A DNA stretch of 36,052 bases, taken from the NCBI RefSeq assembly GCF_003946145.1, contig NZ_RHOC01000016.1, positions 1 to 36,052 of the forward strand, written 5' to 3'. Origin of the DNA: Levilactobacillus huananensis. GTDB lineage: Bacteria > Bacillota > Bacilli > Lactobacillales > Lactobacillaceae. Shown here in pieces: positions 1 through 36,052 of this stretch (its first letter is position 1; the number at the start of each line of letters is the position of its first letter). The position numbers and the translations under genes were made by a program. The notes under the pieces were generated by a model. The model did not search any database. It had not been told where the DNA came from and was given only the letters and a program-made list of their open reading frames with translations.

Positions 1-186
1 TGTTCTGGGTGAGACACTATTTAGTGTACACAAAATTTCAAAATGTTTTATTTACAGAGCTTGACTAAACGTAGGAAGGAGTCTGGGACAGAGGTCTCAG
101 GCTTTTTGTGTCCGCCGAACGAACCTGGCCGAAATAAGCGTCAAAAGGGAGTCAGCGAGGGTTAATAAGTCTTCTTGAATACGATA
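1..186. other. Intergenic stretch with an operator-like palindrome
   Basis: I see no gene in the first 315 bases. A 14-base palindrome lies at 14-27, with arms ACACTA and TAGTGT around a TT centre; it could be an operator for a gene beyond the left edge. A hairpin at 76-109 and a terminator at 187-234 are listed separately. Confidence 0.4.
76..109 (+). repeat. GAGTCTGGGACA hairpin, copy 1
   Basis: The bases GAGTCTGGGAC can pair, with G-U pairs, with GTCTCAGGCTT a few bases on, followed by a T-run. The core GAGTCTGGGACA recurs exactly at 4509-4520, also in a hairpin ending in T's. It may be an intrinsic terminator of a gene outside the window, or a dispersed small hairpin repeat. Confidence 0.5.
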
Positions 187-234
187 GTAAAAAAGCGCCG
201 TAAATCCCTAATCGGGTTTACGGCGCTTTTTTAC
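187..234. terminator. Bidirectional intrinsic terminator
   Basis: A perfect 18-base stem (187-204 with 217-234) encloses a 12-base loop; it is GC-rich in the middle and flanked by A's on one side and T's on the other. Read leftward it ends the aldo/keto reductase transcript; read rightward it would stop transcription entering from the left. Confidence 0.85.
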
Positions 235-315
235 TGTAGGTATTTCTAAATCAGACTACTGAAGCAGACGCCAACAGGCGGTTAGTCTTCGGCGACCACT
301 TGTGGCCCATCATGT

Positions 316-1266
316 TTAAGGTAAATCATTGCCAGCGGCAAAGTAGACGTCGTACCATTCTTGCTTGGTCAAGTTAACGTCGGCACCAGCCGCGCTATCC
401 TTGATGTGATCCGGATTCATGGTTCCAAGCAAGACTTGTAAGTTGGCAGGGTGACGTAGAATCCAGGCCACGGCAATTCCGTTCTTGGAGACACCATACT
501 TGTCAGCTAACTTTTGCAATTCGGCATTCAATTCAGGGTACTTCGGATCGTTGATAAACATGCCAGCGAAGAGGCCATATTGGAATGGTGACCATGCCTG
601 AACCGTCACGTGCTTGCGACGCGCGTATTCCAACATCCCTAAGTCATTAGAGGTTGGCTTGTCGTCCATGTTGACGTGAAGACCAGCGGCAACCATACCG
701 GCGTGAGCGGCACTAAATTGAAGTTGGTTAAACATTAACTTTTGGTCGACAGCCTCTTGTAACATTTCAAATTGTTGAACGTTAAAGTTGGAGACCCCAA
801 AGTGACGAACCTTACCGGCTGCCTGTAAGGTATTGAAGGCATCAGCGATTTCTTCAGGTTCCATCAATGGATCTGGCCGGTGAAGCAGGAAAGCATCGAG
901 GTAGTCGATCCCCATCCGTGACAAGATGCCATCAACGGCGTCGATCAGGTGCTGCTTCGAGAAGTCGTAGCGTTTACCGAAAACCAGATCGTCGTGGCTT
1001 CGTTCGGGGTCGACGATGATCCCACCCTTGGATTGGATGTAGAAATCGTCCCGGTTTAAACCGGAGGCTTTTAAAGCATCACCAAAGACTTCTTCAGACT
1101 TTCCATTAACATAAATATCTGCGGAGTCGATGTAGGTAATACCAGCATCATGAGCAGCCTCAAGCGCATTTACTGCGGCTGATTGATCGAGGACACCCAT
1201 CCGCATGATCCCTAGGGCGACAGCGGAAGACTGCCAGTTTGTCCCACCTAAACGTAATTGTTTCAT
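316..1266 (-). CDS. Aldo/keto reductase (YdhF-like oxidoreductase)
   Basis: This is a 316-residue cytosolic NADPH-dependent oxidoreductase of the aldo/keto reductase superfamily, a single (beta/alpha)8 barrel reducing aldehydes or ketones. The catalytic tetrad is visible: Asp47 and Tyr52 in YIDSADIY, Lys80 in IQSKGG, and His129 in FLLHRPD. The C-terminal half carries the usual FGVSNF and QLQFS segments and a late RHPANLQVLLGT stretch. Length is normal for the YdhF-type branch. An in-frame TTG lies one codon earlier (1269), but the ATG at 1266 sits 8 bases after AAGGAG and is preferred. It is monocistronic, divergent from the ABC operon and ends at the terminator at 187-234. The family is clear; the substrate is not. 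Confidence 0.9.
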   Translation of the reverse strand: MKQLRLGGTNWQSSAVALGIMRMGVLDQSAAVNALEAAHDAGITYIDSADIYVNGKSEEVFGDALKASGLNRDDFYIQSKGGIIVDPERSHDDLVFGKRYDFSKQHLIDAVDGILSRMGIDYLDAFLLHRPDPLMEPEEIADAFNTLQAAGKVRHFGVSNFNVQQFEMLQEAVDQKLMFNQLQFSAAHAGMVAAGLHVNMDDKPTSNDLGMLEYARRKHVTVQAWSPFQYGLFAGMFINDPKYPELNAELQKLADKYGVSKNGIAVAWILRHPANLQVLLGTMNPDHIKDSAAGADVNLTKQEWYDVYFAAGNDLP

Positions 1267-1366
1267 CAATAAAACTCCTTTATCAAACAGATTTACAAAT
1301 CCACTAATAATTTTAACGCAAATCAGCCGATATTTCGCGTGAAAGCCCTTTATTCATTAAAAATGG

Positions 1367-1394
1367 TTGACTTTATTCCGAGAACCGTTATAGT
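1367..1394 (+). promoter_or_regulatory. Promoter of the first ABC transporter operon
   Basis: TTGACT at 1367-1372 and TATAGT at 1389-1394 are separated by 16 bases, upstream of the ATPase start at 1463. The inverted repeat at 1393-1414 begins on the -10, so a bound repressor would block this promoter. Confidence 0.65.
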
Positions 1395-1414
1395 TAATTA
1401 CACAAGTAACTAAC
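1393..1414. promoter_or_regulatory. Candidate GntR/YtrA-type operator
   Basis: GTTAATTAC (1393-1401) and GTAACTAAC (1406-1414) form a 9-4-9 inverted repeat with one mismatch, overlapping the -10 and start region. The most likely ligand is the GntR-type protein encoded last in the same operon (4070-4444), giving autoregulation. The pairing of site and protein is inference. Confidence 0.5.
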
Positions 1415-1462
1415 CAACACACGTAATCAAATCTATTTTAAAAGAGTAAGGGGATTTTAATC

Positions 1463-2224
1463 ATGACAAGCAGTAACGCAGTGGTCGACGTACACGGCCT
1501 AGAAAAAACATATGGTAAAGCCAACGAACGGCAGTATCAGGCCTTGAAGGGGCTAAACTTTCAAGTTGCTTCCGGTGAATTTGTCGGGATCATGGGGGCT
1601 TCTGGTTCTGGGAAAACAACGCTACTAAACATGTTGTCAACATTAGACGTGCCAACCAAGGGTGACGTTATGGTGAATGGTCATGATGTAACGAAGATGC
1701 GAGGAAACCAGCTCGCAGATTTTCGGGCACAAGAAGTCGGCTTCATTTTTCAAGACTTTAATTTGTTAGAAAGTCTGACAGCCGAAGAAAATATTGGCTT
1801 ACCATTGGCCCTGAAGGGAACTTCTTCTAAGATTATGGATCAGGCCATTCATGAAGTGGCGAACACGCTTTCGATTTCTGATCTTTTACAGAAATATCCA
1901 TCCGAGTTATCCGGGGGTCAGAAGCAACGGGTAGCTGCGGCTAGAGCTATTGTGCATCATCCGTCAATTCTCATGGGGGACGAGCCTACGGGAGCTCTAG
2001 ATTCCACGAGTGCTCGTGAGTTGTTAGATTTACTCACGACTATTAACCAAGAACAACACATGTCGGTTCTATTAGTCACACACGATCCGTTTTCCGCTAG
2101 CTTCTGTCAACGGATTCTCTTTATCAAGGATGGTTTGATCGGCTCAGAGATTCGACGTGGTGATCAGGACCGGAGTGCCTTTTACCAGCAAATCTTAAAT
2201 GAGCTGGGCACGTTTAACGAGTAG
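1463..2224 (+). CDS. ABC transporter ATP-binding protein, BceA/MacB-like
   Basis: This 253-residue cytosolic ATPase powers the permease encoded 11 bases downstream. All ATPase motifs are intact: Walker A GASGSGKT at 45-52, Q-loop Gln97, signature LSGGQ at 149-153, Walker B ILMGDEP at 169-175 and H-loop His207. The sequence type (FIFQDFNLLESLTAEENI, DEPTGALDS) is that of the LolD/MacB/BceA group, which works with FtsX-like permeases in extrusion or antibiotic-peptide defence rather than import. The ATG follows an AAGGGG ribosome binding site. It forms an operon with the permease and GntR regulator. No BceRS-type two-component system is adjacent, so transcription is probably controlled by the GntR protein and the operator at 1393-1414. 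Confidence 0.9.
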   Translation: MTSSNAVVDVHGLEKTYGKANERQYQALKGLNFQVASGEFVGIMGASGSGKTTLLNMLSTLDVPTKGDVMVNGHDVTKMRGNQLADFRAQEVGFIFQDFNLLESLTAEENIGLPLALKGTSSKIMDQAIHEVANTLSISDLLQKYPSELSGGQKQRVAAARAIVHHPSILMGDEPTGALDSTSARELLDLLTTINQEQHMSVLLVTHDPFSASFCQRILFIKDGLIGSEIRRGDQDRSAFYQQILNELGTFNE

Positions 2225-2235
2225 GGGGAAAACGA

Positions 2236-4050
2236 ATGTTAGGGAAATTAGCATTAGCCGGAATTAAGAATCGGCGTCGTGACTACCTGGTGCTTTTGGC
2301 CGGGCTAACCATGTCTGCGGCGATCTTCTATATGTTTGCGAACCTTGCTACCAATAAGGCCTTCGTTAAGGCCAATGGGGTAGTGGGACAGTCCATGCTT
2401 ATCTTCGGTTTTGGGGCTGTTTTATTGGTTTTAATTACGATAGTCTACATTATGTATGCAAATAGTTTCTTACTTAGCATGCGGCAACACGATTATGGGC
2501 TCTTCATGATGTTGGGGGCCAAAAAACGGCGGATTGGTCAGTTGGTCTTTTTGGAAACGTTGATCTTGGGAACGGTGGCCACGGCCATCGGGATTGTCTT
2601 GGGATTGCTCATGAGCCGTTTCCTCGTTGGTTTTCTGCTGAATGCGCTGGGGTTACACTTGGCACATCTGGTGTCCTTCTATCTGCCAGCGGTTGTGGCA
2701 ACCGCCGTGCTGTACGTTGGTTTGTTTATCGCAGCATCGCTATTTAACCTGGTTAAGTTGACGCGCACAACGGTTCTCAAGCTCTTGCATGCCGATGAAG
2801 AGGCGAACCAACCACAAATCAAACCCATTCGACAGATGATTGCTGGCATTGTGGGCCTTTTGTTACTGGCAGCAGGGTATTGGGCATTAGCGTCGATTAA
2901 ATTGCTGCAGATAGCGGCGATTCCATTCGCCATCGTGACCATTACCTTGGGAACCTACCTGTTATTCCGTGCCACCCTGCTGACTATTATTCGGTGGTTA
3001 CGTCAGACGAAGTGGGCGAAAACGCACCTTAACGGTTTCCTGATGGGACAACTGAACTTTCGGGTCTACAACTATACACGGATGTTAACGATCGTCTCCT
3101 TACTTTTTGCGATGGCGTTAGGTGCCATCACGGTGGGATCTGGCTATCATCGTCAATTACCACTCCTAGCCAACAACTTTGGTTCTTATACCGTAGCTAT
3201 TCACAATAAGACGGCTAAGGAACAGCAGTTGATCGGTAAGCTGGACGTGGCTACTCAAGCCACCTACACGCAGAAGCGTCAAGGAAAGACGGTGTTTTAC
3301 AATGCCGCCGAGTTCAAGCAACAGCCTTACGAATTCAATGAAGGGACCATGACCCCTAAGTATGAGAAGAAAACAGCGGCAGAAATGAAGCCGACTGACC
3401 TTAACAGCCTTGATTTTATTAGCATGGCCGTGATGGGACAGAATAATTTCTATACGCCTAAAATGCTCAAGGCTGCCAAGTTTGCTCGGCAGCCCGGGAA
3501 GACCGTTTCGGTGACGACAATTCGTGTCAAAGATATTGAGAAGGATCGGCCAACTTTGAAGAAGCTCAACCAGATAGAGCTGGCGCGCTTCCCACATGCC
3601 AGTGAATTAACTGTGGGGAACTATCAGTCCTACGAACTTATGTTAGCTTTCTTTGGAGGACTTGAATTCATGGGGTACTTCTTAGGAATTGCTTTCTTAG
3701 CGATGTTGGCATCTTGTTTGATGTTTAAGATCCTCTCCGGTGCACCTGGTGACAAGCGACGTTACCGGATGCTCTACAAGGTAGGGGTTCGACACAGCCT
3801 AATGCGCAACGGGATCGCAAAAGAAATTGGGATTTTATTCATGATTCCTGGTATCATGGGAGTAATCGACGTGTTGTTCGGTCTCCAAATGTTTAAGCCG
3901 TTGATGCCCAAGCCAATGAGTCCGTATCTCGGAATCGGTGGGACATTTGCCATTTTTATCGGGTTGTACGCGATTTACTATCTCGTCACGCTCGCTCTGT
4001 ACTGGCAAATTGTGTTGCCTCAGGCCCCGGCCACGGCGGATCACAAGTGA
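2236..4050 (+). CDS. ABC transporter permease, BceB/FtsX-like
   Basis: This is a 604-residue membrane protein, the partner of the preceding ATPase. It follows the BceB plan: an N-terminal basic stretch (KNRRRDY) and first membrane helix, a block of hydrophobic helices to about residue 310, a large hydrophilic region of roughly 150 residues (about 310-465) expected outside the cell, then three or four C-terminal helices. The motif MLGAKKRRIGQL in the first half is the cytoplasmic coupling segment typical of FtsX-like permeases. BceB proteins confer resistance to cell-wall-active peptides; the external domain contacts the substrate. Here the substrate is unknown, and with a GntR regulator instead of a two-component system the cue probably differs from bacitracin-type modules. 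Confidence 0.88.
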   Translation: MLGKLALAGIKNRRRDYLVLLAGLTMSAAIFYMFANLATNKAFVKANGVVGQSMLIFGFGAVLLVLITIVYIMYANSFLLSMRQHDYGLFMMLGAKKRRIGQLVFLETLILGTVATAIGIVLGLLMSRFLVGFLLNALGLHLAHLVSFYLPAVVATAVLYVGLFIAASLFNLVKLTRTTVLKLLHADEEANQPQIKPIRQMIAGIVGLLLLAAGYWALASIKLLQIAAIPFAIVTITLGTYLLFRATLLTIIRWLRQTKWAKTHLNGFLMGQLNFRVYNYTRMLTIVSLLFAMALGAITVGSGYHRQLPLLANNFGSYTVAIHNKTAKEQQLIGKLDVATQATYTQKRQGKTVFYNAAEFKQQPYEFNEGTMTPKYEKKTAAEMKPTDLNSLDFISMAVMGQNNFYTPKMLKAAKFARQPGKTVSVTTIRVKDIEKDRPTLKKLNQIELARFPHASELTVGNYQSYELMLAFFGGLEFMGYFLGIAFLAMLASCLMFKILSGAPGDKRRYRMLYKVGVRHSLMRNGIAKEIGILFMIPGIMGVIDVLFGLQMFKPLMPKPMSPYLGIGGTFAIFIGLYAIYYLVTLALYWQIVLPQAPATADHK

Positions 4051-4069
4051 GTTCATAAAGAATGTGGGA

Positions 4070-4444
4070 ATGAAAATGAAATTTAATTTCGATAGTCCGG
4101 AACCCATCTACCTGCAAGTTGCAGAACAGGTGGAAGAGGCGATTTTTACCGGGATCTATCGGGCGGGGGAACAGGTGCCGTCCACGACTGAAATGTCCAA
4201 AGAATTTCATATTAACCCGGCAACGGTTTTAAAGGGAATTAACCGATTAGTAACGGCGGGTGTGATCGAAAAGCGTCGTGGTGTTGGGATGTTTGTCACC
4301 ACGGACGCTGAAAAAACGATTCGTGAGAAACGTCGCGCAGAGTTCTATGATCGTTATGTCAGTCGTTTCACGAGTGAGGCCCGTAAGCTCAATTTGTCGG
4401 AAGATGAAGTGATCGCACTGATTAAGCGTGGGTATGAAGACTAA
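4070..4444 (+). CDS. GntR family (YtrA-type) transcriptional regulator
   Basis: A 124-residue DNA-binding repressor. Residues from about 10 to 75 form the GntR winged helix (PIYLQVAEQVEEAI, then GEQVPSTTEMSKEF and NPATVLKGINRL); the short C-terminal tail lacks a large effector domain, as in the YtrA subfamily. YtrA proteins usually control a linked ABC transporter. The gene is 19 bases after the permease stop and co-directional. The start is uncertain: ATG 4070 and ATG 4076 are both in frame, and GTGGGA at 4064-4069 is spaced better for 4076; a long upstream in-frame extension overlapping the permease is not credible. The likely target is the inverted repeat at 1393-1414. Confidence 0.85.
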   Translation: MKMKFNFDSPEPIYLQVAEQVEEAIFTGIYRAGEQVPSTTEMSKEFHINPATVLKGINRLVTAGVIEKRRGVGMFVTTDAEKTIREKRRAEFYDRYVSRFTSEARKLNLSEDEVIALIKRGYED

Positions 4445-4506
4445 GTGGGTGGTCAAAGATGACGGTTTTCTGACACACCATGATCATAATTTAAAAGCAA
4501 GCGTTT

Positions 4507-4540
4507 AAGAGTCTGGGACAAAACACCTAGACTCTTTTAT
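4507..4540 (+). terminator. Terminator of the ABC-GntR operon; GAGTCTGGGACA copy 2
   Basis: AAGAGTCT (4507-4514) pairs with AGACTCTT (4529-4536), extended by GGG/CCT, and is followed by T's. It shares the core GAGTCTGGGACA with the hairpin at 76-109. Confidence 0.8.
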
Positions 4541-4620
4541 GTTGCGGGCGGTTATCATCTATGAAATACGTAGGGCAAGGAGAGGCAACACTATTCTCGG
4601 AGGCCTAAAAGTCGTTATGA

Positions 4621-4649
4621 TTTACATTGGGAGGAGTTCCTCGTATAGT
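4621..4649 (+). promoter_or_regulatory. Promoter of the HesB-like gene, with palindromes
   Basis: TTTACA (4621-4626) and TATAGT (4644-4649) are 17 bases apart. Inside the spacer lies GAGGA-GT-TCCTC (4631-4642), and just after the -10 lies GATTGT-GT-ACAATC (4651-4664). Either palindrome could be an operator; the regulator is unknown. Confidence 0.6.
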
Positions 4650-4700
4650 AGATTGTGTACAATCGATTAGAATGATTACTTACGAAAGAGGGAACGGTTT

Positions 4701-5105
4701 ATGTTTATTACAATTAAAGATGCCGCTAAAACTTACCTGACGGACCACGTTAAACCTGGCATGACACTATTGTTGACAACAGATGACGGGTCCAATCGAT
4801 ATTCGACGGTTGGTGGCACTTGCGCCATCGGTGATAAATTCCAGTTTGTTGCCTTAGCCGGAGGTGATTCTGCATACCCGTTAATCGTTGACAATGAGGC
4901 TGGTCTGAACATTCGAACCAATGCGGATACAGCCTTGTATTTGGGGAATGGTTTAATTCTGGATCGCGTTTTTAATCAGCTAGCATTGCGTGACGATACA
5001 GGTATCTTGGACAGTGCGGTAGGCTTAATAACCTATACGGCACAAGAGAAGTCTGACCTGGATTTGAAGCGGGAGATGCAGACACTAGGTACTCGAATCT
5101 GCTAA
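4701..5105 (+). CDS. HesB/YqkB-like iron-sulfur biosynthesis family protein
   Basis: A 134-residue cytosolic protein whose N-terminal part (ITIKDAAKTYL, TLLLTTDDGSNRYSTVGGTC) resembles the HesB/IscA-like fold found in YqkB-type proteins of Bacillus and lactobacilli. These are annotated as iron-sulfur cluster biosynthesis family proteins, but a cluster-carrier role is not established for this branch. Only two cysteines are visible (in GGTCAIG and at the C-terminus in RIC), so the three-cysteine site of true A-type carriers is missing. The ATG follows GAGGGAACGG. It is a single gene with its own promoter at 4621-4649 and terminator at 5116-5145. Family assignment is moderate. Confidence 0.7.
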   Translation: MFITIKDAAKTYLTDHVKPGMTLLLTTDDGSNRYSTVGGTCAIGDKFQFVALAGGDSAYPLIVDNEAGLNIRTNADTALYLGNGLILDRVFNQLALRDDTGILDSAVGLITYTAQEKSDLDLKREMQTLGTRIC

Positions 5106-5115
5106 GAAATTGGTG

Positions 5116-5145
5116 AAGCCCGGACAAATGTCCGGGCTTTTTTTA
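5116..5145 (+). terminator. Intrinsic terminator
   Basis: AAGCCCGGACA (5116-5126) pairs with TGTCCGGGCTT (5129-5139), followed by a run of T's. It ends the HesB-like gene. Confidence 0.9.
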
Positions 5146-5204
5146 TTTTCAGCGGTTGAGGCCGGAAGACTCCCTCTCAGTTTTGAGGACCTGTCTGGAC
5201 ACTG

Positions 5205-5234
5205 TTGCGAATAGGCTGACAATACGCGTATAAT
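5205..5234 (+). promoter_or_regulatory. Promoter of the adhesin gene
   Basis: TTGCGA (5205-5210) and TATAAT (5229-5234) are spaced by 18 bases, about 32 bases before the TTG start at 5267. Confidence 0.6.
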
Positions 5235-5266
5235 TTAATGATGTAAATGTTGTGGGAGGGGATTTT

Positions 5267-6556
5267 TTGAAAAGGAATAGTAAATTTTGGAGATTAATTG
5301 TTGGGATAATTAGTTTAGCGCTGGTTTTAATTGTCAGCCAAATTGCGTCACCGGCTAAAGCGGCGACACACCACAATGGGGCAGACTTTACCACGTCAGC
5401 GAGTGTCACGAACGGTCCGGATTTTACACACAAAGATACGATTGATATTCAATATAAGTTGGATTTTGGAGCGACGCCCATTAATGCTGGCGATACGATT
5501 ACATTGGACTTCCCAGAGAACCTAAAGGGAAAGCGACCAGGTGACACATTTAAAGTCTATGATGAAACTGGTGTTGAGATTGGGGAAGCCGTTGTTTCTG
5601 ATACGGGAGTTGTCATCACGATGAATGACAAACTCGAGGGAAAGACTAATGATAAGTTGATTCTGAACCTCTCCACCAAGTATCGTTACGAGGATAATGG
5701 GGAAAAGGATGTTGTCTTCCCACTTGAGAACAATGGGAGTAGTACCTCGCAAATTAACATGGTTGCAGATGAAGCCAATCTGTCTAAGAAGGGTGTTATT
5801 CAAGATGATGGCACCATCAAATGGACGATTTTGGTTGACCGTAACGAAGTTGATTTGGAAAATTTGAAGATTAGTGACACCATTGGTCCCAATCAAGAGC
5901 TGATTCCGGGCGTGACTGTCAGCAATGGGGAATGGTCTACTAAGACCAGTTACAAGCGAAAGAAGCCTGCTTTGGTAGAAGGCACTGACTATGATGTGAC
6001 CTACAAGGATAAGGGTTTTGATATGGTCTTTAATGATACCGTCGATCATCTGATCGTCATTGACTATTACACCAAGGTGACGGATCCGTCATTGATTCAT
6101 TCCGGCTATAAGTTTAAAAACAATGCCATCATGACTTGGGGTGGTGGTACTTCTGGTTCTAAGAACTCTGAAGAAGCAAATGGAAAGGTTTCTTCTTCTA
6201 CTGGAAACAGTGGTTCCGGTAGTGGGGACAATGGTACCGATGAAGTTGAAACTGACGAAGAGGACCCGGATGAAGACACTGGGACTGGGACAACAGACGT
6301 TGATGATGGTTTCGTGGAAGATAAAATTCCATCAACGGATAAGAATAAGAAAAAGAAAACACCTAGCAAAAAGGTCACGGCCAAGACAGCTAAGAAGGCT
6401 GCCGCTAAGGTAACGACTACCCAGACACCGGGTAAGACGACCAGCAAAACGAACGCTAAATTACCACAGACAAACGATAACACTGGGTGGTTCATAACCA
6501 TTGCTGGATTCTTAACTCTATTTTCACTGAGTGCTGTTTTACGGCGTCATTTTTAA
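5267..6556 (+). CDS. Sortase-anchored surface adhesin, Cna/collagen-binding-like
   Basis: A 429-residue cell-wall-anchored surface protein. Order: signal peptide (positively charged KRNSKFWR, hydrophobic core, cleavage near ASPAKA at residue 32); two beta-rich adhesive domains to about residue 295, resembling the Ig-like adhesive and collagen-binding modules of Gram-positive adhesins; a low-complexity Ser/Gly linker, then an acidic block (VETDEEDPDEDTG) and a strongly basic Lys/Ala/Thr block (KNKKKKTPSKKVTAK); and a C-terminal sortase signal LPQTN at about 399-403, hydrophobic helix and RRHF tail. The start chosen is TTG at 5267, 5 bases after GGGAGGGG; a GTG at 5252 would overlap that ribosome binding site. 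The gene stands alone. Collagen or another matrix or plant ligand is a guess from fold similarity. Confidence 0.85.
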   Translation: MKRNSKFWRLIVGIISLALVLIVSQIASPAKAATHHNGADFTTSASVTNGPDFTHKDTIDIQYKLDFGATPINAGDTITLDFPENLKGKRPGDTFKVYDETGVEIGEAVVSDTGVVITMNDKLEGKTNDKLILNLSTKYRYEDNGEKDVVFPLENNGSSTSQINMVADEANLSKKGVIQDDGTIKWTILVDRNEVDLENLKISDTIGPNQELIPGVTVSNGEWSTKTSYKRKKPALVEGTDYDVTYKDKGFDMVFNDTVDHLIVIDYYTKVTDPSLIHSGYKFKNNAIMTWGGGTSGSKNSEEANGKVSSSTGNSGSGSGDNGTDEVETDEEDPDEDTGTGTTDVDDGFVEDKIPSTDKNKKKKTPSKKVTAKTAKKAAAKVTTTQTPGKTTSKTNAKLPQTNDNTGWFITIAGFLTLFSLSAVLRRHF

Positions 6557-6577
6557 CGATTAGAGCTGTTTTTTACC

Positions 6578-6607
6578 AAAGGCCTGAGCAAAGTTGCTTG
6601 GGCCTTT
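6578..6607 (+). terminator. Probable terminator after the adhesin
   Basis: AAAGGCCTGAGCAA (6578-6591) pairs with TTGCTTGGGCCTTT (6594-6607) including two G-U pairs. The T-tail is short, so termination may be partial. Confidence 0.55.
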
Positions 6608-6690
6608 AGTCTAGAATGATTATTAAGTGGAAAAAATCACAAGCTCTGTTATACTCAGGATAGTCAGAGCGGTTGAGGAGGATGAGTGGG

Positions 6691-8484
6691 ATGAAACACT
6701 TACGACAATATAAAGAGTTTTGGGCAGTAATTATATTGGGCGTCATTGCTGTGTGGCTGCAGTTCGGCCTGCAGCGGGGAAATCTGGCACAGATCATTAT
6801 CACGGTGCTGGGCTTATTGTTGGCCTTCTTAATGTTTGTGGAAATGGTTCAAACCCTGCGTTCTGGAAAGTTTGGGATCGACTTGTTGGCGATTACCGCG
6901 GTCCTGGCGACCCTAGCTGTCGGTGAGTATTGGGCGGCCCTGATTGTGCTTTTGATGCTGACTGGTGGGGATGCATTGGAAGACTTTGCCGCGCGCAAAG
7001 CCAATAGTGAACTTCAGGACTTGTTGAACAATTCACCTCAGACTGCACACCGATCCGTGGGTGAGTCGTGGGAAGACGTGGCTGTCGGTGAAATTACCGT
7101 GGGTGACCGCCTCCTGGTAAAACCTGGTGAAGTCATGCCAGTTGATGGAACGCTACTGACAGGTCCGACGTCGGTCAACGAGTCCTCACTGACCGGAGAA
7201 GCCCGGCCAGTCGACAAGCAGGTTGGGATGACCGTCATGTCTGGGAGCTTGAATGGGGAGGCCGCCGTGGAACTCCGGGCCGACCAGACCGCAGACAACA
7301 GTCAATATCAAAACATTGTGCGACTAGTCAAACAGGCTGAGGAACGGCCAGCTAAGTTCGTTCGGTTAGCCGACCGGTATGCAGTGCCCTTTACCTTATT
7401 AGCATATGTGATTGCGGGAATCGCTTGGGCAGTGTCCAAAGATCCCGTGCGGTTCGCAGAAGTCTTGGTTGTAGCTTCACCTTGTCCTTTGATTTTGGCG
7501 GCACCGATTGCCCTGATCTCGGGGATGAGTCGGGCCAGTCGAAACGGGATTATCGTGAAGACTGGGACAACTTTAGAAAAATTAGCAAAAGTTAAAACCG
7601 TCGCGTTCGATAAGACTGGGACGATTACTCAAGGGCGTCTCGTGGTGGACCGTGTGGTACCAGTCACGGCGCTGACGGATGACCGGCTTCTACAGCTTGC
7701 AGCCAGTGCAGAACAACACTCAGGTCACGTGTTGGCGCAGTCTTTGGTAGCAGCGAACAAGGCACCATTGCTGACCGCCAGTGATGTCAATGAAACCACA
7801 GCTCAAGGGGTTCATGCGATGATTGATGGGCAAGAGGTCCGAGTCGGTAAGTTAGGCTTCGTCACCGACGATCAGGTTGAACAACCGGATCAAACGGCGG
7901 TTTACGTGGCCATTGCCGGTATTTATCAAGGCTACGTCAGCTTTACCGACCGGGTTCGACCAGAGGCTAAGGAGACGATGCACGCTTTACGCCAGGCAGG
8001 GGTAGAACACCTCCTCATGATTTCCGGAGATCGGCGTCCGATTGCGGCAACGATTGCCAAAGAAGTTGGGATTGATCAGATCCATGCAGAATGTCTGCCC
8101 GCGGATAAGATTAAGGTATTGGCGGATCTTTCCGGTGATCAAAGACCAGTCGCCATGGTCGGAGATGGGATTAATGATGCACCATCGTTGGCAACGGCCG
8201 ATGTCGGCATTGCGATGGGTGCTCACGGGGCCACAGCGGCCAGTGAGTCTGCCGATGCCGTCGTGCTTAAGGATGATTTGACCCGGGTCAGTGTGGCCAG
8301 AAAGATTGCTCAGGATACGATGCGTGTTGCTAAACAAGCCGTATTGATAGGGATTTTTATCTGTACTGGATTGATGTTGATTGCCAGCTTCGGGGTGATT
8401 CCAGCGATTATTGGGGCAGTCTTCCAAGAAGTTGTTGATACCGTTACAATTCTCTATGCACTACGAGCCCGGGTGGACCGCTAA
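6691..8484 (+). CDS. Heavy-metal translocating P1B-type ATPase
   Basis: A 597-residue membrane pump exporting a metal cation at the cost of ATP. Visible parts: N-terminal helices with no cysteine metal-binding domain; actuator motif TGEA at 168-171; membrane metal-site motif SPC at 263-265 (in ASPCPLIL); phosphorylation motif DKTGT starting at Asp307; and GDGIND at 491-496. The usual P1B His-Pro dipeptide is replaced: the nucleotide-binding loop reads EQHSGHV at 341-347. The SPC motif, rather than CPC, argues against a classical copper or zinc/cadmium pump and recalls P1B-4 types moving Co, Fe or Zn, but the metal cannot be settled. ATG 6691 is chosen because the GAGGAGG at 6675-6681 is too close to ATG 6682. 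The multicopper oxidase lies 97 bases downstream. Confidence 0.88.
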   Translation: MKHLRQYKEFWAVIILGVIAVWLQFGLQRGNLAQIIITVLGLLLAFLMFVEMVQTLRSGKFGIDLLAITAVLATLAVGEYWAALIVLLMLTGGDALEDFAARKANSELQDLLNNSPQTAHRSVGESWEDVAVGEITVGDRLLVKPGEVMPVDGTLLTGPTSVNESSLTGEARPVDKQVGMTVMSGSLNGEAAVELRADQTADNSQYQNIVRLVKQAEERPAKFVRLADRYAVPFTLLAYVIAGIAWAVSKDPVRFAEVLVVASPCPLILAAPIALISGMSRASRNGIIVKTGTTLEKLAKVKTVAFDKTGTITQGRLVVDRVVPVTALTDDRLLQLAASAEQHSGHVLAQSLVAANKAPLLTASDVNETTAQGVHAMIDGQEVRVGKLGFVTDDQVEQPDQTAVYVAIAGIYQGYVSFTDRVRPEAKETMHALRQAGVEHLLMISGDRRPIAATIAKEVGIDQIHAECLPADKIKVLADLSGDQRPVAMVGDGINDAPSLATADVGIAMGAHGATAASESADAVVLKDDLTRVSVARKIAQDTMRVAKQAVLIGIFICTGLMLIASFGVIPAIIGAVFQEVVDTVTILYALRARVDR

Positions 8485-8581
8485 TTGCGAGTCGACAAGA
8501 ACGTTACTTTTCTAAGCTATGGGGATTGCGGTATGATAAGTGTGTAAGTGGTCTCAATTAAATTGAAGAGGAGCCTGAAAG

Positions 8582-10117
8582 ATGACAAAATCAATCTACA
8601 CCGATTATTTCTTTGATGAACCGGCTTATAATACGCATGATGGTGGTTATGTTCCGTTAGAAGAACCCACTATACCTGAACAACCCTTGCGGATTCCGCC
8701 CTTATTGAAACCAGATAAGGAGACCGCAACGGATACTTACTACACGGTTGAAGCTCAGGCGGGAGAAACCCAACTATTACCAGGTAAGAAGACCAAGACC
8801 TGGGGCTACAACGGTAGCTTATTAGGTCAAACGGTGGTGTTTGCTAAGGGCAAGACCATGCACATTGATCTGAAGAATAGTTTGCCTGAGTTGACGACTT
8901 TCCACTGGCATGGATTGAACGTTCCCGGACCTTACACGGATGGTGGCTGTCATGCCCCTGTTTATCCGGGAAAGACCCGGCACATTGATTTCAAAGTCGA
9001 TCAACCTGCAGCGACCCTGTGGCTACATGCTCATCCATGTCCATCAACGGCTGAACAAGTCTGGCATGGACTCGCGGGACTAGCTTTGGTTACCGACGAG
9101 GTTGAAGCCAAGTTGCCATTTCCACGCAACTACGGCGTGGATGACATTCCACTAGTCTTACAAGACCGGCGGTTCCACGAGGATAATCAGTGGGATTATG
9201 ACGCTGACTACGATCCCGATGGGGTTCAAGGACCGACGGCAATGATTAATGGGACTATCAATCCTTACTTTGACGTCACGACACAGCGGCTTCGTCTGCG
9301 AATCTTGGATGGGGCCAATCGACGTGAGTGGCGGCTTCACTTTAGTGACGATCTGCCATTTACGCAGGTCGCTTCCGACGGGGGGGTCATGCCAAGTCCA
9401 GTGACGTTCACGCATTTGATGTTAACTTGTGCTGAACGTGCTGAAATTATCGTTGACTTTGGGAAAATTCAACCTGGGAAGACGGTAACACTTTATTCGG
9501 ATGACGTGCCATTAGTTCATTTTCGAGTGCATGATTTTGCCGCAGATGATGTCACATTGCCAGACCACTTGGTAGATATTCCAGACCCAGAGGTTACGGC
9601 TGATACGCCAGTCCGGAAGGTCGTCATGTCTGGGATGGATGAAGCAGTTATGATGGATGGCAAGAAATTCGAGATGCAACGCATTGATGCTCGCCAAAAG
9701 GTGGGCAATGTTGAGTTGTGGGATATTACGAATACAAATGATATGGACGGTGGGATGGTTCATCCATTCCACATGCACGGGACCCAGTTCAGAGTCTTAT
9801 CCAGAAATGGTCACGAACCATACGCCAATGAACATGGGTTAAAGGACACGGTTGGTGTCAATCCAGGTGAAACGGTCCGTATCAAGGTCTGGTTTGACCA
9901 CACTGGGGTTTACATGTATCACTGCCATATCATTGAACACGAAGATGGCGGTATGATGGCCCAAATCGAAGCCTATGATCCCGATAATCCCAAGACTTAT
10001 AAGTTGATGGATATGGAGACGTTAATGAAGGCAATCGCTGAAGAACGTGGGATCGACGTTAAGGATCTCCATTTGGCTGGGATGAGTTCCTATGAGAAGA
10101 TGGGAATGAAGATGTAA
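8582..10117 (+). CDS. Multicopper oxidase (laccase-like)
   Basis: A 511-residue three-domain copper oxidase coupling one-electron oxidation of a substrate to reduction of O2 to water. The copper ligand motifs are in order: HWHG at 108-111, HAHPC at 149-153, HPFHMH at 394-399 and HCHIIEHEDGGM at 447-458. In the last, Cys448 and His453 ligate type 1 copper and Met458 is the axial ligand. No signal peptide or Tat motif is present, so the enzyme is likely cytosolic, as in other lactobacilli, where such proteins are studied as laccases that degrade biogenic amines. The C-terminus is methionine-rich (DMETLMK, MSSYEKMGMKM), which might bind Cu(I). ATG follows GAAGAGGAGCC. Its place between metal transport genes suggests a role in copper or metal stress, which is inference. 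Confidence 0.9.
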   Translation: MTKSIYTDYFFDEPAYNTHDGGYVPLEEPTIPEQPLRIPPLLKPDKETATDTYYTVEAQAGETQLLPGKKTKTWGYNGSLLGQTVVFAKGKTMHIDLKNSLPELTTFHWHGLNVPGPYTDGGCHAPVYPGKTRHIDFKVDQPAATLWLHAHPCPSTAEQVWHGLAGLALVTDEVEAKLPFPRNYGVDDIPLVLQDRRFHEDNQWDYDADYDPDGVQGPTAMINGTINPYFDVTTQRLRLRILDGANRREWRLHFSDDLPFTQVASDGGVMPSPVTFTHLMLTCAERAEIIVDFGKIQPGKTVTLYSDDVPLVHFRVHDFAADDVTLPDHLVDIPDPEVTADTPVRKVVMSGMDEAVMMDGKKFEMQRIDARQKVGNVELWDITNTNDMDGGMVHPFHMHGTQFRVLSRNGHEPYANEHGLKDTVGVNPGETVRIKVWFDHTGVYMYHCHIIEHEDGGMMAQIEAYDPDNPKTYKLMDMETLMKAIAEERGIDVKDLHLAGMSSYEKMGMKM

Positions 10118-10155
10118 GCGTGCGAAGCAAGTCGTTTAGACTCTGAGCATTAGAG

Positions 10156-10204
10156 AAGCAAGGGCTTCTGGTCGACAAGGTCGGTCAGGAGCCCTTGCTT
10201 TTGC
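10156..10204 (+). terminator. Terminator of the multicopper oxidase gene
   Basis: AAGCAAGGGCTTCTG (10156-10170) pairs with CAGGAGCCCTTGCTT (10186-10200) with one G-U pair, followed by TTTTG. Confidence 0.75.
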
Positions 10205-10253
10205 TAACCCCACTCATTCAGCAGCGAATAATGGACGGGCAACCATACGAATA

Positions 10254-10290
10254 CAAAAAAGGAACCCACGACAAGTTGTCGTTGATTCCT
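10254..10290 (-). terminator. Terminator of the CzrA-like repressor gene
   Basis: Read on the minus strand, AGGAATCAACGACAA pairs with TTGTCGTGGGTTCCT with a three-base internal mismatch, followed by a run of seven T's. It lies about 70 bases past the repressor stop. Confidence 0.8.
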
Positions 10291-10357
10291 GAAATTTTCT
10301 GAACTGATAGTGTCGAAACGGGCAACAACAGGTCACTGAGAACGACGCGCCATTACT

Positions 10358-10696
10358 TTATTGGCCATGCTTCTTTCCACGTAACACGTGGTCCACGTGC
10401 GCCAGGGTTTCATTGATGATATCCAGAATATGCGGATCATCAAGTTGATAGAAGTTTTGTTTGCCTACCCGACGAGAGGTCACGAGTTGTTCCTTCTTCA
10501 GGAGTGCAAGCTGGTGGGAGACAATGGATTGTTCGACAGCTAACAGATTGCTGAGATCGCTAACGTTGAGTTCCTTTTGCTCTAAGAGGTAAAGGATTTG
10601 TAACCGTGTGGTGTTGCTCAGGAGCTTGAAGATATCCTGAGAGGCATCAAGTGCGGGTTCTTGGATTAAATGGACGTTCTGAGCGGTTGCCGACAT
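10358..10696 (-). CDS. ArsR/SmtB family metal-sensing repressor, CzrA-like
   Basis: A 112-residue winged-helix repressor. The DNA-binding core runs from about 20 to 85 ([13 protein letters not shown], then [17 protein letters not shown]). There is no cysteine, so the alpha3 site of ArsR/CadC sensors is absent: the place of the usual CVCDL reads NVSDL. The C-terminal helix instead carries Asp87, His89, His100 and His103, exactly the spacing (0, +2, +13, +16) of the alpha5 Zn/Co site of CzrA and SmtB. The protein should therefore release DNA on binding Zn(II) or Co(II). ATG 10696 follows AAGGAGC; the longer in-frame extension crosses the operator and is rejected. The divergent cadD-like gene and the perfect operator at 10729-10754 make it the local repressor. 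Confidence 0.9.
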
Positions 10697-10728
10697 GAAA
10701 AAGCTTGCTCCTTTCATATGATCATGGT

Positions 10729-10754
10729 AACATATGTTATGGATAACATATGTT
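10729..10754. promoter_or_regulatory. 12-2-12 ArsR/SmtB-type operator
   Basis: AACATATGTTAT (10729-10740) and ATAACATATGTT (10743-10754) form a perfect 12-base inverted repeat with a GG centre. This is the spacing of SmtB, CzrA and CadC operators. It sits between the divergent starts at 10696 and 10767 and can repress both. Confidence 0.85.
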
Positions 10755-10766
10755 GGGAGATGCGTC

Positions 10767-11375
10767 ATGCTAAAAACAATTTTAACGGGAGTCACAGCGT
10801 ACATTTCAACCGGACTCGACTACTTAATTATTCTAATGGTAATCTTTGGCCGCGTAAAGCATGAAGACCGTTGGTTAGTCTTAATTGGTGACTTTTTAGG
10901 AACTATTGTGTTGGTTGGCAGCTCACTCGCCATCGCGTTCTTCTTGGGATTTGTACCAGCACCGTGGTTATTAGGCTTGTTAGGGTTAATTCCAATCTTT
11001 CTGGGACTCAAGCTGTGGGTTGCGGGGGATGATGACGATACCGATGCGATTGCGGCTAAAGTTTCGGATCCGAAACGCCTAATTGGCAGTGTTGCGCTAA
11101 TCACTATGGCGACCTGTGGGGCGGATAATGTTGGGATCTACGTGCCATTATTTACCACGGTGGCTCCGCGTGCGATTCCGCTGATTCTCCTGACGTTTGT
11201 CGTCATGGTCGTGATTTTCTGGGAAATTGGTTATCGACTGGCGTGCCTACCTCGAGTAGCGACTATTCTAGAAAAAGAAGGGCGCTATATTACCGTAGCC
11301 GTCTATATCCTAATTGGACTGTATATTTTATGGGATAGCGGAACGGTGATCCACTTACTTCACTTATTAGCGTAA
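10767..11375 (+). CDS. cadD: CadD family cadmium/zinc resistance transporter
   Basis: A 202-residue membrane protein with five to six helices, matching the Gram-positive CadD family that lowers cellular cadmium. Characteristic pieces are the N-terminal [13 protein letters not shown], the acidic loop GDDDDTDA after the third helix (a plausible metal-binding site), and the conserved [18 protein letters not shown] 10767 follows GGGAGA at 10755-10760, which abuts the operator, so a bound repressor lies just upstream of the ribosome binding site; a longer in-frame start would lie within the operator. It is divergent from its likely repressor. The sensor's Zn/Co-type site suggests zinc export as well as cadmium; that is inference. 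Both terminator arms follow immediately. Confidence 0.88.
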
Positions 11376-11378
11376 ATT

Positions 11379-11415
11379 AAAAATGCGATCGGGAGCTTAT
11401 CCTGATCGCATTTTT
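11379..11415. terminator. Bidirectional terminator between cadD and the YeiH-like gene
   Basis: AAAAATGCGATC (11379-11390) pairs with GATCGCATTTTT (11404-11415), extended inward by GGG/CCT. A's and T's flank both sides, so it serves both convergent genes. Confidence 0.9.
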
Positions 11416-11419
11416 GAAT

Positions 11420-12448
11420 TTAAAAGAATAATTTACTAGCAATCGTGACCCCAGTCAGGAGAACAACTGAGGATAAGGTAGCGGCGAGAAAGACGTTGCC
11501 ACCGCGTTGGAAAATGACGCGGAAGTTTACGCTCATTCCCAGAGCGGCCATGGCCATTCCCAGGAAGACGTAAGCTAACTTGACTAGACCAGCTAGCGTA
11601 GCGGCACTTAGCGGTAACCAGGTTCCGAGAATGCTGGTCAATAGGAAACCAGCCATGAACCAAGGAATTGGCAGTTTGGTGTGTTCAGCGGTAGCGGTTG
11701 TGGTCGTTTGTTTTTGGTACCACCAGCCGATGATGAGGGCTGCCGGTGCGAGTAACAGGACTCGGGAAAGTTTAGTAATGATGGCAGTGTCTAGACTAAC
11801 CGGACCACCAGCACTTCCGGCGGCTACGGCATGGGCAATCTCGTGGAGTGATCCTCCAGTCATGACCCCAAATTGAACAGCAGTCAAATGAAGTAAGGGT
11901 TTTAAGCCAATTTCAATCAATGTAAACACGGTTCCCAGGATCGCCACGATCGCCACGGCCAGAACCTCATTCTCTCGTTGACGTTCGGCCTTGTCTCGGC
12001 TGACCTTGATCTGGGGTGAGACGCCCATGACAGCGGCGGCTCCACAGATACTGGTCCCGGTAGCCGTGAGAATTGCCAGTTCGCGGTCAACGCCGAGTTT
12101 ACGACTGAGGTTGTAAGTCAGAAAGACCATTCCAGTGACGACGACAGCGGCCAAGGCAATGGTCTTGATACCGGCCTGTGCCAATTGAATCAGGTTTAAT
12201 TTAAACCCTAAGAGAATAATACCTAAACGTAGAAATTTGTTGCTGATAAAGCCAATGCCATCCCGACTGACGGCGATGGTGCGGGGACTCAGCTGGCATA
12301 GCATGCCAAGCAAGAGAGCGAGCACGAGGGCACCCACCAGGTTTAAGTAAGGGAGTTGGGCGAGTTCACTGCCTAAAACAGCACAGATGAGTGTTGCGCC
12401 GGCCGCGAACCAGAAGCTGCGGGTGCTAAGGGTTGTATGAATATCCAA
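11420..12448 (-). CDS. YeiH family putative sulfate exporter/transporter
   Basis: A 342-residue membrane protein with about ten hydrophobic helices, of the conserved YeiH/YadS-type family (PF03601), annotated as putative sulfate exporters though the substrate is poorly established. Family segments include the N-terminal GALVLALLLGMLCQLSP, the central TATGTSICGAAAVMGV and GGSLHEIAHAVAAG. The start is TTG at 12448 behind a strong GAGGAGGAG; no nearby ATG is in frame. It is divergent from a LysR regulator, the arrangement of yeiH with yeiE in other bacteria, so that protein likely controls it. An inverted repeat AGTTT-ACCGG-AAACT at 12480-12494 lies between the two. Confidence 0.88.
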   Translation of the reverse strand: MDIHTTLSTRSFWFAAGATLICAVLGSELAQLPYLNLVGALVLALLLGMLCQLSPRTIAVSRDGIGFISNKFLRLGIILLGFKLNLIQLAQAGIKTIALAAVVVTGMVFLTYNLSRKLGVDRELAILTATGTSICGAAAVMGVSPQIKVSRDKAERQRENEVLAVAIVAILGTVFTLIEIGLKPLLHLTAVQFGVMTGGSLHEIAHAVAAGSAGGPVSLDTAIITKLSRVLLLAPAALIIGWWYQKQTTTTATAEHTKLPIPWFMAGFLLTSILGTWLPLSAATLAGLVKLAYVFLGMAMAALGMSVNFRVIFQRGGNVFLAATLSSVVLLTGVTIASKLFF

Positions 12449-12479
12449 GATGTTCTCCTCCTCAAAAATGATAAGTCTT

Positions 12480-12531
12480 AGTTTACCGGAAACTCATCAT
12501 AAGTTAAAATTGGAATGAATAATAACGTTAT
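12480..12531. promoter_or_regulatory. Divergent control region, candidate LysR sites
   Basis: AGTTT and AAACT around ACCGG (12480-12494) form an inverted repeat near the YeiH-like start, and ATAACGTTAT (12522-12531) is a palindrome 34 bases before the LysR gene. LysR proteins often bind such paired sites in divergent promoters. No binding evidence is available. Confidence 0.4.
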
Positions 12532-12564
12532 AAGTATAGGTTATACAAGGAGAGGAAGTTAGGC

Positions 12565-13443
12565 ATGATCGACAATCGCTATCAAACTTTTTTAGTGCTG
12601 GCAACCACTCAGTCTTACACACAAACGGCCCAGCAACTCTACATCACCCAACCTGCTGTTTCGCAACAGATCAAAAGCTTAGAGGCGGAATTGGGAGTGT
12701 CGCTTGTCACTTATCAGCGGCCGCATTTAACGATCACCCCGGCAGGACGGGAGTTGGCCGACTTGGTACAGCGCGTTCAGGTTCAAACGGATAAGGTGAT
12801 CGATCACCTCAATCACCCGCGGACGCCAAAGCGTCTAACCTTCAGTACCACGCTGTCCCTCAGTGAATTTCTGGCGCCACAATTGATCGGACACCTTCAA
12901 CAAGCTGGCATCTATCAGGAGATTACTTGCCGCGTAACGAATACTCAGGCCGCCTTGGCCGCGTTGACCACAGGAACGAGTGACTTTGCGTTGATTGAAG
13001 GTAATTTTGATAAGAATCAATATGATTATCAGGTCGTTCGCCAGGAACCCTTTGTTGGCGTGGTAGCAGCTGACCATCCCTTAGCGGCGCTACCCGCGGT
13101 TAGCTGGAGTGATCTTCTCAATTATCCTTTGATCGTACGGGAGACGGGGTCCGGCAGTCGCGAAATTCTCCTGCATCTAGCGGGAGCAGCCAATGTGTCA
13201 CTTACCGAATTTTCACAAATTGTTACCGTTAATAATCCCACGGCTATCCGGGAGTTGGTGGCGCAGGGGAGTGGCATCAGTTTCGTATACCGCTCGGTGG
13301 TAGCTACAGCCGTTGCTCGCGGAGTTCTTCACGTGTTGCCACTAGAAGCAGGGCACCTCAGACATGACCTGGATCTGGTTTATCCTCGCGACAGCTATTT
13401 GGCTGATGATTGCCGGAATTGGGGAGAGTGGTTACGAAAATAA
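12565..13443 (+). CDS. LysR family transcriptional regulator (CysL/YeiE-like)
   Basis: A 292-residue regulator: winged helix-turn-helix at about 1-60 (YTQTAQQLYITQPAVSQQIKSLEAEL), linker helix, then a periplasmic-binding-protein-like effector domain from about 90 (RLTFSTTLSLSEFLAP, FVGVVAADHPLAALP, ETGSGSRE, GISFVYRS). The RETGSGSR segment is typical of the CysL/YeiE/CbbR-like group that senses small anionic metabolites. It is transcribed divergently from the YeiH-like transporter and probably activates it. ATG 12565 follows AAGGAGAGGAAG. The effector is unknown; sulfite or a sulfur metabolite would fit the group. Confidence 0.88.
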   Translation: MIDNRYQTFLVLATTQSYTQTAQQLYITQPAVSQQIKSLEAELGVSLVTYQRPHLTITPAGRELADLVQRVQVQTDKVIDHLNHPRTPKRLTFSTTLSLSEFLAPQLIGHLQQAGIYQEITCRVTNTQAALAALTTGTSDFALIEGNFDKNQYDYQVVRQEPFVGVVAADHPLAALPAVSWSDLLNYPLIVRETGSGSREILLHLAGAANVSLTEFSQIVTVNNPTAIRELVAQGSGISFVYRSVVATAVARGVLHVLPLEAGHLRHDLDLVYPRDSYLADDCRNWGEWLRK

Positions 13444-13480
13444 TAGGAGTAGCGGCTTAGCGGCCACTTAAAAGTTCATA

Positions 13481-13518
13481 TTGCCGAAACGTGCGATGCC
13501 GGCAAACTCTCTTTTTTT
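13481..13518 (+). terminator. Terminator of the LysR gene
   Basis: TTGCCG (13481-13486) pairs with CGGCAA (13500-13505); a run of seven T's follows after six bases. The stem is short. Confidence 0.55.
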
Positions 13519-13540
13519 GCTCACTTGCTGAGCAGATGAT

Positions 13541-13570
13541 TAGACAAACACCGTCAAATATTGATATAGT
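13541..13570 (+). promoter_or_regulatory. Probable promoter of the MFS gene
   Basis: TAGACA (13541-13546) and TATAGT (13565-13570) are spaced by 18 bases, 41 bases before the GTG start. Confidence 0.5.
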
Positions 13571-13611
13571 AATACTATTGTCGTCAAAAATCAGAGAAGG
13601 GGTGAGCCACC

Positions 13612-14805
13612 GTGACGAAAAAAACGAAACGGGCCATTTTTATCTTAATTTTTAGTGAATTCCTAGTCTGTCTGGGAATTAGTTTAGTCATTCCGGTCAT
13701 GCCATTTATCAAGAATGAATTGCATTTGACCGCCACCGATATGGGAATTATGAATTCCCTCTTTGCTTTTGCCCAATTCGTGGCTTCGCCAATCATTGGG
13801 CGGCTCTCCGATCGCATCGGACGGAAGCCAGTACTGACCGCTGGACTCCTGATGTTTATGGTGTCCGAAGTGCTGTTTGCCTTGACCAACCGATTAATGG
13901 TCTTTAACATTTCGCGATTAATCGGTGGGTTATCCGCTGCCATGGTGGTTCCGACCGCGATGGCTTTGGCTGCCGATATTACGACGAAGCATCAACGAGC
14001 CAGAGTTATTGGCTGGTTGTCCGCCGCCTTTAGCGGGGGACTGATCCTGGGTCCCGGTATTGGGGGGATTTTGGCCGGTATTAGTTACAAAACCCCATTC
14101 TGGGCCGCCGGTGCATTGGGCTTAATCAGTGCAATTGTCCTGATCAGCCTGTTGCCGAGCGATGCTGAAACCAAGAAGACGATGGCCAAGATTGATGATC
14201 CAATTGCAGAACCTTCGGCCCATCCAATGAGCCGAGCTTTCTGGACGGTTCCCATCATCATTCTCTTTACCATGATTCTGGTTTCTTCATTTGGTCTGCA
14301 AGGGTTTGAAAGTATCTATAGTATCTACGTCAATGAAGTGTTCCACTTTAGCCTAAGCAACATCGCTTTAGTGTTGACCCTTAATGGCTTAATCTCATTA
14401 TTCTTGCAAGTTGCGATGTTTGATACACTGGTTAGTCGGTGGGGTGAACGGCGAGTCATTCGGGTCTGCTTCTTCCTGGCCGCCATCTGTGTCGTTTGGA
14501 TTACCCAGGCTCACGGAAAGATTGCCGTCATGATTGCGACGTTGATCATCTTCTCCTCATTTGATTTACTTCGTCCAGCCATTACGACACTGTTAACTAA
14601 AGCCAGCGAATCCAACCAAGGCTTAATTAATGGTTTGAACATGTCACTCACGAGTATCGGGAACATTGTCGGCCCTATCATGTCGGGGATGTTACTAGAC
14701 ATGAACCCCCACTACCCATATCTGGTCGTGGCGGGCTTCCTCATCGTTTCTTACTTGATGGCGTTCCTGTTGAAACGTCCTGAAGCGATGCAATCGGTAG
14801 AATAG
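13612..14805 (+). CDS. MFS drug-efflux-type transporter (DHA1, 12 helices)
   Basis: A 397-residue major facilitator with twelve hydrophobic segments, likely a proton-driven exporter. Motif A (GRLSDRIGRKP, 63-73) lies in the loop between helices 2 and 3. The antiporter motif C (GGLILGPGIGGILAG, 142-156) in helix 5 marks drug:H+ antiporters of the DHA1 family. A hydrophilic loop of about 35 residues (SDAETKKTMAKIDD region) joins the two halves. The start is GTG at 13612 behind AGAAGGGG. It is monocistronic with the terminator at 14890-14923; the neighbouring LysR gene is separated by its own terminator. The substrate cannot be told from sequence. Confidence 0.87.
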   Translation: MTKKTKRAIFILIFSEFLVCLGISLVIPVMPFIKNELHLTATDMGIMNSLFAFAQFVASPIIGRLSDRIGRKPVLTAGLLMFMVSEVLFALTNRLMVFNISRLIGGLSAAMVVPTAMALAADITTKHQRARVIGWLSAAFSGGLILGPGIGGILAGISYKTPFWAAGALGLISAIVLISLLPSDAETKKTMAKIDDPIAEPSAHPMSRAFWTVPIIILFTMILVSSFGLQGFESIYSIYVNEVFHFSLSNIALVLTLNGLISLFLQVAMFDTLVSRWGERRVIRVCFFLAAICVVWITQAHGKIAVMIATLIIFSSFDLLRPAITTLLTKASESNQGLINGLNMSLTSIGNIVGPIMSGMLLDMNPHYPYLVVAGFLIVSYLMAFLLKRPEAMQSVE

Positions 14806-14889
14806 AAAAAGCGTGAAAAAGGCGTTTAGCCAGCGAGCTTTATCAGTGTTAAGCAGAACTGACTGGTGCGCCACCATACCAACACTATC

Positions 14890-14923
14890 AGAGCCTGGAG
14901 GGCCAACCTCCGGGCTCTTTTTT
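14890..14923 (+). terminator. Terminator downstream of the MFS gene
   Basis: AGAGCCTGGAGG (14890-14901) pairs with CCTCCGGGCTCT (14907-14918) with one G-T position, followed by six T's. It lies 85 bases after the stop. Confidence 0.85.
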
Positions 14924-15011
14924 ATCTGACAAATACAGGTCGTCTAAGTGAAGGCAACCAGGTCTTTAACCTCAGATCACCGGACTTGTCTGTTAGCAAC
15001 TGTCCCCGAAA

Positions 15012-15369
15012 CAAAAAGCAGCTAGCAAAGCTAGCTGCCTCCCCCAAAGCCTCCGATTGGCCATGGCCTATTCTGTTGGAACAACCGCATCGTCAGCTTC
15101 CTCCCCAAGAAAGCTAGTGAATTGGCAATAGTTGGTTGGTGTCAGTCATGTTGTCTCTCCCCAAAGAGACAACGTGTGGTCATGAACCGGGATGGCGTTA
15201 GCTGTTGCGTTACGGCACGAACAAACTAAACGGTCGATGGTGTTCCGCGTTACCCCCCAGCAGCGTAGAAACAACCTGAAGCGGCAAACAAACCATTGTA
15301 AGAGCCTAGATGAGTCTCGTTGGAAGAACTCATCAGGCATCAAATGATTTGTATCCATCCGGATGTTAC
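15012..15369 (-). ncRNA. Candidate structured noncoding RNA with G-tract loops
   Basis: This 750-base gap (14806-15555) has no credible gene. On the minus strand a promoter (15376-15404) and an intrinsic terminator (15013-15038) bracket about 358 bases. The transcript would fold into a chain of hairpins: 15304-15338 (GATGAGT/ACTCATC core), 15242-15272, 15197-15231, 15150-15173 (perfect 9-bp stem), 15095-15115 (8 bp with one G-U) and 15037-15050. Four of these expose G-tracts in their loops (G6, G4, G4, G5), three within a UUGGGG(G)AG context. It does not show the conserved cores of tmRNA, RNase P RNA, SRP RNA or 6S RNA that I can recognise. A 14-base segment (15245-15258) matches the tyrS T-box core at 13 positions, but the T-box stem I is missing. 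Function unknown. Confidence 0.5.
15013..15038 (-). terminator. Terminator of the candidate RNA
   Basis: On the minus strand GCAGCTAGC and GCTAGCTGC form a perfect 9-bp stem with a TTT loop, followed by five T's. The orientation fixes transcription as leftward. Confidence 0.8.
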
Positions 15370-15375
15370 AAGTAC

Positions 15376-15404
15376 ATTATATGGGGGATTATGGATTTGG
15401 TGAA
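15376..15404 (-). promoter_or_regulatory. Promoter of the candidate RNA
   Basis: On the minus strand TTCACC (15404-15399) and a consensus TATAAT (15381-15376) are spaced by 17 bases; transcription would begin near 15369. Confidence 0.6.
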
Positions 15405-15555
15405 TCCCGCAATTTAAGGAGTAGGTTACTAATTTTAACCTAGTTGGTCCTGTACGTGTTATGCTAATACTAAGCGTAATTGAGAAGATTGGTCTAGTTG
15501 AATGGGGACGTCAGTAATGGTGGCGTCGGTTTAAATTTGAAAGGGAGGAATCACC

Positions 15556-16416
15556 ATGCCACAGCCGTATCACGAACGACTGAATTATACGATGGCACTG
15601 CCGCTGAGAGTTATCGATCACGGCACTTGTGGACCCAAAATGGTTCTACCGCACTGGCACAATTCTGTCGAGTTGGCTTATGCCTATCGAGGCAAGCCGG
15701 GCACGGTTCACATTGGGAACTCGACGTTTGAGATGCAAGATCACCACCTTTACGTGATCAATTCGGAAGTGGTACACAGTTACGAGACCTATCTAGACGA
15801 AGATAATCAAATTGTGACCCTTCTCTTACCCGCAGCATGGTTACGCAATGTGGTTGAAGACGAACAACTGCCGATTTGGGGACCGCTGGACCTGGATCTG
15901 AGAACAGACCCATACCGTGATTTGGGACGTGCAGTGGACACGCTAGCTACCAATGCCGTGACGGAGCCCGATCAACGGGCAGACTATCTCGCGAGTCTAG
16001 GTGCGGAATATCAATTGGTGGGTCAATTGTTAAAGCATTTGCAGGTTAATGGACAGGTTAACAATGACCAGCTGCCATTGCCGAAGCCCCTCCGACAGGC
16101 CGTTACCGAGATCCAGGAACAGTATGGCACGGCCTTTTCGATTGCGGCCTTGGCGGAACGACTGAACTATTCGAGCGTTTACTTCTCTCGGTTTTTCAAA
16201 GAGTACATGGGCGTGGCCCCTAAAGCTTATCTGGGTCAAATTCGCTTGGAACGGGCCACGGAACTTCTAATGACCTCTCAGGACTCGATTCAAACGATTG
16301 CGACCAAGACGGGCTTTCGGACGGAAAAGAACTTCTTTGTGACGTTCAAGCAGCACTTCCAAATGACGCCAATGACTTATCGTGAACGTTATGCTGCACA
16401 ACGAGCCTGGTCGTAG
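15556..16416 (+). CDS. AraC family transcriptional regulator with cupin domain
   Basis: A 286-residue regulator. The N-terminal half is a cupin-type sensing domain (LPHWHNSVELAYAYRGKPG at about 31-49, VINSEVVHSY near 75), with histidines that may bind ligand or metal. The C-terminal hundred residues carry the two helix-turn-helix motifs of AraC/XylS (FSIAALAERLNYSSVYFSRFFKEYMG and IQTIATKTGFRTEKNFFVTFKQHF). Such proteins in lactobacilli usually control carbohydrate use, but no sugar gene is adjacent, so the target is not evident; the only divergent neighbour is the candidate RNA at 15012-15369. ATG 15556 follows AAAGGGAGGAA. The stop is nine bases before the -35 of the ykpA promoter. Confidence 0.87.
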   Translation: MPQPYHERLNYTMALPLRVIDHGTCGPKMVLPHWHNSVELAYAYRGKPGTVHIGNSTFEMQDHHLYVINSEVVHSYETYLDEDNQIVTLLLPAAWLRNVVEDEQLPIWGPLDLDLRTDPYRDLGRAVDTLATNAVTEPDQRADYLASLGAEYQLVGQLLKHLQVNGQVNNDQLPLPKPLRQAVTEIQEQYGTAFSIAALAERLNYSSVYFSRFFKEYMGVAPKAYLGQIRLERATELLMTSQDSIQTIATKTGFRTEKNFFVTFKQHFQMTPMTYRERYAAQRAWS

Positions 16417-16424
16417 CGTAACCA

Positions 16425-16453
16425 TTGCTTGTATGGGGTATTTATGGTAGACT
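16425..16453 (+). promoter_or_regulatory. Promoter of ykpA
   Basis: TTGCTT (16425-16430) and TAGACT (16448-16453) with a 17-base spacer. Transcription near 16460 gives a leader of about 90 bases. Confidence 0.65.
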
Positions 16454-16485
16454 GGGCCAACATAACACAACGAATACGAGTGCAG

Positions 16486-16521
16486 AACCAACGTTGCCGT
16501 TAATTGACGCGTTGGTTTTTT
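16486..16521 (+). terminator. Leader terminator (attenuator) before ykpA
   Basis: AACCAACG (16486-16493) pairs with CGTTGGTT (16510-16517), followed by T's to 16521. It lies between the ykpA promoter and its ribosome binding site, so it can end transcripts before the gene. A short reading frame (GTG 16480 to TAA 16503, seven codons) overlaps the first arm; it lacks a clear ribosome binding site. Confidence 0.65.
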
Positions 16522-16548
16522 ACGCGAAAATCACAGGAGGTATCGTTC

Positions 16549-18177
16549 ATGTTAACCGTCAATAATGTCAGTATGCAGTTCTCCGACCGGAAGCTCTACG
16601 ACGAAGTCAATCTTAAGTTTACCCCGGGGAATTGTTATGGAGTCATTGGCGCTAACGGCGCCGGTAAGTCCACGTTCCTGAAAATCATTGAGAACAAGCT
16701 CAAGCCAACGACTGGAACGGTGTCCATGGGCCCGAATGAACGGATGTCCAGTTTGAACCAAGATCACTTTGCGTTCGAGAATGAAACGGTTTTGAACACC
16801 GTGATGCAAGGGTACAAGAAGCTCTATGACATCATGACTGAGAAGAATGCCATCTATATGAAGGCTGATTTCAGCGACGCAGATGGGATTCGTGCCGCCG
16901 AACTTGAAGCCGAATTTGGCGAAATGGGTGGTTGGGAAGCCGAAGCCGAAGCGAGCCAAATGTTACAATCGCTGGGTATCGATGAGTCCCTTCACCAAGT
17001 TCCGATGAGTGAGTTGACGGAACCCCAAAAAGTGAAGGTCTTACTGGGGCAAGCCTTATTCGGTCATCCCGACGTCTTACTTTTGGACGAACCAACCAAT
17101 GGGTTAGATGTCCAATCCATCAGCTGGTTGGAAAACTTCTTGGCGGGTTACGAAAACACCGTTATCGTTGTTTCTCATGACCGTCACTTCCTGAACCAGG
17201 TCTGCACGCATATGTGTGACGTGGACTTTGGAAAGATCACGTTGTTTGTTGGAAACTATGACTTCTGGATGGAATCTAGCGAATTGGCTGCTAAGCTGAA
17301 GGCTAACGCCAACGCTAAGAAGGCTGACCAAATTAAGCAATTGCAAGAATTCGTGGCTCGGTTCAGTGCCAATGCTTCGAAGTCTAAGCAGGCTACCTCA
17401 CGGAAGAAACAACTTGAAAAAATTACATTGGATGACATCAAGCCATCTTCTCGTAAGTACCCCTTTATCTCGTTCAATCCAGAACGGGAGCTGGGGAATG
17501 ACCTGGTTCGCGTGGAACATTTAAGCAAGACGATTGATGGCGTCACGATTCTTGATGACGTTAGTTTTACCTTACGTCCAGGTGAGAAGGTCGCCTTCAT
17601 CAGTCGAAATGACTTAACAACCACAATTCTGATGCAACTCATTTCCGGTGAGTTGAAACCCGATAGTGGAACCATTACTTGGGGTCAAACGACCAGCACA
17701 ACTTACCTACCCAAGAATGTCAACGACTACTTCGCTGACAACGAGATGTCTGTGATCGATTGGTTACGACAATTTGCTTCCAAGGAAGAAAGTGACAACA
17801 CCTTCCTCCGTGGATTCCTCGGGAAGATGCTGTTCTCTGGTGACGATGTCAATCGTGAAGTTGACGTGATGTCCGGAGGGGAAAAGGTTCGGGCAATGTT
17901 ATCCAAGATGATGTTGAGCAAGGCGAATGTTCTCCTGTTAGACGACCCAACTAATCACTTGGACTTGGAATCCATCACGGCCTTAAATGACGCGTTGGTG
18001 TCCTTCAAGAGTAGCATTCTCTTCACCTCCCATGACCACGAGTTCATTCAAACGATTGCCAACCGTATCATCGAAGTCTCACCAAAGGGAATCGTTGACC
18101 GAGCTGATACCACTTATGATGAGTTCTTGGGCCACCAACAGGTTCAGGATCAGGTCGCAGCGCTGTACGCCGAATAA
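16549..18177 (+). CDS. ykpA: ABC-F family ATPase, YkpA-type
   Basis: A 542-residue soluble protein with two ABC domains and no membrane part; ABC-F proteins bind the ribosomal E site and act in translation or antibiotic protection. Domain 1: Walker A GANGAGKS at 34-41, Walker B with Asp180-Glu181, but a degenerate signature ELTEPQK at 155-161. The interdomain linker is basic (KKADQIKQLQEFVARFSANASKSKQATSRKKQLEKI region, about 258-300). Domain 2: its Walker A is degenerate (FISRNDLTTT, about 350-359, no lysine), while the signature MSGGEK at 441-446 and LLLDDPTNHLD are intact. Bacillus YkpA shows the same degenerate sites, so they are a family trait. ATG 16549 follows AGGAGG. The leader terminator suggests attenuation. 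Confidence 0.9.
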   Translation: MLTVNNVSMQFSDRKLYDEVNLKFTPGNCYGVIGANGAGKSTFLKIIENKLKPTTGTVSMGPNERMSSLNQDHFAFENETVLNTVMQGYKKLYDIMTEKNAIYMKADFSDADGIRAAELEAEFGEMGGWEAEAEASQMLQSLGIDESLHQVPMSELTEPQKVKVLLGQALFGHPDVLLLDEPTNGLDVQSISWLENFLAGYENTVIVVSHDRHFLNQVCTHMCDVDFGKITLFVGNYDFWMESSELAAKLKANANAKKADQIKQLQEFVARFSANASKSKQATSRKKQLEKITLDDIKPSSRKYPFISFNPERELGNDLVRVEHLSKTIDGVTILDDVSFTLRPGEKVAFISRNDLTTTILMQLISGELKPDSGTITWGQTTSTTYLPKNVNDYFADNEMSVIDWLRQFASKEESDNTFLRGFLGKMLFSGDDVNREVDVMSGGEKVRAMLSKMMLSKANVLLLDDPTNHLDLESITALNDALVSFKSSILFTSHDHEFIQTIANRIIEVSPKGIVDRADTTYDEFLGHQQVQDQVAALYAE

Positions 18178-18247
18178 AGATGGTTAACCGGTCTTAATGC
18201 TGGCTACCTTCTGACGCACGTTTCGACCATCAAAATTCAAAAAGCAA

Positions 18248-18277
18248 AAGGGATGACAGCTGTCGTTCCTTTTTTTT
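18248..18277 (+). terminator. Terminator of ykpA
   Basis: AAAGGGATGACAG pairs with CTGTCGTTCCTTT (one mismatch, one G-T) and runs into eight or more T's. Confidence 0.85.
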
Positions 18278-18387
18278 ACGATCCGCGATGTCTTAGACCT
18301 ATCGTGTCGTTTAGTTCCCATTAAGCTCTCAATGCTAGACTGGTTGTCATGAACGAAGTCACGAGATTCAGAAAGGATGAGTGTGTT

Positions 18388-18603
18388 ATGAAGTCAAGCC
18401 ATCAAGGCCCCAAGCGTTGGTTAGTCTTTGTCTTGGCAGGAGTTCTCTTATTTATCGGCGGTGGGGGGACAGGTTACCTGCTGGGTCAACAACAGGCCAA
18501 GTCTGCCCAAACGCAGCAGATGAAGAATGCCCCCAAGGGGATGGGTAAGCGTCCTAGCAAACCAAGCGGCATGCCAAGCCAGAGTGGATCGAGTCGTCAG
18601 TAA
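18388..18603 (+). CDS. Small single-span membrane protein, unknown function
   Basis: I do not recognise this 71-residue protein. A basic N-terminus (KSSHQGPKR) is followed by one hydrophobic helix (WLVFVLAGVLLFIGGGGTGYLLG, residues about 11-33) containing a Gly-rich run. A polar tail rich in Gln, Lys, Pro, Ser and Gly, with no cysteine, follows. The orientation is probably tail-out (positive-inside rule), or the helix is an uncleaved signal anchor. ATG 18388 follows AAAGGATGAG; an in-frame extension to 18349 lacks a ribosome binding site. A TG-extended -10 (TGCTAGACT ending 18341) is a possible promoter. It has its own terminator, so it is a real transcription unit. Confidence 0.65.
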   Translation: MKSSHQGPKRWLVFVLAGVLLFIGGGGTGYLLGQQQAKSAQTQQMKNAPKGMGKRPSKPSGMPSQSGSSRQ

Positions 18604-18615
18604 ATGAAATTTAGA

Positions 18616-18649
18616 AACGGCAACTCGGAAAATGAGTGGCTGTTTTTTT
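18616..18649 (+). terminator. Terminator of the small membrane protein gene
   Basis: AACGGCAACTC (18616-18626) pairs with GAGTGGCTGTT (18634-18644) with two mismatches or G-T pairs, followed by seven T's. Confidence 0.75.
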
Positions 18650-18728
18650 GTGGGTTGCGGACCCAATTCTCCTGTATTAATCTAGCAATGGTGAATCGAA
18701 GTAAATTAGAGGAGCCCCCTAAACTTAT

Positions 18729-18748
18729 TGTTACAATTATGTTACAAT
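18729..18748 (+). promoter_or_regulatory. 11-bp direct repeat and -10 before the DUF975 gene
   Basis: TGTTACAAT occurs at 18729-18737 and 18740-18748, a period of 11 bases. The second copy contains the likely -10 (TACAAT), with a weak -35 (TAAACT, 18720-18725) 17 bases before it. One helical turn between repeats is the layout of OmpR-type response regulator sites. Confidence 0.45.
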
Positions 18749-18776
18749 GAGGCAATCATCAGAGGAGGAGATTCAC

Positions 18777-19505
18777 ATGGATTCACAGGACCGCATTGAT
18801 TTTAAGCTCGGAGCTAAAGCTCAGGTGTTGGATCATTTCAAATTCTATTTTCTACTAACTATTCTTTGGCTGGCCTTGGGGTTCATTGGGGGTCTGACCT
18901 ATCAACGCAGTATGAACTGGATTATGGCTATTAATAATAATTCTGGATTCGTGTTGGGCGGTGGTCTGTCGTTGGCCGGTGTTTTAACGATTGCCTCGTC
19001 AATCATGCGGGTGGGTTCCCAATTGACTATGATTGATTTGGATCGGGGAAAAGTCACCATGGATAACCCGATTCAACGGAGTTTTGCCTTATTTGACAAG
19101 GGACAGTATTTCTTAGGCTGGCTCTTTATTGCCATTCTGGTAGGTATTTTTACCTTCCTGTGGAGTCTGTTATTCTTTGTTCCAGGGATGATTAAAGCTT
19201 ATGCGTATTCGCAATCATTTTATATCTATCGTGATGCCATTGACCGGAACGATCCGATCACGCCATTAGAGGCGATTACGGAATCTCGTCGGTTGATGAA
19301 CGGTAACAAGGCCTTCCTCTTCATCCTGGACCTGAGCTTTATTGGGTGGCTGATGTTGCAGGGAATTACCTTTGGCTTTGCGGCATTGTTCGTTCAGCCA
19401 TACTATGACCAGACCCGGGCCAAGTTCTATAACCAGCTGGTGATTCGTGATGAAGAGACGTCGTCAGCGGGCACCTTTACCGGGAATCAAGGGCCGAAAG
19501 CTTAA
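18777..19505 (+). CDS. DUF975 family membrane protein
   Basis: A 242-residue integral membrane protein of the DUF975 family, common in lactobacilli and other Firmicutes and of unknown function. It has five or six hydrophobic segments. The family landmarks are clear: LLFFVPGMIKAYAYSQSFYI (about 137-156), a polar stretch PLEAITESRRLMNGNKAFLF, then LDLSFIGWLM and a final helix before PYYDQTRAKFYNQL. ATG 18777 follows AGAGGAGGAG; an upstream in-frame ATG lies before this ribosome binding site and is rejected. It is monocistronic, between terminators. The direct repeat at 18729-18748 may carry its control. Confidence 0.8.
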   Translation: MDSQDRIDFKLGAKAQVLDHFKFYFLLTILWLALGFIGGLTYQRSMNWIMAINNNSGFVLGGGLSLAGVLTIASSIMRVGSQLTMIDLDRGKVTMDNPIQRSFALFDKGQYFLGWLFIAILVGIFTFLWSLLFFVPGMIKAYAYSQSFYIYRDAIDRNDPITPLEAITESRRLMNGNKAFLFILDLSFIGWLMLQGITFGFAALFVQPYYDQTRAKFYNQLVIRDEETSSAGTFTGNQGPKA

Positions 19506-19524
19506 CTTAAGATGATCAAAACGG

Positions 19525-19552
19525 GAGGGCAGCGGTTTAGCGGGCCCTCTTT
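19525..19552 (+). terminator. Terminator of the DUF975 gene
   Basis: GAGGGC (19525-19530) pairs with GCCCTC (19544-19549), with CG/CG inside; a short T-run follows. Confidence 0.65.
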
Positions 19553-19593
19553 CTGCTGGACAACGTGGGTGATTGTTTTTTTCGTCTTAGGGG

Positions 19594-19627
19594 TTGTCTT
19601 TTTAACTGTACTAGGTATAATAGTACA
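19594..19627 (+). promoter_or_regulatory. Promoter and operator of the second GntR-ABC operon
   Basis: TTGTCT (19594-19599) and TATAAT (19616-19621) are spaced by 16. A perfect inverted repeat TGTACTA (19607-19613) and TAGTACA (19621-19627), 7-base centre, covers the -10. This is the type of site used by YtrA-like repressors; the gene at 19663 most likely encodes its ligand, giving autoregulation. Confidence 0.75.
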
Positions 19628-19662
19628 CACAGAACAGATGGCCAAACCAAGGGGTGAAGAGC

Positions 19663-20037
19663 ATGCAAGTTAACGATCAATCCGGTCTGCCCTATTACGA
19701 GCAGCTGGTATTGCGGGTAAAACAGCAAATCGTTCAGGGAATCTTGCGACCGGGAGACCGGTTACCGTCGGTGCGTGAGATGGCGCGCCAGGAACAGTTG
19801 AATCCTAATACGGTGAGCAAGGCTTATAAACAGTTGGAATCCCAGCACGTCATCTCAACAGTTCATGGCAAGGGGACTTACGTGCGAGAGGCCATGGCAC
19901 CGGCCGGAGATTCCGCGCAAGTCGTTGCAACCAAGAAGCAATTATTAACGCTACTGACGGAAATTCAATATCTCGGCGTGCCCTTAGAAGACGTTGTGAG
20001 TTGGATTAAAGTGGCCTATGAGGGGGAAGAACAGTGA
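19663..20037 (+). CDS. GntR family (YtrA-type) regulator of the ABC operon
   Basis: A 124-residue repressor: GntR winged helix from about 8 to 75 (LPYYEQLVLRVKQQIVQG, RPGDRLPSVREMARQ, NPNTVSKAYKQLESQ, VHGKGTYV) and a short helical tail of about 45 residues, the YtrA architecture. ATG 19663 follows AAGGGGTGA; a GTG at 19654 lies inside that ribosome binding site. The stop codon overlaps the GTG start of the ATPase gene (GTGA at 20034-20037), implying coupled translation. It should bind the inverted repeat 19607-19627 over its own -10; YtrA-type repressors are commonly released by cell-wall antibiotic stress, though the signal here is unknown. Confidence 0.9.
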   Translation: MQVNDQSGLPYYEQLVLRVKQQIVQGILRPGDRLPSVREMARQEQLNPNTVSKAYKQLESQHVISTVHGKGTYVREAMAPAGDSAQVVATKKQLLTLLTEIQYLGVPLEDVVSWIKVAYEGEEQ

Positions 20038-20927
20038 CTTTAAGTGTAGCAGGATTGAGTAAAGAGATCGGTGGTCGACAGATCATCCAGGAGATTACGT
20101 TTGAATGGGCACCCGGAGAGATCCTCGGGTTGGTCGGTCGAAATGGGGTTGGAAAGACCACTCTATTTCGAAGCATGATGCATCACTACGTCCCAGAAGC
20201 CGGGCATGTGACGGTGGATGGTCAGGATATCCAGCAGGTCCCTAGTCGTCAGCAGCAATTGTTCTTTATCGACACACAATATAACTTCTTAAGTAATTAT
20301 CGGTTATGGGAATTGCCAGATTTTTTCAAGGCAGTTTATCCCCGATTCGACGAACAACGGTTCACAGCATTGTTAGCTGAGTTTAAGCTCGATCGAAATA
20401 GTCAATATCGTCGTCTTTCGAAGGGAATGCGCGCATTGGTTAATTTAGTGTTGGCTTTGACGTCTAATGCGACCTATATCATCCTTGATGAACCCTTTGA
20501 CGGGCTAGATGTGATCGTTCGTGAAAATATCGCTTCGATGGTGATTGACGAGGTGGCCGATCAGCAGAAGGGGTTCTTGATTTCATCACACGACTTGAAT
20601 GAACTCGACGGGTTGAGTGACCGGGTATTGTTGTTGAAGGACAGTAAGTTAGTTCGTGATTATAATCTGGAAGACATCCGGGCCAAAGCTAAGAAGATTC
20701 AGCTTGTACTCAATGACCGGGTTATTCCAACGGTCTTAAAGGAACACAGCCAGTTAATTCGAGTTTCTGGGCGGGTATTGGTGGTGGTCATTACCGATTA
20801 CACACCGGAAATTGATCGGGCCCTCAAGGACCTGAACCCCGTGTTGTTTGAGGAATTACCATTAACATTGGAAGACCTGTTTCGGGCTAACTTAGCGCAC
20901 GAGACCGGTTATCAACTGATGAAGTAG
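20034..20927 (+). CDS. ABC transporter ATP-binding protein, YtrB-like
   Basis: A 297-residue ATPase. Walker A GRNGVGKT is at 35-42 and Walker B ILDEP has Asp152-Glu153. The signature is the shortened LSKGM form (128-132) instead of LSGGQ, as in several YtrB/EcsA-like exporters. SSHDL carries the H-loop histidine. About 85 residues beyond the ABC core (from QLVLNDRVIPT) form an accessory C-terminal domain. The GTG start overlaps the GntR stop by four bases and has no strong ribosome binding site of its own, consistent with translational coupling. The partner permease starts 11 bases after the stop. The role is probably envelope stress defence or lipid/peptide export; no substrate is visible. 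Confidence 0.88.
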   Translation: MTLSVAGLSKEIGGRQIIQEITFEWAPGEILGLVGRNGVGKTTLFRSMMHHYVPEAGHVTVDGQDIQQVPSRQQQLFFIDTQYNFLSNYRLWELPDFFKAVYPRFDEQRFTALLAEFKLDRNSQYRRLSKGMRALVNLVLALTSNATYIILDEPFDGLDVIVRENIASMVIDEVADQQKGFLISSHDLNELDGLSDRVLLLKDSKLVRDYNLEDIRAKAKKIQLVLNDRVIPTVLKEHSQLIRVSGRVLVVVITDYTPEIDRALKDLNPVLFEELPLTLEDLFRANLAHETGYQLMK

Positions 20928-20938
20928 GAGGGGCAGAC

Positions 20939-21889
20939 ATGTTTAGCAATAAGTTAGATCGTTTAATTTGGCGACGGCACCGTAAATTAATGGCTGTCAT
21001 TGGGGGGATTACCTTATTAGGGACCGTCATGATGACCTTGATTTTACTTCATACGTTGAAACAGATCTCAGGATCTGATATTCAGATTGTTTCGGGGTCG
21101 ATTCATAAATGGCAAGTGTACAGGGGAAGCTACTTTACTGCCTATTCCTGGTGGCTGATCTTCGCCTTTTGGTTGGGTGGCCTGGAAATCATGCACCTCG
21201 ACCTACGCGATCACTTCAATGAATTTCTCTTCAGCAGTGGGTTCAGTCGGTTAAAGGTGTACTGGGCCAAGCTTCGAATTGCCCTCGGGACTTTATTGGG
21301 AATGTCAGTTGTGATTATTGCCATTCAATATCTTCTTTACTGGCTCAGCAAGCCAGCTGGCACGACATTCACGCTGGCTTGGCCGGGACTAATCACGTCT
21401 TGGGCGATGGGCCTGGCCATCTCAATTGGGATGTTCTCTCTGAGCTGGTTTGCCGCGCTCATTGTTGGCCAGACGGGGTCACTCATTGTGACGATCTCAG
21501 GCTTTACTTTTTCTTTAGTTGGCTTAAGTGGAATTGGTGGTAATATCTTAAGTGGGTCCTGGTTAAAGGTCTCAAAAGCGGCCCTGCCGTGGGTCGGCGC
21601 GGGCACTTGGCTCGTGTCCGCCGTGGTCCTTTTTATCTGGGGAGCCGCACTGTATCAGCATTTATCACTCGAACATAATGGGGAATATCTTTTGTTCCCA
21701 CGCTTACGGGTTCCGGTATACATTGTCTTTGTGGTGTACGTGACGTGGCTGTATAGTTACGATGCCGATGGGATGACCATGGCAGTGGCCTTTATTTTAG
21801 CGGCTCTCTTTGGTTATGGTTGGCTTTGGCGGCCCCGGTTGGGTGAGAAGTGGCATCAATGGCGAGAAAGCAAACAGGCTAAAGAGTAG
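20939..21889 (+). CDS. ABC transporter permease
   Basis: A 316-residue membrane protein encoded third in the operon. The N-terminus is basic (KLDRLIWRRHRKLM), followed by a first helix, a short external loop, and further hydrophobic segments to about residue 300, perhaps eight in total: LLGMSVVIIAIQYLLYWL, GLAISIGMFSLSWFAALIVG and SLVGLSGIGGNIL stand out. The C-terminus is charged (WHQWRESKQAKE). It resembles the ABC-2-type permeases that accompany YtrB-like ATPases, though at sequence level this is only a topological likeness. ATG follows AGGAGGGG. The terminator at 21981-22026 closes the operon. Confidence 0.82.
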   Translation: MFSNKLDRLIWRRHRKLMAVIGGITLLGTVMMTLILLHTLKQISGSDIQIVSGSIHKWQVYRGSYFTAYSWWLIFAFWLGGLEIMHLDLRDHFNEFLFSSGFSRLKVYWAKLRIALGTLLGMSVVIIAIQYLLYWLSKPAGTTFTLAWPGLITSWAMGLAISIGMFSLSWFAALIVGQTGSLIVTISGFTFSLVGLSGIGGNILSGSWLKVSKAALPWVGAGTWLVSAVVLFIWGAALYQHLSLEHNGEYLLFPRLRVPVYIVFVVYVTWLYSYDADGMTMAVAFILAALFGYGWLWRPRLGEKWHQWRESKQAKE

Positions 21890-21980
21890 GAATTAAAAAT
21901 AGAAACATCGAATGGTTATGGCTTGGGGAAGTCAGTCATTCAAGGGGGAGCGTTTGCCCGTTGGGGAACGGTTGAACGAC

Positions 21981-22026
21981 AAAAGAAAAGCACCGCTGGT
22001 AACTTTGCCAGCGGTGCTTTTCTTTT
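21981..22026. terminator. Strong bidirectional terminator
   Basis: A perfect 19-bp stem (21981-21999 with 22008-22026) has A-rich and T-rich outer ends, closing the ABC operon and, in the other direction, the YdbS/YdbT operon. The 159 bases from 22027 to the ydbT stop hold no gene I can support. Confidence 0.9.
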
Positions 22027-22185
22027 GGTCCAACGGTACCAAGCATAGGTACCAATAGGCTTGTTCAGATAACGGTTGTGCCAGATGGGAGGCAGGCGTG
22101 ATCCGGGCGCCTGGATGCTAATTGACAATTGTGTTTCGCGTAAGGGGGGATAACCTCTCTTGGCGGGGCATAGCGAAAGCATGAT

Positions 22186-23622
22186 TTAAATGGCGTTTGT
22201 GAGGTACCAATTATAGATAGATTCGGCCTGCTCTGCAGTCAGATAACGCAAGGCAATCGCTTGATTACGATTGCCGTGACGGACGTTGACAGTGAGGTGC
22301 ATGAGGTGTGTTCGTTTCATCCAGATCGACTGACGTAGGCGAACGGACTGGATTTTAGCCAGCGGGACCAAGTAGGTTTCGCGGGTCCACCAGTGGCCAG
22401 TGCGTAAGACCAAAAGATGACGGTTGACTATGCCGCCTCCGGTATTATTGGCTGCAAACAGCCCCTGACCAAAGGCGATGATTAAGACCAGGTCAAAGAG
22501 GGCATTCCAAGTCGGCCAGAGCCAAGTCGCGATGGCGACTGGGACTAAGGCGATAAGTAACGCATTGCGGACCAGTAGCCAACGACGACCATTGGTCACG
22601 TTTAGGGCCGATACGTCCGGGGAAGTGGTCGGTGCCCAGTCGACGAAAGGTCGCAAATCAGCATAGCTTTGTTGCAGGGTGACGGCAGGCAGGAGAACCA
22701 GATCGTCGTTATTGTCCTCGGCTGCCGCGCGGGAAGCTAGGAGGAGTTGGGTCGTTTGAATCGCAAGCCATTGGCGAAAGATGTTCTGTTTGAAACGAAC
22801 CGCTTGAATACGTTGTAAGGGAACGGTGATTGTGTTGCGTTGGAAGAGCCCCTTGGCAACCTGAATTTTGTCACCGGTCCGAATAGCTCGAAAATGAAAG
22901 TAGCGAATGAGAAGCATGACTACCGTGAAAAGCCATGCGATCAGCGCAATCGCCAGACCACCAATGATGAGAAACAGACCACTTAAATGGGCCAAGTCCG
23001 ATCCCAAACGTTCGATAAGGTTGTGTGGGAGCTTGCCATAGACTCCCAAAGCTACTAAGAGAATGGGGATGAATCCCGTTGACGTGAGGACGAATTGCCA
23101 TTTTGTCCGAGTCGACAGGGTATAAGTGGCCTGTATGGTGGGGATAGCGACTGATTCTGTAGATGCCGCTGTGGTACTGTCGGTTGGGGCAGCGTTGACT
23201 GCTTGGCGATAGCGCTCGATGAGGGCAGCAACCTCTGGCTTTACTGCGGCCAGTCGGACCTCGGGTTTGCCTTGTTCGTGGCTGGCCGTCTCAACCGAAA
23301 CCTCCTCCAAATGAAAGGGGGCCAAGTAGAACCACTGCTTCCGCTGTACCGTTTGGATGCGGACATACGGAATATGCTCATGATGGCGAACCAGAATGCC
23401 AGAGTGAAATTCCAGGGCCGTTGGGGTGACCCGATAACTGATGGACCACCAACTGATCAGGGGCCAAATAATAAAGATGAGGATCGCCGCGGGGATGAGG
23501 AGCTTGCCCCACCAAGATTGGGACTGCGCGATAATAATAAGAAAGAGTGGCCACCAATTTTTGACCGACTTGGCGAGATGGTCGAGGAGGCCTAAGGGGT
23601 GGGTTCGTTTAGTTTTGGTCAT
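22186..23622 (-). CDS. Bacterial PH domain membrane protein, YdbT-like
   Basis: A 478-residue membrane protein with three repeats of the bacterial PH (YdbS/YdbT, PF03703) module. Each module follows hydrophobic helices and shows the landmark pattern of a charged turn, then IQSVR/VQTVQ-type strand: ISYRVTPTALEFHSGILVRHHEHIPYVRIQTVQ near 58-90, then VAKGLFQRNTITVPLQRIQAVRF in the middle, and TYLVPLAKIQSVRLRQ near the end. In Bacillus the YdbS/YdbT pair is linked to resistance to heterologous antimicrobial peptides. The start ATG 23622 overlaps the end of the ydbS-like gene by 14 bases, so the two are co-translated. It is inner-membrane, with the PH domains probably cytoplasmic. Confidence 0.85.
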   Translation of the reverse strand: MTKTKRTHPLGLLDHLAKSVKNWWPLFLIIIAQSQSWWGKLLIPAAILIFIIWPLISWWSISYRVTPTALEFHSGILVRHHEHIPYVRIQTVQRKQWFYLAPFHLEEVSVETASHEQGKPEVRLAAVKPEVAALIERYRQAVNAAPTDSTTAASTESVAIPTIQATYTLSTRTKWQFVLTSTGFIPILLVALGVYGKLPHNLIERLGSDLAHLSGLFLIIGGLAIALIAWLFTVVMLLIRYFHFRAIRTGDKIQVAKGLFQRNTITVPLQRIQAVRFKQNIFRQWLAIQTTQLLLASRAAAEDNNDDLVLLPAVTLQQSYADLRPFVDWAPTTSPDVSALNVTNGRRWLLVRNALLIALVPVAIATWLWPTWNALFDLVLIIAFGQGLFAANNTGGGIVNRHLLVLRTGHWWTRETYLVPLAKIQSVRLRQSIWMKRTHLMHLTVNVRHGNRNQAIALRYLTAEQAESIYNWYLTNAI

Positions 23623-24085
23623 GACGGGCCTCCCGGGCGAGTTGCATGATCTGATCGCGCAACTGTTCGGCGGTTGTTAGCTCTAATCCGTCAATGGTGT
23701 GGGTCGTGGAAGCTGTGGACACGGTGATCTTAGACAACTTCTGCCACTGGAGTAAGGGCCCCGCATTGAGTGTCACGTTTTGGACGCGAGCAATAGGGAT
23801 GGCGACGCGCTTCTTGAAGATGAAGCCGGCCTGCATCTCAACGGCGGTGTCGGCAATCATGTAGCGGGTGAAACGGTAACGATAGGGAATAAGGGCTGTT
23901 TCAATGATTGGTTCACCAACAGCGATAACGAGCATCGTGACGGTCAGCCAGGCCGCCCAATCCCAGTAGGTCTGAGCCAGCCAGAATAGGCCGGTTACGA
24001 CGAGTAGAACGAGTAGGCTACCGCTGGCGCTGATTCCCCAAATCAGCTTGATTCGGTTGGGTAGCGGGTGTTGTGTTTGTGGCAT
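23609..24085 (-). CDS. Bacterial PH domain protein, YdbS-like
   Basis: A 158-residue membrane protein: two N-terminal hydrophobic helices (about 14-55), then a single bacterial PH module (IPYRYRFTRYMIADTAVEMQAG, VAIPIARVQNVTLNAGPLLQ, ITVSTASTTHTIDGL). The YdbS/YdbT pair usually works as one unit. ATG 24085 is preceded by AGGAGAGGAAG, and an upstream RNA hairpin (24100-24124) reaches into the first bases of that ribosome binding site. It is the first gene of a two-gene operon with the YdbT-like protein. Confidence 0.85.
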   Translation of the reverse strand: MPQTQHPLPNRIKLIWGISASGSLLVLLVVTGLFWLAQTYWDWAAWLTVTMLVIAVGEPIIETALIPYRYRFTRYMIADTAVEMQAGFIFKKRVAIPIARVQNVTLNAGPLLQWQKLSKITVSTASTTHTIDGLELTTAEQLRDQIMQLAREARHDQN

Positions 24086-24099
24086 GATTAACTTCCTCT

Positions 24100-24124
24100 C
24101 CTTGTTAGAAACAGTGTAACAAGG
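24100..24124 (-). promoter_or_regulatory. Inverted repeat touching the ydbS ribosome binding site
   Basis: CCTTGTTA (24100-24107) and TAACAAGG (24117-24124) form a perfect 8-9-8 inverted repeat. In the minus-strand mRNA the stem ends on the AAGG that begins the AAGGAGAGG ribosome binding site. It may be an operator or an RNA hairpin that limits translation. Confidence 0.5.
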
Positions 24125-24238
24125 ACGGCGTGAGGCGACAACCCATCGCGAAAGAAAAATATTTTTGATGGGCGATCTAGACCAGTCATCGCGGCAGGTG
24201 AAACGATTAACCTAAGCGAGATGATGGTGGTTTAGGGT

Positions 24239-24267
24239 TTGACGACTTGGTCAGAGGTCCGTATAAT
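24239..24267 (+). promoter_or_regulatory. Promoter of the pyrimidine-salvage operon
   Basis: TTGACG (24239-24244) and a consensus TATAAT (24262-24267), 17-base spacer. Transcription from about 24274 gives a 160-base leader. The preceding 110 bases (24125-24238) hold nothing I can assign. Confidence 0.85.
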
Positions 24268-24288
24268 ATTGTCCAATAAGCAAACAGT

Positions 24289-24393
24289 CCTTTGAAGTTA
24301 GTCCCGTGAGGCTAACAAAGGTGCGGTAGAAACTACTGGGAGACCAGTGGGTGCTAGCGGCTGGAATCCTCGCGGGATTCGGCCGCTTTTTTT
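24289..24393 (+). promoter_or_regulatory. PyrR-binding attenuator (anti-antiterminator, antiterminator, terminator)
   Basis: The loop AGUCCCGUGAGGCU (24300-24313) matches the PyrR consensus ARUCCNGNGAGGYU at every position. It sits in a hairpin with GTTAG/CTAAC and CCTTT/AAAGG stems and a purine internal bulge (24289-24321). CCCGTGAGG (24303-24311) can instead pair with CCTCGCGGG (24368-24376), nine pairs with one G-U, to form an antiterminator that disrupts the terminator hairpin (AGCGGC at 24356-24361 with GCCGCT at 24382-24387, then T's to 24393). PyrR with UMP would stabilise the first hairpin and favour termination, so the operon is off when pyrimidines are plentiful. Confidence 0.93.
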
Positions 24394-24435
24394 GTAGGTC
24401 CGGGGATTGAATATACCTACTTGGAGGAATTTATA

Positions 24436-24876
24436 ATGGCTCAAATTTATGTTGCAAGTCCGTTCTTCAGTCCCGAACAAATCGATCGCGTTCAACGGGT
24501 AGAACAGGCCTTAGAAGCCAATCCCACAGTTGTTGATTTCTACTCGCCACGATTGCACCAGGACGCTGAACATGAACAATTCACGAAGCCCTGGGCAACT
24601 GAGATTTATCACCGTGATATGGATCAAATTGCGGCGGCACAAATCGTTGTGACAGTTATTGACTTTGAGGCTGAAAACGTCGATTCCGGTACGGCCTATG
24701 AGCTGGGGGTGGCCACGATGAGTCACAAGCCAATTATCGTCCTACAAGAGAAGACCGAACAGGTTAATTTGATGATTTCGGAAAGCCTGCACTGGTATAC
24801 CCAAGATGTGAATGCTCTCACAACTTATGATTTTCAGCAGTTACCTAGCAACACGTTTACCGGAAAAGTGCTGTAA
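24436..24876 (+). CDS. Nucleoside 2-deoxyribosyltransferase
   Basis: A 146-residue cytosolic enzyme moving 2-deoxyribose between nucleobases, used in lactobacilli for nucleoside salvage. The DSGTAYELGVA motif holds Asp83 and the catalytic nucleophile Glu89, and Asp63 lies 20 residues before Asp83; these spacings equal Asp72, Asp92 and Glu98 of the Lactobacillus leichmannii enzyme. The C-terminus is shorter than that enzyme (about 157 residues) and ends FTGKVL without the terminal tyrosine, so the acceptor pocket may differ. ATG 24436 follows TTGGAGGAA; a longer in-frame start precedes that site. It is first in an operon with an NCS1 permease behind the PyrR attenuator, which points to pyrimidine bases or deoxynucleosides as substrate. 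Confidence 0.92.
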   Translation: MAQIYVASPFFSPEQIDRVQRVEQALEANPTVVDFYSPRLHQDAEHEQFTKPWATEIYHRDMDQIAAAQIVVTVIDFEAENVDSGTAYELGVATMSHKPIIVLQEKTEQVNLMISESLHWYTQDVNALTTYDFQQLPSNTFTGKVL

Positions 24877-24904
24877 TTCATGACAATCAAGGAGGGATTA
24901 ACAC

Positions 24905-26320
24905 ATGGCACAGGAAGTCAAATCACTGGTTAAAGCACCAGCCAAGACCTATGGACGCGTCGACGCGGTACCGCGTGAGAATCGTCGCATGGGGAACTGG
25001 GATTTATTTGCGACCTGGATTGGGGCCAATGCCAACAATGGGACCTGGTATATCGGTGGGGTCATTGCGGCGTGTGGGTTCCTGACGGCTTCGACGACTC
25101 TGATGGTCGTCGGGGTTCTGGCATACGTATTGCTGGCTGCAGCCAGCTACATGGGTTATCGCACAGGATTGCCCGCGATGGCCCTGACTCGCGCGTCGTT
25201 TGGCTTGCGGGGGAGCATTGTTCCATCGTTGATTAACGTCGTTCAGTTCATTGGCTGGGCAGCAGTGAATACCTTCATTGCGGCGACGTCAATCAGTTAC
25301 ATATTTGGTGAGCTCTTCGGTTGGCCGCTTTACGGCAAACCAGGTGGCACTTTTGGCCTCATTGTGGGGATCGTCATCATGAGTGTACTCCATCTTTTGA
25401 GTATCTCGATGGGGGAGCGGTCGGTTCGATTGATCGAACGGATTGGCATTGTTCTAGTCGTTGTCTTCGTTCTCTGGGAGTCGGTCGTTGTCTTTCAGAC
25501 CGTGTCCTTCCATGATATTGTGAGTTGGCAACCACCTCATGCCTTGAAGATGTCCTCTGGTGTGGCGGCGGATACTCTGGCGGCATTTAATCTGGCCTGG
25601 GTCACAGCAGCCTCTGATTTTAGTCGGTTTACGAACAAGCGCTCGGCAGCGACGACTGCGTCATTTCTGGGAGCCAACATCGGTCTCTTCTGGTTTGCCT
25701 TGATTGGGCTCTTTGCCACGATTGGGACGGCCGTGTCATTGAACCATTTTGATCCGAATAACTCTGACCCCAGTACGGTAGCCGCTAAATTAGGACTTGG
25801 GGTGATTGCACTGCTGGTGATTGTCTTAACCAGTACGACAGCCAATGCCGTGAACCTAATGTCTGCTGGGTCGGCTTTAACTAATATCACGCATCGACTT
25901 TCTCTAAATGTGAGTCTGTGGGTGGTCACAATTCTGGCGACAGCGGTGAGTTTTATTCCGGTTTATCTCGCTAGTTTCCTGGACGTTTTCGAAACTTTTC
26001 TCGATGGAATCGGCATGTTTTTGGGACCCGAGATTGCCATCTTCTTGCTTGACTACTTCGTCTTGAAACGTCGTCGTTATCAACTTAAGGAATTTACGAC
26101 TATTCGCGGTGCTTACTGGTACGTTCATGGTGTGAACTGGGTAGCTGTGGCGAGCTGGGCTCTGGGAGTCGCCTCATACTGGGGCCTCAAACAGGTTAGT
26201 GTGATCGCAGATACAGTGGGGGCTACATTTATTGCCATGGCTTTGACGGCCTTGATTTACTGGATCGGCATGTCGGTGACAACGGCTAAAATCCCTGCTC
26301 AGGCTATTGCGGAAGATTAG
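24905..26320 (+). CDS. NCS1 family cytosine/purine-type permease (CodB-like)
   Basis: A 471-residue transporter with about twelve hydrophobic helices, of the nucleobase-cation-symport-1 family that takes up cytosine, uracil, purines or related bases with H+ or Na+. Family landmarks: ENRRMGNWDLFATWIGANANNGTWYIGG at about 21-48, FGLRGSIVPSLINVVQFIGWAAVNTF in helices 3-4, and NLAWVTAASDFSRFT in the middle, holding the conserved helix-6 D-x-x-R/SRF region. It lies 28 bases after the deoxyribosyltransferase with its own AAGGAGGG. Joint control by PyrR argues that the cargo is a pyrimidine base such as cytosine or uracil; no cytosine deaminase is in the window. A terminator hairpin follows at 26415-26467. 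Confidence 0.9.
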   Translation: MAQEVKSLVKAPAKTYGRVDAVPRENRRMGNWDLFATWIGANANNGTWYIGGVIAACGFLTASTTLMVVGVLAYVLLAAASYMGYRTGLPAMALTRASFGLRGSIVPSLINVVQFIGWAAVNTFIAATSISYIFGELFGWPLYGKPGGTFGLIVGIVIMSVLHLLSISMGERSVRLIERIGIVLVVVFVLWESVVVFQTVSFHDIVSWQPPHALKMSSGVAADTLAAFNLAWVTAASDFSRFTNKRSAATTASFLGANIGLFWFALIGLFATIGTAVSLNHFDPNNSDPSTVAAKLGLGVIALLVIVLTSTTANAVNLMSAGSALTNITHRLSLNVSLWVVTILATAVSFIPVYLASFLDVFETFLDGIGMFLGPEIAIFLLDYFVLKRRRYQLKEFTTIRGAYWYVHGVNWVAVASWALGVASYWGLKQVSVIADTVGATFIAMALTALIYWIGMSVTTAKIPAQAIAED

Positions 26321-26414
26321 CTCATCGGCTAGGCGACGACAATGAAGTCGTTGTTTTAGTCGAATTCGTGACCATCCGAATGAGTAGAATGTGCGGAGTG
26401 GGTCAAAAATAAAT

Positions 26415-26467
26415 TAAAAACTGGTAAGCATGGTTAGGGAATCTCCCAATTATGCTTACCAGTTTTA
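26415..26467. terminator. Bidirectional terminator between the permease and LURP-one-like genes
   Basis: AAAACTGGTAAGCAT pairs perfectly with ATGCTTACCAGTTTT (15 bp), with an inner TTAGGGA/TCCCAA helix, and flanking A's and T's. It serves both convergent operons. Confidence 0.88.
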
Positions 26468-26523
26468 TTTGGCGAAAAGTATTCTGTGATGCCGCTATGA
26501 GCCGCTAATATCGTGATTAGATC

Positions 26524-27027
26524 CTAATTTCTGGCTGCTGCGCTACTAGCCGCAGCGTCTGCTTGCTTTTTCACGTAGTCGATGGCAATGACCAGGCCAA
26601 CCAGTAGGAGCTCTTCTTGGTCATCAAAAATGGTGATTTCATATTTGTCACCGACGCTGAACCACCGTTTGCGAATCTGGCCGACGGCTGTTCCTTGGCG
26701 CAAAACGTCAAAATTCATATCCCAGAAGTCACCAGAAACCGTGAGACCAGCTGCTTTTAGATCATAGCGAGGTTTCAAAAAGGTGAAGCGTTTTTGAATG
26801 GTCGCCACTGATCGACCATCAATCTCCAGCGTGAACTGGGGTAACAGGGCGAAGGGTTTCTTAGTGACACTGGCCACGATACGGTCGTTGAGATCGAGAA
26901 TATCGAAGTGTTTCGGAATACGGAAGACACTGCCGACTGCGTGATAAACGGGGTTGTCACGTTCGTCGAGGATAGCGAATCTGTCTCGCAGAGCCAAGAC
27001 CTTCTGATTGAGGTAAAGTTTGTGCAT
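26524..27027 (-). CDS. LURP-one-related / YxjI-like protein
   Basis: A 167-residue cytosolic protein of the LURP-one/tubby-like C-terminal fold (YxjI in Bacillus), a 12-stranded beta barrel around a helix. Telltale segments are LYLNQKVLALRDRFAI at the N-terminus, VTKKPFALLPQFTLEIDG in the middle, and DVLRQGTAVGQIRKRWFSVGDKYEI near the end. The family is related to scramblases, but the bacterial role is unknown. ATG 27027 follows TTGGAGGG; a longer in-frame extension is not supported. It is transcribed alone from a promoter containing an inverted repeat (27071-27098). Confidence 0.82.
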   Translation of the reverse strand: MHKLYLNQKVLALRDRFAILDERDNPVYHAVGSVFRIPKHFDILDLNDRIVASVTKKPFALLPQFTLEIDGRSVATIQKRFTFLKPRYDLKAAGLTVSGDFWDMNFDVLRQGTAVGQIRKRWFSVGDKYEITIFDDQEELLLVGLVIAIDYVKKQADAAASSAAARN

Positions 27028-27070
27028 GTTTTTCCCTCCAATTTGAGTTGACGTTTGAGTGCTTAAAACC

Positions 27071-27098
27071 ATCATAGTCGATTTTTTCGACTAAAGAA
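27071..27098 (-). promoter_or_regulatory. Promoter and inverted repeat of the LURP-one-like gene
   Basis: On the minus strand TTCTTT (27098-27093) and TATGAT (27076-27071) are spaced by 16. A perfect 7-5-7 inverted repeat (TAGTCGA 27075-27081, TCGACTA 27087-27093) fills the spacer, a likely repressor site. Confidence 0.55.
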
Positions 27099-27138
27099 AG
27101 GCCCCACGCGCCGAGTGTTCAAGGAAGGGCGGGGGGCT
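27099..27138 (-). terminator. Terminator of the PNAG-type operon
   Basis: AGGCCCCACGC-type and GGGCGGGGGGCT arms pair imperfectly; read on the minus strand they are followed by TTTCTTT, about 20 bases past the deacetylase stop. It overlaps the next promoter region by its tail. Confidence 0.6.
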
Positions 27139-27156
27139 GATTTTGAGTAGTTGGCT

Positions 27157-28041
27157 TTAGCGCAACCACGTTTTCATGGATGGCCAACTCTCTTGATTAA
27201 CCACGATTCGTGGTGTTGCGTTGAGATCGGTTTGGTCAGTGACGATCCCGGAGTTCAGGGTAGCCACCCAATTAAGTCGTTGACGTGCTAGGAATTGATT
27301 AATTTGGGTGGTACCTGAACCATAAGGAAAGGCAAATGACGTTGCGGCAATGCCGGTATGTTGTGTCAATTCCTGTTTGGATTGCTTGAAATCCTTTTGA
27401 AACCGGCCCACAAAATGTGGTTGCATGAACACGGGTTGAAAACGGGCGTTCAAATGGTGCAGGTTATGCGTGTGTAGTCCCAGAGTCATGAGGGATCCAG
27501 CAGACTTTTGAGCCGTCTGAATCTGACGCCAAGTTGCTAATTGCGTGCCTTCGCGGTATTCGCCGGTATTCCCAGTGATAATGAAGGCTGTGAAGGGAAA
27601 GTTGTAGTGCTTCATCACGGGGATGGCATTGTCGACGACAGTGCGGTCGATGTCATCGAAGCTCAACACAGCGTATTTGCCGTGGATTGGTTTCCCCGCC
27701 TGAACCATTTGGGTCATGGTGTTAGCGGAGATAACTTGTACGTGGTGGTCCTTTAAAAATCGCATTTGTGATTTGAATTGGTCCAACGGCACGTTGAATT
27801 CGTGGAGTTGGGAATTGTTTGAAAGGCCCTGAACCAGTCGTGTGGGTAGGCTATCCTGGAGTACCCGGTGGTAACAGAAGACCATGATGCCATCTTTGAC
27901 CTTTTGGTATTGGGCGGGTAACGCGTAGCCAGCTTGCATGTGTTGCTGATGATCGGCCTGTCGGTGGGCGGTCCAGCCCAGAGTGAAGAGGAGGGTAACC
28001 AGCAGGCTCACTAAGAGGCTCTTACGGAATAAACGCGACAT
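27157..28041 (-). CDS. Polysaccharide deacetylase, IcaB/PgaB-like
   Basis: A 294-residue enzyme that would remove acetyl groups from poly-N-acetylglucosamine outside the membrane. A signal anchor helix lies at about 8-24. The NodB fold motifs are present: SFDDID with Asp129 and Asp130, the metal-binding LHTHNLHHL with His190 and His195, and FAFPYGSG. An early MVFCYHRVLQ segment is typical of IcaB. ATG 28041 follows AGGAGG; its A overlaps the TAA of the preceding gene (TAATG), so translation is coupled. It is last in a three-gene operon with an IcaA/PgaC-like synthase. Deacetylation gives positive charge and cell retention to the polymer in staphylococci; the same role here is inferred. Confidence 0.87.
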   Translation of the reverse strand: MSRLFRKSLLVSLLVTLLFTLGWTAHRQADHQQHMQAGYALPAQYQKVKDGIMVFCYHRVLQDSLPTRLVQGLSNNSQLHEFNVPLDQFKSQMRFLKDHHVQVISANTMTQMVQAGKPIHGKYAVLSFDDIDRTVVDNAIPVMKHYNFPFTAFIITGNTGEYREGTQLATWRQIQTAQKSAGSLMTLGLHTHNLHHLNARFQPVFMQPHFVGRFQKDFKQSKQELTQHTGIAATSFAFPYGSGTTQINQFLARQRLNWVATLNSGIVTDQTDLNATPRIVVNQESWPSMKTWLR

Positions 28042-28331
28042 TAGTGTTCCTCCTTTTTTAGACAGGCCCATCGCCAACCGGCATAAATGGGAACCAGGAT
28101 AAGCAGAAGGCCAATCAATGCCAACAAGTGATCGTCGGCGTGAGTTTTCAAATTGAACAGGAGGTAAAGACTGACCAACGTATCGCTGTACCAGCCGGCT
28201 TTAAAACTAATATTGGCCAAGATAATCGTTGCAACAAACCCCCAAAGGGCTGTCAGCACGGCTCCGCGAACGTAACGACTGAAACGACTGGTTTGATGGC
28301 GAATGATAGGATCTATTGGTTGTTTTTGCAT
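28041..28331 (-). CDS. Small membrane protein in IcaD/PgaD position
   Basis: A 96-residue protein with two hydrophobic helices (GAVLTALWGFVATIILANI and LLALIGLLLILVPIYAGWRW), which fits the size and topology of IcaD or PgaD, the partner that activates the glucosamine polymerase. Sequence resemblance is low, so position in the operon is the main evidence. It starts at ATG 28331, one base after the synthase stop, and its TAA overlaps the deacetylase ATG. The in-frame extension further upstream overlaps the synthase gene and is rejected. Confidence 0.75.
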   Translation of the reverse strand: MQKQPIDPIIRHQTSRFSRYVRGAVLTALWGFVATIILANISFKAGWYSDTLVSLYLLFNLKTHADDHLLALIGLLLILVPIYAGWRWACLKKEEH

Positions 28332-28332
28332 G

Positions 28333-29553
28333 TTAAATTCCCCGATCTGGACTGCGCCAAGTGCCAGTCCGTTGTGGACTAATGAAGTAAGAGCCAATGG
28401 CTGAAAGACAGCTGACCAGGTTGACCATCCAGTAGTAGAGGACGTAGACCGGAACGAGTAATAACTCGGGGACTGCAAGTTTGGCAGTCACTTGTGAGGA
28501 CAGGAAACCCACAGTAAATTGGATTCCACTCAGAAGCAAAAGGATTACGAGAAGATTGCCATCCAAATCCAGGCCGTGAAGGAAGAGCAGCTGAATGGCG
28601 TAGCTGACGACGCTCAACGCCGTCAGTACGGCCCATAAATTACTGACGACCGTCTCCAATAGAAGGAAACGTTGGCCCCAAGGGTTGCGGTAGAAACCGC
28701 GCCAATTGGTAACCAGGACTTCAAGGCCGCCCCGTGACCAGCGTTGACGTTGCTTAATCAGGCCGCGTAAACGCTCGGGAACCAAGATCCAGCAGATGGC
28801 CCGCGGCTCATAGGCGACGCGCCAGTGGTGCCGGTAGAGACGCCAGGTGACGTCGATGTCTTCGGTCATGACGTCAGGGTTCCAGCCGCCAACCGCAACC
28901 AGTGCCTCACGACGGAAAGCGACGATGACTCCGGAAACAGTGGTAATGCTGCCGGTTAGATAGGCTTGCGCTTTCTTGATGAGATCGATCACCCCAATGT
29001 ACTCCAAAAGTTGGAGGCGACCTAACAGATTGGAACGATTACGGACGACCGGTTTCCCCGTCACAGCACCATAGTCCGGTTGGGCGATCAACGTGGTGAT
29101 TAATTGGGTGACGGCGTCCGGTGATAGCAACGAGTCGGCATCAATAGCGACGAGGTAGTCTCCCCGAGCTACTTGTAGGCCTTGATTTAAGGCGTTGGCC
29201 TTCCCCTGGTTCACCGGCAGTGCCACGATGGTCATATCGAGTTGTTCACGCCACTGGTTTTTGAGTGAGATCATGAGATCTCGTGTGGCATCGCTACTGC
29301 AATCATCAATCAAAACCACTTCATAATGGCTGTAGTCCAACGCAGCTAAGGACTGGATCGCCTCTTCTAGTGTGGCAACTTCATTGTGGGCCGGTACTAG
29401 AATCGAGACAAATGGAGCCTCAGCGGGCTTGACCAGGGTGCGTGATTGGTGCTGCCGATAGAGACTTGAAAACAGACAGCCGGTAATCCAAATGATCGAA
29501 ACAAAGATGGGATAACCGACCACAAAGGCCGTACTTAGATTGTTAAACCACAT
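28333..29553 (-). CDS. Glycosyltransferase family 2, poly-N-acetylglucosamine synthase IcaA/PgaC-like
   Basis: A 406-residue membrane synthase. An N-terminal helix (about 9-30) precedes a GT2 domain with VPAHNE at 54-59, DDCSSD at 83-88, DAD at 138-140, TED at 230-232 and QRQRW at 268-272, the processive-synthase set. Three or four C-terminal helices follow. The length and the GSITTVSGVIVAFRREAL stretch match PgaC/IcaA enzymes that polymerise beta-1,6-N-acetylglucosamine from UDP-GlcNAc while pushing the chain out. ATG 29553 follows GGGGGAG; an upstream TTG is inside that site. It is the first of three tightly packed genes. An IcaC-like acyltransferase and PgaA-like porin are absent. Confidence 0.9.
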   Translation of the reverse strand: MWFNNLSTAFVVGYPIFVSIIWITGCLFSSLYRQHQSRTLVKPAEAPFVSILVPAHNEVATLEEAIQSLAALDYSHYEVVLIDDCSSDATRDLMISLKNQWREQLDMTIVALPVNQGKANALNQGLQVARGDYLVAIDADSLLSPDAVTQLITTLIAQPDYGAVTGKPVVRNRSNLLGRLQLLEYIGVIDLIKKAQAYLTGSITTVSGVIVAFRREALVAVGGWNPDVMTEDIDVTWRLYRHHWRVAYEPRAICWILVPERLRGLIKQRQRWSRGGLEVLVTNWRGFYRNPWGQRFLLLETVVSNLWAVLTALSVVSYAIQLLFLHGLDLDGNLLVILLLLSGIQFTVGFLSSQVTAKLAVPELLLVPVYVLYYWMVNLVSCLSAIGSYFISPQRTGTWRSPDRGI

Positions 29554-29784
29554 AACTTTAAATTTCTCCCCCAATATTGAACATAAACGCTATTAACAAA
29601 CTTGATCTAGAGCATAGCATGCTAGGGCGGGGGGTGAAATGATGGAATTGAATTGTGGTAAAAACGTAAGCTTTAATGATTATATTTATTTTTAATTGTT
29701 TTTACTCGAGCGATCGACGGGAATTTTTACGGGTCACCGTGGTAGAATGAAGAGTGGAAAGATAAGAATTGGAGGGTGATCGGA

Positions 29785-30027
29785 ATGATGCAAAAAATGC
29801 CAATTTTACCATTAGTGGACCGGTTGGTTGCGGGTGAAAGTGTCACGCTATCCACGGACGTTGGCCAGGATGTGTTAATTCAGCCAGAGGTCATTGAAGG
29901 TCGCATGACTGGAAATTATCTGAGTAGCGCTTTACCAGGTGTGCGTTACGATGACCCGCGAATTATCTTAAAGGAAACGCTGACAGACTTTGATGAACGT
30001 AACATCACCATTACCAGTATCGATTAG
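29785..30027 (+). CDS. Small protein of unknown function
   Basis: I do not recognise this 80-residue soluble protein. It has no membrane segment or cysteine and is mildly acidic, with short hydrophobic strands (MPILPLVDRLVAG, VTLSTDV, VLIQPEVIEG) and a C-terminal DERNITITSID that suggest a small beta-rich fold. ATG 29785 lies 8 bases after TTGGAGGG; ATG 29788 is also possible. It is followed by a GC-rich hairpin at 30054-30080 and then by the Mga-like regulator gene, so it may be a target or partner of that regulator. Confidence 0.6.
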   Translation: MMQKMPILPLVDRLVAGESVTLSTDVGQDVLIQPEVIEGRMTGNYLSSALPGVRYDDPRIILKETLTDFDERNITITSID

Positions 30028-30053
30028 TCCGGTTGTTAAATAAACATGGCAGA

Positions 30054-30080
30054 CCCCCTTTGGCCCATCGGGCAAGGGGG
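30054..30080 (+). terminator. Probable terminator after the 80-residue protein gene
   Basis: CCCCCTT (30054-30060) pairs with AAGGGGG (30074-30080), with GCCC/GGGC inside. There is no real T-run, so termination may be partial. Confidence 0.45.
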
Positions 30081-30125
30081 CCTTGTCTATATTATCAAGC
30101 CGATTGAAAAGTGAAGTGAAGTAAA

Positions 30126-31604
30126 GTGAAGATTGACTTTGCGATGTTAACAGCACGGGAAATTCTGAAGATTCAGCTGTTAACCTTTATGAATGACCAT
30201 GGACGGCACTTTAATTTGACCGACTTTGCGGAATCGACGTCCGTGAGCTACTCACGGGCTTATCACGTGTTGCTGAGCTTGCGAGCAGACTTGAAAGTTC
30301 TAGATGCCCAAACGACGTTGACTAAGGATGACCTTCAGACGGCAGTCACAATGGATGGTTATCGCCATTGGCTGTACACGACAAGTTTACCGTATCAAAT
30401 GATGATGGCGACCCTAACCCAAAAATATCCGACAATTGCCGCCTTTTGCGAGGAACACCAGATCAGTTCCTCAACCTTTAACCGGCGGATTCGACCAATG
30501 AAACAACAACTGGCCCAGTATGACCTACAGTTTGCGGCGAATCCGCTGCGTGTGACCGGAAATGAAGCGTTGATTGAGCTGCTTTATTTCATGCTATTCA
30601 GTACCACGATTACAGCAGTCGGAGAACTTCCGGCGATTCCGGTAGCCTTGCAGCCAGTGCGTCGGGCGTTAATTGAGACTTACACGAATGATGAGTTGTA
30701 TCAAGAATCCGCCAGCCTGGCACAACGCCGGGAACTTTTAATTACGGTAGCTGTCTTGCGGTGGTCGCAAGGCCACCGGTACAAGTCGCTACGATTTGCC
30801 ATTGGTCATCTGGTAGATCTGCGGCAGTTGGCAGGCGTGCTGCAGGTATCACTAGGGGTTACGCCTCAGGTAGCGCTACGACAGTTGGCACCGCTGGATT
30901 ATCTGCTGACGAGCTCACCATATTTTGTACGAGCCTTGCAGCCACATGCTATGGTGCGCTTGTACTTGGCTTTGAAACAACATGTTGGTAGCTATGAGTT
31001 GGCGCCAGGTGTGCCAGCACTCAGCGACTATGCCACTGGACGTAATTGGTTTGCAAATTGGTTGTTTGCTTTGTGTCAGTTCATGTTGCTGTTTCGGGTG
31101 GATCCTTTGCTACGACCAGAAATTACCGCGCTGTATCAGCCAACTGATGAATCGAAGGCGGCGGCATTGGCGATTGCAAAGTCTATGCAGAGATTGTATC
31201 CCCAGCAAGTCATTCCTGCTGACTTACGATTGGTTCAACGCTACCTGAGTAAGTACACCAATGGCTTGACACTGACGGCTGCGAAGGTCGAAATTCTGGT
31301 GACTTACGACATGATTGGGGTCACCACGGACATCTTTAACCGATTGCTCAGTGGAATTGTACATTTGAGCTTGCTAACTGATCAGACGAGGATTGATCCC
31401 CAACAACGGGGGAATTACCTGGTCATTTATGGTGTGGACCCGTTGGCGGCCGGATTTGCTGAACAACATCAGTTGGAGTCTTTCCATTGGGTTAAAGAGA
31501 TTGCCTATGGGGAGAACTTGGATCGGTTGATTGGCGTGTTACGCCATCACGATCTGTCGTTATTTGCTTTAGATTTCAATAATCGAAGTCACCAACCAGA
31601 CTAA
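30126..31604 (+). CDS. Mga-like helix-turn-helix regulator
   Basis: A 492-residue regulator. The N-terminal third has two helix-turn-helix units (TDFAESTSVSYSRAYHVLLSL near 30-52 and IAAFCEEHQISSSTFNRRIRPM near 99-120, the Mga-type HTH), followed by helical regions where PRD-like domains lie in Mga and AtxA. The C-terminus resembles an EIIB-like fold only in length. Mga-type proteins are stand-alone virulence or surface-gene regulators; nearby candidates for its targets are the 80-residue protein and, on the other strand, the PNAG-type operon. The start is unclear: GTG 30126 or ATG 30144, with only a weak AAGTGAAG-rich region upstream. Confidence 0.75.
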   Translation: MKIDFAMLTAREILKIQLLTFMNDHGRHFNLTDFAESTSVSYSRAYHVLLSLRADLKVLDAQTTLTKDDLQTAVTMDGYRHWLYTTSLPYQMMMATLTQKYPTIAAFCEEHQISSSTFNRRIRPMKQQLAQYDLQFAANPLRVTGNEALIELLYFMLFSTTITAVGELPAIPVALQPVRRALIETYTNDELYQESASLAQRRELLITVAVLRWSQGHRYKSLRFAIGHLVDLRQLAGVLQVSLGVTPQVALRQLAPLDYLLTSSPYFVRALQPHAMVRLYLALKQHVGSYELAPGVPALSDYATGRNWFANWLFALCQFMLLFRVDPLLRPEITALYQPTDESKAAALAIAKSMQRLYPQQVIPADLRLVQRYLSKYTNGLTLTAAKVEILVTYDMIGVTTDIFNRLLSGIVHLSLLTDQTRIDPQQRGNYLVIYGVDPLAAGFAEQHQLESFHWVKEIAYGENLDRLIGVLRHHDLSLFALDFNNRSHQPD

Positions 31605-31619
31605 AAAGTGATGACAGGG

Positions 31620-31649
31620 GACTCAGGCGCTTGCTTGAGTCTTTTTTTT
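31620..31649 (+). terminator. Terminator of the Mga-like gene
   Basis: GACTCAGGC (31620-31628) pairs with GCTTGAGTC (31633-31641) with one G-T pair, followed by eight T's. Confidence 0.88.
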
Positions 31650-31748
31650 AGGGGCGCTGATTTCAAGCTGCGGTGGAAAGGCCATAGAGCACAAACCCTA
31701 TTCGTGTTACAATGAAAGCGGATACATAGATAAAAATTGGAGTGGAAA

Positions 31749-32141
31749 ATGATGGTGGAGGAAGCGCAGTTACGCCAGTTAACACAAATTTATGGACTGG
31801 TAACTAAGTGTTACAATCAGCCCCTGGCCAGCCTTGACTTGAACTTACCCCAGTGTGAGTTGTTAAATTACGTTGCTGTAGACCAGTTGACTGTGGCACA
31901 GGCCGCGGAAAGATTGGGCTTTTCGGCGACGCGAACCTCTAACTTGGTGGTGGATCTCTGTAAGCGCGGTTATCTGAGTCAGCGGGTGATCTCGTGTGAT
32001 CGGCGTCGGCGTTACTTGACGTTGACGCCCGCAGGTGAGAAACAGCTGGCCGTGATTCAACGGGAGTTGCCTGATCAACTTGCGGTAACCCTCCAACATT
32101 TAAAAAGTACAGCAGTAGAAGAAAACCGGCAGACCAGTTAA
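31749..32141 (+). CDS. MarR family transcriptional regulator
   Basis: A 130-residue winged-helix regulator: dimerisation helices at both ends and a central wHTH (LTVAQAAERLGFSATRTSNLVVDLCKRGYLSQ, then the wing CDRRRRYLTLTPAGEKQL). It is shorter than average for MarR but complete. ATG 31749 follows TTGGAGTGG; ATG 31752 is an alternative. A -10 (TACAAT, 31708-31713) lies upstream, the -35 is poor. No divergent partner gene is present; the stop codon lies in the loop of the terminator at 32122-32155, shared with a convergent gene. Confidence 0.82.
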   Translation: MMVEEAQLRQLTQIYGLVTKCYNQPLASLDLNLPQCELLNYVAVDQLTVAQAAERLGFSATRTSNLVVDLCKRGYLSQRVISCDRRRRYLTLTPAGEKQLAVIQRELPDQLAVTLQHLKSTAVEENRQTS

Positions 32142-32157
32142 GGTCTTCCGGTTTTTT
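32122..32157. terminator. Bidirectional terminator containing both stop codons
   Basis: AAAACCGG (32122-32129) pairs with CCGGTTTT (32148-32155) and GACC (32132-32135) with GGTC (32142-32145). The loop holds the TAA of the MarR gene (32139-32141) and, on the other strand, the TAA of the small membrane gene (32138-32140). Confidence 0.88.
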
Positions 32158-32377
32158 GTTGGTCATTCAAGGGGTGTGAGGCCGTCTGGTAGTGATCCCA
32201 GAGATCGGCAATGAGGCCACTCGTTACGGTTACAGTCAGGCCAGTGACGCCTAAGATAGTGAGCCCAACCGCCGTGGCGGTCACCCGACCAGTGATCACG
32301 GCATTGAGACCAGCAATCCCCAGAACAGCGATGAAGATGGGAGCGAGCATTTCTAGAAAGAATTTTGTGTGATTCAT
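32138..32377 (-). CDS. Small two-helix membrane protein, unknown function
   Basis: I do not recognise this 79-residue protein. It has two hydrophobic helices (about 7-30, MLAPIFIAVLGIAGLNAVITG; and 35-56, ATAVGLTILGVTGLTVTVTSGLI) joined by a short turn, and a polar tail ending NDQQKTGRP. Many Thr, Ala and Gly residues give tightly packing helices. ATG 32377 lies about 10 bases after AAGGGG. It ends inside the shared terminator loop, so it is convergent with the MarR gene. Confidence 0.6.
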   Translation of the reverse strand: MNHTKFFLEMLAPIFIAVLGIAGLNAVITGRVTATAVGLTILGVTGLTVTVTSGLIADLWDHYQTASHPLNDQQKTGRP

Positions 32378-32519
32378 GCGTCAGCAGCCCCTTTCTGAAA
32401 AAATATGATGTTGACTATTATCCGCGCGCCTTATCTGAATTGCAAGGATCGGGGGTATTTTTAGGTTTAGTTATTTATGGGGTTATATAAAATAAAAGTT
32501 TGGTCAATCGAAATAAATC

Positions 32520-32547
32520 TTTACAAACCCTTTTGTGCCAGTATAAT
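32520..32547 (+). promoter_or_regulatory. Promoter of mntH
   Basis: TTTACA (32520-32525) and TATAAT (32542-32547), 16-base spacer, lie 37 bases before ATG 32584. They lie inside the longest in-frame reading frame, so the longer start is excluded. Confidence 0.8.
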
Positions 32548-32583
32548 GATGAGATAGCTAAAGAGAAAGAGAGCGTGAAAAAC

Positions 32584-33945
32584 ATGAGCGACATCGTTTC
32601 AACGGAAAAGACCGGTTATGCAAACGGGCCGTCCTTGCAAGAGATCAATGGGACGGTTGCCATTCCGAAAAGTAAAGGATTTTGGAAGAACCTGATGGCC
32701 TTCTCTGGGCCGGGAGCACTGGTTGCCGTGGGGTACATGGATCCGGGTAACTGGGTAACGTCAATCGGTGGGGGTGCTCAGTACGGGTACCTGTTAATGT
32801 CCGTGATCTTGATTTCGAGTTTAATCGCGATGTTACTGCAATACATGGCGGCTAAACTGGGAATTGTGACCCAGATGGACCTGGCTCAAGCGACGCGGGC
32901 ACATACCACCAAACGTATTGGGGCCATCCTATGGGTGGTGACCGAGCTAGCCATTATGGCCACGGATATTGCCGAGGTGATTGGAGGGGCTATTGCCCTG
33001 CAATTACTCTTTGGCGTTCCCCTGATCTTGGGGGTTTCCCTGACGGTTTTTGACGTGTTACTTCTATTAGTATTAACCAAGCTAGGTTTCCGAAAGATTG
33101 AAGCTATCGTAGTTTGTCTGATTGCTGTGATTCTGGTGGTCTTTGCCTATGAAGTCATTATTGCGCAACCTAATATGGGAGAAGCAGTGGCTAATCTGGT
33201 TCCGCGGACGGAAATCATGCACTCGGGGCAATTGACGATGGCCCTGGGGATCGTGGGGGCAACCGTGATGCCACATAACCTTTATCTGCATTCCTCCATT
33301 TCACAGAGCCGAAAGTTTGATCGCACGGATCCGGATGAAATGCGGCGGGCAGTGAAATTTACAACCTGGGACTCTAACATTCAGTTATTCGGCGCATTCA
33401 TTATCAACTGCCTCTTGTTACTGTTGGGGGCAGCAATGTTCTTCGGTAAAGCAACCGATCAGTTGGGCACGTTTGGAAACCTCTATGCAGCCTTACAGGA
33501 TAACCGACTGGCCGGAGCGGTAGCCTCACCACTCTTATCGACGTTGTTTGCAGTCGCTTTATTAGCCTCCGGACAAAACTCGACGATTACCGGGACTTTG
33601 ACTGGACAAGTTATTATGGAAGGTTTTATCAATATGAAGGTTCCACTGTGGGTTCGGCGATTGGTGACCCGACTGGTCTCAGTGGTTCCCGTTGTGGTCT
33701 GCACCATTATCTATGGAGGGAACGAGGCGGCACTGGATCACTTGCTGGTCAACTCACAGGTTTTTCTATCGATTGCCCTACCGTTCTCCATGATTCCGCT
33801 GACAGTCTTCACATCTTCTAAGAAGATTATGGGTGAGGAATATGTCAACAAGAAGTGGGTGACCATCCTGGCTTGGGTCTGTACCGCCGTTCTAACTATC
33901 CTGAATCTTCAGATCGTTTGGGAAAGTCTCAGTGGGTTATTTTAA
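32584..33945 (+). CDS. mntH: NRAMP family Mn2+/Fe2+ transporter MntH
   Basis: A 453-residue proton-coupled divalent metal importer with about eleven membrane helices. Metal-site motifs are intact: DPGN at 53-56 in helix 1 and MPHN at 229-232 in helix 6. Lactobacilli accumulate manganese as an antioxidant and as superoxide dismutase substitute, and most carry one to three MntH paralogues. A polar N-terminus of about 35 residues precedes the first helix. The start is ATG 32584 (GTG 32575 is possible); the promoter at 32520-32547 excludes longer versions. I find no clear MntR box. Upstream is a convergent small membrane protein gene; downstream is the tyrS leader, whose promoter starts 12 bases after the stop. 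Confidence 0.92.
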
Positions 33946-33957
33946 CCCGGCCATGTA

Positions 33958-33986
33958 TTGACTTTTCGGGGATGGGCCGGTATGAT
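33958..33986 (+). promoter_or_regulatory. Promoter of tyrS
   Basis: TTGACT (33958-33963) and TATGAT (33981-33986), 17-base spacer; transcription begins near 33993. CCGGCCAT and ATGGGCCGG flank the region as an imperfect inverted repeat. Confidence 0.75.
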
Positions 33987-33992
33987 CACATC

Positions 33993-34217
33993 ATAAGCAA
34001 TGAAGCAGTACAGTAGTGAGGGTGGCACCGGTTAAGAGACCTAACGGCGCTGAGAGTTAGGACGACCATCATCACGAATTACCCTGTGGAGCGGCCGAGT
34101 GTTCGGCGGGTCATTCCGTTAACAATGACGAGCGGTTGTCAAAGTGACAACAACTTGGGTGGTAACGCGGATTTCAATTCGTCCCTGATGACTATTAGTC
34201 ATTGGGGACTTTTTTTA
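33993..34217 (+). promoter_or_regulatory. T-box leader of tyrS, tyrosine specific
   Basis: A tRNA-sensing leader of about 225 bases. The T-box core TGGGTGGTAACGCGG is at 34156-34170 and pairs to make the antiterminator; the competing terminator has GTCCC/GGGAC and ATGAC/GTCAT stems (34181-34209) and a T-run to 34217. The likely specifier codon is TAC (tyrosine) at 34080-34082, in GAATTACCC on the 3' side of stem I. Uncharged tRNA-Tyr should stabilise the antiterminator and switch tyrS on. Confidence 0.93.
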
Positions 34218-34246
34218 TTGGAAATAAACCTTAGGAGGACTTGCAG

Positions 34247-35506
34247 ATGTCAATTATTGATGAATTAAAATGGCGTGGTGCCATTAACCAGCAAACGGAT
34301 GAAGCCGGGCTGGGTGAACTGGTAAACGAAAAGGCAGTGGGTCTCTATGCCGGAATTGACCCTACTGGGGATTCCATGCACATTGGACACCTGATTCCCT
34401 TCATGATTTTGAAACGATTCCAGCTGGCTGGCCACCGGCCATACATTGTTATTGGTGGGGCCACGGGGTCAATCGGTGACCCTTCAGGTAAGAAGGCGGA
34501 ACGGGTTCTACAAACGATGGACCAAGTTCGTCATAACCAAGATTGCCTGACAAAACAGATGGAACATCTCTTTGGACAGGATGGGACCTTTAAGATCGTG
34601 AATAATTACGATTGGTTATCTAAGCTCTCTCTCTTGGATTTCCTGCGTGATTATGGGAAGCTTTTTAATGTGAATAACATGTTAAATAAGGAAGTTGTGG
34701 CTTCACGGTTAGAAGTTGGGATTTCTTACACGGAGTTTACTTACCAGATCCTGCAATCGATCGATTTCCTTCATTTGTTTACGGCTGAAGATGTCCAACT
34801 CCAAATCGGGGGTGCCGACCAATGGGGGAATATTACCGCTGGGATTGACTTGATCCATAAGGAACAAGGTGCTGAGGCTAAAGCTTACGGGCTGACGATC
34901 CCACTATTGCTGAAGGCTGATGGGACTAAATTTGGGAAGTCTGAGGGGGGCAACATCTGGCTAGACCCTGAAAAGACCTCACCTTACGAGTTCTACCAAT
35001 TCTGGATTAACACGGATGACCGTGATGTTGTCAAATTCTTGAAGTACTTCACCTTCTTGGATGAAGACCAAATCAAGGAGCTGGAGACGGCCGTTGCAAC
35101 GCATCCAGAGAAGCGTGAAGCACAGAAGCGGTTGGCTGAAGAAGTCACGGCCTTTGTTCATGGGGATGAAGCGGTAGTTGAAGCTGAACATATTACCAAG
35201 GCGCTGTTCTCTGGTAATGTGGCTGACCTGTCTGCTAGTGAAATCGAGCAAGGTTTCAAGAAGATGCCATCCGTTACAGTTAGTTCCGAAATGAAGAACA
35301 TCGTTGAATGGTTAGTTGATGACACAAAGATTGAATCTTCACGGCGTCAGGCCCGTGAAGATATCACGAACGGTGCGATTCGGGTTAATGGTGAGAAGGT
35401 CACGGATGTGGCCGCCGATGTTGACCCTAAGCGTGCTTTTGACGGTAAGTTTGTGATTATCCGTCGCGGGAAAAAACGTTATTTCTTAGTGCGGATTGCT
35501 GATTAA
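34247..35506 (+). CDS. tyrS: Tyrosyl-tRNA synthetase
   Basis: A 419-residue class I aminoacyl-tRNA synthetase that charges tRNA-Tyr. The HIGH motif is at 45-48 and the KMSKS-type loop reads KFGKS at 228-232. The tyrosine pocket segments LYAGIDPTGDSMHIGHL and FTYQILQSIDF are present, and the C-terminus has the S4-like RNA-binding domain (SSRRQAREDITNGAIRVNG). Length is typical of the bacterial TyrRS. ATG 34247 is 8 bases after AGGAGG; a TTG two codons earlier is not preferred. It is regulated by the T-box leader and ends at the terminator at 35521-35556. Confidence 0.97.
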   Translation: MSIIDELKWRGAINQQTDEAGLGELVNEKAVGLYAGIDPTGDSMHIGHLIPFMILKRFQLAGHRPYIVIGGATGSIGDPSGKKAERVLQTMDQVRHNQDCLTKQMEHLFGQDGTFKIVNNYDWLSKLSLLDFLRDYGKLFNVNNMLNKEVVASRLEVGISYTEFTYQILQSIDFLHLFTAEDVQLQIGGADQWGNITAGIDLIHKEQGAEAKAYGLTIPLLLKADGTKFGKSEGGNIWLDPEKTSPYEFYQFWINTDDRDVVKFLKYFTFLDEDQIKELETAVATHPEKREAQKRLAEEVTAFVHGDEAVVEAEHITKALFSGNVADLSASEIEQGFKKMPSVTVSSEMKNIVEWLVDDTKIESSRRQAREDITNGAIRVNGEKVTDVAADVDPKRAFDGKFVIIRRGKKRYFLVRIAD

Positions 35507-35520
35507 ACTCTGAATAAGTG

Positions 35521-35556
35521 AGCCCAATTGCCAGTAATGGTGATTGGGCTTTTTTG
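35521..35556 (+). terminator. Terminator of tyrS
   Basis: AGCCCAAT (35521-35528) pairs with ATTGGGCT (35543-35550), with CCA/TGG inside the loop, followed by six T's. Confidence 0.9.
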
Positions 35557-35684
35557 AAGCTAAAATAAAAGCGAATGATCGTCGAAGAAAAAGCAGGAAA
35601 CACACGGCCGTCAGTTAACAATTCAAGAGCTTTCAACTATAAGATTTGTCTTTGAAAAAAGATGAATTAATTTTCAATTTTTAG

Positions 35685-35714
35685 TTGACGGTAGGGGTCT
35701 AGGGTTGGTATAGT
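35685..35714 (+). promoter_or_regulatory. rRNA operon promoter, upstream copy
   Basis: TTGACG (35685-35690) and TATAGT (35709-35714), 18-base spacer, preceded by an A/T-rich stretch (35651-35684) like an UP element. Confidence 0.6.
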
Positions 35715-35773
35715 TATAGACGTTGTCACAGCAAGTCATCAACTAGACCAATTTGAAAGATTGAAATTAGTTA

Positions 35774-35803
35774 TTGACAGAGACGATGGCGAAATGTTAT
35801 ATT
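35774..35803 (+). promoter_or_regulatory. rRNA operon promoter, middle copy
   Basis: Consensus TTGACA (35774-35779) and TATATT (35798-35803), 18-base spacer. The bases after it, AATTAAGCTG then TTGCTT, recur after the next promoter. Confidence 0.8.
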
Positions 35804-35864
35804 AATTAAGCTGTTGCTTATGTGACAGACAAACGTTACGGAATATTGATACGTCAATCTTTCG

Positions 35865-35893
35865 TTGACATCGTACCGGTAGAATGGTATGAT
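35865..35893 (+). promoter_or_regulatory. rRNA operon promoter, proximal copy
   Basis: Consensus TTGACA (35865-35870) and TATGAT (35888-35893), 17-base spacer, followed by ATTAAGCTG then TTGCTT, a near copy of the middle promoter's start region. Confidence 0.85.
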
Positions 35894-36052
35894 AATTAAG
35901 CTGATTGCTTCGGCAAACAGCTGGTAGACCTTTGAAAACTGAACATTGTTTCGACAAACCAAATATGTGTAGGGCGGTTTGATACTTGGTATCAAACCCA
36001 AACAATATTTGCGAAGTCAATTCGCTTTTATAACAAAAGTAACAACAATCGA
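35894..36052 (+). other. rRNA operon leader (16S gene begins just beyond the edge)
   Basis: The leader has the CTTTGAAAACTGAACA segment that precedes 16S genes in lactic acid bacteria (antitermination boxA-like). It also has a perfect 10-bp hairpin, GGTTTGATAC (35976-35985) with GTATCAAACC (35989-35998), and an A-rich stretch that normally leads into mature 16S RNA. The window ends at AACAATCGA, so the 16S gene should begin within a few bases. The 5' end of the operon is therefore at the window edge. Confidence 0.8.

Follow-up and report, generated by a model that had tools for sequence, protein, structure and literature searches.

Regulatory RNAs of the CsrB, RsmY and RsmZ type carry repeated, identical G-containing loops on variable hairpins. 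In Bacillus subtilis, the stand-alone RNA RosA bears three G-rich regions and pairs with and titrates the C-rich small RNAs (sRNAs) RoxS and FsrA, while RsaI (RsaOG) of S. aureus binds the C-rich RsaG, RsaD and RsaE through its G-rich regions and may titrate them in a similar way (PMC8216469). The loops of LhrC in Listeria contain UCCC motifs that bind a G-rich ribosome-binding region (PMC4132741). This report describes G-RNA, a previously unlabelled RNA of a group of food lactobacilli whose sequence suggests that it is probably a sponge for RNAs carrying matching runs of C.

The window analysed here is a stretch of 36,052 nucleotides of Levilactobacillus huananensis, to which all coordinates given without a locus name refer. 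The G-RNA gene occupies about 357 nt of the minus strand (15369-15013, both ends predicted) and is divergent from a plus-strand gene (15556-16416) for an AraC-family regulator with AraC_binding and HTH domains (Pfam PF12833, PF00165, and PF02311). This AraC gene is found in 35 of 35 Levilactobacillus genomes, and a G-RNA of the same layout adjoins it in all 35, as established by eye and by script. The first-pass annotation had placed the transcript between a TATAAT promoter with a 17-nt spacer and a terminator, and both elements are present. The promoter (15376-15404, minus strand) consists of TTCACC at 15399-15404 and TATAAT at 15376-15381 and matches the consensus at 10 of 12 positions. By motif score it is no better than chance (one in that kilobase against a shuffle mean of 1.2), and the call is supported because the -10 and start region is conserved in the genus, BLAST having recovered it in other members, e.g., over query positions 13-63 in G017 and G019. 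The intrinsic terminator with its U-tract (15013-15038, minus strand; GCAGCTAGC-TTT-GCTAGCTGC-TTTTT) is apparent from sequence and folding, while a simple scan did not list it. With a predicted promoter and terminator of its own, G-RNA has the stand-alone gene of sponges of the RosA/RsaI type. The whole RNA folds with a z-score of -3.3 relative to 100 shuffles, and it is near certain that G-RNA is a real, conserved and structured gene.

The region had been said to hold no credible protein gene, and none of its reading frames proved to be conserved. The 70-aa frame at 15146-15358 was rejected as a protein since it is interrupted by stops in three relatives (G007, G009, and G032), and the short frames that follow G-runs, which in the RNA of the window encode 11 and 19 residues, were rejected as peptides since they are not conserved. 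Nor could G-RNA be assigned to a known RNA family: no Rfam family reached its gathering score in the region, and with E-values up to 10 the only match was DUF805b (11.7 bits, E 2.3, gathering score 35.6). Among the best matches in the open-licence PMC literature, no paper appeared, from its title and the opening of its abstract, to have G-RNA or the C-rich RNAs described below as its subject.

The distribution of G-RNA follows the genus. At the nucleotide level, BLAST recovered the RNA over its full length in three close relatives (85-87% identity) and its promoter/start or 3′ end in 17 of 58 genomes (its own included), all within the genus. A search of named genomes with the AraC protein led to 15 loci, all from Levilactobacillus and including L. 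brevis ATCC 14869, and a pattern for the -10 and start was matched in 14 of 397 genomes, again all in the genus. Over the 35 genomes the RNA ranges from 194 to 362 nt. The shortest is that of L. brevis (L047:2637-2830, minus strand), which has one strong G-hairpin and three further G-runs in its 194 nt. Thirty of the 35 G-RNAs went into a 3′-module model (R1), which with only 4 base pairs is mainly a sequence profile. Among 301 sampled genomes it matched all 15 of the genus, partly by construction. Outside the genus it gave 17 genomes with best E-values of 0.002-0.09, which is the chance level over 286 genomes, and no credible copy. The AraC orthologue was found at E 1e-50 or better, among 251 genomes, in 12 genus genomes and in 2 of another genus (31% identity). 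Neither the window RNA nor C-RNA1, introduced below, had a match in the plasmid collection. The 35 G-RNAs were excised by script, with the terminators of G006, G017, G019, and G033 placed by hand; the G-RNA of G029 was cut by hand, inserted DNA interrupting its terminator. At this locus (L068) the inserted DNA looks like an IS element, and in L. paucivorans (G032, L003/L049) araC apparently falls into two frames, which cover residues 1-119 and 117-286.

Four runs of G occur in the G-RNA of the window, at the positions previously reported for G6, G4, G4, and G5, and the motif UUGGGG(G)AG does recur in three of them. All structures lie on the minus strand. Hairpin A (15242-15272, local fold -8.2 kcal/mol) carries G6 at 15253-15258, hairpin B (15150-15173, -14.3 kcal/mol) has the loop UUGGGG and hairpin C (15095-15115, -10.3 kcal/mol) the loop UGGGG; in these local folds U or C at the end of the stem pairs with one or two G per run, and three or four G stay in the loop. 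Not all of the four G-loop hairpins first proposed are equally sound. By stem score, B (22.9) and C (17.7) are strong. Hairpin A (7.9) is not strong in this genome, but it is so in G009 (21.4) and G032 (19.9). The fourth run (15041-15045) forms a weak hairpin (score 8.2, 4 pairs) and is drawn by the local fold into the terminator, for which reason we regard it rather as a run adjoining the conserved 3′ core. This core, AUGGCC(A)AUCGGAGGCUUU, lies with the fourth run at 15041-15064 and is among the most conserved transcribed parts, although it is shortened, with loss of the adjacent G-run, in some lineages. A further hairpin seen by eye (15203-15223) presents a GCCGUAA loop that is kept in several lineages, and its stem hardly varies in the folded group A2. 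Taken by itself, the window sequence is only mildly unusual in having four G-runs (dinucleotide shuffles mean 1.9, P 0.06).

Across the 35 orthologues, the excess of G-runs is clear. Together they contain 162 runs of at least four G and 4 such C-runs; in 200 dinucleotide shuffles the G-runs average 93.5 and never exceed 111. Each RNA has 3-6 runs of 4-7 G, often including one beside the terminator, and at least four runs of at least four G are present in 33 of 35, G023 and G025 keeping three. Hairpins were counted for 156 runs, the other 6, located in the first 20 nt of their RNAs, being left out. Of these, 80 lie in the loops of strong hairpins, compared with 4% for mock positions and 7.5% for arm swaps, all values being predicted accessibility and the arm swap repeating the choice of loop size, with which the separation remains. 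The number of strong G-hairpins per RNA varies from 0 to 4, G010 having none and G005, G016, G018, and G028 a single one. The usual context of a run is a preceding U and a following A (CUUGGGGGAG), mostly as CUUGGGG(G)A: U precedes 123 of the 156 runs, and the next base is A in 122, C in 21, and T in 13.

The stems of these hairpins covary while the loops are kept. Hairpins were aligned as sets A, B, and C in the order counted back from the 3′ core, set A mixing different runs where extra runs exist. The fraction of the eight inner positions that pair was 0.728 in set A (34 genomes) against 0.432 with shuffled arms, and the corresponding fractions of inner positions were 0.879 against 0.460 (maximum 0.575) in set B and 0.754 against 0.514 (maximum 0.586) in set C (35 genomes each). 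None of 500 arm shuffles reached the observed value in any of the three sets, and each of the six standard pair types is represented in the stems; the counts themselves lean toward pairing, the sequences being related and the loop size chosen for each hairpin. RNAalifold likewise reported compensatory changes in 12 of 41 pairs (14 sequences) and in 21 of 84 pairs (7 sequences). The stem sequences have diverged among species and the runs of 4-7 G stay, which indicates that the loop is held and that the stem may vary freely provided that pairing is preserved.

Candidate partners were sought with the complement of the loop motif, CU(C/U)CCCCAA, in four genomes of the genus, where the complement is commoner than its reverse in every case (59/38, 75/27, 76/28, and 53/39). 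The places fetched were 55 of 59 in the genome of the window and 51 of 53 in L. brevis; the remainder comprised G-RNA itself and three further places in the window contig, and G-RNA itself and one other place in L. brevis. By a script's rule on frame length, 90 of the 106 places are coding, and the intergenic ones are few, 7 of 55 and 9 of 51, respectively, as raw counts. Since most fetched places are coding and the complement is commoner than its reverse, the motif by itself is not special to RNA genes. Three of the intergenic places are conserved and RNA-like: C-RNA1 and C-RNA3, matched in both genomes, and C-RNA2, matched in that of the window. C-RNA1 lies between genes of the GH65 and CAAX-protease types and is present in 35 of 35 genus genomes, C-RNA2 between adenylosuccinate-lyase-type and alpha/beta-hydrolase genes in 34 of 35, and C-RNA3 between VTT-domain and DegV genes in 33 of 35.

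All three fold far more stably than shuffled sequences (z-scores of -8.1, -5.2, and -6.2 for C-RNA1, C-RNA2, and C-RNA3). The predicted folds place two C-runs of C-RNA1 in loops, give C-RNA2 three C-rich loops and show one C-run of C-RNA3 in a loop and its second in an unpaired stretch before the terminator. Alignments of 30 fetched loci for each RNA (out of 35, 34, and 33) were submitted to RNAalifold, which kept both C-run hairpins of C-RNA1 and that of C-RNA3; for C-RNA2 it kept the second hairpin, the third less fully, and left the first outside the consensus on that alignment. Compensated pairs numbered 4, 10, and 5, respectively. C-RNA1 is 88-100% identical over the matched part and far more conserved than G-RNA. 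It has a 13-mer seed, ACUCCCCCAAAGU, in common with C-RNA3, and the 13-mer ACTCCCCCAAAGT is present in 30 of 30 fetched copies of either RNA. No Rfam family scored above its cut-off for the C-RNAs. Membership of the L. brevis C-RNA1 in the LhrC family (RF00616) was rejected, its 24.8 bits (E 2.2) falling short of the gathering score of 110. RsaE/RoxS (RF01820) was likewise rejected as a partner in this genome, its best places reaching 21.2 (E 0.37), 20.4, and 14.5 bits where the cut-off is 79; among these low-scoring places, L101 lies over a gene start, and L100 is intergenic and resembles L102, the stretch read at L100 containing no run of four C.

The seed extends beyond Levilactobacillus. 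Among 251 genomes the 13-mer was found in 12 of 12 of the genus and in 10 of 10 of a second genus (g55), with one match each in 4 others, compared with 5 matches in all for the reversed pattern in the same genomes. By eye, the g55 copies of C-RNA1 (L301-L310) have the same two C-run hairpins and a U-tract, and a C-rich stretch in a genome of a third genus (G167, L324) has the same seed and further C-runs. The occurrence of C-RNA1 in the second genus suggests a C-rich regulator of wider distribution in the Lactobacillaceae. In g55 and at L324, the upstream DNA contains TTCACAnTTTCTTCACA-like repeats which, by eye, look like the site of a two-component regulator.

How well G-RNA matches these candidates was assessed at several levels. 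Against the complement of the 13-mer, 34 of the 35 G-RNAs have a match of 9 nt or longer and 27 one of 10 nt or longer; in G026 the match is only 8 nt. Dinucleotide shuffles reach these lengths in 2.8 and 0.5% of cases, and shuffles in which the G-runs were kept and the rest was permuted do so in 5.1 and 1.5%; in G000 and L. brevis a 9-mer match exists by construction, and the other 33 genomes are free of that choice, if not independent of one another. In pairs from the same genome (30 for each RNA), the longest perfect match averages 10.0 nt for C-RNA1, 10.4 nt for C-RNA3, and 8.8 nt for C-RNA2, against 7.7-7.9 nt in shuffles, about 20% of which reach 9 nt. The value for C-RNA2 is barely above shuffles (8.8 vs. 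7.9), with 9 nt or more in 14 of 30 genomes. Flank and duplex energies of the loop windows were ranked against 60 generic windows with at least five C, controls which are mostly coding DNA and may be richer in GC. By flank energy C-RNA3 stands out, 8 or fewer controls being better in 11 of 12 genomes; 9 or fewer were better than C-RNA1 in only 3 of 12, and 10 or fewer better than C-RNA2 in 5 of 11. The sequence relation between G-RNA and the C-RNAs thus draws its firmest support from the seed that C-RNA1 and C-RNA3 have in common and is weakly supported for C-RNA2, and with the same reservation for C-RNA2 the same genomes hold the complementary C-rich, RNA-like genes that characterize systems of the RosA/RsaI type. 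On the G-RNA side, 113 of the 156 runs follow YU and yield the pattern YUNR, which is the motif of fast-pairing antisense loops.

Set beside the described systems, G-RNA is like RosA in being a Gram-positive sRNA with a gene of its own, in having several G-rich regions but none rich in C, and in its complementarity to C-rich sRNAs encoded by the same genome (PMC8216469). The differences are that G-RNA is longer than RosA (~229 nt), that it is divergent from an AraC gene, that its partners are not RoxS by Rfam, with which RosA pairs, and that separate covarying hairpins largely present its G-runs in their loops, in contrast to GRR1 and GRR2 of RosA, for which a single-stranded state is described (PMC8216469). 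On the best reading, G-RNA would work like RosA, a likeness of description; no Rfam family matched the stretch above threshold. RsaI is also a stand-alone sRNA with G-rich regions, to which G-RNA is again likened by description, no Rfam match being above threshold; RsaI has in addition a C-rich region that binds mRNA (PMC8216469), while the 35 G-RNAs together hold the 4 C-runs mentioned above. With LhrC the likeness lies on the partner side, C-RNA1 and C-RNA2 repeating C-rich loops, although C-RNA1 scores below the gathering score of RF00616. CsrB, RsmY, and RsmZ resemble G-RNA in their repeated G-loops and differ in that CsrA is absent here.

The reading that we favor, with fair though far from full confidence, is that G-RNA is a stand-alone structured sRNA acting on C-rich sRNAs as their sponge or mutual titrator. 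The suggestion of a trans-acting sponge in the first-pass annotation is supported: of the checks proposed with it, those on Rfam, on a conserved protein, and on covariation with kept G-loops all came out in its favor, and candidate C-rich partners occur in the same genomes. A kissing contact between a G-loop and a C-loop would start the pairing, which would then spread into the stems to give 9-11 base pairs. Such pairing would hide the C-seed from its mRNA targets and may alter the stability of the C-RNA. The targets would probably be G-rich ribosome-binding sites, as they are for other Gram-positive C-rich sRNAs, and the loops of G-RNA, which resemble Shine-Dalgarno sequences, would compete with the mRNAs for the C-seeds. 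The pattern of evolution fits a sponge: C-RNA1, with its presumed many targets, is nearly fixed, and G-RNA changes most of its sequence except the loops. The sponge would also be younger than its target, since C-RNA1 occurs beyond the genus and G-RNA was not found outside Levilactobacillus.

An inverted repeat found by eye, GGGATT-N12-AATCCC (15385-15408), overlaps the G-RNA promoter, and similar repeats such as GGGATT...ATCCCC can be seen by eye in many relatives, some of which keep the left half only; it is a probable operator shared by G-RNA and araC. Because the two genes lie back to back in 35 of 35 genomes and this repeat extends across the promoter, the AraC-type protein is the likely controller of G-RNA, and its signal would set the amount of free C-rich sRNA. 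In 27 of 35 genomes, that of the window not among them, the 20 nt preceding the araC start contain a G-run, through which the C-RNAs could act on the araC ribosome-binding region and generate feedback. As ordinary starts here also carry G-runs (at least four G within 20 nt before the start in 7 of 32 chosen frames of the window, by eye), the araC G-run alone is weak evidence, and such an action is offered as a suggestion only. RosA is repressed by CcpA, whereas the region shared by araC and G-RNA has, in this genome, no cre-like site with at most one mismatch. Elsewhere, by the cre consensus, such sites occur in 11 of 35 shared regions, perfect ones in G030 and G034, against mononucleotide-shuffle expectations of 0.95 (at most one mismatch) and 0 (perfect). 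They sit 26-57 nt from the araC start, which suggests catabolite control of araC in some species.

Other functions have been considered for the G-hairpins. They could be sites for an RNA-binding protein, G-RNA being a decoy of the CsrB/RsmZ type whose match to C-rich RNAs is incidental. A near-identical loop motif repeated on freely changing stems, a number of hairpins that varies as it does in protein decoys and the resemblance of the loop motif to the G-run that precedes araC in 27 of 35 genomes would all suit a decoy, but conserved RNAs with complementary loops exist, A follows the run in 122 of 156 cases only and some runs lack GGA (GUGGGGGCAAC). We regard a protein decoy as unlikely. For CsrA (PF02599) the idea was rejected, since the protein is absent from 58 of 58 genomes, in a search whose control matched 3 of 14 named genomes, and since GGA does not occur in every loop; the protein-binding option raised initially is weakened for CsrA only. 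Direct pairing of G-RNA with mRNAs, through the G-loops or the 3′ core, would account for the conservation of that core (AUGGCCAUCGGAGGCUUU), which is among the most conserved transcribed parts and which sponging alone does not explain. Some complement places do lie in sense orientation in a long frame, 17 of 55 in the genome of the window and 13 of 51 in L. brevis, but they are fewer than the antisense ones (31 and 29, respectively), and no conserved mRNA target emerged among the fetched places, so that direct pairing appears distinctly improbable.

The direction of control might also be reversed or mutual, the C-rich sRNAs partly silencing or destabilizing a G-RNA whose own function would be another, such as regulation of araC or production of a small peptide. 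C-RNA1 is indeed far more conserved than G-RNA and is present in 10 of 10 g55 genomes, where no AraC orthologue was detected at E 1e-50 and a single weak match to the G-RNA model was obtained (G201, E 0.06). The frames behind the G-runs are, however, not conserved, and slow evolution of a C-RNA together with fast evolution of its partner is also what a sponge predicts; we consider this direction very unlikely. Finally, the four G-runs could assemble into an intramolecular G-quadruplex, for which enough runs of at least four G are available in 33 of 35 G-RNAs. Many runs lie in separate covarying hairpins that would need to be melted, and the three runs kept in G023 and G025 make a quadruplex unlikely, to the point that we give it hardly any credence.

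A more ambitious version, which we find doubtful as a whole, would make of G-RNA a hub throughout the genus: interchangeable kissing G-loops would buffer a set of C-rich sRNAs under the drive of AraC, the G-run at the araC ribosome-binding site would be targeted by the C-rich sRNAs and produce positive feedback, and a second, independent G-run RNA next to a response-regulator gene would feed another signal into a two-sided titration network built on one seed. If sponging is true, the G-RNA and the three C-RNAs, conserved across almost all the species of the genus examined, would provide a worked example of sRNA sponging in lactobacilli with the candidate partners named in advance. The 35 natural versions, which vary in hairpin number, stem sequence, and G-run length, would lend themselves to determining how many loops a sponge needs. 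The route taken here, from covarying stems with a fixed loop to a search for RNAs with complementary loops, is also a way of finding sponges.

A second RNA or leader with G-runs was observed in G000 (L124:330-585, plus strand) and in L. brevis G016 (L184, plus strand). It has a ACUUGGGGGAGU hairpin and carries G-runs in its terminator hairpin; the fold z-score is only -2.2, with 6 of 200 shuffles as good. It lies upstream of an ORF resembling a response regulator (L124:656-1009; PF00072 at 26.2 bits, below the cut-off of 30.2). At L182 (plus strand) of L. brevis G016, an apparent gene start carries AUUGGGGGAGCUAUG, with further G-runs within ~110 nt upstream, and is a possible candidate for an mRNA target of the C-rich sRNAs. 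Elsewhere in the window, a T-box leader (RF00230, 115 bits) is located at 33991-34189 on the plus strand, upstream of a gene at 34241 named by sequence as tyrosyl-tRNA synthetase-like.
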